Shown: piece after piece, positions 1 to 64,000 of the stretch
Layout of the letters: each line of letters starts with the position of its first letter
Numbering within the stretch: position 1 is the stretch's first letter
IMG/VR virus record: IMGVR_UViG_3300032245_000484
Span: 1-64,000 of that record
Source: a virus
Reading direction: 5' to 3' (one strand)
Length of the DNA stretch: 64,000 nt
Notes under the pieces: generated by a model
The model's input: only the letters and a program-made list of their open reading frames with translations
Told to the model about the DNA's origin: nothing
Databases searched by the model: none
Translations under genes and position numbers: made by a program

Positions 1-55
1 CAGAAGGCTCTCCGTGTCACCGCGAATTGAGATTGCAAAGCATGGCATGGAAGAA

Positions 56-129
56 TGATCCTGCGGGGATTTGAACCCCGATTCTGAGAGTGAAAATCTC
101 ATGTCCTAACCGGGTTAGACGACAAGACC
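56..129 (-). tRNA. tRNA-Glu (UUC)
   Basis: Read on the minus strand this folds as a complete cloverleaf. The acceptor pairs GGTCTTG with CAGGATC. The anticodon stem TGAGA/TCTCA encloses loop TTTTCAC, giving anticodon UUC, and the T-arm is CGGGG-TTCAAAT-CCCCG. The discriminator base is A at 56. The 3' CCA is not encoded. It is the last gene seen of a minus-strand tRNA cluster. Confidence 0.95.
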
Positions 130-132
130 GAA

Positions 133-204
133 AGCCACTTGTGAGATTCGAACTCACGACATTCACATTACAAATATGACGCACTGCCTCTGTGCTAAAG
201 TGGC
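133..204 (-). tRNA. tRNA-Thr (UGU)
   Basis: A minus-strand cloverleaf: acceptor GCCACTT/AAGTGGC, D-stem GCAC/GTGC, anticodon stem TCATA/TGTGA with loop TTTGTAA (anticodon UGU), and T-arm GTGAG-TTCGAAT-CTCAC. It lies 3 bp from the tRNA-Glu gene, so the two are almost certainly processed from one transcript. Confidence 0.93.
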
Positions 205-209
205 TTGAA

Positions 210-290
210 TGGTTGCGGAGGGACTCGAACCCCCGAAGACTATGTCAGCAGATTTACAGTCTGCCCTCGTTGCCGCTTGAGTACACAACC
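210..290 (-). tRNA. tRNA-Tyr (GUA)
   Basis: A minus-strand class II tRNA with a long variable arm, as expected of bacterial-type tRNA-Tyr. The acceptor is GGTTGTG/CGCAACC. The anticodon stem GCAGA/TCTGC holds loop CTGTAAA (anticodon GUA). The T-loop is TTCGAGT. It is clustered with its neighbours at spacings of 2 to 5 bp. Confidence 0.94.
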
Positions 291-292
291 GA

Positions 293-364
293 CTGGTTCG
301 ACAGGATTCGAACCTGTAACCTATCCGTTAACAGCGGATTGCACTACCATTGTGCTACGAACCA
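293..364 (-). tRNA. tRNA-Asn (GUU)
   Basis: A minus-strand cloverleaf: acceptor TGGTTCG/CGAACCA, anticodon stem ATCCG/CGGAT with loop CTGTTAA (anticodon GUU), and a T-arm with loop TTCGAAT. It lies 5 bp downstream of the stop codon of the 65-aa membrane-protein gene on the same strand. Confidence 0.94.
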
Positions 365-369
365 AATGA

Positions 370-567
370 TCACGACTTGACTATCCGTGTAATCCCGAAG
401 AGATTCACCACACCAACTGCCGAAACCCACAATGCATCCCATTGGTCAAGCCACAAGGACAGAAGTCCGCTGTTGCACAGCCAAAGGGATATTCCCCATG
501 CCCACATCGGGATCTGTGCGGGTCGCTTCGGTGCATTGATGATCGCATCGAATGGATTCTTTGCCAT
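370..567 (-). CDS. Small hydrophobic membrane protein (65 aa)
   Basis: No family is recognised. The N-terminus (MAKNPFDAIINAPKRPAQ) is polar and basic. It is followed by a Trp-rich hydrophobic stretch and a second one (roughly residues 20-40 and 45-60), consistent with one or two membrane segments. The ATG overlaps the upstream stop codon as TGATG, indicating translational coupling with the 131-aa gene. It ends 5 bp before tRNA-Asn, so it probably shares the tRNA transcript. A small inner-membrane or holin-like role is possible, but nothing specific shows it. Confidence 0.65.
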   Translation of the reverse strand: MAKNPFDAIINAPKRPAQIPMWAWGISLWLCNSGLLSLWLDQWDALWVSAVGVVNLFGITRIVKS

Positions 568-962
568 CAGACATCCTTTCCACGATTGATCGTAGGAGTC
601 TTTGCCTTCTCCTTACTCTGAATCTCGTCACGAATGCGCTCAAGATCCTTCTCGCGGTCTGCCTCAAGCGAAGCGTCGATCTTGTCGAACATCTTGCCCA
701 AGTCCTTGCTGCTGACCACGCTGCCGTCTGCGGATTCCTGCGCTGCCTTGTAGAACACTTCACGCATTCGTGCGTACTTCCAATGAATGTGGTCGAGTTG
801 CATCAGGACATTCATGTCCTGTGGAGTGCATTGCGGTGCTTCGACCATGTGCTGAAGTGCGACTTCGATCTTCTTGTCGCTCAGTTCGGTGAACGGAAGC
901 ATCGGAGGAGCGGAAACAACGAATGCGGACGCGAGTACTGAGATTGCTGCTATCGTATTCAT
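567..962 (-). CDS. Putative secreted/periplasmic protein (131 aa), unknown function
   Basis: The first ~18 residues (MNTIAAISVLASAFVVSA) look like a signal peptide with a possible cleavage site after VSA, although the usual N-terminal positive charge is missing. The rest is charged and helical with a Lys/Glu-rich C-terminus (DREKDLERIRDEIQSKEK). An AGGAG ribosome site (968-972) sits 5 nt before the ATG, supporting this start. The gene is coupled to the following membrane-protein gene and flanked by tRNA-Gly. No known homologue is recognised. Confidence 0.75.
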   Translation of the reverse strand: MNTIAAISVLASAFVVSAPPMLPFTELSDKKIEVALQHMVEAPQCTPQDMNVLMQLDHIHWKYARMREVFYKAAQESADGSVVSSKDLGKMFDKIDASLEADREKDLERIRDEIQSKEKAKTPTINRGKDV

Positions 963-975
963 AATGATCTCCTAA

Positions 976-1047
976 AGCGAACGAAGGGATTCGAACCCTC
1001 GACCATCGGTTTGGAAAACCGAGACTCTACCGCTGAGTTACATTCGC
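976..1047 (-). tRNA. tRNA-Gly (UCC)
   Basis: A minus-strand cloverleaf: acceptor GCGAATG/CGTTCGC, anticodon stem TCGGT/ACCGA with loop TTTCCAA (anticodon UCC), and T-arm GAGGG-TTCGAAT-CCCTT. It is separated from the main tRNA group by two small protein genes of the same strand and begins just upstream of the ribosome site of the 131-aa gene. Confidence 0.94.
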
Positions 1048-1114
1048 GTCAACGAGCGTGATGTGCAGAATGCGCTCCCCTCTGCTGCCGTTAGGTGGGC
1101 AGACACCAAAGATG

Positions 1115-1459
1115 TCAGCGGCTCTTCTTCGCGCTGCAAGCATTGTCGTTGCAGCAATCCGTCACCTTGTCCTCAAGCGAGTGGATCGAACGCCAGACAT
1201 CCTCAAGGCGGTAGGAGAGGTCGCGCTCCTGCTCATCGAAACGCTTCCACACGCCATCCTGCTCCTGATACTCGCGCTCCTTGGAATACAGCGAGTAGTA
1301 GTACAGCGTGAGCGATGCGAAGAACGCGATCAGGCAGAAGTTGCTCTTGCCCGCCGCATTCGCCGCTTCAGGTGCGCCGAAGGTGAACCATGCGAAGCCG
1401 ATTGCGGAAACCCATGCTGCCGTCTTGAACACATTCCATCCGTTGATGTTGAAACTCAT
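1115..1459 (-). CDS. Membrane protein with C-terminal coiled coil (114 aa)
   Basis: The function is not recognised. Two hydrophobic segments (about residues 11-30 and 40-57) are followed by a charged helical region with a coiled-coil look and a short Cys-rich end (CCNDNAC). The start is placed at the ATG at 1459, not the GTG one codon upstream, because AGGAG at 1466-1470 lies 6 nt before the ATG and only 3 nt before the GTG. The hairpin-anchored, coiled-coil layout resembles small phage lysis-accessory proteins, but this is only a topology argument. Confidence 0.72.
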   Translation of the reverse strand: MSFNINGWNVFKTAAWVSAIGFAWFTFGAPEAANAAGKSNFCLIAFFASLTLYYYSLYSKEREYQEQDGVWKRFDEQERDLSYRLEDVWRSIHSLEDKVTDCCNDNACSAKKSR

Positions 1460-1531
1460 CACAAACTCCTGTTTCTTGGATCGGGTGTTGTTTCATGCCC
1501 ATGCGCCGATCCGTTGCACATGAACATCTAG

Positions 1532-1606
1532 TACGCCGTCTTGGATTCGAACCAAGTCTTACCTGTTTATAAATCAGGCTGAGGATGCCAAGACCTCCCA
1601 CGGCGC
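1532..1606 (-). tRNA. tRNA-Ile (UAU), slightly irregular
   Basis: A minus-strand cloverleaf with acceptor GCGCCGT/ACGGCGT (first pair G-U), D-stem GAGG/CCTC and T-arm CTTGG-TTCGAAT-CCAAG. The anticodon arm reads CCTGA-TTTATAA-ACAGG with an A-A mismatch closing the loop, or alternatively a 9-nt loop. Both readings place UAU at the anticodon. One extra base follows the D-stem. UAU for AUA codons is unusual in bacteria, which normally use a modified CAU, so the anticodon deserves checking. Confidence 0.75.
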
Positions 1607-1624
1607 GTTTGTCTGACTTGCTAA

Positions 1625-1909
1625 CTATACGACATCATCGACCGCTGTCAATCCATCGTTCAGTTGAATGTTTGGATTGACTTGAGAATCTTTCGTGAAG
1701 AGAATCTTTGACTTCTTGTTGCTGACATGCCCATTCTCGTTCTTGTCGAGATAGTTGGACTTCTGCCGATCCTCGTCATGACCAAGCCTGTAGTTGATGC
1801 AATAGCCATCAAGTTTGTCGGGATTCAGACTCGCAATGATGTTCTTTGCCATCTTGGCGGCTTCCTCCTCCGTATACGGGAGGGGAATGTCGATGTGAAG
1901 ACGAAACAT
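1625..1909 (-). CDS. Hypothetical protein (94 aa)
   Basis: No family is recognised. It begins MFRLHIDIPLPYTEEEAAKM and is polar and charged throughout, with no membrane segment, suggesting a small soluble phage protein. Its ATG overlaps the stop of the upstream 136-aa gene as TGATG, so the two are translationally coupled. It lies 18 bp upstream of the tRNA-Ile gene on the same strand. Confidence 0.72.
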   Translation of the reverse strand: MFRLHIDIPLPYTEEEAAKMAKNIIASLNPDKLDGYCINYRLGHDEDRQKSNYLDKNENGHVSNKKSKILFTKDSQVNPNIQLNDGLTAVDDVV

Positions 1910-2319
1910 CAGTCAGCCCCCGTAGCAGACCCCACTTCGCTGACCGCAGCATCTTCCTTGCTGCCGTTGATCTCCCATATGTACGCTGGACCCGTCCAAT
2001 GGGCATTCTTGAGACCATTGCTCTCATCGTAGAGATTGCCGCGGATGTGATTCAGCGAGGGAGCCTTCCAACTTGCCGCACGGAAGATGTCCGCGCTGCG
2101 CTTGTCGATGAATCCCCATGCGGTCTTCTGCTTGTTGCCGTTGATGTCGCTGACGATGACCACGCGGATGTACTTGTAGCCTTCCTCGTACTCAACCGTC
2201 CATGAGTATGGACCATGCGGAGACTGCTGACCCGCAGTTTCCTTTGCCACGATGCCCTTCAGCGAATCGATGAAGGTATTGAATGCCGCAACAAAACGAT
2301 GATCGAACTTCATTTTCAT
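1909..2319 (-). CDS. Hypothetical protein (136 aa)
   Basis: Not recognised. It is a soluble mixed alpha/beta-looking protein with a 'YKYIRVVIVSDINGNK' strand-rich centre and conserved-looking Trp/Gly residues towards the C-terminus. A purine-rich AAGGGG lies 7 nt before the ATG at 2319; a second ATG two codons later (MKMKF) is possible. It is coupled to the downstream 94-aa gene. Like the rest of the tRNA cluster it is probably transcribed from the promoter near 2725. Confidence 0.72.
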   Translation of the reverse strand: MKMKFDHRFVAAFNTFIDSLKGIVAKETAGQQSPHGPYSWTVEYEEGYKYIRVVIVSDINGNKQKTAWGFIDKRSADIFRAASWKAPSLNHIRGNLYDESNGLKNAHWTGPAYIWEINGSKEDAAVSEVGSATGAD

Positions 2320-2337
2320 GATGAAACCCCTTCTAGG

Positions 2338-2616
2338 TTACTTGATTGTCTCATCCACCACTCGGCGGATATCCTTCTCTGTCTTTGCAAGGATGTCGCA
2401 CCACATCTGATCCCTGCTATTGACCTTCGTCATAGCCGACTTCACGACTAGGATCAGGTCATGGATCATGGCATCCTTCCTTGCGTCTGAGATGCCCGTC
2501 GATCCTGCGATTGTCTGAAATGTGTCTTCCACGATAGACCTTTCCTTGCTTCGGACGATTGCTACCTCGTCGTCGGGGTTGGAGTCAGTATCTATCATGC
2601 TGCGAAAGAACTTCAC
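2338..2616 (-). CDS. Hypothetical protein (92 aa, GTG start or shorter from an internal ATG)
   Basis: First protein gene after the minus-strand promoter near 2725. The reading frame opens with GTG at 2616. An internal ATG (MIDTD, 2598) would give 86 aa, and neither start has a strong ribosome site. The protein is charged and mainly helical (RSKERSIVEDTFQTIAGS, then a long helix around DLILVVKSAMTKV). Function unknown; 18 bp separate it from the next gene on the strand. Confidence 0.65.
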   Translation of the reverse strand: MKFFRSMIDTDSNPDDEVAIVRSKERSIVEDTFQTIAGSTGISDARKDAMIHDLILVVKSAMTKVNSRDQMWCDILAKTEKDIRRVVDETIK

Positions 2617-2711
2617 AAAACCACCAATCTTCCTATTATCTATGCGTCGAGGACTCCTTCCTCAACCACTTGCTCGGACGGTGCGGGTCAACTCCGACTC
2701 GCAGACCATCA

Positions 2712-2739
2712 AATATAGAATGTCCCCAAACGAAGTCAA
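2712..2739 (-). promoter_or_regulatory. Sigma70-like promoter for the tRNA/small-gene cluster
   Basis: On the minus strand, TTGACT (2739-2734) and TATATT (2717-2712) are separated by exactly 16 bp. It lies about 95 bp upstream of the first minus-strand gene and is back to back with a + strand promoter at 2809. Host-type, so probably early. Confidence 0.6.
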
Positions 2740-2808
2740 GCGGTTCGATCAAGTGAATCTTACTTCGTTGTGAATGATTTGATCCAAAGGTTCTGAAGCA
2801 ATGGGTTC

Positions 2809-2836
2809 TTGACTCGTATACTATACGGAGTATGCT
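2809..2836 (+). promoter_or_regulatory. Sigma70-like promoter, divergent from the tRNA cluster promoter
   Basis: TTGACT (2809-2814), a 16-bp spacer and TATGCT (2831-2836). The spacer contains the palindrome GTATAC. The -10 ends only 6 bp before the ATG at 2843, so the transcript would have almost no leader. Confidence 0.5.
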
Positions 2837-2842
2837 TGAGGC

Positions 2843-3010
2843 ATGAACAGCGACTACGACGATTGGCTACACGACGAGACGCGCGATAGAACCAAGGAGC
2901 CGTGGCTTCCATTGGGATGCTGGAGCATCTTCGCTTGCCTCTGCATCTTCTACGGGTGCATCCTGCTCTTCTCCACCTTCGCAAAGATCCTAAACTCATG
3001 GCTTGGATAA
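2843..3010 (+). CDS. Single-span small membrane protein (55 aa)
   Basis: A 55-codon frame starting MNSDYDDWLHDETRDRTKE. It has a charged acidic/basic N-terminus of ~22 residues, then one strongly hydrophobic Cys/Phe-rich span (about 25-47), and ends NSWLG. It is the only gene between the divergent promoter and a 10-bp hairpin. A 4-codon micro-ORF (ATG at 2832, TGA at 2844) overlaps its start codon. Codon usage is like the neighbours. The function is unknown; an early membrane-acting peptide is an inference from position and topology. Confidence 0.6.
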   Translation: MNSDYDDWLHDETRDRTKEPWLPLGCWSIFACLCIFYGCILLFSTFAKILNSWLG

Positions 3011-3041
3011 ATGATTCTTTTTCATTCGAAGAGAATCATTT
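3009..3041. other. Inverted repeat, terminator-like hairpin without T-tract
   Basis: AAATGATTCT (3009-3018) pairs perfectly with AGAATCATTT (3032-3041) around a 13-nt loop and overlaps the stop codon of the 55-aa gene. No run of T follows on either strand. A 10-bp direct repeat (TTTCCGATGG/TTTCCGATGC, 3039-3058) sits immediately after it. Confidence 0.5.
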
Positions 3042-3102
3042 CCGATGGTTTCCGATGCACCCTCTAAATAGTGTGTCGGGTTTGATCAAGAAGTAATACT
3101 AG

Positions 3103-3492
3103 ATGATCCTGGACCCCGCCAAACACGCCAAGTTGATCGACTTCGCCCATGCGAAGTGCCTTGAGATCCCCCGCCGCAAGAAGCATTGCAGCGTGATCCT
3201 CTACAAGAACAAGATCGTCGCAGTCGGCATCAATAGATTCAAGACCCACCCGCTTGCAGTCAAGCACGGCTATCTCTTCGGTGAGGTGCATTCGGAACTT
3301 GATGCCTTCCTCAAGTGCGAGAGGAAGGAAGGTCTTGAACTCTGGAACTTCCGCTTCAATACATTCGGTCAGATGCGTATGTCGCGTCCCTGCCCCAAGT
3401 GCCTACCTTGGTGCGTGAAGGTCTTCGACCGAATCTGCTACACGATGGACGATGGCATCCATGAGTTCGACACAGTCATGATCAGCCATTGA
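3103..3492 (+). CDS. Cytidine/dCMP-deaminase-fold protein (129 aa)
   Basis: The layout matches the zinc deaminase superfamily. A conserved strand-helix N-terminus leads to H-S-E (in EVHSELDAF, about residues 62-70), which aligns with the catalytic H-A/C-E. A later CPKCLPWC (about 98-105) aligns with the PCxxC zinc ligands. The extra Cys and the Ser in the HxE motif are atypical. It could act on dCMP, free nucleosides or nucleic acid, and the substrate is not shown. A TCTAAATA sequence at 3063 may be a weak late promoter. It is convergent with, and overlaps by 11 bp, the tape-measure-like gene. Confidence 0.7.
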   Translation: MILDPAKHAKLIDFAHAKCLEIPRRKKHCSVILYKNKIVAVGINRFKTHPLAVKHGYLFGEVHSELDAFLKCERKEGLELWNFRFNTFGQMRMSRPCPKCLPWCVKVFDRICYTMDDGIHEFDTVMISH

Positions 3493-5254
3493 ACCTTGGT
3501 GGAGTATCCGCTCCCGTGCGGCTTGTCGTTGGTGCCGATGCAACCACGGTATTGTTGGTTTGCTGAACGGAGTTCGCAGTCGTATTCATGGTAGGAGCAG
3601 CCGCAGGTGCCGACTTCAATGCAGCATTAGTCGCTGCATTGGTTGAAATATCCGATCCTGTCGGAGTTGCCGGTAGGATGGGAGCAACCGTATCAACGCC
3701 TCCTCCCTGTTTCGACCAGCCTTCGGCAGTCGTTGATTTTGATCCGAAGGTGAATGATCCGACTCCAGGAATGACCAGATCGTCGGCATCAAGGGCATCC
3801 CAATCGCTACCAACCCTGCCGATGATGCCAGTATCCTTGTCAATGTAAGCATTCATTCCGTCTCTGACTTTTCCGTTGGCAATGGCATTGCCGAATATCC
3901 CATACTTCTTGACAAGGCTTCTCAGCCTATCGGCAGTGAACACCTCGGGATATTTGTTGATTCCCATCTTGGTGCTGCTGAGTATGGAGTTGAAGTCATT
4001 GACCAATCCAAGGGCTTTTGCGGAATCGTCGGTGGAGTTTGCAATGGCGTTGGAGAAATCCGCGCTGTACTCTGCCATCGACCTTTCGACTTCCATCATC
4101 TTCTTCTCACCGGCGGACTTGCCGCTTGCTTCGGCAGTGGACATCGTTCCTTTTGCCATTCCTGCCGCAACAATCTCATTTCCCGATAGCCCCTTTGCAA
4201 GTCTTCCGGTTTCCTTTCCTCCCTGAGTTTCGACGCGATATGTCGATTCGGAAATCCTGCCTCCGTTGCTTTCGGCAAATCCTTCCTTCGATATCCCCTC
4301 AAGTTGCTGCTTATTCAATCCAAGGTCTTTGGCTGTGCCGAACTTGGTATTTCCATCCTTATCCGTTATCTTGTAGATTTTCTCACCTTGCTCATTGGTG
4401 GCAGTTTTTGTGGCATAACCCTGTTCCATCACCTGTTTTGTTTCTGCATCCGCCTTCGCGCGATATTTGTCTGCCTCATTGCCGATCCATTTTGCGATTG
4501 CTAGTCCCACCGCTCCACCCAGTAGTATTGCGACTGCGGGGAGGGCGATTGCTCCAAGGATAGGAAGGATTGCTGCTGCCGCTGTTCCTATCGCACCCAA
4601 CACCAGATCGATGAGACCTGTCAGTCCTCCTGCCAGCCATCCCTTGACCGATCCAAGAAGATCCATCAGTCCACTGAACAACCCACCACCTTCTTTTTTC
4701 TCTCCTGGCTTCTTTCCAAACAACTTCGTGAAGAAGTTTTCCTGCTTCTTCTCCATGCGGTCGGCATCCGCATCGTCTTCCTTTTCCTTTTCCTTAGCCC
4801 TCTCCTCTTCCTCAAGGGCATATGCACCTTCCTCGGAGGGGGTGATGACCTTCTGCTTGCCCTGATCCATCCTCTTGTTGGGATTCTCGACTTCATAGGT
4901 GGGAACTCCATCGACTCCCCACTTGTCCACTATGAGGTCTTTTAGATCTCCAAGCGCACCTAGATCCCTGCGTTTCTTCTCGCGGTCTTCAAACTCCTGC
5001 TTGGTGAGTTTCCTTCCCGTCTCATCACGACCTGTTTGCTCGTAGCGTTGCCGCCTCTTGAACTCAGCCCTTTCCTGCAATATGCCAGCACCAGGAATGG
5101 CACGAAGAAGCGGCGACTTTGCCAGCAGATTGGCTTGCATCGTCAGGATGCTTGCGGATATTGCCGTACCTACCGCTTCCTTGCGGCTCCACGGCTGAAA
5201 CTCGCGCATCTGATACGATGAAGGTGCGTTTTGTCCTGGGTTGGGTAGTGCCAT
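3482..5254 (-). CDS. Tape-measure-like tail protein, gp29 position (590 aa)
   Basis: Probably the tail tape measure/hub protein that sets tube length. The reasons are its position directly after the gp26-like gene and small chaperone-like ORF, its composition, and its length, which equals T4 gp29 (590 aa). It has a charged coiled-coil-prone N-terminal third (EEEERAKEKEKEDD). A long Gly/Ala/Leu hydrophobic block follows (about residues 195-265) with transmembrane-like helices. A Ser/Thr/Ala/Pro-rich tail completes it. AGGA 9-10 nt upstream, inside the end of the preceding gene, serves the ATG. No lytic domain is visible. Direct sequence identity to gp29 is not evident to me, so the call rests on context. 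Confidence 0.6.
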   Translation of the reverse strand: MALPNPGQNAPSSYQMREFQPWSRKEAVGTAISASILTMQANLLAKSPLLRAIPGAGILQERAEFKRRQRYEQTGRDETGRKLTKQEFEDREKKRRDLGALGDLKDLIVDKWGVDGVPTYEVENPNKRMDQGKQKVITPSEEGAYALEEEERAKEKEKEDDADADRMEKKQENFFTKLFGKKPGEKKEGGGLFSGLMDLLGSVKGWLAGGLTGLIDLVLGAIGTAAAAILPILGAIALPAVAILLGGAVGLAIAKWIGNEADKYRAKADAETKQVMEQGYATKTATNEQGEKIYKITDKDGNTKFGTAKDLGLNKQQLEGISKEGFAESNGGRISESTYRVETQGGKETGRLAKGLSGNEIVAAGMAKGTMSTAEASGKSAGEKKMMEVERSMAEYSADFSNAIANSTDDSAKALGLVNDFNSILSSTKMGINKYPEVFTADRLRSLVKKYGIFGNAIANGKVRDGMNAYIDKDTGIIGRVGSDWDALDADDLVIPGVGSFTFGSKSTTAEGWSKQGGGVDTVAPILPATPTGSDISTNAATNAALKSAPAAAPTMNTTANSVQQTNNTVVASAPTTSRTGADTPPRFNG

Positions 5255-5257
5255 CTT

Positions 5258-5443
5258 TTATTTTCCTAGTTTCTGCTGCCTTAGCCGTTCATTCTCTTCC
5301 TTGATGTACTGCGAGAGGAGAGACAGATATATCTCTCTTTCCCAAGGTATCATGTTCTCCAACTCTGTCAGCGAATAATGGTAATGGTGCATCAGGGCAA
5401 AGTTCGTCCTGTAGTAGTTACCAAGATTGTCGTGACAGAGCAT
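5258..5443 (-). CDS. Small tail-assembly chaperone-like ORF (61 aa; gp51 position, possible frameshift product of the gp26-like gene)
   Basis: It contains 'HYSLTELENMIPWEREIYL' followed by a Lys/Glu-rich helix. This pattern (short helix, PWERE-I-Y, charged tail) is the type seen in the C-terminal extension of phage tail chaperones. Its ATG overlaps the stop of the gp26-like gene as TGATG, so re-initiation is possible. It also lies in the -1 frame of that gene, directly downstream of a seven-T run, so it may be made as a fusion. It sits between the gp26-like and tape-measure-like genes, where T4 has gene 51. Confidence 0.6.
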   Translation of the reverse strand: MLCHDNLGNYYRTNFALMHHYHYSLTELENMIPWEREIYLSLLSQYIKEENERLRQQKLGK

Positions 5444-6144
5444 CAGGTAAAAAAATCATTCATACCTCGGAAGTCCAGATTGTAGTCTTGCTTGCAACTT
5501 GAGCAGTTGCATACCATGTGCTTGGTCAACTGAGGTCTCTTTCGATAGAACTCCGCGATCTGCTCAAACTGAGTCGTGTTGAGAGATTCCACGAAATCCT
5601 TCAGTTCCTGTGTGGTGAAGTCCTTCCGCGTGTATGTCATGCTGTCATCGAAGACCACTTCAATAGCCCCGCAGATGTATTCCAACATTCCATCCCCATT
5701 CAAGTCGGCTATGTTCTTCAGTGAATCATCGAACTGCGGATACTTCATGATCACTCCGATCTTATCGGTGAACATGATCTTGTTGGAGTGGTTTTCGGGA
5801 AACTCGACTTCGATGGTCTCAAGGTTCACCGGAACCTTGTTCTTTGCATCGCACTTCGGGCATATCGTGTTGACTTCGATGATCTCACCCACGGACTTGG
5901 CTCGTATCCGCAGGAAGATGTACTCAAGATCGAACACGGGCAGCGTCTCTGGATTTTGGATTCCCTCGACACATTCGCGAATGATGGTACACATCGCATT
6001 GAATATCTGCTTTTGGTCGTTGCTTTCCATCGCGCTGTACAGAACCTTCTGCTCCTTCATCAGGAACGGTCTGTATATGGTCTTCTTCTTGGAAGACGGG
6101 ATGGTAAGGGGATACTTGGGGGTTACTATCGTCGGTAGTGGCAT
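5443..6144 (-). CDS. 26: Baseplate hub/tail-assembly protein gp26-like (233 aa)
   Basis: Resembles the T4 gp26 family (T4 baseplate protein, PF12322), needed for hub assembly. The start MPLPTIVTPKYPLTIPSSKK is typical. It carries two Cys pairs, CPKC (near residue 99) and CNCSSC (near 218), which could form a zinc ribbon. GGAG 5 nt before the ATG supports the start. The stop is three codons after a T-TTT-TTT run suited to -1 slippage into the 61-aa ORF. Length is close to T4 gp26 (208 aa). The upstream neighbour is gp54-like and downstream is the tape-measure-like gene, matching a tail chaperone role. Confidence 0.78.
   Translation of the reverse strand: MPLPTIVTPKYPLTIPSSKKKTIYRPFLMKEQKVLYSAMESNDQKQIFNAMCTIIRECVEGIQNPETLPVFDLEYIFLRIRAKSVGEIIEVNTICPKCDAKNKVPVNLETIEVEFPENHSNKIMFTDKIGVIMKYPQFDDSLKNIADLNGDGMLEYICGAIEVVFDDSMTYTRKDFTTQELKDFVESLNTTQFEQIAEFYRKRPQLTKHMVCNCSSCKQDYNLDFRGMNDFFT
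5449..5455 (-). promoter_or_regulatory. Candidate -1 ribosomal frameshift site (T TTT TTT)
   Basis: On the minus strand the gp26-like frame reads GAT TTT TTT ACC TGA. The run gives a perfect X-XXY-YYZ heptamer (T-TTT-TTT) in zero frame. Slipping one base back continues TAC CTG ATG CTC, straight into the 61-aa ORF, giving a predicted product of about 295 aa. No pseudoknot was assessed. Confidence 0.5.
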
Positions 6145-6162
6145 GATGTCTCCATTGTATTG

Positions 6163-6969
6163 TTACCTATTCGAATCAAACATATTCGTGATCTGCTGCA
6201 TCGCTTCTTCGGTAGTCCTGTCGAGAACCTGGTTGCCGAAGTACTGTTCGTTGAGTTGAGCCATGACCTGCGGCTTGGAACCTGGATAGATCGGTCTCCT
6301 AACAGGTGCCACGCTCATGGCGGGAACTTCTGGTGGCTTCTTCATGGTCGTATATCCGACAACCTGCGATTCGGAATATCCAAGAGTGATGCTCACGGTT
6401 TCTATGGTATCGGAGGAATCGGTGGATAGTTCTATGTCACCGATGCTCTTTGCAAAGACATTGTACAGTTCGGTGCAATAGACATAGTTGTCCTCGCGAT
6501 CCAACTGATATATCTTCATGGTAGTCATATAGGAGTCGGGGTAGTTTACATCGTGCGTATGGTGGGACATAGCCGTGTTCATCCATCGGTCGAAGAAGTC
6601 CCGTTCAAGCATGTCCTCTCCCACTCGGAAAGTGATCTGCAACTCGGTGGGATAGTTTACCTCATAGACCTGATCCTTCGCGGAACCGTATATCTTGGCA
6701 GCCTGGCTCATGAGCGATCTTCCGGGAATCGAAATGGTCTGGCAGTTCCTGTTCAGCCGTTCATTCAGACCCCAGAGCAGACCTTCTATGATGAACGAGA
6801 ATCGCGTAGGACGAGCATAGAAGCCAGAGTTATTCTGAATATGGGCGATCTGTCGCGAGATGTCGCTGGTGAGGAAATCCTTGTTCTTCGATCCATTTGT
6901 CTGAGTGGGAGTGGATGCATTTTCCGTCCGATTGCCGAAAAGCAAATCTTTGAAGTCTATGTCTGGCAT
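6163..6969 (-). CDS. 54: Baseplate tail-tube initiator, gp54-like (268 aa)
   Basis: It has the T4 gp19/gp54 tail-tube type core. An N-terminal disordered Thr/Asn-rich region precedes a body (about residues 50-195) with 'RPTRFSFIIEG', 'ISIPGRSLMSQ', a 'RDFFDRWMN' helix and a C-terminal strand pair ending in 'VSITLGYSESQVV'. gp54 polymerises on gp48 at the top of the hub and starts tube assembly. The Pro-rich C-terminal tail is extra. T4 gp54 is 320 aa. It lies directly upstream of the gp26-like gene on the minus strand, whereas its partner gp48 is encoded divergently. Confidence 0.7.
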   Translation of the reverse strand: MPDIDFKDLLFGNRTENASTPTQTNGSKNKDFLTSDISRQIAHIQNNSGFYARPTRFSFIIEGLLWGLNERLNRNCQTISIPGRSLMSQAAKIYGSAKDQVYEVNYPTELQITFRVGEDMLERDFFDRWMNTAMSHHTHDVNYPDSYMTTMKIYQLDREDNYVYCTELYNVFAKSIGDIELSTDSSDTIETVSITLGYSESQVVGYTTMKKPPEVPAMSVAPVRRPIYPGSKPQVMAQLNEQYFGNQVLDRTTEEAMQQITNMFDSNR

Positions 6970-6978
6970 GGGTTTTCG

Positions 6979-7677
6979 TTACCTCAGTTTCCTGATTTTC
7001 TTGTAGGAGTCACGCCACACTCTATTTGGTTTTCCGCCTATGAACTGATAGGTCGGGAGATACATCATCTTGATCCAGTTTTCCGGGGGTATGGTGAGTA
7101 TCCTTCCCCGCACATTGTCATACTTGTATCTGCGAATACACACTCTTCCATATTTAGCCAATCCAGTCATGAGTTTCTTCATGTTCAACCCGACGATTCT
7201 TGAGTTCTTGTCCTGTATCGACCCGCTCATCTTGGTGATCATGTGCATCATGAACAGTCTCCTGAGTTTTGGCTCAAGATAGTGCAGGTTGATGCCAAGG
7301 AACGATTCGGTCGAGTCGAGGTTGTCGATCATCCTAAGAACCAATGGGAACTTGTCCCAATATGGGAGATCCGACTCAGGTTCGTATGTGAAGGTATAGA
7401 GCGCACCTGCCCGCTTTCTTCCGTCATAGAAGTCTGACATGCTGTTGAGCAGCACTCGTTGCTTGGTCTTTGCGCTGAAAGGACTGGATTTTGTGATTTC
7501 CTCGTACACTTCCAATGCATGTCTTTCGTACCACTCGAATGCATCTCGGGAATCATCTTCCTTTGGATTCTCCAGTTCCTCGTCCTTGATGCTGTCCATC
7601 CTATCGAAGATCGACTGTAGGTCGAGGAGCGGCTGATTGTCTGCTTCGGTGGGCTTGGTTAGTATTCTTCGGATCAT
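6979..7677 (-). CDS. Conserved T4-like phage protein of unknown function (232 aa)
   Basis: Start placed at ATG 7677, which overlaps the gp4 stop as TGATG; a longer upstream reading would lie entirely within gp4. It is a charged helical N-terminus followed by a compact domain with 'ALYTFTYEP', 'LPYWDKFPLVL', 'FLGINLHYLEPKLRR' and a C-terminal 'RVWRDSYKKIRK'. I recognise the pattern 'PYxDxFPLV...GxNxHYL' as recurring in T4-like phages, but cannot assign a role. Lying between gp4 and gp54-like genes, it is likely structural or head/DNA-end related. T4 gene 2 neighbours gene 4, but similarity to gp2 was not established. Confidence 0.65.
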   Translation of the reverse strand: MIRRILTKPTEADNQPLLDLQSIFDRMDSIKDEELENPKEDDSRDAFEWYERHALEVYEEITKSSPFSAKTKQRVLLNSMSDFYDGRKRAGALYTFTYEPESDLPYWDKFPLVLRMIDNLDSTESFLGINLHYLEPKLRRLFMMHMITKMSGSIQDKNSRIVGLNMKKLMTGLAKYGRVCIRRYKYDNVRGRILTIPPENWIKMMYLPTYQFIGGKPNRVWRDSYKKIRKLR

Positions 7678-8132
7678 CAGTTCTTTATCCCAAGTTCGTT
7701 TTCGGTCAACACGATGAACTTCCACCCTCGGTCTTCTGCATATTTCTTGGCGGCTACCCATTTGTTCTGGTTCTTCACATACTCCATAGACTCATAGAGG
7801 TAACTCTTGGACTGCCGCTTGGGTTTCTTGGGGGGCTTGGTCTTCTTGGCTGGCTTGATCTCAACCAGATAGGTCTGCAACCTGTCTTCCTTCTCCCGAA
7901 CCGTGATCCTGAAGTCTATGAAGTAGCGATGGTTCTTGCCATCGACCTCATACAGGTAGTTCACGACCGTGCTTTCACTCGACCACTCCACGATGGAATC
8001 CTTCAGATCGCAGTAGTCCATGAACTTCCGTTCCCAAGAACTCCTATAAATAACCTTTGTGGGATCTCCCCTGTACTTCTTGGGGTTCTTCGGCTTGAAC
8101 AGACCTTGTAGGAACTTTTTCTCGGTAGCCAT
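7677..8132 (-). CDS. 4: Head completion protein gp4 (151 aa)
   Basis: Matches T4 gp4/gp50 (150 aa), a nuclease-fold head completion protein acting after packaging to prepare the portal vertex. It shows 'YRSSWERKFMDYCD', acidic residues preceding 'YFIDFRI', and 'TYLVEIKPAKK', an arrangement resembling a PD-(D/E)xK nuclease core. An RRGW-like 'EDRGWKFIVLTE' end is typical. No clear ribosome site lies before the ATG, which faces the gp48 start with only 2 bp between. The first 90 bp also carry the late promoter for the opposite strand. Confidence 0.85.
   Translation of the reverse strand: MATEKKFLQGLFKPKNPKKYRGDPTKVIYRSSWERKFMDYCDLKDSIVEWSSESTVVNYLYEVDGKNHRYFIDFRITVREKEDRLQTYLVEIKPAKKTKPPKKPKRQSKSYLYESMEYVKNQNKWVAAKKYAEDRGWKFIVLTENELGIKN
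8045..8052 (+). promoter_or_regulatory. T4-type late promoter (TATAAATA)
   Basis: An exact TATAAATA, the T4 late consensus recognised by gp55-programmed polymerase. It is inside the gp4 coding region but oriented to read the + strand baseplate operon, whose first ATG is at 8135, giving a leader of about 75 nt. Confidence 0.65.
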
Positions 8133-8134
8133 AT

Positions 8135-9643
8135 ATGCCCAACCAAACAGACAAGATTTACACTGAGAACTCTTCGACAGCAGTCGGAAGCAGAGACTAT
8201 CCTCTTGTTGCGGCTATGGGCGACAACAGCCGTAGCAAGCCGTACATGAGGAATGAGAACTTCCAAGACCTCATCACAGCAAATACGCGAAGACCTGATG
8301 CATCCTATGATCTGTCGAGCATCGATCCGCAAGCACAGAATCAGTTTCTGGACATTCCATCATTTCTGTACTATCCACAGGATCTTGGAAGAAATCAGAG
8401 ATATCACCACTTCATGACCTTCAATATCTATCAGGGTACATCCGATCAGACCAGACTTGTGCAGAGAAACATCAATCAGATGACAAGTGCTATGCTTGCC
8501 AAGGGCGGGGGTCTTCAGTTCGGAAGCCAGATCAAGGGCGATGGTGGCGTGGATGCCAACTATGTTGCCTTGACACAGGCTGGATTCAGCCCCGATCAGA
8601 TACAGGAGTTCCTCAAGTCATTCGAAGGATCTAGTGCCGCACTTCGTGCTTTCGGAATCACTTCAGACGAAAGAATAAACTCGTTCGAACAGGCATTGCA
8701 AGGAAAGATACAGAATCTGTTCAATGAAAGTCAGGCGAATGGATCCAATGTCCTCGGTGCCTTGTATGATACGGCAACGGGGTTTTTTGGAGATGCAGGA
8801 AAAGAGGCATTTGGCTATTTCGCAGAATTGCTACAGGCTACAAACAGAGACATGCTAGATCCCGCAAATCAGACGAAGAGGAACTTTGATGAAGTCGGAG
8901 TATCCGGCAAGAAGGTGAATAGACAGAAATCGGAGCAGAACATACTGCTTGCAAATCGAAGATTCACATTTGCCAATGTCAAGTCTAAGGACACCATCTG
9001 TCTCTATATGCCATTGAAGTTCTCCATAAACGATCAGTTGGTGTATTCGGAGGAGGAAATGGCTGGTGCCAAGGGCGTGATGGATACATTGATGGGCAAG
9101 CGCGGAGGATTCTCTGGCGTGTTTGAGAAGGCTGGCACGAAGACCATATCCGATATGGTTGACAAACTGGCAGCAAATATAAATCTTGAGAGTACGAACA
9201 TACAGGCGGTGAGGAATGCTGCAACAAGAAGCGTCTCAAATCCACGCCGCGAGGTCATGTTCAAGGATGTGGGCATCCGTCAGCACTCGTTCTCGTTCGA
9301 TTTCTATCCGAAGAACTCGGCTGAGGCACAGACGGTTCTGGACATCATCAAGTTGCTGAGATACCATGCATATCCTGGTCTTCGCGGAGGTGGCGGTCAC
9401 TTCTTCACATTCCCTGCGGAGTTTGAGGTGACTTTCAACATGATCAGTCCTGAAGGAATCGTTCAGGTCAATGACAATCTCCCGAAGTTGGCTCGTCTTG
9501 CCCTACAGGCAGTCAGCGTGGATTATTCCGCAGCAGGAGACTACAAGACATTTCCTGATGGCAAGCCAGCATTCATCCACATGGATTTGCAGTTCCAGGA
9601 AATGGAACAACTCACAAACGAACACATCATCCACGGATACTGA
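8135..9643 (+). CDS. 48: Baseplate tail-tube cap gp48 (502 aa)
   Basis: The C-terminal ~200 residues ('NPRREVMFKDVGIRQHSFSF', 'LRYHAYPG', 'AVSVDYSAAGDY') match the gp48/gp54 tail-tube-fold family that caps the hub and anchors the tube. At 502 aa it is longer than T4 gp48 (364 aa). The extra part is an inserted region around residues 100-270 that is Gln/Gly-rich. It is the first gene of the + strand baseplate operon, read from the late promoter at 8045, and its start lies 2 bp from the divergent gp4 start. Confidence 0.75.
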   Translation: MPNQTDKIYTENSSTAVGSRDYPLVAAMGDNSRSKPYMRNENFQDLITANTRRPDASYDLSSIDPQAQNQFLDIPSFLYYPQDLGRNQRYHHFMTFNIYQGTSDQTRLVQRNINQMTSAMLAKGGGLQFGSQIKGDGGVDANYVALTQAGFSPDQIQEFLKSFEGSSAALRAFGITSDERINSFEQALQGKIQNLFNESQANGSNVLGALYDTATGFFGDAGKEAFGYFAELLQATNRDMLDPANQTKRNFDEVGVSGKKVNRQKSEQNILLANRRFTFANVKSKDTICLYMPLKFSINDQLVYSEEEMAGAKGVMDTLMGKRGGFSGVFEKAGTKTISDMVDKLAANINLESTNIQAVRNAATRSVSNPRREVMFKDVGIRQHSFSFDFYPKNSAEAQTVLDIIKLLRYHAYPGLRGGGGHFFTFPAEFEVTFNMISPEGIVQVNDNLPKLARLALQAVSVDYSAAGDYKTFPDGKPAFIHMDLQFQEMEQLTNEHIIHGY

Positions 9644-9646
9644 TTC

Positions 9647-10516
9647 ATGTACGACAAACTACCAAGAGTACGATATATCACGCCACAGGGATTTGTGGAA
9701 ATGTCAGACATCACCACGACATTCAAGGTTCGTCAGAAGGCTATTGAAGACGGTGCATATCCATTGAATGTCTCTGTCCCTGAAAATGACAGACCAGAAG
9801 TCTTCTCGGACAGGGTATACAATAGATCCGACATGCACTGGATGATCTTGAACATGAACAACATGGCGAACCCATATTACGATTGGGTGCTTAGTCCCGC
9901 CGCGTTCGACAATTTTGTGGAGGAGAAATATCCTGGCTATACTCTTTTCCTTCTTGATGTGAATGGTACAGATGCATTCGAGGGTTCTTTCCGCACAAAT
10001 GACATCGTATTTGCCACAGGGGTGACCAATCCCGACGAGCAGCCATCGATTCAATCCTCGCTGAAGAATGCCCGCGTGGTTTCATATGATCCCGCATATT
10101 GCCGTCTTGTCATGGAGTTCACCAAGAAGACCGAATGGCTTCCGCAGGAAGGTCAATACATTGCTGGTGCAAATACCAACAAGGTCGGAGAGATCACCTA
10201 CTATGTCGCCAAGATTGGAAAGATTATCGAAAGCCAGTATGCTGCCCACCATTTTGAAAACTCGGATAGCGAACTGCTGAACCCAACGCTACCCGCATCT
10301 CTTCACAATGAGTTCATTGAAGAGGGAGACTTCGGATATACTTTCGGGGCGACTCCTCTGGGTAAATACATCCTTGAGGACTTCGGAGACTACACGATCA
10401 CCAATCGGGAATATGAGATTGGTGTGAACGACACACACAGGAACATCACGCTGGTTCCCATAAAGCACCTTGCAAACATAGATCGTGACATAGGCACATT
10501 GCTGGCAAATGGCTAA
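9647..10516 (+). CDS. 53: Baseplate wedge protein gp53 (289 aa)
   Basis: The N-terminal half matches the gp53 family. It has 'RVRYITPQGFVEMSDITTTF' and the hallmark 'YNRSDMHWMILNMNNM' plus 'PYYDWVLS', followed by 'YTLFLL'. gp53 links wedges to each other and to gp25/gp6 during star-to-hexagon baseplate assembly. T4 gp53 is 196 aa, so this is longer by a C-terminal beta-rich region. The next gene starts inside its last codons (8-bp overlap). Confidence 0.82.
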   Translation: MYDKLPRVRYITPQGFVEMSDITTTFKVRQKAIEDGAYPLNVSVPENDRPEVFSDRVYNRSDMHWMILNMNNMANPYYDWVLSPAAFDNFVEEKYPGYTLFLLDVNGTDAFEGSFRTNDIVFATGVTNPDEQPSIQSSLKNARVVSYDPAYCRLVMEFTKKTEWLPQEGQYIAGANTNKVGEITYYVAKIGKIIESQYAAHHFENSDSELLNPTLPASLHNEFIEEGDFGYTFGATPLGKYILEDFGDYTITNREYEIGVNDTHRNITLVPIKHLANIDRDIGTLLANG

Positions 10517-11828
10517 TTCAATAAACAACATACCGACATACACCGACAATGCGTTTGAGATATCTCGCATTGAACTGCAATCCAATTCGGGTGGAAAGCC
10601 AATCGATCTCATGGAGATATACACGGAGATCGTGATATTCGAATCGATATTCGACAACAAGATGATCGGTGAGATCGTGATCCGAGATGCACTGAACTAT
10701 GCTGAAACACTTCCCATCGTCGGAAACGAATCGATACACATAGAGTACAAGACCAAGGGAGTGATTTGCGATACGGTTACGATCAAGGGAAAGGTCTTTG
10801 CTCCTCTTGGCAAGTCGAGGACTTCCAACGAAAAGACTGAGGTCTACAAGATGCAGTTTGTGTCCGACTTGCAGTTCTACAACAGGATGCTGCGGGTGAA
10901 CACTTCTTATGAAGGTCAAATCACATCTATAGCCTCCAAGATGTTCATTGACCAGTTTGGTGATCAGAATTCCAACAAACTGATGTTCAATGAGACCAGC
11001 ATCGGACAGCACAAGTTCGTATTTCCGTACTGGACCCCAATCTTTGCGCTATCGTGGCTTTCTCAAAGAGCATATTGCAACAACCCATCATGCTTCGTGT
11101 TCTATGAGGATGTTGATGGATTTCACTTTAAGAACCTGCTCAAGGCGATAGAGGCTGATCCGAAGTACACATATCGCGTCGAGCCTAAGAACGCATACAA
11201 CCAAGGAACGGTTGAAGGCTTTCTCACTAAGGTGCAGGATTATTCCATCACTTCCTTCTTCGACAGACTTGAAGAGTATGGATCTGGAATGTATGCGGGT
11301 GGATTGCTGACGCATAACATAACCACCAAGGAATACGAGCCATACACATTCAACTATGGGGACAGTTTCCTCAATAGTCGGCATCTCAATCAATATCCCC
11401 TGTTCCCGCAGAAGACCACTCTTGGCGATAAATTAAATTCTGCATCATCGGGATTCCGAAATGTGCTTCCCGTACAGTACCGCAAGTTCAATAGCATCTT
11501 GGACAATGAGAAGCCAGATCGATATTTCCTGCAAAGGAGCAGCATACAGAAGCAGTTCACGACATTGAGGGTGACGATGACAGTTCCCGGTAACTCAAGT
11601 CTCCGTCTCCTTGATGTGCTGAACTTCGAACTACCGAAGTCGGGATACCTGGAAAACGCGGAATCCGATTGGCAAGACAAGTATCTGAGTGGCAAGTACA
11701 TCATAGTGTCGATGAAGACCATCATAAATAAGGGGAGCGGCTACAACACAGTCGTGGAAATGTCCAAGGATTCACTCGTAGAAGGAATCCCAAGCAAGTT
11801 TGAGGGAAGTTCCGAAGGAAGAATATAA
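10509..11828 (+). CDS. 27: Baseplate hub protein gp27-like (439 aa)
   Basis: Position just before gp5 and content fit the gp27 hub, which forms the trimeric ring joining gp5 to the tube. N-terminal 'AFEISRIELQSNSGGKPID', 'SIFDNKMIGEIVIRDALNYA' and the aromatic-rich centre ('FVFPYWTPIFALSWLSQRA') are typical of gp27/VgrG-like barrels. T4 gp27 is 391 aa. In T4 genes 27 and 5 are in different clusters; here they are neighbours, VgrG-like. A CATAAATA inside the 3' end (11723) may be a secondary late promoter. Confidence 0.72.
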   Translation: MANSINNIPTYTDNAFEISRIELQSNSGGKPIDLMEIYTEIVIFESIFDNKMIGEIVIRDALNYAETLPIVGNESIHIEYKTKGVICDTVTIKGKVFAPLGKSRTSNEKTEVYKMQFVSDLQFYNRMLRVNTSYEGQITSIASKMFIDQFGDQNSNKLMFNETSIGQHKFVFPYWTPIFALSWLSQRAYCNNPSCFVFYEDVDGFHFKNLLKAIEADPKYTYRVEPKNAYNQGTVEGFLTKVQDYSITSFFDRLEEYGSGMYAGGLLTHNITTKEYEPYTFNYGDSFLNSRHLNQYPLFPQKTTLGDKLNSASSGFRNVLPVQYRKFNSILDNEKPDRYFLQRSSIQKQFTTLRVTMTVPGNSSLRLLDVLNFELPKSGYLENAESDWQDKYLSGKYIIVSMKTIINKGSGYNTVVEMSKDSLVEGIPSKFEGSSEGRI

Positions 11829-11839
11829 TGGAGAAAATC

Positions 11840-11983
11840 ATGAGCAACAGTGAAACACCGCATGTAATCACACCACAGGAAATCGAAGACAAACTCCGCA
11901 AGTTGCCATATACCAAGGAAGAACTTCTTGATTGGGAACGATGGGGCAATGATACCTTTGGATATCCAGAAAGAAAGCGATGA
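11840..11983 (+). CDS. Small hypothetical protein between hub genes (47 aa)
   Basis: A short frame: MSNSETPHVITPQEIEDKL and a charged helical remainder ending GYPERKR. An in-frame ATG four codons upstream (11828) overlaps the gp27 stop, but GGAG 6 nt before the ATG at 11840 favours the shorter form. No membrane segment. It lies tightly between gp27 and gp5 (3 bp to the next ATG) and its codon use is like its neighbours. Its function is unknown; it could be a hub-assembly accessory. Confidence 0.55.
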   Translation: MSNSETPHVITPQEIEDKLRKLPYTKEELLDWERWGNDTFGYPERKR

Positions 11984-11986
11984 TAG

Positions 11987-13111
11987 ATGGTAGACTTCAT
12001 GGGTCAGTCCGGATTCGTCTGGTGGTTCGGTGTCGTTGAGGACATTGATGACCCATTGAAACTTGGTAGAGTTCGCGTCCGGGTCTTCGGCTATCATCCA
12101 GAGGACAAGGGAACTCTCAGGACAGCCGATCTTCCTTGGGCGCACCCCCTACAGGACATAACGAATGCATCCATCAGTGGCGTGGGAAGATCTCCCACAG
12201 GTCTTGTCATGGGATCGCATGTATTCGGATTCTTTCGAGACGGATACGATGCACAGCAGCCAATCGTGATGATGTCGGTGGGTGGCATACCATCCGATGT
12301 GGCAAATTCACAATTAGGATTCAACGATCCGACTGGAATCTATCCTACGGAGAAGGATGTTCCCGACACCAACAGGCTTGCCAGGGGTGAAGAGACTGAT
12401 AAGACGGTGATTGAGAGCAGGAACAACAACCGCAAGAAGGATGTTCTGGTTGCTCTTGATGGGCTGGATCAGCAGAAATGGTCTGAACCAGAATCTCCGT
12501 ACAAGACGAAGTATCCGAACAACAAGGTCTTTGCAACGAAGTCGGGGATGGTCGAGGAGTGGGACGATACGCCAGAAAAGGAACGACATCATACCTATCA
12601 TCCATCGGGAAGTTTTGAGGAAGTTGGTAATGGGTGGAGCAAGGATCCGAACGGAACTCGCGTACACAAGGTGGTTGGGAACAACTATGAGATACATGCT
12701 GGAGACGATTTCATACACATCAAGGGAAATGCGAAGATAACACTTGATGGTTCTGCGAGCATCTATGTCGGTGCTGGCGAAGACAAGGGCAGCATGAACA
12801 TTCAGGTTGACAAGGATGTCAATCTATATGTCAAGGGAAACATCAAGGGAACCGTCGAGGGGGACATGAGCCTCAAGGTTCTCGGAGACTATAGGGAAAC
12901 CATCGCGGGTAACAAGTATACCTCCGTGGCTGGAAATGTGATTACCGAATCTCAGTCGAAGATAGTTTCCAAATCCATGCTAGACACCATAGTCAAGACT
13001 GAATCCAGTTCCGAACTGTTCCTGTCGGGTAGTGGACGCGCAATGAAGTTGAACTCATTCGGTCGTTCAAGATTCACCGATCCAACAATTCCTCCGGAAG
13101 TATCACCATGA
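11987..13111 (+). CDS. 5: Baseplate central spike protein gp5-like, lacking lysozyme domain (374 aa)
   Basis: An N-terminal OB-fold (about residues 8-110, 'FVWWFGVVEDIDDPLKLGRV', 'LPWAHPLQ', 'HVFGFFRDGYDAQQPIVMMS') is followed by a linker. A C-terminal triple beta-helix runs from about 230 to 345 with short repeating strands such as 'FIHIKGNAKITLDG' and 'INLYVKGN'-like turns. This is the gp5/VgrG spike that pierces the outer membrane. T4 gp5 (575 aa) carries a lysozyme between these parts; here no lysozyme catalytic region fits in the 374 aa. The PAAR tip gene follows two genes later. Confidence 0.82.
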   Translation: MVDFMGQSGFVWWFGVVEDIDDPLKLGRVRVRVFGYHPEDKGTLRTADLPWAHPLQDITNASISGVGRSPTGLVMGSHVFGFFRDGYDAQQPIVMMSVGGIPSDVANSQLGFNDPTGIYPTEKDVPDTNRLARGEETDKTVIESRNNNRKKDVLVALDGLDQQKWSEPESPYKTKYPNNKVFATKSGMVEEWDDTPEKERHHTYHPSGSFEEVGNGWSKDPNGTRVHKVVGNNYEIHAGDDFIHIKGNAKITLDGSASIYVGAGEDKGSMNIQVDKDVNLYVKGNIKGTVEGDMSLKVLGDYRETIAGNKYTSVAGNVITESQSKIVSKSMLDTIVKTESSSELFLSGSGRAMKLNSFGRSRFTDPTIPPEVSP

Positions 13112-13305
13112 GCCATCTTCGCTGGTCTGGAGTTTTTGATCTATACAAGGTCTATGAACCCGGTGATGTCGTTCTTTCCGTAGATGATGGATTCACCTAT
13201 GTGTGCATATTCCAAACCCAAGGTTTTCCCCCACAGATAGAGAACTCGGGATTCGAACTGCTTTCCAGTTTCACCATCACGGAGATAGATGGAGGCGAGT
13301 TCTGA
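13108..13305 (+). CDS. Small beta-rich module near spike, CBM-like (65 aa)
   Basis: The sequence 'YKVYEPGDVVLSVDDGFTYV' preceded by W-S-G-V-F-D resembles the W-x(n)-Y-x-x-GD-x-V-x-x-x-G-x-x-Y-x-C pattern of small carbohydrate-binding modules (CBM5/12-like). This is pattern recognition only. It overlaps gp5 by 4 bp (ATGA) and the PAAR gene by 1 bp (TGATG), so all three are translated together. It may decorate the spike or hub. Confidence 0.6.
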   Translation: MSHLRWSGVFDLYKVYEPGDVVLSVDDGFTYVCIFQTQGFPPQIENSGFELLSSFTITEIDGGEF

Positions 13306-13562
13306 TGCCTAATGTAGGACGGGTGGGGGATTATGCTGGAGGGGCGATCTTGGACGGGGCGAATAGCGTGACCGTGAATGATCTACCTGTCGCAAGAATA
13401 GGAAGCAATATCGCAGATCACGGCATACTTTCCCATGATGCTGCCCATATGGCTATGGGTACTCCAGATGTCACTGCGGAAGACCTTCCCATATGTGTGA
13501 CAGGACACACAGCGACATGTGGTCATCAATTGATTTCAAATAGCGATGTGGAGGCAGACTGA
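13305..13562 (+). CDS. PAAR-domain spike tip protein (85 aa)
   Basis: A PAAR-like protein: 'MPNVGRVGDYAGGAILDGAN', then a 'VNDLPVARIGS' strand, 'HGILSH' and 'TGHTATCGHQL', with the His/Cys residues expected to bind a metal ion in the cone-shaped tip. It sharpens the gp5 spike, as gp5.4 does in T4. The start overlaps the preceding stop and its stop overlaps the next start, a fully coupled operon. The length is normal for single-domain PAAR proteins. Confidence 0.85.
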   Translation: MPNVGRVGDYAGGAILDGANSVTVNDLPVARIGSNIADHGILSHDAAHMAMGTPDVTAEDLPICVTGHTATCGHQLISNSDVEAD

Positions 13563-14422
13563 TGAGTTGCGGCGACCAAGTTTCACCAAACTATCCAAAT
13601 ATATTCGATCCGGCAAATTGTAGCCTTATTTCTCAGTTACTTCCTGCCACCCAAAAGCAGTTCTTGTTCGACTTCATGAACGGGAATGCCTTCCGCAATC
13701 CCATTGCACAGGTAACGGGACTTCTTCAGAACAAGATTGGAGCAAACCTCAATACCATTGCGGGCATCACTGCGCTATCTGGAGATTTGGCTGAACTTAA
13801 TGCAGCACTGACAACTGCAAACGGGGAAATGGATGCATTCCTAGCCCATACCAACAGACTAAGTGGTCTGACCAAGAATGGTGGGGCATCCCTTGATCAG
13901 ATCCTCGGGGTGATGTCTGCCTACAATTCAATCAAGTATCTGCTCAAGAACTCAGGAGACTGCCTTGAAGACAACTTTTCGCGGGCATTCTCTTCATTGA
14001 ATCCACAGATCACAGGACCGTTCTTTGAGAATTTTGGGCAGAACATGAATAAGATTTCGGGAGTACTTGCAGAGATTCAGAATCAACTCGCTATGGGTGG
14101 AGCAACGGATCTAGCAGATCTTTTCGGGCAACTTGCCACTCTTACTGCCAATATTGGTGCATTGACAAGCAATATAAAGGCATTGATGCAGAGCGACAAC
14201 GATGCATTTGCGTTGGCTCTTGCCTTTGTCGAACGGTATGCATTGGGCAACAGCCTGATCTCGACTGTATTGACAGATCCATGCTTTGGAGCGCAACTCG
14301 CAAAGAATCTCATAACTAATCCCGAGGCAAGTCAGCAACTTGATGGAATTGCCAAGGAAAGCGGAGTTGCGGTCGGTGGTTCGCCTGTGAATATGCTGGA
14401 CTTTGTCCCAAGCCTCAAATAG
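13562..14422 (+). CDS. Hypothetical baseplate-operon protein (286 aa)
   Basis: Not recognised. It begins MSCGDQVSPNYPNIFDPANC and is otherwise Ala/Leu/Asn-rich and strongly helical, with repeated 'LTANIGALTSNIKAL'-like heptads around residues 190-215 that suggest a coiled coil. There is no signal peptide or membrane span. Its place between PAAR and gp25, and coupling to PAAR, suggest a hub- or wedge-associated virion protein. A short TM-anchored gene and gp25 follow after a 75-bp gap containing a large hairpin. Confidence 0.7.
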   Translation: MSCGDQVSPNYPNIFDPANCSLISQLLPATQKQFLFDFMNGNAFRNPIAQVTGLLQNKIGANLNTIAGITALSGDLAELNAALTTANGEMDAFLAHTNRLSGLTKNGGASLDQILGVMSAYNSIKYLLKNSGDCLEDNFSRAFSSLNPQITGPFFENFGQNMNKISGVLAEIQNQLAMGGATDLADLFGQLATLTANIGALTSNIKALMQSDNDAFALALAFVERYALGNSLISTVLTDPCFGAQLAKNLITNPEASQQLDGIAKESGVAVGGSPVNMLDFVPSLK

Positions 14423-14447
14423 GGCTAAATACCCACAGGAACTTGCC

Positions 14448-14484
14448 TTATCAAACTATCAGTGATTTATAGATATTTTGATAA
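14448..14484 (+). other. Stem-loop upstream of the 14497 gene
   Basis: TTATCAAACTATC (14448-14460) pairs with GATATTTTGATAA (14472-14484), 12 of 13 positions, around an 11-nt AT-rich loop. It ends 3 nt before the GGAGG ribosome site of the next gene. It could be a regulatory or RNA-processing hairpin. It is not followed by a T-tract. It sits within the only sizeable gap of the baseplate operon. Confidence 0.5.
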
Positions 14485-14496
14485 ATCGGAGGTTAC

Positions 14497-15126
14497 ATGG
14501 AAACAGAGAAGATTGGCGAGTGGTTTCAACTGGGCATCATGGGAGCAACCGTACTTGCCGGATTTATCTATGGCTTACGAAAAGCCTACAAGGCAATTTC
14601 CAAGAGTAGAACTCAAAGGAATGAAGAGAGATTCAGTCAAGTCAATATGAGGATATGGGAGGCATTGAGTGAGATTCGCCTCACTCATGGAGCATCTCGT
14701 ATCTCCTTGACCCAGTTCCACAATGGCGGCAAGTTTGTGGATGGATCTTCGATGCGGAAGATGAGCATCTCCCATCAGTCCTGCGATTCAAAGATAGCCT
14801 CCACAATGCAGTTCCGACAGGATGTCCTCGTAAGTAGGTTCGTTGAGATCATCGACATCCTGCACGACAACGATCCGAGGCTAAGACTTCTTTCCAACTT
14901 CGGCGAATCAAACAGCAAGAAGTTCTATCAACTCCATGATACGGTGGCTGTGTCCATTTTACCCGTATATTCTTCTGATAGTATGCTGGTTTACGGCTAC
15001 ATATCTGTTGAGTGGTGTGACTTGGGAAGTTTGGACAAGGTAAACGAAAAGGAACTTACCCAGGATCTTGAGAATGCAAGGAGTCAGATTGCCTTCCTGC
15101 TCAATTCATCCAAAGACTACAGATGA
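14497..15126 (+). CDS. Membrane-anchored protein with GAF-like domain (209 aa)
   Basis: One N-terminal membrane span (about residues 11-27, 'LGIMGATVLAGFIYGL') precedes a basic stretch and a soluble domain. The domain shows 'SRISLTQFHNGGKFVDGSS' and later 'VYGYISVEW', an arrangement that looks like a GAF-type sensor fold. A GGAGG site precedes the ATG. It overlaps gp25 by 4 bp. A membrane protein inside a baseplate operon is unusual. It might be a lysis or infection-related protein co-expressed late. The fold assignment is tentative. Confidence 0.65.
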   Translation: METEKIGEWFQLGIMGATVLAGFIYGLRKAYKAISKSRTQRNEERFSQVNMRIWEALSEIRLTHGASRISLTQFHNGGKFVDGSSMRKMSISHQSCDSKIASTMQFRQDVLVSRFVEIIDILHDNDPRLRLLSNFGESNSKKFYQLHDTVAVSILPVYSSDSMLVYGYISVEWCDLGSLDKVNEKELTQDLENARSQIAFLLNSSKDYR

Positions 15127-15521
15127 CAGATTTCCTTCGTAAGAACCTATTCAAAGACCTTGACCTAGACTTCTCTCCAAATCCCGTCACTGCCGATGTT
15201 CCGCAGAAGGTGGATGCTGAGGCAGTGAAGAGGGCTGTTCGTAACTTGGTTCTAATGTCCAAGTACGACAAGCCGTTCAAGCCCGAGATAGACTGCCGCA
15301 TAAGCCGACTTCTATTTGAACCAGCCTCACCACTAGTAGCAATGGCAATCCGTTCCAACATCAAGGATATACTCACCCGCTATGAGCCACGGGCAAGGAT
15401 AAACGATATACAGGTCGTGTTCGATGAGCAATACAACTCGTTCAATGTCACTGTATCCTTTGCCATGCTCAACTCGCGCGAGATATCGAAGGTATTTGTA
15501 AGCATAGAAAGGCTTAGATAA
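15123..15521 (+). CDS. 25: Baseplate wedge protein gp25 (132 aa)
   Basis: The GPW/gp25 family (PF04965), same length as T4 gp25 (132 aa). The family's 'EPR' motif is present as 'RYEPRARINDIQV', preceded by 'CRISRLLFEPASPLVA'. gp25 forms the conserved wedge core with gp6 and gp53 and primes sheath polymerisation. The start overlaps the previous stop (ATGA), and its stop overlaps the gp6 start (TAATG). Confidence 0.92.
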   Translation: MTDFLRKNLFKDLDLDFSPNPVTADVPQKVDAEAVKRAVRNLVLMSKYDKPFKPEIDCRISRLLFEPASPLVAMAIRSNIKDILTRYEPRARINDIQVVFDEQYNSFNVTVSFAMLNSREISKVFVSIERLR

Positions 15522-17356
15522 TGCCAAATCGCACGCTCATTCCAGTCACTCAACTAGACTTCGATGGCATCAAGCAGAATCTGAAGAACTATCTGTCCAC
15601 GACTCAGGAGTTCTCCGATTACGACTATGAGGGGGCGGGCATCAATGTCCTTCTTGACCTTCTTGCATACAATACCCACTATACCGCAATGTATGCAAAC
15701 ATGCTTGCGGCTGAATCCTTCATCGATTCTGCCGTCATGCGGAAGTCCATTGTCTCGCTTGCCAAGAACCTAGGATATATCCCGAACTCAAGGAATGCCG
15801 CTATTGCGACAGTCTCGTTGTCTTTCGGTGCCACGGCAGGGGTTCCGAGTAGCGTTCCAACAGGAACTAACTTCACTGCGACCAAGAATGGTTCCGAATA
15901 TGTGTTCACTACCACGGAGCCATATCAGATAGACAAGAGCAGTGTTCCCTATACCTGCAACAACATCGACATCCATCAGGGAAAGTACAAGAGCATCTCG
16001 TTCGTATATGATCCCGACAGCAACATGACGAAGTTTGAGATTCCCTTCCCGAGCATCGATAAGAGTCTCATCAGAGTCTATGTCATGAAGTCTCCTTCGG
16101 ATCTAGCAAGCGCAGACTTCACTTGGAGAGAGAATACCGACTATCTTGAACTTGATTCGACTAGCAAGGTCTACTTCATCAACGAGAACTATCGCGGAAA
16201 CTATCAGGTTTCCTTTGGTGATGGCATCATCGGTACGACACCCGAGAAGGGCAACTACATCGTGGTTGTATTCTTCGAAACCAATGGTGTTGAGGGAAAT
16301 GACATCGGAAAGGGAGATAGCAGCACTTCTTCCTTCGTGTTCTCTGGTATTGGTGGCAACGCATACAATGCGACCGTCACTACGGTCACTCCTTCCTATG
16401 GTGGTGCTGAAAGGGACACCGAGGATAAGATCCGATATACCGCTCCGAAGTACTATCAGTCTCAGAACAGGACCGTCACGGCATATGACTATGAGAGCAT
16501 CATATTGCGCGAATATCCCGATGCGGAAGCCGTGAGGGTCTGGGGTGGAGATGAAAATGATCCACCCGAGTATGGAAAGGTATACATCTCCATCATCCCG
16601 AAGAACTCTCGCGTCCTCAGCGATGCACAGAAGGAAAGCCTCGTCAAGAATGTCCTGAATAAGAAGAAGATCGTGACAGTAACGGCTGAAGTGCTGGATG
16701 TTGACTACACCTATGTCCTGATAGAGTGCTTCGCCACATACAACTCTTCGCTTGCATACACCTCCGAGCAGTCGATTCGTGATGCTATCCGAGCAGCAAT
16801 AGAGTCATATTCGACTCTTTCGCTACAGACATTCAATGCCTCATTCAGGTATTCGGTTCTTTCAAGGCAGATCGATCTCTCCAGCAACTCGCTGGTCAGC
16901 AATAGAATCAATACTCGCCTAGCCAAGAGAATAATCCCGATATATGGAACGGCAAACTATACCCTTGAGTATGGGGCGGCACTTAATCATCCCTTTGATG
17001 GAAATCCATCGGTAATAAGCACATCCATCTTTCAGCACCGCGATATGGACAATGTCGTGAGGGATTGCTTCATAGAGGACAATGGTCGTGGTAGATTGGT
17101 AATGTATAGAATGGAAAATGGTTCTAAGAAGACGGTATATCCAAACATAGGAACCGTTGATTATTCCACGGGCAAAGTGAACCTGACGGCATTCTCTCCA
17201 ACAGGCACAGGAACCCTCACATACATCAACTTCACGGTAGTTCCCGATCAAAAGTTCGACATCATACCCAAGAGGAACCAAGTCCTTCTTGTGGACATGA
17301 ACTCACCCGATTCCACCACCATAAACTTGCAGGACGCTGCGGTTAGAGGGGTCTGA
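15521..17356 (+). CDS. 6: Baseplate wedge protein gp6 (611 aa)
   Basis: A T4 gp6/baseplate J-type protein (T4: 660 aa). The diagnostic N-terminus 'DFDGIKQNLKNYL' and 'GINVLLDLLAYNTHYTAMYA' are followed by 'SFIDSAVMRKSIVSLAKNLG' and a central domain with 'TPSYGGAERDTEDKIRYTAP'. gp6 dimers form the iris ring of the baseplate inner wedge. The C-terminal third is beta-rich. It is coupled to gp25 and to the next gene by overlapping stop-start codons. Confidence 0.92.
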   Translation: MPNRTLIPVTQLDFDGIKQNLKNYLSTTQEFSDYDYEGAGINVLLDLLAYNTHYTAMYANMLAAESFIDSAVMRKSIVSLAKNLGYIPNSRNAAIATVSLSFGATAGVPSSVPTGTNFTATKNGSEYVFTTTEPYQIDKSSVPYTCNNIDIHQGKYKSISFVYDPDSNMTKFEIPFPSIDKSLIRVYVMKSPSDLASADFTWRENTDYLELDSTSKVYFINENYRGNYQVSFGDGIIGTTPEKGNYIVVVFFETNGVEGNDIGKGDSSTSSFVFSGIGGNAYNATVTTVTPSYGGAERDTEDKIRYTAPKYYQSQNRTVTAYDYESIILREYPDAEAVRVWGGDENDPPEYGKVYISIIPKNSRVLSDAQKESLVKNVLNKKKIVTVTAEVLDVDYTYVLIECFATYNSSLAYTSEQSIRDAIRAAIESYSTLSLQTFNASFRYSVLSRQIDLSSNSLVSNRINTRLAKRIIPIYGTANYTLEYGAALNHPFDGNPSVISTSIFQHRDMDNVVRDCFIEDNGRGRLVMYRMENGSKKTVYPNIGTVDYSTGKVNLTAFSPTGTGTLTYINFTVVPDQKFDIIPKRNQVLLVDMNSPDSTTINLQDAAVRGV

Positions 17357-19371
17357 TGCCACTAGCCCAACTACCACTTCTCTTTGGCGGAACTGGTGCG
17401 CTAGTTGAGGCTGAAAACCTCAGACTATCTGAGGAATCTCCTCGCGTCATCAAGAGATTTGGTCCGAGCAATCTGATCGTCAATCAGGTTCCTGCTTTCA
17501 TAAATCGCGATCATGAGTTGTTCCGCAGGTTCGTTGAGGCATACTATGAGTGGATGGAGCAGTATCAGAATGCATTCGGAATCATCGACGCATTCACCGA
17601 ACTCACCGATATAGACGAGACTCTTGGTCTGTTCTTCGGTGAGTTCCGAGCAATGTACCTACAGAACTTCCCCTCGCAACTGGCTACGGATGAGAATGGG
17701 AATGTGATCAGTGAAGCCAACTTCCTCAAGAATGTGCGCAACTTCTATGGTTCCAAGGGAACTGAAAAGGCATATCGTTTCCTCTTCAGATTGCTCTACA
17801 ATGTCTATTCCGAGGTCAAGTATCCTGGTGAGGACATATTGAAGTGTTCCCACGGAAAGTGGATCGAAAGGCAATCGCTGAAGGTCACAAGCAGTGGAGG
17901 AACTGCAAACTTTGCAATGGCGGGCAATCAGGTCTATCAGATGGATCCAGTCACAGGAAATGTATCTGGTTCCGCTATTGTGACCGAGGTCACTCAATAT
18001 ACGAAGAAATACTATGAAGTCACTGAAGTCTTCATAAAGAACATATTTGGAACATTCGATGCTTCCAGAAAACTGTATTGCAATGTGAACGGAGCGATCC
18101 TGGAGGAAAGCATATATCCCGTAGTCACGGAGATAACGGTCCGCAATGGTGGTTCTGGCTATGACATCATAGATGATGTTGTCATCAACAACAGCGAGAA
18201 TGGAATCGGTCTTGTAGCAGCCATAGAACTGCTCGACACCAAAGGCAAGATCAAGATCATAAAGGTTCTTGATTCTGGTATTGGATACATCGACGGATTC
18301 ACTTCGACTGTCGTATCAAATACCGGTGATGGCAAGGCATCCCTCACTCCAGTGATCGGTGCCGTTACCCATTATGCTGGCTACTATGCGAACAATAATG
18401 GCAAGTTGAGTTCCAACAAGAAGTTGTTCGATGGAGACTACTATCAGGATTTCTCATATGCCCTGAAGAGCGAGATATCTTTCTCAACATATAAGGAACT
18501 CTACAAGAAACTGGTTCATCCCGCAGGATTCAAGATGTTTGGCGAGATCCTGATGCGGCGTAACATGATCGACAATCTCCCGTTCCATTCGGAGATGCAG
18601 CGGTATGAGATTCCATACATCGGTCACTATACTCCATACAGGATGGGTACTACTGCCGATCTATACAGCGTGTATCCGAGCGGATTCAATCCACGCGGAA
18701 ACACATACAGCACCTATCAGAACTATGGACAGACGGGTGGAAAACTATTCGTCAAGCCAGTCGGATTCACATTCATCGAAGGAACGGTTTGGACGACGAT
18801 TGGAGCAACGGGTATCGGTGGAACTGGTATTTCGGGTTCCGTGTTTGAGTTCCGAGTGCTGAACAGCGGAGGAACCTATGGTGTCCTGCTTCTAAAGGGA
18901 ATAGATTTCAATACGGCATCTGCTTCGGTGACGGGACCGGGATTCCTTGAGGGTGCCACATTCAGGATGTATACGGCATCCGCTGGCTTCACCGCAACAA
19001 TCGACCGTGTTCGATATGGAGTCGGAATCGTACCCGAAACTGGTGGCTATACACACAATCCACAGGGCGCACCGCTTGGAAGCAGTCTTGGAGTTGAGGG
19101 ATACATAGAAGCGAAGGGATTGAGTTATTCGTATTGGCGCGTCTACCACCATCCGAACATCCGTGGAATATATGGATTGACGGGTGTTTGGAACGGATTG
19201 ACGGGAGCGGGTGCATCCTTCGGATCGGTAGCACTCAAGCCATTCTTCAAGATGCCAATAGGATATCACTTCCATTCCAACTCCGTAGGAACTCCATATC
19301 AGGGAACCACGGGAGCCGATCTAGAATATGGTCTGATCGAAAGCACAACCCTAGTATCACCGAACTTCTAA
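17356..19371 (+). CDS. Baseplate wedge protein in gp7 position (671 aa)
   Basis: The N-terminal ~180 residues show the pattern 'INRDHELFRRFVEAYYEWME', 'FYGSKGTEKAYRFLFRLLYN' and 'YPGEDILKCSHGKW', which I associate with T4-like marine phage wedge proteins. Located between gp6 and gp8, it takes the gp7 slot (T4 gp7, 1032 aa). The remainder is beta-rich, Gly/Tyr-rich and probably adhesive or outer-wedge. Translational coupling to gp6 (TGATG) supports a shared role in wedge assembly. Homology to T4 gp7 itself was not demonstrable by eye. Confidence 0.65.
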   Translation: MPLAQLPLLFGGTGALVEAENLRLSEESPRVIKRFGPSNLIVNQVPAFINRDHELFRRFVEAYYEWMEQYQNAFGIIDAFTELTDIDETLGLFFGEFRAMYLQNFPSQLATDENGNVISEANFLKNVRNFYGSKGTEKAYRFLFRLLYNVYSEVKYPGEDILKCSHGKWIERQSLKVTSSGGTANFAMAGNQVYQMDPVTGNVSGSAIVTEVTQYTKKYYEVTEVFIKNIFGTFDASRKLYCNVNGAILEESIYPVVTEITVRNGGSGYDIIDDVVINNSENGIGLVAAIELLDTKGKIKIIKVLDSGIGYIDGFTSTVVSNTGDGKASLTPVIGAVTHYAGYYANNNGKLSSNKKLFDGDYYQDFSYALKSEISFSTYKELYKKLVHPAGFKMFGEILMRRNMIDNLPFHSEMQRYEIPYIGHYTPYRMGTTADLYSVYPSGFNPRGNTYSTYQNYGQTGGKLFVKPVGFTFIEGTVWTTIGATGIGGTGISGSVFEFRVLNSGGTYGVLLLKGIDFNTASASVTGPGFLEGATFRMYTASAGFTATIDRVRYGVGIVPETGGYTHNPQGAPLGSSLGVEGYIEAKGLSYSYWRVYHHPNIRGIYGLTGVWNGLTGAGASFGSVALKPFFKMPIGYHFHSNSVGTPYQGTTGADLEYGLIESTTLVSPNF

Positions 19372-19372
19372 T

Positions 19373-21706
19373 ATGGCAAACAATGCACTAAAGACTCTAC
19401 TCAAGACCGATCTGATTGAAATGATCCGTCTTGGCATTTCGGACAGCAATCAGTACTACCTGTTTGTCAGTAGGGCATTGCCATATACCGATGTAACCTC
19501 AACGACACTGGTGACGGAAAGCGACATACGCCCACCCTCTATTGGGGAATCCTCGCGGAATGCATATGATACCTACCGCAACATGGTGTTCATGAAGCGG
19601 ATTCGACCAGAGAACCTGAAGTTGATGATTCCGAGGATCGATTGGACCTCGGGAGAGGTCTATACTCCCTATTCCGAGACCACCGACATGGCTGGCGAAA
19701 CCTACTATGTCATGACATCGGAATACAATGTCTACAAGTGCATGGCATCGAATGGGACATCGACCATCATGCCCACGGGTAAGAGTACCAATGTGGTGTC
19801 TTTCGAGGACGGCTACAAGTGGAAGTACATCTATACCGTCACCGAAGACATGATAGACCATGTCACCCTCGACTATATTCCTGTATTCGTTGCCGACGAA
19901 TCGCATAGTGATCAAAAGCAGGTCCAGAACCTCGCGGCACCCGGTTCGATAGACACAGTCACCGCAACGACGAACAGCAGCCTTGTCTTCGACAAGATAT
20001 ACCGCCTTGATGGCTATTTTAGCAACAACAAGACGGCAATGCAGACTGATCTTGGCATAACACCGAATGTCGCAGGATCGACCTATGTCTGCTTCACTCC
20101 ACCGAACGAGCAGGGAGATGTGTCGAATGGATACTGGAATGACTATGCGATATATGTCAGAAGCGGACCTGGCATCGGTCAGTATTTCAGGATTGTGGAC
20201 TTCAAGAAGGGTGGAAATGCGGGATCAAGTTACTACTATGCGAATGTATATCCCGCATTGACCCGTGATGTCGTATCGATATCGGAGGCTTCAAGTCCTG
20301 CGAATGCATCCAAGTTGAAGGTCGTTCCGTATGTGGTTGTGGATGGGGATGGAACAGATGCCGTCGTCATTCCAAATACGGGAACCGACAAGTACATCAC
20401 TTCACTTAGCATAATCAATCCGGGCTACAACTACACATATGCACAGCCAAGGGTTGTCACCGAGAAGAGCAGCGTGACATTGGGTTCCGCTGTCGCGACA
20501 TACAACTCCTCCATCTCGACAAGCATCTCCACGCCAAAAGGTCATGGAGCAAATGCCATCAAGGAGTTTGGTGCATCCGATTTGATGATCTTGGTGGAGA
20601 TAGAGGGAACCGAGGACGGCAAGATATCCACGCGCAACGACTACCGTCAGTTCGGCATCGTCAAGAGTCCGTATCTATACGGAGGAGAGACATTCGCTGG
20701 CTACGAGGAAGAAGTTGTGCTGAAGGCTCTCATAAAGAGACAGCCAACCAAGAATCTATATGATGTCAATACATTTGTGAAGGGAAACCACATCATTGGC
20801 AAGGAAACCCGTGCCACTGCCCGCATACTCGACAGCGAATCCATCCCAGGCTCAAGGTTCCATCGGCTGTACCTGACAGATGTCGTTGGAGACTTCCGTT
20901 TCTCAGACGATGGTTCCAAGAAGATACGGGTATTCTTCGACAGCACCTATACGGGAACCTTCGTCACGGGAGATATTGCCACTCAGTATGAGGGAACCAT
21001 CGGGCTTACCTTGACTGGATCTGGAAACATCGTTTCGTATGACATGAATGAAAAGCAGTTCGTGGTCGATACCACTTACGGATCGTTTGTTTCTGGCAAG
21101 ACCATGATCTTCGTCGGCAGCGGCGGTCACACTCTCAGTGGAGCAAAGATCCTCGAAGTAGATGAAGAGTTTGGTGAGATCCTCGGACAGGTTGTCTTTG
21201 GAACCACCTCTGGTAGCGATTTCCTCACATTCGGAGGAGATGAGGTGTTTGGTCGCCTTGCATCGACGGAGTTCGTCCCCACCGCCAAGGAAAATCTTGG
21301 CGAGTACCGCATGACAACCAAGTTGACCGTGGTCAATGCATCTCTATTCACGGATGGGGTGATCGCTTCCTCTTCTGCATTGGATGGAACTATCACGCAG
21401 ACCAATCCGATGACTCTAGCCAAGGTGACGGGAACTGTTGTTGACTTCACTGTTGCTGGTGGTCTTGGATTCACAGGAATCATCAGTCTCAACAACCTGA
21501 CGGGAACATTCAGTCAGATTGGAACATTGACATTCACTCCATACGGAACCACTGCGGATACCGCATTGTCTACCGTCACAATCAACAGCATAACCAACCC
21601 CGAGGTTTCTGTAGGTTCCGGAGAGTTGTTATACATAGAAAATGTACGACCAATAGAACGAAATATCGAACAATCCGAGCAATTCAAGATTGTAATCGGT
21701 TTCTAG
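19373..21706 (+). CDS. 8: Baseplate wedge protein gp8, enlarged (777 aa)
   Basis: The N-terminal part is clearly gp8-like (PF09215): 'IEMIRLGISDSNQYYLFVSR', 'YRNMVFMKRI', 'SEYNVYKCMASNGTSTIMPT' and 'EDGYKWKYIYTVTEDMID'. T4 gp8 is 334 aa. The extra C-terminal ~440 residues are beta-strand and Gly/Thr-rich and include a 'FGIVKSPYLYGG' segment also typical of longer marine gp8 proteins. gp8 is a dimeric outer wedge component binding gp7/gp10. The ATG lies 1 bp after the previous stop. Confidence 0.88.
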   Translation: MANNALKTLLKTDLIEMIRLGISDSNQYYLFVSRALPYTDVTSTTLVTESDIRPPSIGESSRNAYDTYRNMVFMKRIRPENLKLMIPRIDWTSGEVYTPYSETTDMAGETYYVMTSEYNVYKCMASNGTSTIMPTGKSTNVVSFEDGYKWKYIYTVTEDMIDHVTLDYIPVFVADESHSDQKQVQNLAAPGSIDTVTATTNSSLVFDKIYRLDGYFSNNKTAMQTDLGITPNVAGSTYVCFTPPNEQGDVSNGYWNDYAIYVRSGPGIGQYFRIVDFKKGGNAGSSYYYANVYPALTRDVVSISEASSPANASKLKVVPYVVVDGDGTDAVVIPNTGTDKYITSLSIINPGYNYTYAQPRVVTEKSSVTLGSAVATYNSSISTSISTPKGHGANAIKEFGASDLMILVEIEGTEDGKISTRNDYRQFGIVKSPYLYGGETFAGYEEEVVLKALIKRQPTKNLYDVNTFVKGNHIIGKETRATARILDSESIPGSRFHRLYLTDVVGDFRFSDDGSKKIRVFFDSTYTGTFVTGDIATQYEGTIGLTLTGSGNIVSYDMNEKQFVVDTTYGSFVSGKTMIFVGSGGHTLSGAKILEVDEEFGEILGQVVFGTTSGSDFLTFGGDEVFGRLASTEFVPTAKENLGEYRMTTKLTVVNASLFTDGVIASSSALDGTITQTNPMTLAKVTGTVVDFTVAGGLGFTGIISLNNLTGTFSQIGTLTFTPYGTTADTALSTVTINSITNPEVSVGSGELLYIENVRPIERNIEQSEQFKIVIGF

Positions 21707-21718
21707 GAGCAAGAGTAG

Positions 21719-24700
21719 ATGCCTTCTTACGATCCGACCCTTTTCAATGTCAATCCATACTACGATGACTTCAATGAGGATAAGAAGTTCCTCCGAATGC
21801 TCTTTCGTCCGGGGTATGCAGTTCAGTCCCGCGAACTGACCCAACTACAGACAATCCTACAGAATCAGGTCGAGCGGTTCGGCAATCACATCTTCAAGGA
21901 TGGCAGCAACATCATCGGCGGCGAGATATCGACGCAGACCTTGAACTTTGTCCGCATCTATCCACAGACCAGCGTTGCTCCGATCTTCACTGCAACCGCA
22001 GAGGATGTCGTTGGTCATCGCCTCATTCAGAGAGATGGATCCGGAAATGCCGTCTCAAAGGCAGTTGTTGTCGATTACCTGCCAAGTTACAGCGCAGCCG
22101 ATCCGTATGGCGTAGCCGTAATCTCGTATATGTCGGGAACTGAGTTCACCACGGGAGCCACAGTCGAAAGCGACAATCCAGACAAGACGATGCAGTTCAC
22201 GATTGCTCCAGCAAGCAGCCCGGTAGCCCCAAAGGGGAAGACCCATGTTGTCGCGATCAGCGAGGGAATCTATTATATCAATGGATTCTTCGTCAAGTCC
22301 ACCGAGCAGTTGGAACCGGCATACACAGTCACGAACGAGATCCGCAACTTCGACAGCCCCACGGGAATCATGGGATTCGAGGTTCAGTCCACAATCGTCA
22401 CGGAAAAGGACGATTATACGATCAAGGATCCCGCAAACGGCTCCTACAACTATAATGCTCCCGGCGCACATAGATTCAAGATAGATCTTGTGCTTAAGTT
22501 TGTCGAGACCGATACAGATGCAAACTTCATACAGTTGGTGTTCTATTCGGGTGGCGAGATTCTGAAGAAGATTGAAAAGACAGAATATTCAGACATCATC
22601 AACCTATTCGCGCAGCGGACATACGATGAGAGCGGAAACTACATCGTCAACCCATTCGATGTCTCATTCCGCGATGGCGATGAGACAACTACCTATGCCG
22701 ATGTCGGATCAGGCAAGGCTTATGTCTTCGGCTATGAATACGAAACAAAGTTCAAGGATGTGATTGAGGTTCCCCGTGCGCGAACGGTTGGCATCTACGA
22801 GGACTATTCGGTTGACAACTATTTTGGAAACTACATCATCGGTCAGTATAGCCCGAATGGAACAAACATCAACTATCTGTTCTCCGAGGTCAATGCGGCA
22901 ATCGGTGAGAAGACCCTTGGATATTCGGTCTATGGAGCCACTGCAATGGCTACATCGGCAAACTACATGGACACCGCCATCTTTGAGGCATTCCTCATCA
23001 AGATGGAACCAGATGGAGTCACGAACTACTCGACTCAGGGTCAGAACATGCAGTTCAAGGCATTTATCTCCAACATCACGCAGATAAATGCCACGGGTGG
23101 AATAAGCCACCCGATGAATCTCTACCTCTATTCATACGAGACGGGAGTTTCACACAAACTTCTCAACAGCGTCGAACTATATCGTTCCACCTATACAGCA
23201 AGTCAGTCCAGGCTTCCAAAGTTCTCTGATTTCGATAGTCAGTCCTTGGTTTTCCCGATCAACGGCGAGACACCGACTACGATGGTCAAGCAGGTCACGG
23301 ATCTTTCCTATCTACAGACTGTCTTCAAGGGATTCGTTGCTTCTTCCAATGATACTCAGCCATCCGTAGCACTTGCTATGGGTGAGAACTTCAACTGGTC
23401 ATTCAACAATGGATTCATCCCCAACGGCAACGATGTGGTTCTTGATGAATCCGATGGATACTATGTCGTCTATGCCTCGGGATCGGCAATGCTCATCGGA
23501 ACCATCCTACGCATAGTAGGACCAAACATAACTGTTCCCACTGGTCAGACGAAGGTCACGGCAAAGATCACCGATGATGGAGACTACATTCAGTTCACAT
23601 CTTCGCTTCCCGTGGGATCCTACTATCTCGTTGGAAAAGCGAAGAACATCACGGCTGATGTACAGACAAGCACATCCACCAAGATTCGTACCAAGACATT
23701 GGAGTCGAACACAGAGACGATCACGGAAGCGATCAATACACTCAATACGCTCAAGAGGAACATCAAGTACACGAAGAAGGGAACCACTCAGGTTTCCGAC
23801 ATAACCACGATGTATTTCGTGCTTGATAGGTCCGATGTCCTCCGCATCAACAGCATAACAACCACAGATGGAACCGACATAAGCGACCGCTTCCTGTTTG
23901 ATACCGGTCAGCGCGATGCCGCATATCTCCTCGGCAGAATCTATGTCAAGCCTGAGCATTATAGCAAGTACTCAGATGGTACATCTTTTTCCATCGTGGT
24001 CTCATACGACTATTACGAGCATTCTGGCTATGGTCCGTTCGTTGCCGACTCCTATGTCGGAATCTCCTACGATGATATTCAGGTTTTCGTCAGCCCACGC
24101 ACAGGCAAGTCGATAAATCTCGCCAATGCAATGGACTTCCGCACACAAGCCAAGATCACTGGGTTCATGCCAGCGGGGGCTACGAGCGGAACTACTGCTG
24201 CGGAAAGCCCAAGCCAACTCTACAATCGTCCGATCATCCGATACAGCAATGGCTTTGCTCCCGAAAGATCCAGCATTGTGCAAAGCCACACGGCATATCT
24301 TCCAAGAATAGACAAACTGGTCGTTTCGAAGAACATTGCAGCAGAGGACACCGGTGACATCACTACCCTCAAGAGGATTGCGGGAATACCCAGCGATTCT
24401 CCGATTGTTCCCGAGGATCTCAGCGATTCGATGACGCTGTTCACATTGAGCATTCCTGCATATACATTTAATGCACAGGACATAAAGGCTCAGACAATCG
24501 GAAACAACCGATTCACGATGAAGGACATTGGAACCATTTCAAGTCGTGTGGATGCCCTTGAGCAGCAAGCCACATTGAATGATCTTGAGATGAGCGTCAT
24601 ATCCAAGGATCTCAAGACAACCACAGGTGCCGATGCATTGAAGCGGGCAATCCTCGTTGATACATTCGATGGGCATTCAATCGGTGATGTCTCGGATACC

Positions 24701-26950
24701 GACTATAGGTGCGCCATCGATCCCGAACTGGGCGAACTGAGGGCATCGTTCGATTCCAATGCCTACGGATTTGCCTACAATGGTTCCGATCCAGGACTCA
24801 CTTTGACTGTGGACAACATTCTGTGTGCCTCTTTCACAGGCACCACGATGATCTATCAGAACAAGGCAAGCGATACGGTCAATGTGAACTCGTACTCTCT
24901 GCCCAACTGGGTTGGAAACATCAAGACAAGTCCTGTCGGAGACTATTGGTACGACAATGCTACGAGACCGGTGGTCAAGAACAACGACTCCGGCAGCAAT
25001 GATGCATGGAACATCAGCAACATGAATGCCATGCATGGTCATGGTTCTCAATGGAATGATTGGGAAAGCATCTGGAATGGAATCTCCGTCGAGGCAAACG
25101 AGGTAGAGTCCAAGAAGAATGCAGATTTCTTTGCTTCCAGTAGGAAGAAGGATCAGGACACCTCAGTCGAGGCAAGATGGTATGCCAGCAACAAGATCAG
25201 CAGGTTCACCATCCCCGTGGATAAACTCAAGCAGAAGTATTCGTATGTCCTCCGCAAGAAGGACTACTATGCGAACATCGGCACGAATACTCTATTGAAC
25301 CGCAGCATCTCTCCATACATGCGCGGCAAGATGATAACATTCAGCGCATACAACATGAAGCCGAACACGCAGATGCATGTGTTCCTCGACAACATCAATG
25401 TCAACGAATACTGCGTCAAGTCGGGTTCCAACGGTCCATTCACAACCGATGTTGCCAACGGCTCGCTTGAGAATATCGTGTTGACTCTTCCCGCTGGCAT
25501 GTTTGAGGTGGGAGACAAGATCCTTCGTCTGATAGACGATGCAAACAATGTTGTGGAGAATGCCACCACTATTGCCGAGGCTACCTTCTATAGCAGAGGA
25601 ACGAATCCAGAGAATCCATTTGGAATAGCATCGGTTCGTCCCGCGGAGATCAGGAAGCAGACCCCCAGCAGCAGCAAGGTGGTCAGCAATCCACTTTATC
25701 GTAAGAAGAGTATCAATACCACAAAATACAATCAGTGGATCGATCCCGTTGCACAGACATTCGAAATCAACGAGAACGAGAATCCATACGGCACATTCCT
25801 GGAGAGTGTGGATATTGCCATTGCAACCAAGGACGACGAACTTCCGATCACGGTCGAGATATGCCCCGTGGTCAACGGAGTTCCCCACCCATCTGTGATC
25901 CTACCATTCAGCACGGTTGTTCGCAATCCATCCACGATAACTGCAAATGCGATAACGCCGACATATACCAACTTCAAGTTCAGTAGCCCCGTCTACTTGT
26001 CACCAGGTCAATATGCAGTCGTTGTCCGTTCGAACAGTCTGAAGTACACACTGTTCGTGGCTAACATCGGAAAGCAGGATCTTGTGACCGAGGAAACTAT
26101 AACCTCGACATTCACAGGAGGAATCCTATATAAGGCTCAGAATGCATCGGAACCAAGAGGAGATGCAAACACCGACTTGATGTTCCGACTCAACCGCTGC
26201 ATATTCCAACTTCCCTCCGCATCGGTGACGCTCAACTACATCGATCAGCCTGATGCATTCACGGCACACTTGATACAGCCGAATGTGTTTGCATTCACCC
26301 CACCGAACATGACCCTCACCGCCGAGGTGGTGGTCGGATCGACGGAATATAGTGCAACGATCAACAGGAATCTCCCACTCAAGTCGAGCCATATCCTTGA
26401 TGAGAGCGGAACCTTGAACCTGATACTCAATGCAGCGAACACGGCAAGTCCATTGTACACATACATGATCGATCTTGATCGCACCAATGTAGTGGCGGTC
26501 AAGAACATCATCAGCAGCAGCGAGAACAGCACTACTATCGAACAGGCTATATCTTCGGGTAGGACGGACAATACTGCAAGGTACATCACCAAGAAGGTGT
26601 CTATTCCATACGGTCAGTCTGCCAAGGAACTGAAGGTAATAATGGATGCCTACTATCCCAAGGGAACCTACATCCGAGTCTATGCCAAGACATTCAATTC
26701 GGAGCATAATGTTCCGGACGAGGTAGGCTACAAGAGGATGGTGATCGATTCCACAAGCGAGTTCTATGTTGGTGGTCAGTTCACTTATTCAGTCAATCCA
26801 CAGGATTTCCGTGAGATATCCTTCTCAATACTTCCCGATGCAAACGAGAAGTTCAATACATTCTCCGCGAAGATTTGCATGTATAGCGATAGCGGCAATG
26901 AAATCAAGGTTCCGATCATCAAGAACCTACGAGTGGTTGCAATCGAATGA
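21719..26950 (+). CDS. Giant DUF4815-type virion structural protein (1743 aa)
   Basis: The largest gene here. The N-terminus 'YDPTLFNVNPYYDDFNEDKK', 'RMLFRPGYAVQSRELTQLQT' and 'ILQNQVERFGNHIFKDGSNI' match the DUF4815 family of T4-like marine phages. Later 'YNQWIDPVAQTFEINENEN' and a paired beta domain recall baseplate gp10-type regions. Being after gp8, it likely forms the baseplate periphery that joins wedges to fibers. Internal regions of predicted strands with 'IRNFDSPTGIMGFEVQS' and a helical 'IGTISSRVDALEQQATLNDL' coiled-coil section suggest trimerisation. Confidence 0.78.
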   Translation: MPSYDPTLFNVNPYYDDFNEDKKFLRMLFRPGYAVQSRELTQLQTILQNQVERFGNHIFKDGSNIIGGEISTQTLNFVRIYPQTSVAPIFTATAEDVVGHRLIQRDGSGNAVSKAVVVDYLPSYSAADPYGVAVISYMSGTEFTTGATVESDNPDKTMQFTIAPASSPVAPKGKTHVVAISEGIYYINGFFVKSTEQLEPAYTVTNEIRNFDSPTGIMGFEVQSTIVTEKDDYTIKDPANGSYNYNAPGAHRFKIDLVLKFVETDTDANFIQLVFYSGGEILKKIEKTEYSDIINLFAQRTYDESGNYIVNPFDVSFRDGDETTTYADVGSGKAYVFGYEYETKFKDVIEVPRARTVGIYEDYSVDNYFGNYIIGQYSPNGTNINYLFSEVNAAIGEKTLGYSVYGATAMATSANYMDTAIFEAFLIKMEPDGVTNYSTQGQNMQFKAFISNITQINATGGISHPMNLYLYSYETGVSHKLLNSVELYRSTYTASQSRLPKFSDFDSQSLVFPINGETPTTMVKQVTDLSYLQTVFKGFVASSNDTQPSVALAMGENFNWSFNNGFIPNGNDVVLDESDGYYVVYASGSAMLIGTILRIVGPNITVPTGQTKVTAKITDDGDYIQFTSSLPVGSYYLVGKAKNITADVQTSTSTKIRTKTLESNTETITEAINTLNTLKRNIKYTKKGTTQVSDITTMYFVLDRSDVLRINSITTTDGTDISDRFLFDTGQRDAAYLLGRIYVKPEHYSKYSDGTSFSIVVSYDYYEHSGYGPFVADSYVGISYDDIQVFVSPRTGKSINLANAMDFRTQAKITGFMPAGATSGTTAAESPSQLYNRPIIRYSNGFAPERSSIVQSHTAYLPRIDKLVVSKNIAAEDTGDITTLKRIAGIPSDSPIVPEDLSDSMTLFTLSIPAYTFNAQDIKAQTIGNNRFTMKDIGTISSRVDALEQQATLNDLEMSVISKDLKTTTGADALKRAILVDTFDGHSIGDVSDTDYRCAIDPELGELRASFDSNAYGFAYNGSDPGLTLTVDNILCASFTGTTMIYQNKASDTVNVNSYSLPNWVGNIKTSPVGDYWYDNATRPVVKNNDSGSNDAWNISNMNAMHGHGSQWNDWESIWNGISVEANEVESKKNADFFASSRKKDQDTSVEARWYASNKISRFTIPVDKLKQKYSYVLRKKDYYANIGTNTLLNRSISPYMRGKMITFSAYNMKPNTQMHVFLDNINVNEYCVKSGSNGPFTTDVANGSLENIVLTLPAGMFEVGDKILRLIDDANNVVENATTIAEATFYSRGTNPENPFGIASVRPAEIRKQTPSSSKVVSNPLYRKKSINTTKYNQWIDPVAQTFEINENENPYGTFLESVDIAIATKDDELPITVEICPVVNGVPHPSVILPFSTVVRNPSTITANAITPTYTNFKFSSPVYLSPGQYAVVVRSNSLKYTLFVANIGKQDLVTEETITSTFTGGILYKAQNASEPRGDANTDLMFRLNRCIFQLPSASVTLNYIDQPDAFTAHLIQPNVFAFTPPNMTLTAEVVVGSTEYSATINRNLPLKSSHILDESGTLNLILNAANTASPLYTYMIDLDRTNVVAVKNIISSSENSTTIEQAISSGRTDNTARYITKKVSIPYGQSAKELKVIMDAYYPKGTYIRVYAKTFNSEHNVPDEVGYKRMVIDSTSEFYVGGQFTYSVNPQDFREISFSILPDANEKFNTFSAKICMYSDSGNEIKVPIIKNLRVVAIE

Positions 26951-27117
26951 GCGACTATAGAAGAGACAAGGCTACAGGTGCTTTGATATTCTGCAATCCC
27001 GAAAAAGAGAAGGAGATTCTCTCAAGACGGAGCATGGTGGAGGAGATAAAGCACCTCAAAGAAGAGATAAATACTCTTAAGAGTCAGGTACAGGAACTAC
27101 TAGCAGCGAGAAACTGA
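26947..27117 (+). CDS. Small coiled-coil protein (56 aa)
   Basis: A 56-codon frame: MSDYRRDKATGALIFCNPEK, then a heptad-rich helix 'MVEEIKHLKEEINTLKSQVQ' ending ELLAARN. The ATG overlaps the stop of the giant gene (ATGA) and the next gene starts 1 bp after its stop, so it is a genuine operon member. A short coiled coil could trimerise or act as a fiber-attachment adaptor or chaperone. A late-promoter-like GATAAATA lies in its 3' part (27066). Confidence 0.65.
   Translation: MSDYRRDKATGALIFCNPEKEKEILSRRSMVEEIKHLKEEINTLKSQVQELLAARN
27066..27073 (+). promoter_or_regulatory. Candidate late promoter (GATAAATA)
   Basis: One base from TATAAATA, inside the coiled-coil gene and 46 bp before the first fiber gene at 27119. 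It could raise expression of the fiber genes separately from the baseplate operon. Confidence 0.35.
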
Positions 27118-27118
27118 G

Positions 27119-29689
27119 ATGCCGACAGGTCCAGCAAGCAGCAGTTACATAATCCCCCAGTTGACTTTGTCCGATACCTTCTACGAATGGTACTCGCTGA
27201 CAAACAACGAGATCATCGACAAGTTGAACCGCATGAGTGTCTATGGGGTCACTGGTGCCACAGGCATCGCCACATCTCAGGGTGATGATGGCATAGCGAC
27301 CATCTATCTTGCACCAACTATTCCCGGTGACCACAACTTCACGGGAAACATCACATTCGATGGAACCGTCACCACAGTCAACACCAATCTTGTCACCATT
27401 GATGACTACAATCTGGTACTTGGTGCGGTGGGTTCAAATGGTGGAACGGGTGGAACATCCGACAATGTGATCACGACAAGCGGCGGTGGCGGAATCATCA
27501 TTGCGGGTGCATGTGGCGACAAGTCTTTCCTGTGGAAGTCGTATGACAGCACTGGCAGGACATATTCGGGGTGGCGCATCAGCGATGCCCTTGCATTCAC
27601 CGGCGACGGAAAGTTCTATTCCTACAACAATAAGTTCATCTTCTCTGAGGGTGATGACAGTACTCCAGCATCGAAGGTGATCCTGAACACATATAGTGCA
27701 GGATCAACGGTCGATCTACAGACATACTTCGACTCTTCGGGAACGACATATACCAACTTCAACTTCCTGAGCGATGGTTCGTCACGAATGGTGAACTCCT
27801 CGCTGATCAAGCGATTTGATTCGGTGACGAACATCTCCGCAATAGGATTGACTTTTGGAATGGTCGTTCGCCACGATAAGAACACAGGTGGAATCACGCT
27901 TGCAAAGGCAGACAATGTTTCGAATGCAGAGGCAATCGGCATTGCAGTCAATCTAAACAGCACATCTCAGTTTGTCGATGTGAACATGCTTGGATATGTG
28001 GCAGGAAACTTCTCAGGAGCAATCGCATCTGCGGATTCCGCCACTGCTCTTGGAACCGGAGAGTTCTATTTCCTTTCCGACAGCGAAGCAGGAAAGATCA
28101 CAAAGACAGCCCCCACCGTGACGGGAATGGTTCGCAAGCCGATTCTATATGCTCTTGGCACAACCAAGGCAATCATGATGAACTATGTCGGCAATAAGAT
28201 TGTCGATATCGATACCGTCTACTCCAAGTTGAATGCTTCCACAGTCGTGATCAAGCATGAGGCTAATCTCTTCTCAATAGGCGACACGGTTCGCTTTGAG
28301 GAAGGCATTACCGCCACAGACAGACCATATGGTTCGTATGTCAAGGCATCTTGCAACAGCACCGAGGAAGCCGAAGCACTCGGCATCATCTCAAAGATCA
28401 ACTATGGTGGGAACTCCGCTGCATCATTGATGACGGTCGCAGGATACATCGATCTTTCCGCGTCGGGTCTTACCTTCAATCCCGGATCGGTCTACTTTCT
28501 CGGAAACGAGGATGGATCTCTTGTGGATACGGCTCCTTATACGGTCAATACCGTCAGGAAGCCAATCATGGTTGCAGTCACCCCGACTGCGGGTATTGTG
28601 CAGAACTATGTCGGTCTCGTCATCAATACGAATACCGACACAGGAACGAGCATCCTCATCCCGCAAAGTGGTTCGGGCTTCCGCAACAAGTTGATCAACG
28701 GAAACTTTGATTTCTGGCAGAGAGGAACCACATTCTCCTTCCGTAATCCAATATCAGAAACAAATCGCTATACGGCTGACAGATGGAAGTTGATCAATGA
28801 CGGTGGCACCACCGCAGAACGACTCGGAATCAGCGTCAATCAGACGGTTCTTGGTCTTGGAGATCTCAAGAACTCCGCAGCATATTCTGCATATGGACTT
28901 GAGTTGAATATCAGCACGGGTGGACATACCGCAGGAAGCCAGACATACCTTTTCCAGAGAATAGAAGGTGCCGAACAGTTCCCAAGCGGATATGCAACTG
29001 TATCATTCTATGCCAAAGCAAGCGTGACCAATGCCAAGTTGGGCGTTTCCTTCCGCAGGGATTTTGGTGGTGGAACCGCTCCCGACTATGCAACCACAAA
29101 AGTCGAGAAGAACTCACAGAAGGTATCTGGCTTCGTGATGAATGTTCCTAATACATGGACTCGCGTTGCATATACTTTCTCCCTGCCCGATGCAAGTGGT
29201 GGTATTCTTGGAACAGCAGGAACGGACGGACCCGAGATTAGGTTCTTTGTCCGCGCTGGAACCGATCATGTCGGAACAACAGGAGATGTTGCAGAAGAGA
29301 TCAATGCCAATCTTGCGGGTGTCAACAACTACACCATCAAGATCGCGCAAGTGCAGTTTGAGTACGGGCAGGATGCAACTCCATTCGAACTCAATGATCC
29401 GACATCGGAGTTCAATCGATGCCTGAGATACTATCAGACGACCAATGCAGCATCTCCGTTCCGAGCCATATCCTCGGTAAATGCAAATAATGTGGATTCC
29501 ATACCAACTGAGAACAGCAATGTGGTTGTGCGCTATCCGGTCGAGATCCGCGACTCAAGCAACTGCACTGTCAACTATGTGGTTGATACGGGATCGCTTG
29601 GAGCAATAACGAAGTCGAAGAAGGGCTTCAAGACAACCAAAGTCGGCTCACCTACGAACCTAAACTACGAAGTGGAATCTGAACTCTAA
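27119..29689 (+). CDS. Tail fiber/receptor-binding-type protein (856 aa)
   Basis: The N-terminus carries a short attachment region (ending in 'LTNNEIIDKLNRMSVYG'). A beta-rich shaft with two copies of a ~95-aa module ('GTGEFYFLSDSEAGKIT...VRKPI' near residues 310-350 and 'PGSVYFLGNEDGSLV' near 460) follows. The C-terminal domain starts 'RNKLINGNFDFWQRGTTFSF' and 'NRYTADRWKL', a jelly-roll carbohydrate-binding type seen in many phage fibers. It is the first of five consecutive fiber-like genes. Its likely role is host recognition; the receptor is unknown. Confidence 0.72.
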   Translation: MPTGPASSSYIIPQLTLSDTFYEWYSLTNNEIIDKLNRMSVYGVTGATGIATSQGDDGIATIYLAPTIPGDHNFTGNITFDGTVTTVNTNLVTIDDYNLVLGAVGSNGGTGGTSDNVITTSGGGGIIIAGACGDKSFLWKSYDSTGRTYSGWRISDALAFTGDGKFYSYNNKFIFSEGDDSTPASKVILNTYSAGSTVDLQTYFDSSGTTYTNFNFLSDGSSRMVNSSLIKRFDSVTNISAIGLTFGMVVRHDKNTGGITLAKADNVSNAEAIGIAVNLNSTSQFVDVNMLGYVAGNFSGAIASADSATALGTGEFYFLSDSEAGKITKTAPTVTGMVRKPILYALGTTKAIMMNYVGNKIVDIDTVYSKLNASTVVIKHEANLFSIGDTVRFEEGITATDRPYGSYVKASCNSTEEAEALGIISKINYGGNSAASLMTVAGYIDLSASGLTFNPGSVYFLGNEDGSLVDTAPYTVNTVRKPIMVAVTPTAGIVQNYVGLVINTNTDTGTSILIPQSGSGFRNKLINGNFDFWQRGTTFSFRNPISETNRYTADRWKLINDGGTTAERLGISVNQTVLGLGDLKNSAAYSAYGLELNISTGGHTAGSQTYLFQRIEGAEQFPSGYATVSFYAKASVTNAKLGVSFRRDFGGGTAPDYATTKVEKNSQKVSGFVMNVPNTWTRVAYTFSLPDASGGILGTAGTDGPEIRFFVRAGTDHVGTTGDVAEEINANLAGVNNYTIKIAQVQFEYGQDATPFELNDPTSEFNRCLRYYQTTNAASPFRAISSVNANNVDSIPTENSNVVVRYPVEIRDSSNCTVNYVVDTGSLGAITKSKKGFKTTKVGSPTNLNYEVESEL

Positions 29690-29699
29690 AGAGGCATAA

Positions 29700-31538
29700 A
29701 TGGGAAGCAGCGCATTCGAACCAGTTGTACTAGCAGATGTCCGTTCAGTCAAGAACAAGGTGTCCTTGGCTGGCATCACATCCGATGTCATTACCGCAGG
29801 AGATGTCATCCGCTATGATCCGTCCACGGACACATATCTTCGGGCAAAGGCAGATACTGAAACCAATGCAAACTTCTTTGGCGTAGTCGAAAGCGTAAGC
29901 GGCACGGATTATACAATAGTCTATTCGGGAGAAATAACGCTTCCTGATAGCGTGATGTCTTTGATTTCTGGTTATACCGGAGCGCAGGTATTCTACCTCT
30001 CCGATACTGATGCAGGAAAACTTACGACAACCGCACCATCTGCACCTTCGCATGTGATAAAGCCAGTCATAATCACTCGCGGAACTGTTGTCGATGGCGA
30101 TGGTAGCGTCGATGGAATAGTCGTGAACTCTGCCGTTGGTACGAAGATCAGCGGCGATTCCACCGTGGATCTCAGCGACATACAGCCAGTTGGTTCCATC
30201 CTTGCATTTGCAGGAAACACAGGACAGATCCCCACGGGTTGGGACATCTGCGATGGCGGTTATCTGGATGTCACCACATATTCCGATCTATATTCGGCAT
30301 TGAACAGTGGAAAGTTGTATGGATTCGTACAGAACCTTGCATTGACCAAGGTTGCGAACAGTGGACTTGGGCTGCTGACCGCAGACAATCTAGTGGGAAG
30401 CATCTTCTATGTCACCAAGACGGATGCCACATCTGCATTCAAATGCACCATTCTCAGCGGAACCGTCTCCGGAACTGTGGTCAGCAATGCCAATGTTTTC
30501 GTTGAGCCGATCTATGCATCGGGAACCCAAGCAGGTGCATACCACAACACGGAACTTGCCCTGAATGACTTGGGTCGTCTCTACAGCGGAAGCAGTCCTC
30601 TTGACATGGTCTATCAGGTGACAACAGCACCGACAAAAACATATTTCAAGAAGCCGGATATGAGGGCAAGGTTTGTCATCGGTGCATCTCGCGGAATAAC
30701 TGGACTTGAGAACTCGGGATTCAACTCATATACGATAGGAAACCTCGGTGGAGAGGAATACCATACCCTTACCACATCTGAAATGCCAGTTCATACCCAT
30801 GATTCCAGTTATTCAGCAACAATGACTGGAACGGTCAGTGTCTCGCACAATCTACAGACCGATTCTGTCGGATCGCATACACATCCAGGCATCTGGCTGA
30901 GAGATACCGCGTTGGTTGATGGCTTCGATCAGGTCTATTCAAATGTATCCTTCAATAATAACAATACACCGCTCAATCCAGCAGGAACTCATAGCCATAC
31001 CATAAGCGGAGACATCAATGTAAGTGCGACTGATCTTGTCCCAACCGTATCGGGTGCAATATCCAATGCGGGTGGCGATCTTCCACACAACAATGTTCCT
31101 CAGCACATCGTCATGTATTGGATCATCAAAACCCGTAAGGATTCATATGCCAAGTTGTACAAACTCGGTCCTTCGGGTGGCGGGGCAATCGTTGCCAAGA
31201 ACACCGCCAAGCGTTGGGCAAGAATGTCTACGCCAGGATCCGGCTGCACCGTGGATATTTCCTACGGAACATGGGGAGTAGCCCGTCTTGGAACAGGTCA
31301 CTATCGGTTCACGCACGATCTCATCAATGATCTTGGAACTGCCGATCAGACGAAATACATAGTTGAGGCAACTATAGTGAAGGGAAACTCTGGTGCAACC
31401 CAGATGTTCATCTCCAATCCATATGACCTACAGGGCATCACTTTCGGCGTTCGCATCTATGACATCATGGGTGCAACATTCAGCGACAACTTCCAATATT
31501 TGGATCTGACTATCTACGGTGGCGGCACTGCCATCTGA
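29700..31538 (+). CDS. Short tail fiber/collar-domain protein, gp12-like (612 aa)
   Basis: It contains a phage Collar domain (PF07484): 'VGSILAFAGNTGQIPTGWDI' then 'KKPDMRARFVIGASRG'. The receptor-tip region shows HxH motifs 'VHTHDSS', 'SHTHPGI' and 'THSHTIS', which in T4 gp12/gp37 bind iron along the trimer axis. It ends with 'HNNVPQHIVMYWIIKTR' and an extra ~100-aa beta domain. The N-terminal region repeats the 'VFYLSDTDAGKLTTTAP' module of the preceding protein. AGAGG precedes the ATG. Confidence 0.8.
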   Translation: MGSSAFEPVVLADVRSVKNKVSLAGITSDVITAGDVIRYDPSTDTYLRAKADTETNANFFGVVESVSGTDYTIVYSGEITLPDSVMSLISGYTGAQVFYLSDTDAGKLTTTAPSAPSHVIKPVIITRGTVVDGDGSVDGIVVNSAVGTKISGDSTVDLSDIQPVGSILAFAGNTGQIPTGWDICDGGYLDVTTYSDLYSALNSGKLYGFVQNLALTKVANSGLGLLTADNLVGSIFYVTKTDATSAFKCTILSGTVSGTVVSNANVFVEPIYASGTQAGAYHNTELALNDLGRLYSGSSPLDMVYQVTTAPTKTYFKKPDMRARFVIGASRGITGLENSGFNSYTIGNLGGEEYHTLTTSEMPVHTHDSSYSATMTGTVSVSHNLQTDSVGSHTHPGIWLRDTALVDGFDQVYSNVSFNNNNTPLNPAGTHSHTISGDINVSATDLVPTVSGAISNAGGDLPHNNVPQHIVMYWIIKTRKDSYAKLYKLGPSGGGAIVAKNTAKRWARMSTPGSGCTVDISYGTWGVARLGTGHYRFTHDLINDLGTADQTKYIVEATIVKGNSGATQMFISNPYDLQGITFGVRIYDIMGATFSDNFQYLDLTIYGGGTAI

Positions 31539-31547
31539 GGAGAATAA

Positions 31548-33380
31548 ATGGGCGAGTTCTCAGCACATAGGATAACGGTATCTGCGGGAGAAAGAGTTGT
31601 CATTGCAACCCCCGTAAATCTCTATGTCAATCCGATTGGAGACGATGTTCTCAATTCGGGCATTGAGGAGGATTCGCCATTTCGTACACCAGCCCGTGCA
31701 ATAGAATGGCTGAATGATAAGTATATCTCCGAATTCGGATTCGTTACCATCAACTTTGCGGCAGGAATCTACGATCTTAGCGAATCTCTCGTCTTTGATC
31801 ACGATCAGGGAGACCGCGTTGCCTTTGTCGGAGCCGAGCCAGAGACGCTTCTACTTCAGTATGTCAGTTACTACAAGACGAGTGGATTTACCGCTGGCAA
31901 TACGGGATACTACAAGTACTACTCAGGAGTGAAGCACGGAATCACGCTCGCTTGTGTCCGACCAAGCGATAGCACCGTATATGCTCCAATTGGCTCATCG
32001 AATGCCATATCCAATGTGTGTGGAGTCAGCGGTAGCGGAGTTCTGATCGAAGACTATGACCTTGTCTTCAAGGATGATTACAATCCAGCATACTTCTATG
32101 CAGCCTATCCATTCCATCCAAGAAACAACATAGTCCGTCAGGGTTCCATCCTTGGTTGCCACAAACTATGGGGAGTCACGGGAGGAATCATAACCCTTCA
32201 GTCATCCATCCGCGACGATTGGTTCTCCATTCCTGCGGGAACATCTTCTTCGTGGGGTAGGTTCTACGGAAATGCTCAGATGGGTGTTTCATATTTCAAC
32301 AATACCGTTGCAGTTCCTTCCGATTACACGGATCAGGCGGAAAACACCAACAATGTCTGGATGATCCCAAACAACAATGTTGCTAGTATTGACAAGAAGG
32401 GTCATTATCTAAGCAGCGTTCCCGTTGGATACTTTGGAACGAATGCAACCACAGGAATCACCATCGGTGCAACAGCAAACCTCATGGGAGTATCTTTCCC
32501 AAATGGAAGTACTTCGGGCAAGACTGCATCGTTTACCTGGCAGGAATACAACGGCACAAACTATGCAGGATGGTATACGGCAACAGGACCAAATGGTTCG
32601 TTCCTGAATGATACCATACTGTTCGGAAGCAACTACCATGAACATACCCCAGTATCAGGCACTGGTGGCATGGGTGTTTCGGGATCATGGAGATCCATCA
32701 ACAGCAATAGGATCACCGTGAAGTTGATTCCCACGGTTTTCCGCAGATTCGGAAACATCCTCAAGATCAGCGGAAACGGATTGAGAAAGATACAGAACAT
32801 CTTCTTCGACGGTGTGGACATGCAGTCGCACTACAAGTTGATTGGAAACAGCGAAACAGGATACAGCAACAAGGTTGCCGTATATGCCAAGAATACAAGA
32901 GTCGGAGAATCGGTTTCAAATGAGCCAGACGGTCTTGGTGCTGGATTGTTTGGCAACTCCGGTGTCAAGGATTTCCATGTTGGATTCTATGCAGATCATG
33001 GAACCGATGCATATCTCGGCAAGTTGATTGCATCAAACTGCTCGTATGGAATAATCGCCAACAATGGATCGAACATCGTGACACTCGGCAGCGTTTGCTC
33101 TGGAATGGCATCCACGGGATTCGGTGCATTTGGATCCTCCAGTATGGTTGCCGACAGATGCTTCGCATCATTCGTGGGTCAATCCCATGTCACTCTTCGT
33201 CTGAAGCAGGTTTCTGGCTCGACATTGAGCGATTCATCCTTTATTCCTGGAGCGACATATGCAAGCCCAGATGGAAGAATCAAGGGAACTGTGTGGGATT
33301 GGGATCCAAGGGACAAGACTCTTGTGGTTGCAGTCCGCGTTGGAATGCTAGAGGGCGGCGACGCAATATTCCAATACTAA
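31548..33380 (+). CDS. Beta-helix tail spike/adhesin-like protein (610 aa)
   Basis: The opening 'LYVNPIGDDVLNSGIEEDSP' plus 'FRTPARAIEWL' is the pattern that starts parallel beta-helix tail spikes. It is followed by strand-turn repeats with stacking Asn/Gly, and a late section 'SNCSYGIIANNGSNIVTLGS' typical of helix rungs. It could be a depolymerase or a passive adhesin; no catalytic residues can be assigned. GAGGAG lies just before the ATG. It shares the fiber cluster with neighbours of similar composition. Confidence 0.68.
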   Translation: MGEFSAHRITVSAGERVVIATPVNLYVNPIGDDVLNSGIEEDSPFRTPARAIEWLNDKYISEFGFVTINFAAGIYDLSESLVFDHDQGDRVAFVGAEPETLLLQYVSYYKTSGFTAGNTGYYKYYSGVKHGITLACVRPSDSTVYAPIGSSNAISNVCGVSGSGVLIEDYDLVFKDDYNPAYFYAAYPFHPRNNIVRQGSILGCHKLWGVTGGIITLQSSIRDDWFSIPAGTSSSWGRFYGNAQMGVSYFNNTVAVPSDYTDQAENTNNVWMIPNNNVASIDKKGHYLSSVPVGYFGTNATTGITIGATANLMGVSFPNGSTSGKTASFTWQEYNGTNYAGWYTATGPNGSFLNDTILFGSNYHEHTPVSGTGGMGVSGSWRSINSNRITVKLIPTVFRRFGNILKISGNGLRKIQNIFFDGVDMQSHYKLIGNSETGYSNKVAVYAKNTRVGESVSNEPDGLGAGLFGNSGVKDFHVGFYADHGTDAYLGKLIASNCSYGIIANNGSNIVTLGSVCSGMASTGFGAFGSSSMVADRCFASFVGQSHVTLRLKQVSGSTLSDSSFIPGATYASPDGRIKGTVWDWDPRDKTLVVAVRVGMLEGGDAIFQY

Positions 33381-33397
33381 ACAAGGAATCCTAACCT

Positions 33398-34411
33398 ATG
33401 CCAGGTGTAGTCAATACAACAGGAAGCAACGATGCAGGAGCCGCTGGTGGACAACCAGGAAATCCAGATCCAGATGTCGGATCGGGTAGTGGCACTACCA
33501 CCACAGGAGGTGGCACCACGGTCATATCTGGTGGTGATACTCCATCCTCATATCAATACGACATAATCAGCCTCTATGGTGGAGTCGGAAGTGCATATCT
33601 TTCGATGAACAACTCCAGCATGTCATGCAACTCATCGGTTGCTGTATTCAACCGAAACAATGCATTTGCGGCATTGAGTACATCGACAGCCAACTATTCG
33701 AACTGCTGCTCCTATGCGGCGAATCAAGGATTCATTGCAGCAAACACCTCGCGCATTGCTGCCTCACTCTGCGTTGCATCGATTTCTGCATACAACTTCA
33801 AGGTGAACTCTTCCTCATCGATGTATGCCAACCTATGTGCATCCGTGTTTCCCTCGCTATTCGGAATCCATGCAAGCAGCACATCGACATTCTCATCGAA
33901 TGAGATGGAAAGCATGACTTTCTTCTGGTCAACCACAGGACCGGTTCCTGTCCACTTCAGCAGCAGTCAGAACTCCTATTGCACGAATAGTTCGACTGCA
34001 ATGTCCACCAAGACATCCGCAGGTCTTTCTGGACCACTCATGAATGGAAAGCAAGTGAGTTTCCTGTGGTCGCAGATATACCGAGATACGACTACTGGCA
34101 ATGGTATACAGAATACTCCCATTCCGGGCAACATCTTCTATGCCAATCCAAAGGCTAGTTACCGTTATGTTCCGTTTCAGCACTCCACGGATTACTCAAA
34201 CATAACAGGTTCGGGATTGAGTTCGATTACCGACACCACAGCAATCTCAACCACGGGAATAATCCAAGTCATTGCAATGGGAAGGAACTGCTATACCTCG
34301 GTCAAGCCTCCAGACTATCTCTATCCACCAGAAGACAACTCAGGAAAGGTCGGAGTGGGTGGATTGACTGGAGCATTCTCGGTATCAGATCTGTTGTCTG
34401 CTTTGGTTTGA
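33398..34411 (+). CDS. Ser/Asn-rich adhesin-like structural protein (337 aa)
   Basis: It has a low-complexity Gly/Thr-rich linker at the N-terminus (about residues 20-50). After it comes a run of short strand-turn units rich in Ser, Asn and Cys (about 55-165), for example 'YLSMNNSSMSCNSSVAVF', that look like beta-helix rungs, and a beta-rich C-terminal half. No family is recognised. Position in the fiber cluster suggests an accessory adhesin or spike. AGGA 9 nt before the ATG supports the start. Confidence 0.6.
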   Translation: MPGVVNTTGSNDAGAAGGQPGNPDPDVGSGSGTTTTGGGTTVISGGDTPSSYQYDIISLYGGVGSAYLSMNNSSMSCNSSVAVFNRNNAFAALSTSTANYSNCCSYAANQGFIAANTSRIAASLCVASISAYNFKVNSSSSMYANLCASVFPSLFGIHASSTSTFSSNEMESMTFFWSTTGPVPVHFSSSQNSYCTNSSTAMSTKTSAGLSGPLMNGKQVSFLWSQIYRDTTTGNGIQNTPIPGNIFYANPKASYRYVPFQHSTDYSNITGSGLSSITDTTAISTTGIIQVIAMGRNCYTSVKPPDYLYPPEDNSGKVGVGGLTGAFSVSDLLSALV

Positions 34412-34429
34412 TAGAACAAGGAAAACTAC

Positions 34430-36400
34430 ATGGCATATAGGCTTTGCACATTCAACTCATTCGGAAAGATAGTTTCGGTATCTCCCGTATCATATCAGAG
34501 CGATTCCGTGAACATCCTCAACTTCACGGCACTGAATCCGAGTGCATATGCATTGATTGACGAGACCTTGCTTCCAAAGACTCTGATCGACAACAGCACA
34601 AGCGGCAACAGCGATGAACTGATCTTTGAGGGTAGCGATGTGACCATCAGACCACGCCCAAAGGCAGAGGACTATGATCCTCGCGTGGAGGTCACTCTGT
34701 ATACCCCAAACCCCTATCCATATTTTTCAAGGGGAACACAGGTTGTGCAGGACATCACCAAGGCTACTGCGGTATACAATCTAGTCGCACCGGAAACAAA
34801 GCCAGTTCATAGTTCGACCACATATAAGTTTGGTCCTTGCTCTGCTAAGTTTACGAAGAGCGGTATAGGATACACGGGTGGATTCATCTATCTCACCAAT
34901 CTGAGCAAGAGAACTCAATCATCTTATACAGCACCACACAACAACATCGGCGGTGGAGCAACATACTCATGGGCAATGGAGTTGTTCTTCTACCCCACCT
35001 CAACTGCAACTAACTTCACCCTCTTACAGAAGGGACCGACTGGAGCATCTGCGAATTGGAAACTCGGATTCGATAGTTCAGCAGGACAACTTCAGTTTGC
35101 ATGGCAGTCGTATGGTTCATCTGCTGGATACAACTATTCGCAGAACATCATCAATACCGCAGGACTAACGACCAATACATGGCATCATGTTGCAGTAGCC
35201 CTTGTCAAGAATGGCTCGGGAGTATGCTATCAGATGTCTGGCTATTTCAACGGAATCAATAAGTTCACATTTGGTGTCACTTCGTCGGCAACTCTACCCG
35301 AAGTTCGCTACAATCACGGACTGTACATTGGGAACAACAGTCTTGGTAGCGAATCGTTTAATGGATATATCGATTCTCTACGCATACTGGAATCACCATC
35401 CACGGGTGGAATATTTGGACCAACTGGTTACGGATTCCTTCCATTTGGTGGAGGAACTCTTGGAGTTCCCACTCTCAGTGGATTCACGCGCAGTTCTGAA
35501 GCATGTGTGGTGTTGAACTTCAACAATCTTCCCGACTCTTCGGATTTCTATGTCGAAAGTACGGATTTCATAACGGGAAATATTCTCACGATTACCGATC
35601 TCATTCTTGGTCCTTCTGGTCCAACCAGTTCAGCCAATGCAGAGATAGGGGTTGCCTCTGTAGTTCGATATACCATCGGGGCAACCGGTGCCACGGGATA
35701 TTCGGATCCAACTGGATTCACCACCAACTATGGGGCTATCTGTGCGCCATACATCGACACAACTCCCGTGGGAAGCACAAGCACGGTTCATGGCTATGAC
35801 TATGCTTATTCGCTGAATGGTGTGTTGGACAATGCTCCCGGCATAGATGTGTATCGCACGACCTATCAGAATAATCTCATCTTCAGTCTCGGGCTTGAAC
35901 TGCTTACTACCATCGAAGGTTGTCGGGGAAACACGGGTTCTTCGGGGAGTATATTCTCACCGAGGCTAGGAACAAATCCATTCAGAAGACTCTTCAGCGG
36001 ACAAACTGGTGCCTCGGGCAACTGCTATGGAGTCGGACTTGTCCATACATCCCTATTCCTCAATCCGCTGGACACAACGACCATGCAGTACATCATGAAC
36101 AATGGATATCTTGCATCCCAAGGAATATCCCTGGCAAGTTATTCTTTCTTCGATGCACGGGGAATAACACGGACAGTCACTGCCACAGACATCAGCAACC
36201 TGAGACTCGACATCATGGAGTATCAGAACAACATATTGAATGGATATCGTGCCACCAAGGCTCAGGTCGTGGCTGCTGCCACGAAGAACGACATCAAGGT
36301 GGCAGTGAAGAATAAAACATACAATACTACACTCGACGCAACGACTGTGCTTGGTGGCAAGGATTCTGTCCTTGGCGATGGGGGTGTTAGCATTTCATGA
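34430..36400 (+). CDS. LamG/concanavalin-like adhesin (656 aa)
   Basis: The central region (about residues 120-320) fits a laminin-G-like lectin domain. It reads 'YSWAMELFFYPTSTATNFTL', 'NWKLGFDSSAGQLQFAWQS', 'NTWHHVAVALVK', 'GYFNGINKFTFG' and closing 'NGYIDSLRILE'. The WHHVA and YIDSLRI motifs are characteristic. Flanking beta-rich parts are unassigned. This is the last of the fiber-type genes and a candidate sugar-binding tip. Its stop overlaps the start of the small next gene (ATGA). Confidence 0.75.
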   Translation: MAYRLCTFNSFGKIVSVSPVSYQSDSVNILNFTALNPSAYALIDETLLPKTLIDNSTSGNSDELIFEGSDVTIRPRPKAEDYDPRVEVTLYTPNPYPYFSRGTQVVQDITKATAVYNLVAPETKPVHSSTTYKFGPCSAKFTKSGIGYTGGFIYLTNLSKRTQSSYTAPHNNIGGGATYSWAMELFFYPTSTATNFTLLQKGPTGASANWKLGFDSSAGQLQFAWQSYGSSAGYNYSQNIINTAGLTTNTWHHVAVALVKNGSGVCYQMSGYFNGINKFTFGVTSSATLPEVRYNHGLYIGNNSLGSESFNGYIDSLRILESPSTGGIFGPTGYGFLPFGGGTLGVPTLSGFTRSSEACVVLNFNNLPDSSDFYVESTDFITGNILTITDLILGPSGPTSSANAEIGVASVVRYTIGATGATGYSDPTGFTTNYGAICAPYIDTTPVGSTSTVHGYDYAYSLNGVLDNAPGIDVYRTTYQNNLIFSLGLELLTTIEGCRGNTGSSGSIFSPRLGTNPFRRLFSGQTGASGNCYGVGLVHTSLFLNPLDTTTMQYIMNNGYLASQGISLASYSFFDARGITRTVTATDISNLRLDIMEYQNNILNGYRATKAQVVAAATKNDIKVAVKNKTYNTTLDATTVLGGKDSVLGDGGVSIS

Positions 36401-36681
36401 TAATCAGAAGATCCGGTGATGTAGTCTTTGTCGATGATGAGCAGTTTGCTCTTGTGGATCTTCTTTCCTTGTTCCCCGACTATGGCAAGTCGGAGTTCAA
36501 GGCTCATTACTATGATGGTCGAAAGCACTATGTCAGTGATGGATCCAATCAGTATTCTTGCCCCATTCCATATGAACTAGCATTGGATCTGTCTCGCAGG
36601 ATGCCCGAACTGAGAATGTGCAGGAGTCAGAGAATAGCAGATACTAAGTACTTTGAGAATCTTCGGAATGCTAGGAGGTAA
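36397..36681 (+). CDS. Hypothetical protein (94 aa)
   Basis: Not recognised. It is a small charged protein with 'GDVVFVDDEQFALVDLLSLF' and a C-terminal basic stretch ending in 'RIADTKYFENLRNARR'. Translational coupling to the adhesin (ATGA) and a 2-bp gap before gp13 place it in the same operon. It may be a fiber-assembly chaperone, since such small genes follow fibers in T4-like phages, but this rests on position only. Confidence 0.65.
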   Translation: MIIRRSGDVVFVDDEQFALVDLLSLFPDYGKSEFKAHYYDGRKHYVSDGSNQYSCPIPYELALDLSRRMPELRMCRSQRIADTKYFENLRNARR

Positions 36682-36683
36682 AC

Positions 36684-37451
36684 ATGGCAACTACATCAAG
36701 AGAAGATCTCAAGGACTATGCGCTTCGTCGCCTGGGCTTTCCCGTAATCGAAATCAATGTCGATGATGCTCAGGTTGAGGATCGCATAGATGATGCATTG
36801 CAGTTCTTTTCTCAGTACCATTTTGATGGTGTTGAGAAACTCTACCTCCCGTATGTCCTCACGCAGACCGACATAGACAACAAGTACATCAATACCGACA
36901 ACATACCGACAGGATCGACTGGTGCTGAACTGGTCACCGTCAGCAAGGTATTCGTCATCGATCAAGCCATGTCGAGCGGAATGTTCAGCGTTCAGTATCA
37001 GTTGATGTTGAACGACTACTTCAACGGTTTCCTCACAGGTACATCGAACCTCAACTACTACGATACCACCAAGCAATACCTTGGTATGCTTGAGATGTTC
37101 CTCAATCCCGAGAAGCAGATTCAGTTCAGTCGCGTGACGAACAAACTACGCATGAACACCGATTGGTCGGTTTATAAACCAGGCGACAAGTTCATGGTGG
37201 AGGGAATGGTTGCTCTCAGCCCCGAGACATATCCCGAGATATACAATGACATCCTGCTGAAGCGATATGTCACTGCACTCATCAAGAGGCAGTGGGCTGC
37301 AAATCTCAGCAAGTTCTCCAACATCGCACTACCTGGTGGAATGAAGTTCGATGCCGCACAGATGTACACGGACGCAACCACGGAACTTGGGCAGATAGAG
37401 GACACCGTGCAGTCCAAGTACGAACTCCCCGTCGATTTCATGGTGGGATAA
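36684..37451 (+). CDS. 13: Neck protein gp13 (255 aa)
   Basis: A T4 gp13-like neck protein (T4: 309 aa), part of the ring connecting the portal with the tail. The start 'SREDLKDYALRRLGFPVIEI' and 'VEDRIDDALQFFSQYHFDG' are the family hallmark, with 'LLKRYVTALIKRQWAANL' later. GGAGG precedes the ATG. It is followed directly by gp14 and gp15, as in T4. Confidence 0.9.
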   Translation: MATTSREDLKDYALRRLGFPVIEINVDDAQVEDRIDDALQFFSQYHFDGVEKLYLPYVLTQTDIDNKYINTDNIPTGSTGAELVTVSKVFVIDQAMSSGMFSVQYQLMLNDYFNGFLTGTSNLNYYDTTKQYLGMLEMFLNPEKQIQFSRVTNKLRMNTDWSVYKPGDKFMVEGMVALSPETYPEIYNDILLKRYVTALIKRQWAANLSKFSNIALPGGMKFDAAQMYTDATTELGQIEDTVQSKYELPVDFMVG

Positions 37452-38306
37452 ATGGCAAGAAACAACTACTTCAAAGTCTCCGCTCGCGAATCGGATCTGT
37501 TCGAACAACTAGTCACCGAACAGATCAAGATCTATGGCTTTGATGTACATTACATCTTTAGGAAGTTTCAGAAACTCGATGCCTTGTTTGGCGAAGACCC
37601 AATTTCGAAGTTCAATAAGAGTTTTCAGATCGAAATGTTCGTAAGCAATTATGAATTCTTCGAATCTCTTGGCAGAGTCGTGGACAAGTTCGGCATAAAT
37701 CTACAGGATTCCGTAACTTTGATGGTTGGTAAGAAGAGATTCAGCGAAGAGTGCGCTAAATATGGAACTGACCTTGTCCCGCAGGAAGGCGACCTGATCT
37801 ACTTCCCCGAATACGGCGGTCTCTATGAGATCAAGTATGTCGGGACAAGGAACTCGTTCTTTGCATACGAACTTTCCTGTGAACTTTTCCGCTACTCTGG
37901 CGAGGAAATCACCACGGAGATTCAGGAAGTGGACGAGATCGAAGACAACCTTATCACGCCTATCCGCAAGTTCACCCTTGCTACGAGCGGTATTACATTC
38001 TACGAAGGCGAGACGATCTATCAGGGTTTGACCTTCGGCAGCAGCACCTACAGTGCAGTCGTAATCAACTTCGATGCTCCAACAAAGACGATGCAAGTCC
38101 GTTCCGAGGTGGGAAGTGCATCGTCCGTACTCCCCTTGCGCGGCTTGAAGTCCGAGGCTTCGTGCTACTATGACACCATCGATACCACAGAGAAGACATT
38201 CATCAATACCACCGCGGACGATACGGATGAGATCGAACTTGAGAGGGTCACGAAGGACTTGATAGATTTCTCCGATAAGGATCCATTCTCGGAGGGTAAC
38301 TACTGA
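37452..38306 (+). CDS. 14: Neck protein gp14 (284 aa)
   Basis: gp14 of the T4 neck (T4: 256 aa). 'ESDLFEQLVTEQIKIYGFDV' and 'GEDPISKFNKSFQIEMFVSN' near the N-terminus and 'PQEGDLIYFPEYGGLYEIKY' in the middle are typical. The acidic C-terminus ends 'DFSDKDPFSEGNY', a common gp14 ending. It works with gp13 in the head-tail connection and is coupled to gp15 by TGATG. Confidence 0.9.
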   Translation: MARNNYFKVSARESDLFEQLVTEQIKIYGFDVHYIFRKFQKLDALFGEDPISKFNKSFQIEMFVSNYEFFESLGRVVDKFGINLQDSVTLMVGKKRFSEECAKYGTDLVPQEGDLIYFPEYGGLYEIKYVGTRNSFFAYELSCELFRYSGEEITTEIQEVDEIEDNLITPIRKFTLATSGITFYEGETIYQGLTFGSSTYSAVVINFDAPTKTMQVRSEVGSASSVLPLRGLKSEASCYYDTIDTTEKTFINTTADDTDEIELERVTKDLIDFSDKDPFSEGNY

Positions 38307-38965
38307 TGTTCGACTACTTCTACCACGCAAGCATCAGGAAACTCGTCGTTGCATTTGGTTCGCTCTTCAACGAGATATACATCTCCCGCACGGAGGAAGA
38401 TGGAACCGAAATCAAGAAGATAAAGGTTCCGATCTCATATGGTCCCAAGGAGAAGTTCTATCGGAAGATCGTGGAACTTGACGAGAACGGCTCGCGCAAC
38501 TCCGTCGAGAACATCCTTCCGAGGATAGGTTTCGAGATCTCCTCAATGAACTACGATACGAACAGGAAGATGAACAGCCTGAACAAGCAGTTCATCATGA
38601 GGGATGAGAAGGACAAGACCTTGTCCTATTCGTACAGCGAGGTTCCCTATACATTTCAGTTCACTGTCCATGTCATGTCGCGTTCCATAGACGATGGCTA
38701 TCAGATTATTGAGCAGATACTTCCCAACTTCACGCCCGATTTCACCATAACGATGAACTTCACTGAAGTCGATAGGAAGGTCGATGTACCGATAGTGATT
38801 TCCTCCATAAGTACCACTGAGGACTATGAAGGCGATCTACAGACCAGAAGAATGATCACGCATACGATGACATTCAATGCGAAGTCCTTCATATTCGGAC
38901 GAATCCGCGAGGCTGGCTTGATTCGCGAGATCAACCTGACTTTCCAAGAACTGACGGGTGAATGA
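38306..38965 (+). CDS. 15: Tail sheath stabiliser gp15 (219 aa)
   Basis: A T4 gp15-like tail terminator (T4: 272 aa), which caps the top of the sheath and tube. The start 'MFDYFYHASIRKLVVAFGSL' and 'KIKVPISYGPKEKFYRKI', then 'LNKQFIMRDEKDKTLSYSY', are diagnostic. In T4 gene 16 follows, but here an 806-aa gene is inserted, overlapping the gp15 stop by 4 bp. Confidence 0.9.
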   Translation: MFDYFYHASIRKLVVAFGSLFNEIYISRTEEDGTEIKKIKVPISYGPKEKFYRKIVELDENGSRNSVENILPRIGFEISSMNYDTNRKMNSLNKQFIMRDEKDKTLSYSYSEVPYTFQFTVHVMSRSIDDGYQIIEQILPNFTPDFTITMNFTEVDRKVDVPIVISSISTTEDYEGDLQTRRMITHTMTFNAKSFIFGRIREAGLIREINLTFQELTGE

Positions 38966-41382
38966 TGGCTAACAACGAGAAAGACCTGGACACATTTCTG
39001 TCAGACTATCGGGTGATCACGACAGCCACCGAATCCGTCGATCTCACGACAGACAACCTCCTGAAGACCATAAACATCAGCGTGGAGCAGAAACGGAGAA
39101 CTCCCGTTGGATTCTTCACCCGTGGAATGATTCCATACTTTGCTCCTATGGACAACGGCAACTTGTTCACTGCGGGAATGACGGCAACAGGAATCTGCGG
39201 TGAGCATGGTGACTTCAGAGCGGGCATCACTTACTTCAATGCACTCGGGATGGAGATGTTCTATGACCTGGGGGAAGTCCGCGATGCAGAGCATGGGACG
39301 ATAGGATATGTTCCGGGAGCATCGAACATGTATGGCGCATTCAAGGTCATGTTCGACCGCTATCAGTTCGTCTCACAATATCCAGTGTTCTACAGCATCA
39401 CGGCAGGAAACGATCCATATGCCGTCTCCTCCTTCACGGGAGTTACCGAAAAGGGAGCATCGGGTGGCTGCTATACGATGGTCAACTTCGGTGGAGTCAT
39501 CACTCCTTTCCAGTTGATGTTCGATGCATCCACGCTTGGAATCAGCAACTCAAATGGCTTGCCAACGGGAACGGGTGGAAATCCTCTTTACTTCGGTCTA
39601 TCGCAGTACACGGGAATCACCTCTGCCGTGAAGTCTCTCTACTTCACTCCAGATATCCATGCTTCCCTCCGAAGGAGCATAAACCTCTACAAGGACAAGG
39701 GAATAACATTCGTGGGAGTGCTTGCATCCCTCAACCCGCACTACGAGTTCATCAAGTTTGCCGACGATGCATATCTTGACACACAGACAAGCCTGATGTC
39801 GAGATATGTCGGAAACAGTGCAAACCCCGCATGGACGGTTGAGTTGCTTCGCTTTGCGGGAGCAACCAATGGCAACAACCTCGTCGGATTCAAACTAGCC
39901 AATGAATTCAGCAATAGGTTCTTGCAGGAGATATCGCAGTATCCTGCCAAGTATAACTTCTCAAGAAACTCATACAACATAGGACATCTTGGTCTTCCCC
40001 GCACCACGGAAGTATTGGGATGGTCTGCATTGATCCCAACACCAGGAATCGCAGCAGATGCCACGGGACCATTCGCATCGGCGGGGCAGAACTACTATAT
40101 CAATAGGATCGCGGGACTGACCCTGTATCCCGCACCATCGGGATACACATATTCGACTGGTATGAGTGGATGGAACTCATATAAGAAGTCGGTGTCTGCC
40201 AACACCAACTACTACAATGACTACTTCATGCTGGGCAACTCTCATACTGCCGCATCCACCACATATGCCGCATCGAACATAATACCCGCAAACATATTGA
40301 CATACTTCACCGATACAGGCGCAGGATTGGGTCTTGACAATGCATCGATGACCTATCTCGACTCGTATTACTACGATACCATTGCCGAATCCATATCATA
40401 TGGTGGATATCGCTATGCCAATGTCTATCCCATAAACTTCACGCCAAGATACAATCCACTGATCCCGATGCAGTTGACTGGCTCGTATTCGAGCAAGAAC
40501 TTCGAATCTCGCAGGGATTGCACCATTCATAAAGACTTCGGAAACTCCTCCAACGAGAGACTGTACAACCTTAAGAAGTCTATGGCAGATTCCCTCCATG
40601 TCGCTGCCAAGGTATGGAAGTTGACCCTTGATCAGTACGGCAAGTACAACTATAGGATAATGGCTGTCCTCAAGGGCAGAAACGAGGACTATGACCTCAC
40701 TCGCGGTGGATGCGTTCCATATGCTCCAAGCGACTTCGTTGAGTATCTAATAGCACCATTGTTCACTGGCGATGTGCCTGTGAATTCATTCATTATGAAT
40801 GACGACATTGATGAGAGATTGCTGAATGATTTCTACTATGGAAATATTGCGCGTGGCTCCACAGAATATACAAAGGTGATCACCAACAAGGGAGTATCGG
40901 GAAGCGACAGAGCGACTTCCTTCATCCGTGGGCTAGAGACATATTTCTTCGATCTACAGCAGATGCAGGATCAAATGTCATTTTCCTTGCATCTCGACAA
41001 CCTCGGACTAACTGCCGCAGTCTCAAGTCACTCTCAGTACATGAGCAACTTCAATTCAGGAAGACTGAGCGACTACCGCGTTTTTGAAACAAACACGGGA
41101 ACTACTGGTGGAAACACCATAATACCATATGGTAACTCAAGAGATTTCCGATGGTATCTCGTTCCGCCGAGGGTCGATTCCATTCTCAATACCGATCAAG
41201 ACCTAAAGTTGCGGTGGACATCCACCTCAAATACCAACATACGAACTGCATACACGATACTACGGGATGCATATTTCCGATTGACCAAGCAGCAGTTGGA
41301 AGCAGCATACCAATATTTCGAGGACAATGACATAACTACCTTTGTGCAGTACAGAAGTACCGATAGAGCGATTGGAAGGTAA
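38962..41382 (+). CDS. Large protein of unknown family inserted between gp15 and gp16, possible glycosidase-like fold (806 aa)
   Basis: No phage family is recognised. In the first half, 'INLYKDKGITFVGVLASLNP' (about 240-259) and 'NNLVGFKLANEFSNRFLQE' (about 304-322) resemble successive TIM-barrel strands. The latter ends in Asn-Glu, as do clan GH-A glycosidases at the acid/base residue. The C-terminal half is Tyr/Asn-rich and beta-like. It starts with a double Met overlapping the gp15 stop (TGATG). Composition matches the neighbouring structural genes. It may be a virion-borne enzyme or adhesin; the enzyme reading is a hypothesis. Confidence 0.55.
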   Translation: MMANNEKDLDTFLSDYRVITTATESVDLTTDNLLKTINISVEQKRRTPVGFFTRGMIPYFAPMDNGNLFTAGMTATGICGEHGDFRAGITYFNALGMEMFYDLGEVRDAEHGTIGYVPGASNMYGAFKVMFDRYQFVSQYPVFYSITAGNDPYAVSSFTGVTEKGASGGCYTMVNFGGVITPFQLMFDASTLGISNSNGLPTGTGGNPLYFGLSQYTGITSAVKSLYFTPDIHASLRRSINLYKDKGITFVGVLASLNPHYEFIKFADDAYLDTQTSLMSRYVGNSANPAWTVELLRFAGATNGNNLVGFKLANEFSNRFLQEISQYPAKYNFSRNSYNIGHLGLPRTTEVLGWSALIPTPGIAADATGPFASAGQNYYINRIAGLTLYPAPSGYTYSTGMSGWNSYKKSVSANTNYYNDYFMLGNSHTAASTTYAASNIIPANILTYFTDTGAGLGLDNASMTYLDSYYYDTIAESISYGGYRYANVYPINFTPRYNPLIPMQLTGSYSSKNFESRRDCTIHKDFGNSSNERLYNLKKSMADSLHVAAKVWKLTLDQYGKYNYRIMAVLKGRNEDYDLTRGGCVPYAPSDFVEYLIAPLFTGDVPVNSFIMNDDIDERLLNDFYYGNIARGSTEYTKVITNKGVSGSDRATSFIRGLETYFFDLQQMQDQMSFSLHLDNLGLTAAVSSHSQYMSNFNSGRLSDYRVFETNTGTTGGNTIIPYGNSRDFRWYLVPPRVDSILNTDQDLKLRWTSTSNTNIRTAYTILRDAYFRLTKQQLEAAYQYFEDNDITTFVQYRSTDRAIGR

Positions 41383-41387
41383 ATATC

Positions 41388-41867
41388 ATGAGCAAGATGG
41401 ATGAGAACCTTTCGGAGATCCTGAACATAGATCCCGAACCAAAGGCTATTGTTTCCAGACCACCGAATGCCGTCGAGGTCAAGGTGGACATGGATGATGC
41501 CGACAAGGATTTTCAAAAGGCAAGAGAGAATCTAAAGGAACTCGTCAACTTGGGATTCCAAGCCATAGACGGGGTTCTCAAGGTGGCAAGCGAGGGAGAC
41601 TCCCCCCGTGCCTATGAAGTGGTTGCGCAGATGATCAAGGCAGTCGCAGATACCAACAAGGATCTGGTCGAACTCCATCAGCGCATGAAGACCATCAAGG
41701 AGGACAAGTATTCCTCCAAGACCGTCAACAATACGACCAATGCCATATTCCTCGGCTCGACCAAGGAACTACAGGAACTCATCAATCCGAAGCGAAGTTT
41801 TGCCAAGGCAATGAATGAGACGGAAATCATCATCGATGACTCCAAGAAGATTCTAGACAATGGTTGA
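41388..41867 (+). CDS. 16: Small terminase subunit gp16 (159 aa)
   Basis: A T4 gp16-like DNA packaging protein (T4: 164 aa): acidic N-terminus, long central coiled coil ('ENLKELVNLGFQAIDGVLKV' through 'LHQRMKTIKEDK'), and the C-terminal 'NAIFLGSTKELQELI' typical of the family. It recognises DNA and regulates gp17. The large terminase starts inside its last codons (8-bp overlap). Confidence 0.9.
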   Translation: MSKMDENLSEILNIDPEPKAIVSRPPNAVEVKVDMDDADKDFQKARENLKELVNLGFQAIDGVLKVASEGDSPRAYEVVAQMIKAVADTNKDLVELHQRMKTIKEDKYSSKTVNNTTNAIFLGSTKELQELINPKRSFAKAMNETEIIIDDSKKILDNG

Positions 41868-43518
41868 TACAAAGAACTCCAAGAACTACCTCGGCAATCC
41901 CAATCTCAAGGCAACGGATGTTCAGATCAACTGGACGAAGGAGCAACTTGAGGAATATGCCAAGTGCGCCCGCGACCCGATCTATTTCATACAGAAGTAT
42001 GTGAAGATCGTCAGCCTTGACAAGGGTCTCGTCCCGTTTGAACTTTATGACTTTCAGGAGGAGATGGTTCGTACCGTCCACTCGACCAGATTCGTCATTG
42101 CCAAGTTGCCCCGTCAGAGCGGCAAGTCCACCACGGTCACCGCATACATCCTACATTACATCCTGTTCAATCAGAGCGTCAATGTAGCCATCCTAGCCAA
42201 CAAACTCAGCACGGCTAGGGAACTATTGTCCCGTCTCAAGTTGGCATATGAATACCTGCCCAAGTGGTTGCAGCAGGGTGTCCTTGAATGGAACAAGGGA
42301 TCGATTCAGTTGGAGAACGGGTCAAAGGTTCTGGCTTCGGCTACCTCGTCCAGCGCAGTCCGTGGTGGATCTTTCAACATGATCTTCCTTGACGAGTTTG
42401 CATATGTTCCTCAGAATGTTGCAGAGGAGTTCTTCTCCTCAGTCTATCCCACCATCTCGTCGGGTCAGGAGACCAAGGTGTTCATCGTCTCCACTCCCCA
42501 CGGAATGAACCTCTACTACAAGTTGTGGACGGATGCCTCCAATGGCAGGAACTCATATATTCCAATCGATGTCCACTGGTCGGATGTGCCAGGTCGAGAC
42601 GAGAAGTGGAAGGAAGAGACGATTGCCAATACCTCGGAAGAACAGTTTAGGACAGAGTTCGAATGCGATTTCGTAGGCTCGGTGCATACTCTCATCTCTC
42701 CGTCCAAGTTGAAGACTCTGGCATATGTCGATCCCGTCTTCAAGAATGGAGAAGGATTCAAGGTCTATGCCAAGCCAGAGGAGAAGCATGTCTATGTCAT
42801 GACGGTCGATGTCTCGCGAGGAACGGGGCAGGACTATTCTGCATTTTCAATAATCGACATAACAACCTCCCCTTACAAGTTGGTCGCCACCTTCAGGAAC
42901 AATACCATGTCCCCGCTGGTGTTCCCAAATGCCATCCATGTTGCTGCCAAGCAGTACAACAATGCCCATGTCCTTGTAGAGATCAATGACATGGGTGGTC
43001 AGGTGGCAGATGTCCTCCATGCCGAACTTGAGTATGAGAACATCCTGTCTGCCACCATGCGAGGTAGGAAGGGTCAGGTACTTGACGGTGGCTTCGGTGC
43101 GGGGCAGAGCCAGTTTGGCGTTCGAACTACCGAGGTGGTCAAGAGGACGGGCTGCTCCATCCTCAAGTCTCTGGTGGAATCCGACAGGATGGTCATACAG
43201 GATTTCGATGTCATCAAGGAACTCTTTGCCTTCGTTGCCAAGAAGAACTCATTCGAGGCAGAGGTCGGCTACAACGATGACTTGGTCATGACCCTTGTCC
43301 TTTTCGGATGGCTGTCTACCCAACCATACTTCAAGGATCTTTCATCCTTGGACATCCGAAAGGATATCTATCAGGACACCATCACCAAACTTGAGGAGGA
43401 AATGACCCCCTTTGGATTCGTGGATGATGGAGTCGAGGAACCTATTCCGGAGAAGCCATCAGAGGATGGTTCGGTCTGGTGGTCCGACCGACAAGCGGAG
43501 CGAAATGGTTGGTACTGA
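41860..43518 (+). CDS. 17: Large terminase subunit gp17 (552 aa)
   Basis: The DNA-packaging ATPase-nuclease. Walker A 'PRQSGKST' (84-91), Walker B 'MIFLDE' (174-179) and motif C 'FIVSTP' (208-213) are present. The RNase-H-like nuclease domain begins with 'MTVDVSRGTGQDYSAF' (Asp317), with a later acidic pair 'GYNDDLVMT'. The T4 protein is 610 aa. It moves DNA into the prohead and cuts headful concatemers. The order gp16-gp17-gp18 is as in T4. Confidence 0.96.
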   Translation: MVDTKNSKNYLGNPNLKATDVQINWTKEQLEEYAKCARDPIYFIQKYVKIVSLDKGLVPFELYDFQEEMVRTVHSTRFVIAKLPRQSGKSTTVTAYILHYILFNQSVNVAILANKLSTARELLSRLKLAYEYLPKWLQQGVLEWNKGSIQLENGSKVLASATSSSAVRGGSFNMIFLDEFAYVPQNVAEEFFSSVYPTISSGQETKVFIVSTPHGMNLYYKLWTDASNGRNSYIPIDVHWSDVPGRDEKWKEETIANTSEEQFRTEFECDFVGSVHTLISPSKLKTLAYVDPVFKNGEGFKVYAKPEEKHVYVMTVDVSRGTGQDYSAFSIIDITTSPYKLVATFRNNTMSPLVFPNAIHVAAKQYNNAHVLVEINDMGGQVADVLHAELEYENILSATMRGRKGQVLDGGFGAGQSQFGVRTTEVVKRTGCSILKSLVESDRMVIQDFDVIKELFAFVAKKNSFEAEVGYNDDLVMTLVLFGWLSTQPYFKDLSSLDIRKDIYQDTITKLEEEMTPFGFVDDGVEEPIPEKPSEDGSVWWSDRQAERNGWY

Positions 43519-43533
43519 GCAAATCCTCAAAAT

Positions 43534-43541
43534 CATACATA
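43534..43541 (+). promoter_or_regulatory. Candidate variant late promoter (CATACATA)
   Basis: CATACATA, sharing ATACATA with sequences before gp22 and the gp3-like gene. It lies in the short gp17-gp18 gap, 27 bp before the sheath ATG. Confidence 0.35.
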
Positions 43542-43567
43542 TCAAGTAGATTCATCGGGAGAAACAA

Positions 43568-45478
43568 ATGAGCAGACTACCAGTACAAATTAGCCCCGGT
43601 GTGAATTATTCGGAAATTGACCTAACCACGGTTGTTCCCAATGTCGCAACGGCTACGGGAGCATTCGCGGGCGTCTTTCAATGGGGACCAGCGGAAAAGA
43701 TCACCACAATCACGAACGAAGACCAACTTGTTGCTGTCTTCGGTAAGCCTCTACGCACGGAAGAAGGCATTGACTTCCATTGCGCGGCTAACTTCCTTCA
43801 GTACAGCCGCGACCTCCGTGTCGTGCGCGTGATTGGTGGAAGCGAGACGAATGCCAACTCCAGTGGTCTCACTGGCAAGCAATACCTCAATGAGGACATT
43901 CTTTCCGCACAAGGCGATGTCGGGGGTCTAACTGCGGCATTTTATGCGAAATACCCCGGTATTCTCGGTAACTCGCTCAAAGTCGTACTCATCGATGGAG
44001 ATGGTCAGGCTAATCTTGTCCTTGGAACGACTGCTGCGGTAGGAGACAATACCATTCAATTCACTACAAGTGTCGGTGGTTATATGGAAGAAAACGACAA
44101 GTTGATCTTCTCCACGGACAACTTCTCACAGACACTTCTGGTTGATTCTGCATCTGGCTTCACTGCCACCGTCAAGTCTTTCGTTGCAAGCACATTCCCA
44201 AAGAACGGCACGATCACATTCCGCAGCAAGTATGCGGATCTATTCCAGATGACTGCCGATACCAGCACACAGGCTACAAACCGTGGCGGTGCCAATGACG
44301 AACTCAATGTTGCCGTTGTAGATGAAGACGGAGCATTTACGGGAACTCAAGGTTCCGTGGTCGAGGTATTCCCGAATGTCTCCAAGGCATATGATGCCAA
44401 GGACAATGACGGAAATCCCAACTATGTGTCGAGCGTCATCAACAACAACTCAAACTATGTCTGGGTTGGAAACATTGAAAGTCTCTGGAACTCCTCGACT
44501 CAGCAGGATCTGACCACAACATTCACGGATATCGGCGTTGGATTCACGGCAGCAGAGTTCTCCAAGTACAGCCTCAGTGGCGGAACGGGATCGACGGCAA
44601 GCAATGCCAACCTCTATATCGGTGGCTATAGCAAGTTTGCAGATCGCGACAGCGTAGATGTCTCGCTGATCATCTCAGGTCGTGCGGATACCACCAATGT
44701 CAAGTTGCTCGGAGACCTGGTCGATAGCCGCAAGGACTGCGTATTGTTCATATCGCCAGCCAAGGACGATGTTCTCAATAAGAATCAGGTCAATGCCACT
44801 CAGAATATCCTGAGCAGAAGGAATAGTTCTTACAACATCAACTCTTCCTATGTGGTCATGGACAGTGGATGGAAGTACATCTATGACAAGTACAACGACA
44901 AGTACCTGTATATTCCACTGAATGCCGACATTGCAGGTCTCTGCGCCCGCTCGGAGTTCAATACCTCGTCTTGGTTCTCCCCTGCGGGAATCAACCGTGG
45001 TCTGATCAAGAATGTGGTCAAGTTGGCATTCAATCCCGATCAGGGTTCTCGCGACCTGCTGTATACCGCAGGAGTCAATCCCGTCGTTACCTTCAGCGGA
45101 GAGGGAACCATGCTATATGGCGACAAGACCCTCCTCAAGAAGCCAAGCGCATTCGACCGCATCAATGTCCGTAGGCTGTTCATCACGCTTGAGAAGGCTA
45201 TCTCGACTGCATCTAAATATTCGTTGTTCGAACTCAATGATGAGTTCACTCGCGCACAGTTCAGGAACCTCGTCATTCCATATCTCCGCAATGTACAGGC
45301 TCAACGCGGCATCACCGACTTCAAGGTGGTCTGTGACGAGACGAACAATACTGGACAGGTCATCGACAACAACCAGTTCGTTGCAGACATCTACATCAAG
45401 CCGAACCGCAGCGTGAACTTCATCCAGTTGAACTTCATTGCAACAAGAACAGACAGTGCATTCACTGAAATCGTCTAA
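43568..45478 (+). CDS. 18: Tail sheath protein gp18, copy 1 (636 aa)
   Basis: A T4-type contractile sheath protein (T4: 659 aa). N-terminal 'ISPGVNYSEIDLTTVVPNVA' and 'AGVFQWGPAEKI' and the C-terminal core 'PSAFDRINVRRLFITLEKAI', 'FTRAQFRNLVIPYLRNVQAQ' and 'NQFVADIYIKPNRSVNFIQL' are family hallmarks. It forms the helical sleeve around the tube and contracts on infection. GGGAG precedes the ATG. A second, longer sheath gene follows 9 bp downstream. Confidence 0.94.
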   Translation: MSRLPVQISPGVNYSEIDLTTVVPNVATATGAFAGVFQWGPAEKITTITNEDQLVAVFGKPLRTEEGIDFHCAANFLQYSRDLRVVRVIGGSETNANSSGLTGKQYLNEDILSAQGDVGGLTAAFYAKYPGILGNSLKVVLIDGDGQANLVLGTTAAVGDNTIQFTTSVGGYMEENDKLIFSTDNFSQTLLVDSASGFTATVKSFVASTFPKNGTITFRSKYADLFQMTADTSTQATNRGGANDELNVAVVDEDGAFTGTQGSVVEVFPNVSKAYDAKDNDGNPNYVSSVINNNSNYVWVGNIESLWNSSTQQDLTTTFTDIGVGFTAAEFSKYSLSGGTGSTASNANLYIGGYSKFADRDSVDVSLIISGRADTTNVKLLGDLVDSRKDCVLFISPAKDDVLNKNQVNATQNILSRRNSSYNINSSYVVMDSGWKYIYDKYNDKYLYIPLNADIAGLCARSEFNTSSWFSPAGINRGLIKNVVKLAFNPDQGSRDLLYTAGVNPVVTFSGEGTMLYGDKTLLKKPSAFDRINVRRLFITLEKAISTASKYSLFELNDEFTRAQFRNLVIPYLRNVQAQRGITDFKVVCDETNNTGQVIDNNQFVADIYIKPNRSVNFIQLNFIATRTDSAFTEIV

Positions 45479-45487
45479 GGAGAGAAA

Positions 45488-48379
45488 ATGGCTAGCCCAA
45501 TCCCGAACCAACTGAGTCCAGGTGTAAATGTTTCCGAGATTGATCTCTCGACATTCGTTCAGCCACAGGCATTCAATACCGGTGGAATGGCAGGAGTCTT
45601 CAACTGGGGACCGTGCTTGGTTGCAACAAGGGTTTCCTCGGAAAGCGAACTGGCAAGCATCTTCGGCAAGCCAACGCTTGATCAGAACGATACTACCAAC
45701 AACTCCGACTTCCTTGCGGCATCCAACTTCCTTCGATACTCACAGAATCTCAAGGTTGTCCGCATCCTACAGGAAGACGACTACAATGCAACTTCGGTTG
45801 AGCCGGGTATAACTTGGATCTTCAGCACTAGCCGTCCTACTGTGAAGAACCTTGATGAGTTCCGTGCATTTGGTGGATTCTCAGGCAATGATGGCATTGA
45901 ATCAACTGCATACTTCAAGGCTAGGTATCCGGGAAACTTCGGTAATGCACTGAAGGTTTTGATGTATGATGGAATCAGTGGTGGAACCCTCACGACATCC
46001 GGAGGACTTGGATATAAGGATTTCACCGTCAATGGTGGATACAATCCAATTACCGTTTCTGGATTTCAGAGTGGAACGGTTGGTTACACCTACGGAATAT
46101 ATGTGAACTGGTTTCCCAATACTGACTTTGGAACCTCAGCAGTATTGGTTGGTGTATCATTCCAATCCATGCCTTGGTACATGCTTACGCTGAATCTGCC
46201 CACGGATGTGGATCCGGCAGCGTTCATAAACACCAAGATCGGTGACGGAACGGAATTCAGCATACTATATGCAACAGGTACTACCACAGACAACTGGAAT
46301 GCAACTAGTCAGGGCAGCAATCCTGATGGAAATCAGGCAAACTACTATGCTGTGGAAGTATGGGATACCGCGGGATCCCCCACCAACTTTGATCCAGCAA
46401 CACAAAAGATTAAGCCAATACAGCCGTGGACAACATTTGGTCTACAAACATATTGCTATGCAGTAAGCCAAACTCCCAATGCAATCGATGTTCTATTCTT
46501 CGATGGAGACTATCAGACGCTTCAGACAAAAGCCCGCCGATGGATTGATGATACCGTTCCCGGCGGAACTGGCAACTTTACGGGAAATACATACACTCCA
46601 AAAGACTTTTTGGGAAATGACTTTGATGTACGGAAGATTCTCTACACGAAGCCACTGACGGATCCGACAAATTCCGGCAATCCTTGGGTAAGTGGTCTTC
46701 CATCTTCATTCGGAAAACAAGCACTTCCTGCAACCTCACAGTTCTCAATATTCAATCCAAATGTTCCAATCAGTCCCACTGTATTCGGTCCTCATGAATA
46801 TCTGTCACTCACCCTCAACTATGCTGGTGCGGTACTTGGGTATGCCAATGCACCAACTGGAGGCATGAGAGGACCAGCACAGATCCTTGGATTGACGGGA
46901 GCGCGAACATTCCGCCAAAGCCTTGATTCTGCGGGTAACTCTGCGGCAGTCACGATTACTTTCGATAGTTCTGGTACCACTGCGGGAATCAAGAACAACC
47001 TCAAGTATGGAATAATTCAGTTTGGAAACAAGTTGGGTGTGAGTTCGGTCGAGACTTCCGACTCGTTCAACGGAGTTCCAATATTCAGCAAGACTCCAGA
47101 CACATCTTCATATGCAGAGGCAATCGGTGGAGCAAACGACGAGATATCATTTGCCGTTGTTGATGTGGGTGGAAAGTTTGGTCCTAAGAATGCAGTTCTT
47201 GAGCGGTTTGAACTACTGTCAAAGGCAACTGATGCAAAGAACCTTGATGGCGATTCGATCTACTACAAGGACTACATCAACAACAACTCTCAGTATGTCT
47301 ACCTCACGAAGCCATTCGGTTTCACAGGCAACGGATCAGCCAACTCAACATCGGAAACGGCATTCGGAGACATAACATCTCTCTATCAGCCAAATGGAAC
47401 TGGTCCAATATTCACCCGTAATGGGTATTACGAGAATCAGTTGGACTATGGTCAGTTGATTGGATCAACTCCATCTGTTAATGAGAAGTTCACCGCATAT
47501 TCGATATTTGCGGATGACGATTCGGCAGTCGATGTCCTGTTCATGCCAGAGTCGGATCTCGAAAATGATGCAACGAATCCGGATACCACCACGACACTTG
47601 AGGGAATGGTCTATGACAGTGTCATTTCCACAAGAAAAGATACTCTATATGTCCTTCCGACGCCCAAGCCAGCAAATCTAACTCAGCATTCGTCTGCCGC
47701 AGCATCCAAGGCTGTGGTGTATCGCAATACCAAACTCAATGTTCCGACCAACTCCTACACGATGGTCGTTGCAGGTCGCAAGGTGTTCTATGATACCTTC
47801 AACAACCAGACCCGCAAGATGTCGCTCTCTTCGGATGTTGCAGGTATCCTCTGCGCTCAGGAAGTCGCCTGGGAATCGCCAGCAGGATTCGCAAGGGGAA
47901 TGCTGAAGAATGTCATCAAGTTGGAGACCAAGTTCAGCAAGACTGATCGCGATGAACTCTACAAGAACCAGATCAACTTCTTCACGCAGTTCGATGATGG
48001 TTCGGGAACAGTTCTCTTTGGCGACAAGACCATGCTCACCAAGCCAAGCGCATTCGACCGTATCAATGTCCGTCGAGTGTTCATCGCTTGCGAGAAGGCA
48101 ATCGCCAAGGCGGCTAAGTACTCGCTCTTTGAGTTCAATGACGAGTTTACTCGCGCACAGTTCAGGAATCTTGTCACGCCATTCCTCCGCGCCATTCAGT
48201 CGCAGAGGGGTATCGTTGACTACAGGGTCGTTTGCGATCAGACAAACAACACGGCTGAAGTCATCGATAATAACCAGTTCGTGGCAGACATCTATATCAA
48301 GCCAGCGAAGTCCATCAACTTCATCCAGTTGAACTTCATTGCGGTGAAATCTGATTTCACGCTAACCATCACCGAATAA
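45488..48379 (+). CDS. Second tail sheath protein gp18 paralogue, extended (963 aa)
   Basis: A tandem paralogue of gp18. It shares the N-terminus ('LSPGVNVSEIDLSTFVQPQA', 'AGVFNWGPCLVA') and the C-terminal ~190 residues, where stretches are identical (for example 'PSAFDRINVRR' and 'NQFVADIYIKP'). The difference is an enlarged middle: after 'YPGNFGNALKVLMYDG' there is a beta-rich region of several hundred residues. It could decorate the sheath, form a distinct ring, or be a heteropolymer partner. AGGAGAG lies before the ATG. Both genes keep full reading frames, so neither is a pseudogene. Confidence 0.88.
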   Translation: MASPIPNQLSPGVNVSEIDLSTFVQPQAFNTGGMAGVFNWGPCLVATRVSSESELASIFGKPTLDQNDTTNNSDFLAASNFLRYSQNLKVVRILQEDDYNATSVEPGITWIFSTSRPTVKNLDEFRAFGGFSGNDGIESTAYFKARYPGNFGNALKVLMYDGISGGTLTTSGGLGYKDFTVNGGYNPITVSGFQSGTVGYTYGIYVNWFPNTDFGTSAVLVGVSFQSMPWYMLTLNLPTDVDPAAFINTKIGDGTEFSILYATGTTTDNWNATSQGSNPDGNQANYYAVEVWDTAGSPTNFDPATQKIKPIQPWTTFGLQTYCYAVSQTPNAIDVLFFDGDYQTLQTKARRWIDDTVPGGTGNFTGNTYTPKDFLGNDFDVRKILYTKPLTDPTNSGNPWVSGLPSSFGKQALPATSQFSIFNPNVPISPTVFGPHEYLSLTLNYAGAVLGYANAPTGGMRGPAQILGLTGARTFRQSLDSAGNSAAVTITFDSSGTTAGIKNNLKYGIIQFGNKLGVSSVETSDSFNGVPIFSKTPDTSSYAEAIGGANDEISFAVVDVGGKFGPKNAVLERFELLSKATDAKNLDGDSIYYKDYINNNSQYVYLTKPFGFTGNGSANSTSETAFGDITSLYQPNGTGPIFTRNGYYENQLDYGQLIGSTPSVNEKFTAYSIFADDDSAVDVLFMPESDLENDATNPDTTTTLEGMVYDSVISTRKDTLYVLPTPKPANLTQHSSAAASKAVVYRNTKLNVPTNSYTMVVAGRKVFYDTFNNQTRKMSLSSDVAGILCAQEVAWESPAGFARGMLKNVIKLETKFSKTDRDELYKNQINFFTQFDDGSGTVLFGDKTMLTKPSAFDRINVRRVFIACEKAIAKAAKYSLFEFNDEFTRAQFRNLVTPFLRAIQSQRGIVDYRVVCDQTNNTAEVIDNNQFVADIYIKPAKSINFIQLNFIAVKSDFTLTITE

Positions 48380-48382
48380 ATA
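48375..48382 (+). promoter_or_regulatory. Candidate late promoter (AATAAATA)
   Basis: One base from TATAAATA, overlapping the stop of the second sheath gene and 21 bp before the gp19 ATG. It would give the tube protein its own late transcript. Confidence 0.4.
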
Positions 48383-48402
48383 GGATATAGAGGAGAACCA
48401 CA

Positions 48403-48993
48403 ATGGCAGCAGATATTACAACCTTTGCAAAGCAGATGGTAGGAGCGGGCGTAAAGCCCTCGCTCTTTGAAGTAAATGGATCCATCGGAGGTGCAAACCT
48501 CGCGAACAACGGACAGGCAGTTCCCTTCCTCATCAAGGCAGCATCGCTGCCGGGAACTGCAATCGGAACCATCGAAGTTCCTTTCCGTGGCAGGAAGATC
48601 AAACTTCCTGGAGACAGGACATTCGCAGATTGGTCGATCACGATCATCAACGACTCCAACTTCTCCTTGAGAAATGCGTTCGAGACATGGATCAACAACA
48701 TTCAGGGAATGCAGAGCAATATCTCTACTCCCGCATTCGCCACTTCGTTCACTCCATTCTTGAATCCATTGTTCCAGGACTGGACTGTCAATCAGTTGAA
48801 CCGTCAGGGAACTCCGATCAAGGCATACAAGTTGATCGGTTGCTTCCCAACCGACATCTCTGCAATCGACCTGAGTTTCGAATCTACCGATCAGATCGAA
48901 GAGTTCCAGGTTACACTTGCCTACTCGTACTTCGCAACGGACAGCACGACACCTGATGTCACCGATGGTGTGAAACTCACTCCATTGACCTAA
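48403..48993 (+). CDS. 19: Tail tube protein gp19 (196 aa)
   Basis: T4 gp19 family (T4: 163 aa). 'NGQAVPFLIKAASLPGTAIG' and 'VPFRGRKIKLPGDRTFADWS', then 'NFSLRNAFETWIN' and the closing 'IEEFQVTLAYSYFATD', define the tube fold. It polymerises on gp54/gp48 inside the sheath. AGGAG precedes the ATG. The order sheath-tube-portal is exactly T4-like. Confidence 0.94.
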   Translation: MAADITTFAKQMVGAGVKPSLFEVNGSIGGANLANNGQAVPFLIKAASLPGTAIGTIEVPFRGRKIKLPGDRTFADWSITIINDSNFSLRNAFETWINNIQGMQSNISTPAFATSFTPFLNPLFQDWTVNQLNRQGTPIKAYKLIGCFPTDISAIDLSFESTDQIEEFQVTLAYSYFATDSTTPDVTDGVKLTPLT

Positions 48994-49013
48994 GCATTTC
49001 TCAGGAGAGATGA

Positions 49014-50693
49014 ATGGCATTTGAACTTTTTGGTTATTCCCTCAGCCGCACTGGCAAAATAGCCCCAACGGAGAAACAGGAGGATGTAACAGCAAACACA
49101 TCGTTTGCTCCTCCTCAGTACGACGATGGGGCTTTGCCTGTTACATCTGGTGTCTATTTCAGTTCATACATGGATTTCGATGGTGGCATCAAGGCTACCA
49201 GCGACATGATCCGCAAATACCGCGAGATGTCTCTCTACCCCGAGGTGGAGATGGCAATCGCGGATATCTGCGATGAGTCAATCGTCTATGACGAGACAAA
49301 GAGACCCGTCGAGATCCATGTGGATGACAAGCGCATCTCTCCGAAGATCAAGGGAAAGATTGCGGATGAGTTCGATGAGATCCTTCGTCTGCTGAAGTTT
49401 CAGGACAAGGGATATGAGATATTCCGAAAGTGGTACATCGACGGAAGGCTCTACTACCATAAGATCATCGACAAGGAAAACCCTAAGAAGGGTCTTGTGG
49501 AACTCCGTCCCGTCGAGGCAACGAACATCCGCAAGGTTCGCAATGTAGTCAAGAAGAAGGATCAGAAGACGGGCGCGGATCTCGTTGCCAAGGTCGATGA
49601 GTTCTTCATCTACAACGAGCGCGAGGAAACAGTCACATCGACTGCGGCATATGCACCTGCCACGCCACTCAAGGGTGTCAGGATCGCCACAGATTCAATC
49701 TGCTATGTCCATAGCGGTCTGTTCGACGGAGGAAAGAGAAGAGTCCTCTCATACATCCACAAGGCACTGAAGCCAATGAATCAGTTGAAGATGGTCGAGG
49801 ATGCCCTCGTCATCTATCGCATGGCTCGCGCACCCGAGCGCAGGGTGTTCTATGTGGATGTTGGAAACCTCCCCAAGGCAAAGGCAGAGCAGTACCTCAA
49901 GGAGATCATGAACCGCTATCGCAACAAGTTGGTGTATGATGCATCGACGGGCGAGATGCGCGATGAGCGCAAGCACATGACGATGCTTGAGGACTTCTGG
50001 ATGCCTCGTCGCGAAGGCGGCAAGGGAACTGAAGTCAGCACCCTGCCAGGTGGTCAAAACCTTGGTCAGATGGACGATGTCCTCTACTTTCAGAAGAAAC
50101 TATACAAGTCCCTGAATGTTCCGATCTCCCGTCTTGAGACCGATCAGAACGGCTTCAACATGGGTCGTCAGGCAGAGATCACCCGCGACGAACTGAAGTT
50201 CTTCAGGTTCATCGAGCGTCTTCGCAAGAAGTTCTCCGATCTGTTTGCGGAACTCCTCAAGACCCAGTTGATCCTCAAGGGAGTCATCACCAAGGACGAT
50301 TGGGAGTCGATCCACCCGAACATTCGCTTCGATTTCCGCAAGGATTCCTACTTCACGGAAGCCAAGGAAAACGAGATGCTCAACACCAGAATGACTCTGG
50401 TTGCTGCGGCAGATCCGTACTTGGGCAAGTATTTCTCCAAGAAGTTCATTCAGAAGAAGATCCTCCGCTTGTCGGACGACGAGATTGCGGACATCGATGC
50501 AGAGATCGATTCGGAGAAGGCAGAGGATCCGAACAATGTGCTGCCGACTCAGATCACCACTCAGGCAACCACTCAGCAGATGACTGGCGACATACAGAAT
50601 CAGCAGCAGTTGCAGCAGCAGCAGGATCAGGCACAACTACAGGCTCAGATGCCTCAGCCCGAAGAAACCCCCGCAAAGAAGCCAAAACGATAA
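49014..50693 (+). CDS. 20: Portal vertex protein gp20 (559 aa)
   Basis: Portal of T4 type (T4: 524 aa). Hallmarks are 'YREMSLYPEVEMAIADICDE', 'GYEIFRKWYIDGRLYYHKII', 'VYRMARAPERRVFYVDVGNL'-type clip/wing sequence (here 'IYRMARAPERRVFYVDVGN') and 'LPGGQNLGQMDDVLYFQKKL'. It forms the dodecameric DNA gate and nucleates the prohead. The C-terminus is Gln-rich (QNQQQLQQQQDQAQ), an extension likely disordered. GGAGAG precedes the ATG. Confidence 0.95.
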   Translation: MAFELFGYSLSRTGKIAPTEKQEDVTANTSFAPPQYDDGALPVTSGVYFSSYMDFDGGIKATSDMIRKYREMSLYPEVEMAIADICDESIVYDETKRPVEIHVDDKRISPKIKGKIADEFDEILRLLKFQDKGYEIFRKWYIDGRLYYHKIIDKENPKKGLVELRPVEATNIRKVRNVVKKKDQKTGADLVAKVDEFFIYNEREETVTSTAAYAPATPLKGVRIATDSICYVHSGLFDGGKRRVLSYIHKALKPMNQLKMVEDALVIYRMARAPERRVFYVDVGNLPKAKAEQYLKEIMNRYRNKLVYDASTGEMRDERKHMTMLEDFWMPRREGGKGTEVSTLPGGQNLGQMDDVLYFQKKLYKSLNVPISRLETDQNGFNMGRQAEITRDELKFFRFIERLRKKFSDLFAELLKTQLILKGVITKDDWESIHPNIRFDFRKDSYFTEAKENEMLNTRMTLVAAADPYLGKYFSKKFIQKKILRLSDDEIADIDAEIDSEKAEDPNNVLPTQITTQATTQQMTGDIQNQQQLQQQQDQAQLQAQMPQPEETPAKKPKR

Positions 50694-50696
50694 ATA
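50689..50696 (+). promoter_or_regulatory. Candidate late promoter (GATAAATA)
   Basis: One mismatch to TATAAATA, overlapping the gp20 stop codon and 22 bp before the next ATG. It could drive the prohead core-protease-scaffold-capsid block. Confidence 0.45.
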
Positions 50697-50717
50697 TCAT
50701 TATCCACGGAGAATACC

Positions 50718-51044
50718 ATGAGTACACCACACGACCTGATCAGAGCAATCGTTGACGAAGACTTCGTCGCTGCCAAGGAAATCACGAACAACCTCGTATT
50801 TGCAGCAGTTTCAGATGAACTTGAAGTTGCCAAGATGGAAGTCGCGGCAAACCTCTTTGATGATTGTGAAACTTGTGGCGACGATGTGAACGAAGAACTT
50901 GCCAAAGCAGATTTTGACAGAGATGGAAAGCGCGAGACTCCCCAGGCTGAAGTCCACGGCTCCCACATCAATGCCGCAGTCAAGGCAGGAAGACTTACAC
51001 CAAGTGCTGCTTCCAAGACCAAGAACAAGGGTAAGTACCGCTAA
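50718..51044 (+). CDS. Prohead core protein, gp67/gp68 position (108 aa)
   Basis: A small acidic helical N-terminal half ('DEDFVAAKEITNNLVFAAVS' and 'LEVAKMEVAANLFDD') is followed by a basic, Lys/Ser-rich C-terminus (about residues 90-108). The 'LE-AK-EVAxxLF' pattern and the slot between portal and protease are those of the gp67/gp68-type prohead core proteins of T4-like phages. It would be packed in the scaffold and cut by gp21. Assignment between gp67 and gp68 is not possible. Confidence 0.7.
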   Translation: MSTPHDLIRAIVDEDFVAAKEITNNLVFAAVSDELEVAKMEVAANLFDDCETCGDDVNEELAKADFDRDGKRETPQAEVHGSHINAAVKAGRLTPSAASKTKNKGKYR

Positions 51045-51055
51045 AGGAGCCACAG

Positions 51056-51703
51056 ATGCTACTGTTCACCGAACACACTGAAGATAACATCCAAACCCTC
51101 ACCGAAGATGCTGGTGGTGGTAAGAAGAACTACTACATCCGTGGCATCTTCATGCAGTCCGAGCAGGTCAACAAGAACGGTCGCATCTACCCCGCTGCCA
51201 TCATGGAGCGCGAGGTCGAGAAGTACAACAACGACTACATCAAGACCAACCGTTCTCTCGGAGAAATGGGTCACCCACAGGGACCAAGCCTGAACCTAGA
51301 CCGCATTTCCCATCTCATCAAGGAGATGAAGATGGACGGAAACACGGTCTATGGCAAGGCAAAGATCCTTGATACCCCATATGGAAACATCGTCAAGAAC
51401 CTCATCGATGAGGGTGTTCGTCTTGGCGTTTCCTCGCGCGGAATGGGTTCCCTCAAGCAGGTCAACGGCGTGAACGAGGTGCAGGATGATTTCAATCTTG
51501 CCACCGTCGATATCGTTGCCGATCCCTCTGCACCCAATGCTTTCGTAAACGGCATCATGGAAGGCAAGGAATGGGTCTGGAACAACGGAGTCCTTGCTGA
51601 GAGGCACATTGCCTCCTATAAGAATACCATCAAGAAGGCTTCTTCCAGGAAACTAGAAGAAGCAAAACTAGAGGTCTTTAGGGACTTCATATCCAAACTA
51701 TAA
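51056..51703 (+). CDS. 21: Prohead maturation protease gp21 (215 aa)
   Basis: T4 gp21 family serine protease (T4: 212 aa). 'NKNGRIYPAAIMEREVEKYN', the catalytic His in 'GEMGHPQGP' (His73), the Ser in 'GVSSRGMGS' (Ser126/127) and 'DIVADPSAPNAFV' are visible. It digests scaffold and trims the major capsid protein before DNA packaging. AAAGGAG precedes the ATG. The flanking order core-protease-scaffold-capsid is as in T4. Confidence 0.93.
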   Translation: MLLFTEHTEDNIQTLTEDAGGGKKNYYIRGIFMQSEQVNKNGRIYPAAIMEREVEKYNNDYIKTNRSLGEMGHPQGPSLNLDRISHLIKEMKMDGNTVYGKAKILDTPYGNIVKNLIDEGVRLGVSSRGMGSLKQVNGVNEVQDDFNLATVDIVADPSAPNAFVNGIMEGKEWVWNNGVLAERHIASYKNTIKKASSRKLEEAKLEVFRDFISKL

Positions 51704-51707
51704 CTTT

Positions 51708-51715
51708 TATACATA
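51708..51715 (+). promoter_or_regulatory. Candidate variant late promoter (TATACATA)
   Basis: One base from TATAAATA (TATACATA), between gp21 and gp22, 22 bp before the scaffold ATG. It shares the ATACATA variant with the sites before gp18 and the gp3-like gene. Confidence 0.4.
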
Positions 51716-51737
51716 TGGGAAGATAAAGGAGATTCTA

Positions 51738-52880
51738 ATGCCACAGCCCGAAGAGTTTTTCGAAGAAGAAGAAATCCTTGCAGATGATGCCGCCATCAAC
51801 GAAGAAGAGATTGATGAGGACGAGGTCATCGAAGAGGACGAAGACGAACTAGACCTTGAGGATGAATCCGACGAGGATTTTGCCGACGAGGACGAAGAAG
51901 AACTCATCGATGAGGACGAAGAGTCTGACGATGAGGATGATGTCAGCGAGGAGTATGAGGTTGTTGCCAACAGCGACACCGACAAGGACTATTCGGGCAA
52001 GGGTCCGAAGATGTGGGATGCTCCCGCAGATAAGTCCGGTACCAACAAGGCAACCATCGCTGGCAAGGCTCCCTTCAAGGGCAAGGCAAAGATTCCAGAC
52101 AAGAGCGACTTCACCATGAAGGAGCATATGTCTGCGATGTTCGAAGGAGAGGAACTCTCCGAGGACTTCAAGACCAAGGCAAGCGCAGTCTTCGAAGCAG
52201 CCATCAGCGAGCGTTACGATGCAATCGTTGAGCGTCTTGAAGAGGCTTACGAGCAGACCATCGAAGAGAACACCGCAAAGATCCTTGATGAACTCTCGTC
52301 TCGCGTCAATGACTACATCTCGTACATTGCCGAGGAATGGCTCAAGGAAAACCGTCTCGTAGTCGAGAGTGGCATCAAGACCGAGATCGCAGAGAACTTC
52401 CTCAATGGAATGCGCGACATCTTTGAGCAGAACTACATTCAGGTTCCCGAAGAGAAGGTCGATCTCGTCTCTGAAATGGAAGAAGAGAACGAGGAACTCC
52501 GCAACGAGGTCAATGAGCAGGTCAACGAGAACATCGAACTCAAGAAGCAGATCGTCGCACTCCGTTGCGATGACATCTTCGAGTCCTACTGCGATGGTCT
52601 AGCCGATACTCAGGTCGAGAAACTCCGTACCCTTGCAGAGGGCATTGAGTTCGACTCGGAGGAACTCTTTGAAGAGAAGTTGTCCGTCCTCAAGGAATCA
52701 TACTTCGGAAACGCTCGTCGTATCCGCAAGCCAGCATCTGCTTCTATGGATCTCGTTGAGGAAATCGTCCTAGACAGCGGCGAGACCGAAGAGAATCTTC
52801 AGGAACAGGAAACATCAATCAATCCAATCATGCAGAACTATACTTCTGCACTTTCACGCAAGGGTCTAACAAACAGGTAA
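51738..52880 (+). CDS. 22: Prohead scaffold protein gp22 (380 aa)
   Basis: The position before gp23 and composition fit gp22. An extremely acidic N-terminal ~75 residues is followed by a helical body ('VFEAAISERYDAIVERLEEA', 'SRVNDYISYIAEEWLKENRL') with long coiled-coil stretches ('SEMEEENEELRNEVNEQVNE') typical of scaffolds. It is longer than T4 gp22 (269 aa), mainly by the acidic N-terminal part. It is removed by gp21 during maturation. AAAGGAG lies 6 nt before the ATG. Confidence 0.88.
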   Translation: MPQPEEFFEEEEILADDAAINEEEIDEDEVIEEDEDELDLEDESDEDFADEDEEELIDEDEESDDEDDVSEEYEVVANSDTDKDYSGKGPKMWDAPADKSGTNKATIAGKAPFKGKAKIPDKSDFTMKEHMSAMFEGEELSEDFKTKASAVFEAAISERYDAIVERLEEAYEQTIEENTAKILDELSSRVNDYISYIAEEWLKENRLVVESGIKTEIAENFLNGMRDIFEQNYIQVPEEKVDLVSEMEEENEELRNEVNEQVNENIELKKQIVALRCDDIFESYCDGLADTQVEKLRTLAEGIEFDSEELFEEKLSVLKESYFGNARRIRKPASASMDLVEEIVLDSGETEENLQEQETSINPIMQNYTSALSRKGLTNR

Positions 52881-52888
52881 TCCCTGTT
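52872..52888 (+). other. Small hairpin at gp22 stop, upstream of gp23
   Basis: AACAGG (52872-52877) pairs with CCTGTT (52883-52888) around a 5-nt loop that includes the gp22 stop codon. It is followed by TTAAGGAG, the gp23 ribosome site, and could help set gp23 expression or mRNA 5'-end stability. Confidence 0.35.
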
Positions 52889-52908
52889 ACATTTAAGGAG
52901 ACACAGAA

Positions 52909-54366
52909 ATGGGAACTTTTTCACTAGTAGAACAACTTGAGCATAAGTGGCAGCCTGTGCTTGAACACAGCAGCCTGTCCCCCGTTCAGGACAACTATCG
53001 TCGCGCAGTCACCTCCATTCTTCTTGAGAATGAAGAACAGGCACTCCGCGAAGATTCTTCTCTCGCAAACTCAGCAGGAACTGGTCTTAACTACAGCACC
53101 TCCAGCGGTCTTGCAGGTTACGATCCAATCCTCATCGCACTCGTTCGCCGTGCAATGCCAAACCTAATGGCATACGATGTTGCATCGGTTCAGCCAATGA
53201 CCTCACCAACAGGATTGATCTTCGCAATGAAGTCAACCTACAGTGTAGGTACTCGTACTTCTGGTCCCGAAGCACTCTACAAGGAAGCATATACGAGATT
53301 CTCGGGTATTTCCTACGGTGCAGGACTTACTGGTGTCACTCCCGAATTCAGCATGGCTGGAGATCCCCTCACAGGCATCGTCTCGGCAACTTCGGTCACT
53401 GCAACCGGTGGCTGGGCACCATATGGTGGTATGGAGCGTCAGATTGCGGAAGCACTCGGTGAAGGTGGAACAACCTCCGGCGACTTCAACTCAATGGCAT
53501 TCACCATTGATCGTGCAGCCGTCACTGCAAGGACTCGCGCACTCAAGGCAGAGTACACCATCGAACTCGCTCAGGATCTCAAGGCTATCCACGGCTTGGA
53601 TGCTGAGACCGAACTCGCCAACATTCTCAGCACCGAAATCCTTGCTGAAATCAACCGCGAAGTCGTTCGTTCGATCTATGCAACCGCTAAACTCGGCGCA
53701 CAGCACACCGACCTCAAGTACAATTCAACCAACGGAACCAGTTATCAGTTTGGTGGTACTGCTAACCCAATCACTGTCGGCGGTGTCTATGACCTCCTCT
53801 ATGATTCGGATGGTCGTTGGTCGGCTGAGAAGTTCCGTGGTCTCATGTTCCAGATTGAGCGCGAAGCCAATGTGATTGCCAAGGATACCCGCCGTGGCAA
53901 GGGTAACTTCATCATCTGCTCGTCCGATGTTGCATCGGCACTTGCAATGGGTGGTTTCCTCAATGTCAGCCCAGCACTCAATGTCAACCTTGATGTCGAT
54001 GACACTGGCAACACCTTCGTCGGTGTTCTCAATGGCAAGATCAAGGTCTATGTTGACCCATACTCGGGTGTCGGCATCAACACCAGTGCCCGCGACTTCG
54101 TGTGCGTTGGATACAAGGGAACCTCGCCATATGACGCCGGTCTCTTCTACTGCCCTTACATCCCACTACAGATGGTCCGTGCAATCAATCCGAACACTTT
54201 CCAGCCAAAGATCGGATTCAAGACTCGCTACGGAATGGCAGTCAACCCCTTCAACAACACCACGGATGTTTCGATTGCTTCGAACTACCGTAACAACATC
54301 TACTACCGCATCTTCCGCGTCGATAACCTCCACGGTATCAATGCCAACTCTCAGTCGGCTGGCTGA
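52909..54366 (+). CDS. 23: Major capsid protein gp23 (485 aa)
   Basis: T4-type major capsid protein (T4: 521 aa). The conserved block 'GLAGYDPILIALVRRAMPNL' (about 67-86), 'YDVASVQPMTSPTGLIFAMK' and, in the C-terminal half, 'AEYTIELAQDLKAIHGLDAE' and 'FICSSDVASALAMGGFL'-type sequence are diagnostic. The N-terminal ~60 residues are the expected gp21-cleaved propeptide, with L-x-E sites at LLE40 and LRE48. It is followed by a strong terminator. AAGGAG precedes the ATG. Confidence 0.97.
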   Translation: MGTFSLVEQLEHKWQPVLEHSSLSPVQDNYRRAVTSILLENEEQALREDSSLANSAGTGLNYSTSSGLAGYDPILIALVRRAMPNLMAYDVASVQPMTSPTGLIFAMKSTYSVGTRTSGPEALYKEAYTRFSGISYGAGLTGVTPEFSMAGDPLTGIVSATSVTATGGWAPYGGMERQIAEALGEGGTTSGDFNSMAFTIDRAAVTARTRALKAEYTIELAQDLKAIHGLDAETELANILSTEILAEINREVVRSIYATAKLGAQHTDLKYNSTNGTSYQFGGTANPITVGGVYDLLYDSDGRWSAEKFRGLMFQIEREANVIAKDTRRGKGNFIICSSDVASALAMGGFLNVSPALNVNLDVDDTGNTFVGVLNGKIKVYVDPYSGVGINTSARDFVCVGYKGTSPYDAGLFYCPYIPLQMVRAINPNTFQPKIGFKTRYGMAVNPFNNTTDVSIASNYRNNIYYRIFRVDNLHGINANSQSAG

Positions 54367-54390
54367 TAGTTGAAGTGCAGTAACTAAGCA

Positions 54391-54425
54391 AAGGTCGGGG
54401 GGAGAAATCCCCCCGACTTTCTTTT
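54391..54425 (+). terminator. Rho-independent terminator after gp23
   Basis: A 9-bp perfect GC-rich stem (GTCGGGGGG 54394-54402 with CCCCCCGAC 54409-54417), extended to 12 bp by AAG/TTT-type pairs including one wobble, a 6-nt loop and a following TTTCTTTTT. It ends the structural operon. Confidence 0.93.
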
Positions 54426-54442
54426 TAGGAATACATAATGAT

Positions 54443-54991
54443 ATGAGCGAATACAACATACCACAGATCAATCAGGAGGGCTTGAGTTACAATGTTCTCG
54501 CAAGGCAGCCTGATACCACCAATCCGATGCTCAACACGAACTTCAAGTTTGAGTTGCTTCGGTTGCCAAATGTATCCTTTTGGTGTACTGCTGCAAATGT
54601 TCCTTCAGTCAACATAGGCAGCGTGGCAGTTCAGAACATGTTCGTATCGCACCATGTTCCTGGTTCATCGATTGAGATGGATGACTTGAAGTTGTCCTTC
54701 ATCGTTGACGAGGAGTTCTCCAACTGGAACGAGATATACAAATGGATGCGCGGATTGCTCCCATTCGAGAACTTTCGCGAGATAATCAGCAATACCGAAA
54801 ACTATTATTCGGATGGAGTGGTCTATTGCCTCAACAATGCAAAACAGCCACATATCCGTATCGTCTATAAGAAACTTCTTCCCGTCTCTCTTGATGGATT
54901 CGATCTCAATGCAGCACTCAATGACAGCGATCCCATCACGGTGAATGTAAGGTTCAAATATGAATCTTTTGATGTCGAGAAGGTCACTTGA
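54443..54991 (+). CDS. 3: Tail-tube-fold completion protein, gp3-like (182 aa)
   Basis: Fits the T4 gp3 tail-tube terminator (176 aa) by place (after gp23, before uvsY) and by tube-fold features. 'NFKFELLRLPNVSFWCTAAN', 'VPSVNIGSVAVQNMFVSHHV', 'EMDDLKLSFIVDEEFSNWNE' and 'DPITVNVRFKYESFDVEKV' follow the strand order of gp19-type proteins. The ATG is overlapped by a 2-codon micro-ORF (ATG 54438, TGA 54444-54446) with better ribosome-site spacing. An AATACATA lies just upstream. The choice between gp3 and another tube-like minor tail protein is not settled. Confidence 0.65.
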   Translation: MSEYNIPQINQEGLSYNVLARQPDTTNPMLNTNFKFELLRLPNVSFWCTAANVPSVNIGSVAVQNMFVSHHVPGSSIEMDDLKLSFIVDEEFSNWNEIYKWMRGLLPFENFREIISNTENYYSDGVVYCLNNAKQPHIRIVYKKLLPVSLDGFDLNAALNDSDPITVNVRFKYESFDVEKVT

Positions 54992-55015
54992 CTTGATCTG
55001 AATCTCTAGTATAGT
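54988..55015 (+). promoter_or_regulatory. Sigma70-like promoter for uvsY
   Basis: TTGACT (54988-54993), a 16-bp spacer and TATAGT (55010-55015). Transcription should start at about 55022-55023, coinciding with the uvsY ATG, so the mRNA may be leaderless. It overlaps the stop of the gp3-like gene. Confidence 0.65.
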
Positions 55016-55022
55016 CTTCGTC

Positions 55023-55457
55023 ATGGACATCGAAACAATCAAGAAGATGGTCGAGAAAGACATGGAGATCGATGATCTCAACCTCGACCTTGAGTCGTTG
55101 AAGACTCCACAACTCCACGGCAAGTATCTAAACCTATTGCACGACGAATCGCTTGTCCTGCACAAGTATCTCATTGAGCAGAAGGAGATGCGTAGGCTGA
55201 AGTGGGAATACTATCTTGGAAAGTTGGATCAGGAGACCCTTGATGAGAAGGGTTGGCAACCATTTGGGCTGAAGATCCTCCGAACAGACATCGATGTCTA
55301 TCTTGAGTCTGACAAGGATCTCCTGCGCCTTGAGGCTCGCGTACACTATCAGCGCGAGAAGGTGAAGTACCTTGAGTCCGTGCTGCAAGGTCTTGGTCGC
55401 CGTGGTTGGGACATCAAGTCTGCCATAGAGTGGAAGAAGTTCATGAGCGGATCATGA
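55023..55457 (+). CDS. uvsY: Recombination mediator UvsY (144 aa)
   Basis: A T4 UvsY-like protein (T4: 137 aa), a hexamer that loads UvsX recombinase on gp32-coated ssDNA. The helical N-terminus 'IKKMVEKDMEIDDLNLDLES', 'KYLNLLHDESLVLHKY', and the C-terminal 'GRRGWDIKSAIEWKKF' match the family; the 'SRGFAIK'-type motif of T4 appears as 'GRRGWDIK'. No ribosome site precedes the ATG, and the promoter just upstream predicts a leaderless message. It is coupled to the deaminase gene (ATGA). Confidence 0.85.
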   Translation: MDIETIKKMVEKDMEIDDLNLDLESLKTPQLHGKYLNLLHDESLVLHKYLIEQKEMRRLKWEYYLGKLDQETLDEKGWQPFGLKILRTDIDVYLESDKDLLRLEARVHYQREKVKYLESVLQGLGRRGWDIKSAIEWKKFMSGS

Positions 55458-55954
55458 AGATCGTAACCGAAGGCATTCATCGCGTATATCTCCGTCAGGC
55501 ATATATCCATGCTCAGGCACGGAGTCAGGATACCAACACACAGAACGGAGCATTGATCATTTTCCCCTCATCGGGGATCATTGCGGCTGATGCGAACCGC
55601 TATCCATCCATTCGCGAGACCGAATCAGATCCGAAGTACGACTACATCGAACATGCAGAGAGATCGGTGATCTACAAGTGTGCAAGCAAAGGTCTTACTA
55701 CCTTGAACACACACCTATATGCACCTTTCATAATCTGCCCAGACTGCTCAAGGGCTGTGGTTCTATCGGGTATACGCCGAGTGGTTGGTCATAAGACCAT
55801 ATGGGACAAGACTCCCGAGAGATGGAAGGAAAAATGCAATATTGGAATCAATATCCTTGAGAGCGCAGGAGTGGAAGTCCTGCTGTTCGACGGCAAGGTA
55901 TTGAACGATGGAGAGTTCAAGATTAGGTTCAATGGAGAAGACATGGAACCATAA
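55454..55954 (+). CDS. cd: dCMP deaminase (166 aa)
   Basis: A zinc deaminase: 'YIEHAERSVIYKCA' supplies the H-A-E catalytic motif and 'IICPDCSRAVVLSGI' the C-x-x-C zinc ligands. The N-terminus 'RVYLRQAYIHAQARSQDTNT' and 'GALIIF' fit dCMP deaminase, which makes dUMP for thymidylate synthesis. T4 Cd is 193 aa. The start is taken at the ATG overlapping the uvsY stop (ATGA); an upstream in-frame ATG lies inside uvsY. Being with DNA metabolism genes fits. Confidence 0.87.
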   Translation: MKIVTEGIHRVYLRQAYIHAQARSQDTNTQNGALIIFPSSGIIAADANRYPSIRETESDPKYDYIEHAERSVIYKCASKGLTTLNTHLYAPFIICPDCSRAVVLSGIRRVVGHKTIWDKTPERWKEKCNIGINILESAGVEVLLFDGKVLNDGEFKIRFNGEDMEP

Positions 55955-55957
55955 ATA
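55950..55957 (+). promoter_or_regulatory. Candidate late promoter (CATAAATA)
   Basis: One base from TATAAATA, overlapping the dCMP deaminase stop. It ends 5 bp before the uvsW ATG, again predicting a leaderless or near-leaderless transcript. Confidence 0.4.
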
Positions 55958-55962
55958 TCTGC

Positions 55963-57453
55963 ATGGATACATTGGTTCTTGAAGATGTTGATTCCGTGTT
56001 TATCCGTGTGCGATGTGAGAGGGGAACTGCCAAGGAGTTGAGCGACTGCTTCTCCTTCAAGGTTCCAAACCACAAGTACATGTCCCGCTTCCGCAAGACG
56101 CGATGGAGTGGCGACATCAAACTATACAACATAGGCAAGGCAACGATCTACCGAGGGCTGAAGAACTATGTCACCAAGTTCGCAGCGGATCGCGGCTATC
56201 ATGTCGAGAACAACCTGACACCGACTCCCAATATCCCGCTCAGTCCGGACAATGTAGATACATTGTTTGAACGATGCGTGGGAAAGGCATCAGGGATTCC
56301 TTCGCTCCATGACCACCAGCGGGATGCCATCGTCAAGGCAACAGAAACATCTAGAATCCTCCTGGTGTCTCCGACAGGCAGCGGCAAGTCGATGATCATC
56401 TACCTGCTGGTGAGGCATCTGCTTGAGAATACGGATGGCAAGATACTCATCGTGGTTCCCACCATCGGTCTTGTCACGCAGATGGCAAGCGACTTCGAGA
56501 ACTATGCCAAAGGAACAGACTGGAAGGTATCGAAGAACTGCCATGCAATCTATGCAGGGCAGGACAAGGACACGAACAAGCGCATCGTCATCACTACCTG
56601 GCAGTCCATCTTCAAGCAACCTCGCTCCTGGTTCGATCAGTTCTCCGCAGCATTCGGGGACGAGTGCCACATGTTCAAGGCAAAATCCCTGAGCGGCATC
56701 ATGGAGAAACTCGTCAACTGCAACCATAGAATCGGAACAACAGGTACTCTTGACGGAATGCAATCGCATAAGTTGATCATCGAAGGTCTCTTTGGTCCTT
56801 CGTATCATGTGACCTCGACAAAGAAACTCATCGACAAGAACATCCTCTCAAGCCTCAAGATCGATGCAATCCTTCTCCAATACAACGAGGAAGATCGACG
56901 CACGATGAGCAAGCATAACTATAGTGACGAGATGCTGTGGCTCGTCCACAATGCCAAGAGAAACAAGTTCATAACGGATCTCGCGCATACGCTCAAGGGA
57001 AACACGCTTATTCTGTTTCAGTATGTCGAGAAGCATGGAAAGGTTCTATATGATCTCGCGAAGGAAACTGACAAGAGAAAGGTCTTCTTTGTGCATGGTG
57101 GGACGGATGTGGAGGATCGCGAGGCTGTACGCAAGATCCTTGAAGAGAACGATTCGTGCATTGTGGTGGCGTCTTACGGGACATTCTCGACGGGGATCTC
57201 AATAAAGAGATTGCACAACATCATATTTGCCTCACCGAGCAAGTCTAGGATTCGGGTATTGCAGTCGATTGGTAGGCAACTGCGTGTTTCGGAACACAAG
57301 CAGTTCGCAAAGTTGTACGATATTGGAGATGATCTATCATGGAAGACAAGAAAGAATCACACTCTTCGTCATTTCTCCGAAAGAATCAAAATCTATCGGT
57401 CGGAAAAATTCGAGTTTCGACCGATCATCCTAAAGATGGAGAACCTCCAATGA
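55963..57453 (+). CDS. uvsW: DNA helicase UvsW (496 aa)
   Basis: An SF2 helicase close to T4 UvsW (503 aa). There is an N-terminal small domain ('VPNHKYMSRFRKTRWSGDIK'), Walker A 'SPTGSGKS' (136-143), 'GDECH' (DECH box, 233-236), 'TGTLDG' (motif III) and motif VI 'QSIGRQLR'. UvsW unwinds R-loops and regresses forks, shutting down origin replication late. Its own promoter may be the CATAAATA just upstream. The next gene starts in its stop codon (ATGA). Confidence 0.93.
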   Translation: MDTLVLEDVDSVFIRVRCERGTAKELSDCFSFKVPNHKYMSRFRKTRWSGDIKLYNIGKATIYRGLKNYVTKFAADRGYHVENNLTPTPNIPLSPDNVDTLFERCVGKASGIPSLHDHQRDAIVKATETSRILLVSPTGSGKSMIIYLLVRHLLENTDGKILIVVPTIGLVTQMASDFENYAKGTDWKVSKNCHAIYAGQDKDTNKRIVITTWQSIFKQPRSWFDQFSAAFGDECHMFKAKSLSGIMEKLVNCNHRIGTTGTLDGMQSHKLIIEGLFGPSYHVTSTKKLIDKNILSSLKIDAILLQYNEEDRRTMSKHNYSDEMLWLVHNAKRNKFITDLAHTLKGNTLILFQYVEKHGKVLYDLAKETDKRKVFFVHGGTDVEDREAVRKILEENDSCIVVASYGTFSTGISIKRLHNIIFASPSKSRIRVLQSIGRQLRVSEHKQFAKLYDIGDDLSWKTRKNHTLRHFSERIKIYRSEKFEFRPIILKMENLQ

Positions 57454-58196
57454 AGGACTATATCCTCATCAAGTTGAGATCGGGCGAGGAGTTGATCGCC
57501 AGCATCACGGGCAAGAACCGCACGAACATCAAGGTTCTCCGTCCAATGCAGATCCGACAGGTTCCGTTTGTCGATCCGAAATCGGGTTCGCTCAGGGCTG
57601 CTGTCGTGATGGAGAACTGGATTGGTAGGACGAATGAGAATGAAGTCACTATCCCGAACAACTGGGTCGGCATCAAGATGGCTCCTTCTCAGGAAGCCAT
57701 CGATGCATACGAGAAGTACATCAAGGAAGAAGATGTTCCTACCTCCGCACCAGCGGTGAAGAATGAGGATCCTCCGCTTACTGCGAAGGAAGAGGAGGAC
57801 TTCAAGCGTCTAGAGGATGAGATGAACAAGATGCTCATGGAGATGACATCTGCTGCCGGACTCCCCCCACAGACCGTGGAGGGGATGGATTCCTTCATGA
57901 AGGGTTCCTCCTTCGACAAGGAGAGCAAGGAATCGGTTATCGTCAACTTCATGTTCCCTGCGAATGTCTTCAAGAACATGATGGAGGATGGTCTGATTGA
58001 GGATTTCCTCACCGCAGGAATGTATCCTGATGACAATGGTGACGATTCCGAAGAGGATCTTGAGGACGATGTCGATTTCACCAAGGATAAGCCAAGGAAG
58101 ATCCGAGAGAACGACATCAACATGAAGGAGAAGGGTGATGAGTCTTGGGGGAATAGTTACAGGGATTGGAGTTCCAATCCTAGTGACTACCTCTAA
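57450..58196 (+). CDS. Sm-like N-terminal domain protein, unknown function (248 aa)
   Basis: The start is placed at the ATG overlapping the uvsW stop (GGAG 8 nt upstream); a longer frame lies inside uvsW. The first ~75 residues ('YILIKLRSGEELIASITGKN', 'NIKVLRPMQIRQVP') resemble a small Sm-like beta barrel. An acidic, helical centre and C-terminus with a DDN/EED run (about 205-225) follow, and 'VIVNFMFPANVFKNMMEDG' looks like a conserved amphipathic region. Such proteins occur near uvsW in T4-like marine phages. A nucleic-acid-linked role is plausible but unproven. Confidence 0.7.
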   Translation: MKDYILIKLRSGEELIASITGKNRTNIKVLRPMQIRQVPFVDPKSGSLRAAVVMENWIGRTNENEVTIPNNWVGIKMAPSQEAIDAYEKYIKEEDVPTSAPAVKNEDPPLTAKEEEDFKRLEDEMNKMLMEMTSAAGLPPQTVEGMDSFMKGSSFDKESKESVIVNFMFPANVFKNMMEDGLIEDFLTAGMYPDDNGDDSEEDLEDDVDFTKDKPRKIRENDINMKEKGDESWGNSYRDWSSNPSDYL

Positions 58197-58296
58197 GTAA
58201 TCTCTAAGAACACCTCTTGATGAAACATGACACACTCAAGTTACCTATTTCGTTTTCGCCTGTCAACAACAATCCAGTAGAATCTAAAGTGCCTCC

Positions 58297-58324
58297 TTGC
58301 TTTCATACAAAAGCCGTGTAGTAT
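58297..58324 (+). promoter_or_regulatory. Sigma70-like promoter for gp55
   Basis: TTGCTT (58297-58302), 16 bp, TAGTAT (58319-58324); a shifted TATATT (58322-58327) is also possible. It lies in a 157-bp gap with no gene and would give a ~22-nt leader. Expression from a host-type promoter fits a late sigma factor that must be made before late transcription. Confidence 0.55.
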
Positions 58325-58352
58325 ATTCGCACAGGCAAAGGAGATACCATGA

Positions 58353-58943
58353 ATGAGTGACAGCCACTATATCGACAACAAGGTGTTCTATGCGGAGATG
58401 GTGAAGTGGAAGAAGGAGTGGAAGAAAGCCAAGAAGGCGAATCTTCCTCTTCCCCCCGTTACCGACTACATCGGCAGATGCTTCCTTGCAATCGCGGAGC
58501 GTCTTTCCTACAGACCGAACTTCATCAACTACCCATACAGGGAGGAGATGGTGGGGGACGGAATAGAGAACTGCCTGATGTATGCCGCGAACTTCGATCC
58601 TACCAAGTCAAAGAATCCGTTTTCCTACTTCACTCAGATCATCTACTATGCATTCGTCCGCAGGATACAGAAGGAAAAGAAGCAGAACTACATCAAGTTC
58701 AAGAGCATAGAGATGGCAAGGACGAACGGCACGGTTCCAAGGTGGCTCAACGATGCATACCATGACGAGAACAAGATACAGGATTTCTTCAAGTCTCTTT
58801 CCCTGACTGAACTCGACCTTGAGAACTTCCAAGGTAGCAAGAAGAAGGAACCTGTCAAGGAACTTGTCGTTGCCAAGAAGGCTGCTAAGAAAACCTCCAA
58901 GAAGGTCACCAAGAAGGTCACCAAGAAGAAGCCAAAGAAATGA
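58353..58943 (+). CDS. 55: Late-promoter sigma factor gp55, with Lys-rich tail (196 aa)
   Basis: T4 gp55-like (T4: 185 aa): 'FLAIAERLSYRPNFINYPYR' and 'VGDGIENCLMYAANFDPTKS', then 'NPFSYFTQIIYYAFVRRIQK', which is the sigma region-2-like core. It directs host RNA polymerase to TATAAATA late promoters. 'ENKIQDFFKSLSL' may bind the sliding clamp. The last ~30 residues are very Lys-rich (KKTSKKVTKKVTKKKPKK), unlike T4. The ATG is overlapped by a 3-codon micro-ORF starting at 58349, which is better placed for the ribosome site AAAGGAG. Confidence 0.9.
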   Translation: MSDSHYIDNKVFYAEMVKWKKEWKKAKKANLPLPPVTDYIGRCFLAIAERLSYRPNFINYPYREEMVGDGIENCLMYAANFDPTKSKNPFSYFTQIIYYAFVRRIQKEKKQNYIKFKSIEMARTNGTVPRWLNDAYHDENKIQDFFKSLSLTELDLENFQGSKKKEPVKELVVAKKAAKKTSKKVTKKVTKKKPKK

Positions 58944-59992
58944 AGATCGCCATCGTCACCGATACTCACTTCGGATTCAAGAATGATTCTCCTGTCTTTC
59001 TTGAGGCATACCTTGAGTTCTTTGAGAAGCAGTTCTTCCCCTATCTGCTGAAGAACAACATCAAGACGGTCATCCACATGGGTGATGTTCTTGATCGCAG
59101 GAAGTTCATCAACTTCAATACCCTGCGGAATGTCAGAAAAAGGTTCACGGAATGGTTCTCCAAGAACGACATCACCGTGTATTGCGTCATCGGAAACCAT
59201 GACTGCTATTGGAAGAATACCAATGAAGTGAACTCCGTTGTGGAGATATTCGGAGACCATTTCAAGGTCTACGAGAACCCCAAGGATGTGATGATCGACG
59301 GGATGGTCTGTGGATTCGTTCCGTGGATATCGAAGGACAATGCATCCGAGGTTCAGAAGTACCTTGAGACGAGCAATGCCGATGCCCTGTTCGGTCACTT
59401 TGAACTGACGGGCTATGAGGTGGTTCGTGGAGTCAAGCACGAAGGTGGTCTCGACCCCTCCGTCCTGTCGCGGTTCAAGAAGGTCTATTCGGGGCATTTC
59501 CATTGCAAGCAGGAAAGCGGAAATATCCACTATCTTGGCAATCCCTATCAGATGTTCTTCTCCGAGGTCAATGAGTCCAAGGGATTCCATGTGCTTGACA
59601 CGGAGGATGGCTCCTTGGAGTTCTTTGAGAATCCGAGGAAACTGTACCATCGGGTTAACTATGACCTCAACCTGGACGAACAGGGGCATGGAAACTTCAA
59701 CTTTGCGAAGTACAAGGAATGCTTTGTGAAGTTGGTGGTAACCTCCAAGAAGAACCAGCCCAAGTTCGACATGTTCTGCGACCGTCTTTTTGAGGCAGGA
59801 ATCCATGATCTCCTGATCGCGGAGAAGATGGAGGCTGAGGAGGAAACCGAGGATTCCTTTGTTTCCGAAAAGGAACTCTCCAAGAACACCGTCGATCTCA
59901 TAGACGGGTACATCGATGAACTCAAGATCGACGGCGGAAGCGACCTGAAGAACCTGATGCGGGAGATTTATACTGAAAGTTTGTCCATCTAG
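58940..59992 (+). CDS. 47: Recombination nuclease subunit gp47 (350 aa)
   Basis: The Mre11-type nuclease subunit of the T4 gp46/47 complex (T4 gp47: 339 aa). Metallophosphatase motifs are present: 'DTHFG' (8-12), 'GDVLDRR' (49-55), 'GNHDC' (85-89), 'GHFELT' and 'GHFHCKQ'. It resects DNA ends to start recombination-dependent replication. gp46 (Rad50-like) does not follow and lies outside the window or elsewhere. It is coupled to gp55 (ATGA). Confidence 0.92.
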   Translation: MKIAIVTDTHFGFKNDSPVFLEAYLEFFEKQFFPYLLKNNIKTVIHMGDVLDRRKFINFNTLRNVRKRFTEWFSKNDITVYCVIGNHDCYWKNTNEVNSVVEIFGDHFKVYENPKDVMIDGMVCGFVPWISKDNASEVQKYLETSNADALFGHFELTGYEVVRGVKHEGGLDPSVLSRFKKVYSGHFHCKQESGNIHYLGNPYQMFFSEVNESKGFHVLDTEDGSLEFFENPRKLYHRVNYDLNLDEQGHGNFNFAKYKECFVKLVVTSKKNQPKFDMFCDRLFEAGIHDLLIAEKMEAEEETEDSFVSEKELSKNTVDLIDGYIDELKIDGGSDLKNLMREIYTESLSI

Positions 59993-60021
59993 TTTCCTAA
60001 ATATTGGAAACTGGAGGACAG

Positions 60022-60918
60022 ATGGACGGTCATATTCGCGAGGATCTTCGCAAGTGGTTCAATCCCAAGCACCCCGAGGGTGGCTGGAAGCGCATCAACA
60101 CCAAGGGTGAAGTGGTTGGTCCCTGTGCGCGTGAACCTGGCGAACCAAAGCCAAAGTGCATGTCCAATGAGAAGCGGCGGAAACTTTCCAAGACGGAGAG
60201 AGCCGCTGCTGTCCGTACCAAGAGAAAACATGATCCGAATTCGGAAAGGCAGGGTAAGCCCATCAATGTCTCAAACTTTGGAAAAGGCAAGATAAGCGAA
60301 GAGTATGTAATCGATCCGAAGGACGATCTGATCGAATCGATGGATCTTTTGCTTGAGAAGAACAGCCCCACAAGCCCCGACAAGTGGCAGGATTGCGTCT
60401 CGCAAGCCCGAGCCAAGTTCGATGTCTACCCATCCGCATATGCGAATGGCTGGGCTGCTCAGTGCTACAAGCGCAAAGGTGGCAAGTGGAAGGCAGTCAA
60501 CGAGCAGAAGTTGTCCTTCTCCGCATTCGTGGACAAGAAGAGCATACTGAGCGAGACCAAGAAGAAACTCAGCCTGAATGAGGACGATGGATATGCCAGG
60601 TCTTCCGATGGCAGGAAGGTTCGGATCGCAGAGGAAGAGAAGAAGCCATACAAGGGTTTTGTGAAGGGCAAGAACCATCCCGAGGGTGGTCTTTCCCGCA
60701 AGGAAGCACATCGTCAAGGCATCCATGCTGGCATCGAAACCAAGGATGAGGCAAAGCGCAAGGGTGGCTTTGGCAAACTCTCCGACAAGACTCAGGCAAG
60801 AAGAAAATCATTCTGTGCGCGTATGAAGGGAATGAAGAAGCACAACACCAGTGCAAAGACTGCAAATGATCCCAAGTCGAAGATAAATGCATCGCTCCGT
60901 GTATGGGGCTGTCGGTGA
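60022..60918 (+). CDS. Basic HPEGG-motif protein, DUF6321-type (298 aa)
   Basis: Start at the ATG with GGAGG 4 nt upstream rather than the TTG further up. It has a duplicated layout: 'NPKHPEGGWKRINTKGEVVG' near the N-terminus and 'NHPEGGLSRKEAHRQGIHAG' near residue 220. Basic ends include 'RRKSFCARMKGMKK' and 'PKSKINASLRVWGC'. The latter is the hallmark I recall from DUF proteins of T4-like phages. The very basic character suggests DNA or RNA contact; function is unknown. It follows gp47. Confidence 0.65.
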   Translation: MDGHIREDLRKWFNPKHPEGGWKRINTKGEVVGPCAREPGEPKPKCMSNEKRRKLSKTERAAAVRTKRKHDPNSERQGKPINVSNFGKGKISEEYVIDPKDDLIESMDLLLEKNSPTSPDKWQDCVSQARAKFDVYPSAYANGWAAQCYKRKGGKWKAVNEQKLSFSAFVDKKSILSETKKKLSLNEDDGYARSSDGRKVRIAEEEKKPYKGFVKGKNHPEGGLSRKEAHRQGIHAGIETKDEAKRKGGFGKLSDKTQARRKSFCARMKGMKKHNTSAKTANDPKSKINASLRVWGCR

Positions 60919-60935
60919 TGTGGGGAGGACTATAA

Positions 60936-61394
60936 ATGGCACTTACAGTACAGGACTTCACGATAGAGCAGGGTGCTTCGTTCATCCTTGAGTTTGAACT
61001 CAAGAAGGATGACGATACTCCTCTTGGTCTGATGACCCCATCAGCCGGTGGTGCGAATACCTATGATCTGGGAATCTATTCCTTCCGCATGAAGTTGCGG
61101 AAAACCAAGTACGGCTGCCTTACCTGCATCGGTGCAGTCGCATATTCTCTTTCTGAAACCGACATCATACAGGTCGGGGATGACGATACAGAGGGTCTTA
61201 CCGCAGATGGCTTCTATGTCATTGCAGGAACTCCTGGCAAAATCAGATTGACAATCAATCCCACTTCCACTGCTGCGATAAAGTATGGAAAGTACTTCTA
61301 TGACATAGAGGCAGTTTCGGGGACAACTGGAAGTTTTGAAGTGACCAAGGTTCTCTCTGGTCGCATGGTAGTGAACGCAGAAGCAACCACCTGA
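60936..61394 (+). CDS. Beta-sandwich-like phage protein, paralogue A (152 aa)
   Basis: 'FTIEQGASFILEFELKKDDD' at the start and 'IRLTINPTSTAAIKYGKYFY' near the end give the layout of a small Ig-like virion protein: an EQG strand, a Tyr-Asp strand and a final 'SGRMVVNAEATT'. It is clearly related to the next gene. Possibly a decoration or fiber-associated protein. GGAGGA lies 9 nt before the ATG. Confidence 0.65.
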   Translation: MALTVQDFTIEQGASFILEFELKKDDDTPLGLMTPSAGGANTYDLGIYSFRMKLRKTKYGCLTCIGAVAYSLSETDIIQVGDDDTEGLTADGFYVIAGTPGKIRLTINPTSTAAIKYGKYFYDIEAVSGTTGSFEVTKVLSGRMVVNAEATT

Positions 61395-61403
61395 GAGGAA
61401 AAC

Positions 61404-61853
61404 ATGGCAGCACTGAGCATAGACCTAAATGCCGAGCAGGGATCCACCTTCGTACTTGAGTTTCAGGTATTCGATGACCTCTTGACTCCGATACAGATGC
61501 TTGAGCAAAGCATCAATGCATCTGGAACCACGGAGTATTCCCTCGACGCCTACCGCATGAGGATGAAGATCCGCAAGTCCAAGTACACGAATTCGATCAT
61601 CTATTCCGCTGGCATCACCACCAACTTCGTGGTTCAGCCAGGAACAACCGAAGGATTTGTGCGAGATGGATTTGCCTTCGTCGGTGGAGCAACCGGATTT
61701 GCAAGGATGATAATCACATCAGATACTGCGGCTTCTTTCAAGGGAGGTCGGTACTTCTACGATGTGGAACTTGTCGAGTTGGTCGGCTCGGATGAGATAG
61801 TCAGCAAGTTGCTGGATGGAAAGTTCGAAGTAGCAGCAGAGGCAACCAAATGA
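61404..61853 (+). CDS. Beta-sandwich-like phage protein, paralogue B (149 aa)
   Basis: Paralogue of the preceding gene: 'LNAEQGSTFVLEFQVFDDLL', 'YRMRMKIRKSKY' and the matching end 'LLDGKFEVAAEATK' align with 'YSFRMKLRKTKY' and 'LSGRMVVNAEATT'. It is separated by 9 bp and coupled to the next gene (ATGA). The pair presumably arose by duplication and diverged beyond easy nucleotide alignment. Confidence 0.68.
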   Translation: MAALSIDLNAEQGSTFVLEFQVFDDLLTPIQMLEQSINASGTTEYSLDAYRMRMKIRKSKYTNSIIYSAGITTNFVVQPGTTEGFVRDGFAFVGGATGFARMIITSDTAASFKGGRYFYDVELVELVGSDEIVSKLLDGKFEVAAEATK

Positions 61854-64000
61854 AGATAACGAACATACGGGTAAAGAACAACTACAAGGTCAAGTTGACG
61901 AACTCCAAGTTGGCTGGAGTCAATGCTGGTACTAGCGTTGTCGCTGAACAGGGAACAAGGACTCCCGTCATCCCTACTCCACCTGCACCGCCCAAGACCT
62001 TCCAAGAAAAATATGACATTGTGATGAAGTACCTCATCGAAAGGTACGAGCCAGGTTGGTCTGCTGCCGATCCTGTGGTGGGCAAGGCAGCAACGATGTC
62101 ATTGCTTGGAGTATCGGCAGGAATCAATCCACTGATCCTTGGTGGAACTGCTCAATCCGCATTTCAATATGCTGCATATCCGGGTAGTTCATATGCGGAC
62201 GGTGGGTGGTTTGATCCATTGACCCATCCGAAGGATTTTGCCGCAGCAGTCAAGTCTGCATATAAAGTCTTTGAACGGGCAAGAAGCCCTCAGAAGGCAA
62301 AGCATCGGTTTGTGGACTACCAACTCTATGGTATTGGAGATGCCACCTCTAGTCCTGGACCTGGTGGAAACATGTTCTTCAACTTCAATGATTTCATGTG
62401 GTATCCGGATACCAACACAAATCCACAGAAATCTATGGGTCTTACCCTAAACTACAACAATTGCATAGAGAGAGTTTTCATGCAGTGTCCATATGGACAC
62501 TTTGGGACTCCGATGTCGGGTATTGGTGGGCTACACAAGAGAAGTTTTCCTTGGATCTCAGACAGGTATACGCATGGATATTGGAGATTTGATTCTGGGT
62601 TGCTTCTGCGTGAATCCACCACGATGAGGGACTTGCTGAATGATGTTGGAATCACCCGTGATCCGTTCAATGGAGTAGTTGTCGATGGTGTCACAGATGC
62701 ATTCCTAAATGAGAGTTATCGCAACTACTTCTATCCCGCAGGACATTATACTGCTACGATGGGCGATAGATCATCCGGAGGATTTACTGGTGGTGTGGTA
62801 TCTGTTGGTTCTCCGTGGATACGATATCCACAAGGATTGACATGGTCGGATGGCTGGTGGGGTGGCAATGTACCAGGTTTGTGCTTTAACAAACTTACCC
62901 TTCAACTATTCGATGGGACTACCTTCCCAACCAACCCACAGGAAATAACCGACCGCCCCGTACCCTATAACACCATCGGCATATCGTATGGTTTTGGAGA
63001 GATGGTATATCAATCCCTGAATGACCTATCATCGGCATGGGGAAATTCGATGGAGTTCATCGGTTATCTTGGTGGTCTTCCATACGGAACAGAGTTTGAA
63101 AGCATGGTTCCCTGGGCACTCTTTAGGGATCCAACCGTTGCAGGAAATACGGCGTATTTCAACTGGAGGCTTGATGCATCGGTTTCTCATTGGAAGGAGA
63201 AGTTCCGTTCACCAATCGATGGATTTGCCCATGTATTCATGGATGCATCTTCACTGATCGAACGGACATTCCATCGATATCAGCCAAATGGTTTCACTGC
63301 ATGGAAAAACATTGCAAGCAATGGAGTGAGTTTCGTTGAGAACATACCCGTAACTTGGGCTAGAAAACAGTTCAACAATACCTATGGATCAAGTGGTGGC
63401 AATGGAGTGGTGCTAGGCATCGAACGATTTGCACACTATATGTTCATGGATGACGGAGATATACTTGATCCCAACTCCAACAATCAGCGAAAATCGCCAA
63501 CAGACACATTGCCTAGACATTGGTGTCTCGACAGCGATATTGCATCATCATTGCAAACCAGTCTCTATGATCTTGTCATCGGACAAAGGCGGCGAGGACT
63601 GACCTACACCAACCAAGTCTGGGGAATGGGTGTTTGTGGCAGCAGTTATCTCGGGGAACTTTATGTTGGATGTAGACCCGATGCATCACCTGTTTCATAT
63701 CTCCCGCTTGATGCATATCCTTTCTTCTACAATACATTCATACAGTTGAATGGAGATACATCGGGACTTCCTCCGTTGGAATGGAAGCGTATTTCAAATA
63801 CGGTGTATAACCCTTCACCATACACACCCAGCAGCCTTGGAGTTCCTTGGGATCGTGATCGTAGATTCCGGCTCTTCTATCTCTATCCGACGATTCTTGC
63901 GCTGAATGGAACCGTGTTTGATGGTTTCTATAATGGAGATTCTCGATTTGCTCCTCAATCTACTGGTTGGTTCGATATTTCAAAGGGCAGGCTTTTGCAA
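61850..64000 (+). CDS. Large unidentified protein, truncated by the window end (at least 717 aa)
   Basis: Open from ATG 61850 through the last base with no stop, so it continues beyond the window. The N-terminus 'TNIRVKNNYKVKLTNSKLAG' is followed by a Pro-rich linker, then a helical 'YDIVMKYLIERYEPGWS'. The body is rich in Trp/Tyr/Gly, with possible alternating strands such as 'NSMEFIGYLGGLPYG', 'DGFAHVFMDASS' and 'GVVLGIERFAHYMFMDDGD', reminiscent of a barrel-type enzyme. A virion enzyme or adhesin is possible; the family was not recognised. Confidence 0.65.
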   Translation, partial: MKITNIRVKNNYKVKLTNSKLAGVNAGTSVVAEQGTRTPVIPTPPAPPKTFQEKYDIVMKYLIERYEPGWSAADPVVGKAATMSLLGVSAGINPLILGGTAQSAFQYAAYPGSSYADGGWFDPLTHPKDFAAAVKSAYKVFERARSPQKAKHRFVDYQLYGIGDATSSPGPGGNMFFNFNDFMWYPDTNTNPQKSMGLTLNYNNCIERVFMQCPYGHFGTPMSGIGGLHKRSFPWISDRYTHGYWRFDSGLLLRESTTMRDLLNDVGITRDPFNGVVVDGVTDAFLNESYRNYFYPAGHYTATMGDRSSGGFTGGVVSVGSPWIRYPQGLTWSDGWWGGNVPGLCFNKLTLQLFDGTTFPTNPQEITDRPVPYNTIGISYGFGEMVYQSLNDLSSAWGNSMEFIGYLGGLPYGTEFESMVPWALFRDPTVAGNTAYFNWRLDASVSHWKEKFRSPIDGFAHVFMDASSLIERTFHRYQPNGFTAWKNIASNGVSFVENIPVTWARKQFNNTYGSSGGNGVVLGIERFAHYMFMDDGDILDPNSNNQRKSPTDTLPRHWCLDSDIASSLQTSLYDLVIGQRRRGLTYTNQVWGMGVCGSSYLGELYVGCRPDASPVSYLPLDAYPFFYNTFIQLNGDTSGLPPLEWKRISNTVYNPSPYTPSSLGVPWDRDRRFRLFYLYPTILALNGTVFDGFYNGDSRFAPQSTGWFDISKGRLLQ

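Follow-up and report, generated by a model that had tools for sequence, protein, structure and literature searches.

Does the minus strand of an uncultured T4-like phage encode two separate tail proteins where a gp26-like gene meets a short downstream ORF, or does it carry one gene with two products? In the 64,000-nucleotide stretch analysed here (the window), the short ORF overlaps the end of the gp26-like gene in the -1 frame, and the two frames meet at a run of seven T's. The locus is very probably a G/GT-type tail-assembly-chaperone gene of a T4-like myophage, in which a short and a long product arise via -1 frameshifting. The slippage itself, its rate, its stimulators and the chaperone roles of the products are the parts of this reading that we infer.

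Genes and products at the locus

The gp26-like gene (5443..6144, minus strand) is an ORF for a 233-aa protein, the putative short product (G, or TAC-N). This protein matches Pfam PF12322 (T4_baseplate; 6e-57, residues 9-232) and PHROG 150 (baseplate hub; 1.3e-60). The downstream 61-aa ORF (5258-5443, minus strand) has its own ATG, which overlaps the gp26-like stop codon as TGATG, and matches PHROG 634 (baseplate hub assembly catalyst; 2.4e-27). A further match (3e-7) covers 50 positions at the C-terminal end of PHROG 150, which implies that this profile contains fused members. The flanking genes are gp54-, gp2-, gp4- and gp48-like.

A 590-aa ORF (3482..5254, minus strand) begins 3 nt past the stop codon of the short ORF and is, by position only, a candidate tape-measure gene; searches of PHROGs and of the phage collection gave no match for it, including none to a known tape-measure family. 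Its homologues are confined to close IMG/VR relatives and occupy the same place in five loci (L001-L005). The gp26-like gene has a single match in the 66,688-base virus record; no second, in-frame fused copy of the T4 type was found in this record, which may be a fragment. Six tRNA genes (Glu, Thr, Tyr, Asn, Gly, and Ile; window 56-1606, minus strand) lie beside the tail genes.

An AlphaFold2 model of the 233-aa protein, built from a 23-sequence alignment, has a pLDDT of 87, and a structure search with it matches many viral gp26-like models. Foldseek gives no significant match for the model in the PDB; among the matches listed, the one ranked first by probability (0.51) is 2ob9, the HK97 tail assembly chaperone, a weak resemblance with an E-value of 1.2 and a target TM of 0.43. 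A sequence search of the PDB returned no match.

The slippery site

Read 5' to 3' on the minus strand, the gp26-like gene ends AAT GAT TTT TTT ACC TGA TGC. The preliminary description had read this end as GAT TTT TTT ACC TGA with a T-TTT-TTT heptamer in the zero frame, and the sequence bears this out: the heptamer occupies 5449..5455 (minus strand), with 6 nt between its last T and the point where the stop codon ends. A slip of one base back causes the last T to be re-read as part of TAC and yields D-F-F-Y-L-M-L-C-H..., which continues into the 61-aa ORF. The -1-frame extension (5258..5449, minus strand; the gp51-like or T domain) comprises 63 codons after the two shared Phe residues, adds a 62-residue tail, and starts TAC CTG ATG, as had been proposed; the long product read from the sequence (5449-6144 joined to 5258..5449, minus strand) is 295 aa, the length predicted for it beforehand.

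The -1 frame is closed by a TGA (5456..5458, minus strand) that abuts the 5' side of the heptamer and leaves zero open -1 codons upstream. The -1 frame can therefore be entered only within the run or via a later start codon, and any shift must occur within the T run. This TGA is not general, since a -1 stop immediately 5' of the heptamer is found in five of the 35 representative loci described below, the window among them.

The run is exceptional in its surroundings. Position 5449-5455 holds the single T7/A7 run of the 64-kb window, where dinucleotide shuffling gives an expectation of 7.1; no other A/T run there reaches 7. Mechanically called ORFs with a length of 150 aa or more contain 117 Phe-Phe and Phe-Leu pairs in the window, of which only the one at the gp26-like 3' end is slippery. 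Phe codons in the counted tail genes of the window are TTC 121 times vs TTT 44 times. In E. coli, U-UUU-UUU does not rank with the heptamers most prone to shifting (Atkins et al., 2016; PMC5009743).

Conservation among relatives

An IMG/VR search returned 70 relatives, 65 of them with both ends present; T-TTT-TTN lies near the stop codon in 65/65, and every member of this set whose sequence continues has the gp51-like domain next, in the -1 frame. Two further queries, a very diverse alignment and the Xanthomonas X1 protein, returned no loci. With the window included, the final collection comprises 79 loci, from which 35 representatives with mutual protein identity below 80% were drawn. An in-frame T-TTT-TTN stands at the gene end in 79/79 loci, and the gp51-like domain always comes next in the -1 frame as an extension of 57-72 codons. 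The T run singled out in the preliminary description is thus conserved, as T-TTT-TTN, among related gp26 loci, and no locus of the 79 lacks a slippery run or carries the ORF in another frame.

The collection spans cyanophages, pelagiphages, KVP40-like phages, and Rhizobium phages. Heptamer and -1 extension occur together in the cyanophages S-PM2, ACG-2014d, S-BM3, P-HM1, and MA01, in pelagiphage Mosig, in the Straboviridae PX29 and nt-1, and in RHph_I46, X1, OLIVR6, and KVP40-like contigs. This distribution bears on the suggestion that the interrupted frame reflects gene decay, or a mistake made in sequencing or assembling a homopolymer. Such runs are prone to errors, and the record comes from an assembled metagenome, but the break falls in the identical phase in independent assemblies and in the finished genomes of cultured S-PM2, P-HM1, PX29, nt-1, and OLIVR6, and T6, not T7, is found at many of these sites; an artefact or decay is hardly credible.

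It is the nucleotide pattern that is held constant at the site. The first Phe is TTT and the codon before it ends in T in 35/35 representatives, whereas the zero-frame residues vary (D, S, N or A before; F or L as the second residue) around the invariant T-TTT-TTN. The naive joint probability of the conserved TTT and preceding T is about 2e-16; it uses same-gene codon usage, ignores relatedness, and is indicative only. Elsewhere in the same genes, only 4/79 Phe-Phe/Phe-Leu pairs are slippery. Dual coding is not the cause of the conservation, since there is no -1-frame translation 5' of the shift.

The main alternative for the 61-aa ORF is termination at the TGA followed by re-initiation at the overlapping ATG, giving a separate 61-aa protein. 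The TGATG exists in the window, and some relatives have an ATG or GTG soon after the stop codon. Yet 20/35 representatives lack ATG, GTG, and TTG through codon 10 of the extension (23/35 lack ATG over the same stretch), and the domain is conserved in them nonetheless; what has been conserved is therefore not a gp51 with a start of its own. Re-initiation also leaves the invariance of T-TTT-TTN unexplained, and the nearest candidate for a ribosome-binding site, a GAGG at 5465-5468, is too distant from the ATG (~21 nt). Given further that T4 has the C-terminal domain only fused to a full gp26-like domain (see below), re-initiation is very unlikely to account for the locus, although TGATG may provide a minor extra route in the phage of the window that is not a conserved feature.

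Another alternative is slippage at the level of transcription: a single U inserted by RNA polymerase within the T run would give the same fusion protein. T runs can promote such slippage, and an extra U in the window would, as read from the sequence, yield a protein identical to that of a ribosomal -1 shift. Many relatives, however, carry just six T's, the next base being A, C or G, and conservation falls on a pattern X-XXY-YYZ that is in phase with the codons and leaves the last base free, which fits tandem tRNA slippage. The increase in RNA folding just 3' of the heptamer (next section) likewise speaks for the ribosome, and transcriptional slippage is very unlikely.

RNA structure and candidate stimulators

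Across the 35 representatives, predicted folding peaks just 3' of the heptamer: the mean z is -1.8 at +4 vs -0.5 in the gene body (P 1.3e-6), reaches -1.9 at +10, and is about -0.5 from +40 onward. The window itself has a predicted stem-loop (5362..5441, minus strand) that starts 7 nt after the heptamer, with outer arms at approximately 5441-5430 and 5374-5362. In a 136-nt fold it has z = -5.1, and 0/200 shuffles are equally stable; a 75-nt fold window misses it (z -0.44), and it is found with longer windows. The outer stem is largely retained in 6/7 close relatives and includes one strongly covarying pair, seen as C-G, U-A, G-C, and U-G. Predicted downstream structures differ between relatives. 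These data provide modest evidence for the stem-loop as a candidate frameshift stimulator.

A second candidate, the Shine-Dalgarno-like tetramer GAGG (5465..5468, minus strand), lies 9 nt 5' of the heptamer, and GAGG or AAGG is common 5' of the heptamer in relatives. As a stimulator it is unproven: its predicted pairing is not consistently better than that of shuffles, and its conservation may merely reflect conserved [R/K/E]-Gly codons.

Proposed mechanism and related systems

In the mechanism that we propose, most ribosomes would stay in the gp26-like frame and stop at the TGA, releasing the 233-aa short chaperone. A minority would move one base back on U-UUU-UUU, probably aided by the downstream stem-loop, and read on through the gp51-like domain to give the 295-aa long chaperone. 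If the analogy to lambda gpG/gpGT holds, the short form would serve as a coat on the tape-measure protein, while tail-tube subunits would be recruited through the C-terminal domain of the long form. The fusion of gp26 to a gp51-like ORF by a -1 frameshift in the G/GT position, put forward in the preliminary description, agrees with every comparative test run on these sequences.

The lambda system and other G/GT frameshifts (Xu, Hendrix and Duda 2004, as cited) share with the reading proposed for the window a short chaperone, a minority -1 fusion, and a gene placed before the (here presumed) tape-measure gene. They differ in the slippery heptamer, and sequence similarity is not expected; the window phage is a T4-like myophage. 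G-T frameshifting is described as widespread in long-tailed phages except T4 (Atkins et al., 2016; PMC5009743). A further parallel is the TAC gene of Vandenendeviridae and Andersonviridae (PMC12846349), in which a conserved T-run close to where TAC-N ends is likewise the site of a -1 shift and the C-terminal domain is misannotated as a separate gene; its motif is GTTTTT and the phage families are other ones.

The preliminary description held that no frameshift had been described for the T4 gp26/gp51 pair. This does not stand, to judge from two papers that credit Vladimirov, Gautam and Davidson (Virology 2022;566:9-15): one, on Adele (PMC12846349), cites that work for T4-like phages with poly-T -1 signals in their TAC-N genes, and the other, on PRFect (PMC10885494), for T4-like phages that have one short and one long fused gene and no frameshifting. 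From these citations, the chaperones of Vladimirov et al. share with the window the gp26/gp51 family and a poly-T -1 signal within the gene for the short form, and they include the two-gene layout as an alternative. The main idea is, as the citing papers present it, already published, and the locus in the window is a further instance; this uncultured phage as a member and its predicted downstream stem-loop come from the present analysis.

Evolution of the one-gene and two-gene layouts

In T4, genes 26 and 51 lie on opposite strands. Both products match PF12322 along its length (8.8e-64 for gp26 and 4.8e-54 for gp51) and each other weakly (1e-5); judged by these matches, gp26 and gp51 are paralogues. 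The extra C-terminal domain is present in gp51 only, where it is fused in frame to a gp26-like domain. T4 gp26 thus corresponds to the short form described here, and T4 gp51 to a gp26-like domain with the same C-terminal domain. The T4 arrangement of two genes on opposite strands, an in-frame fusion, and no heptamer (gp26 ends ... GAG TTC TTT GAG TTA CTA TAA) contrasts with the one gene and -1 frame of the window. RB49-like Phi1 likewise has a fused gp51 and no heptamer at the end of gp26, and the two-gene layout of T4 is found in Phi1, Aeromonas 44RR2.8t, and Erwinia FBB1.

T4 appears to use separate genes for products that other lineages derive from one frameshifted gene. Because the frameshift form is widely spread, we take it to be the likelier ancestral state. 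The evolutionary contrast is a clear one: most T4-like lineages would have one frameshifting gene, T4 and the phages close to it a pair of dedicated paralogues.

Variant sites

The gp26-like 3' ends of Ackermannviridae (SE14, phi1_175010, phiEa2809, and IMG/VR contigs; loci L082, L086-L100, L107, and L108) are also followed by a -1-frame gp51-like domain, with no start codon near its beginning. Here a strongly conserved ATT-TTC-ATT-TAA replaces T-TTT-TTN, and tandem tRNA re-pairing is impossible on it. The Ackermannviridae would then use a different recoding signal for the same chaperone, a tentative suggestion that we regard as somewhat less probable than its opposite. Vibrio D504 has a similar end, CTT TTC AAG TAA, but an ATG overlaps its stop codon.

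The distant gp26-like gene of Pseudomonas phage Deifobo (Arenbergviridae; CDS 2306-3160; locus L110) ends AGT TTT TTC AGA GAA TCC TAG. Its -1 frame is open over a long stretch, yet the extension looks unlike the gp51 domain.

Consequences for annotation

Sullivan et al. (2010; PMC3037559) described cyanophage and marine vibriophage gp51 as lacking the first ~200 residues, with cyanophage gp51 at ~20% of the usual length; frameshifting is not mentioned. Where a small gp51 gene is annotated, as in many cyanophages and vibriophages, it is most likely the -1-frame end of gp26 and no gene in itself, which explains these short gp51 proteins. A gp26 plus gp51-like fusion appears in none of the annotated public records inspected. 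The gp51-like domain is unannotated in KJ019121, OQ319121, and NC_049512, and is given an arbitrary late start in other records.
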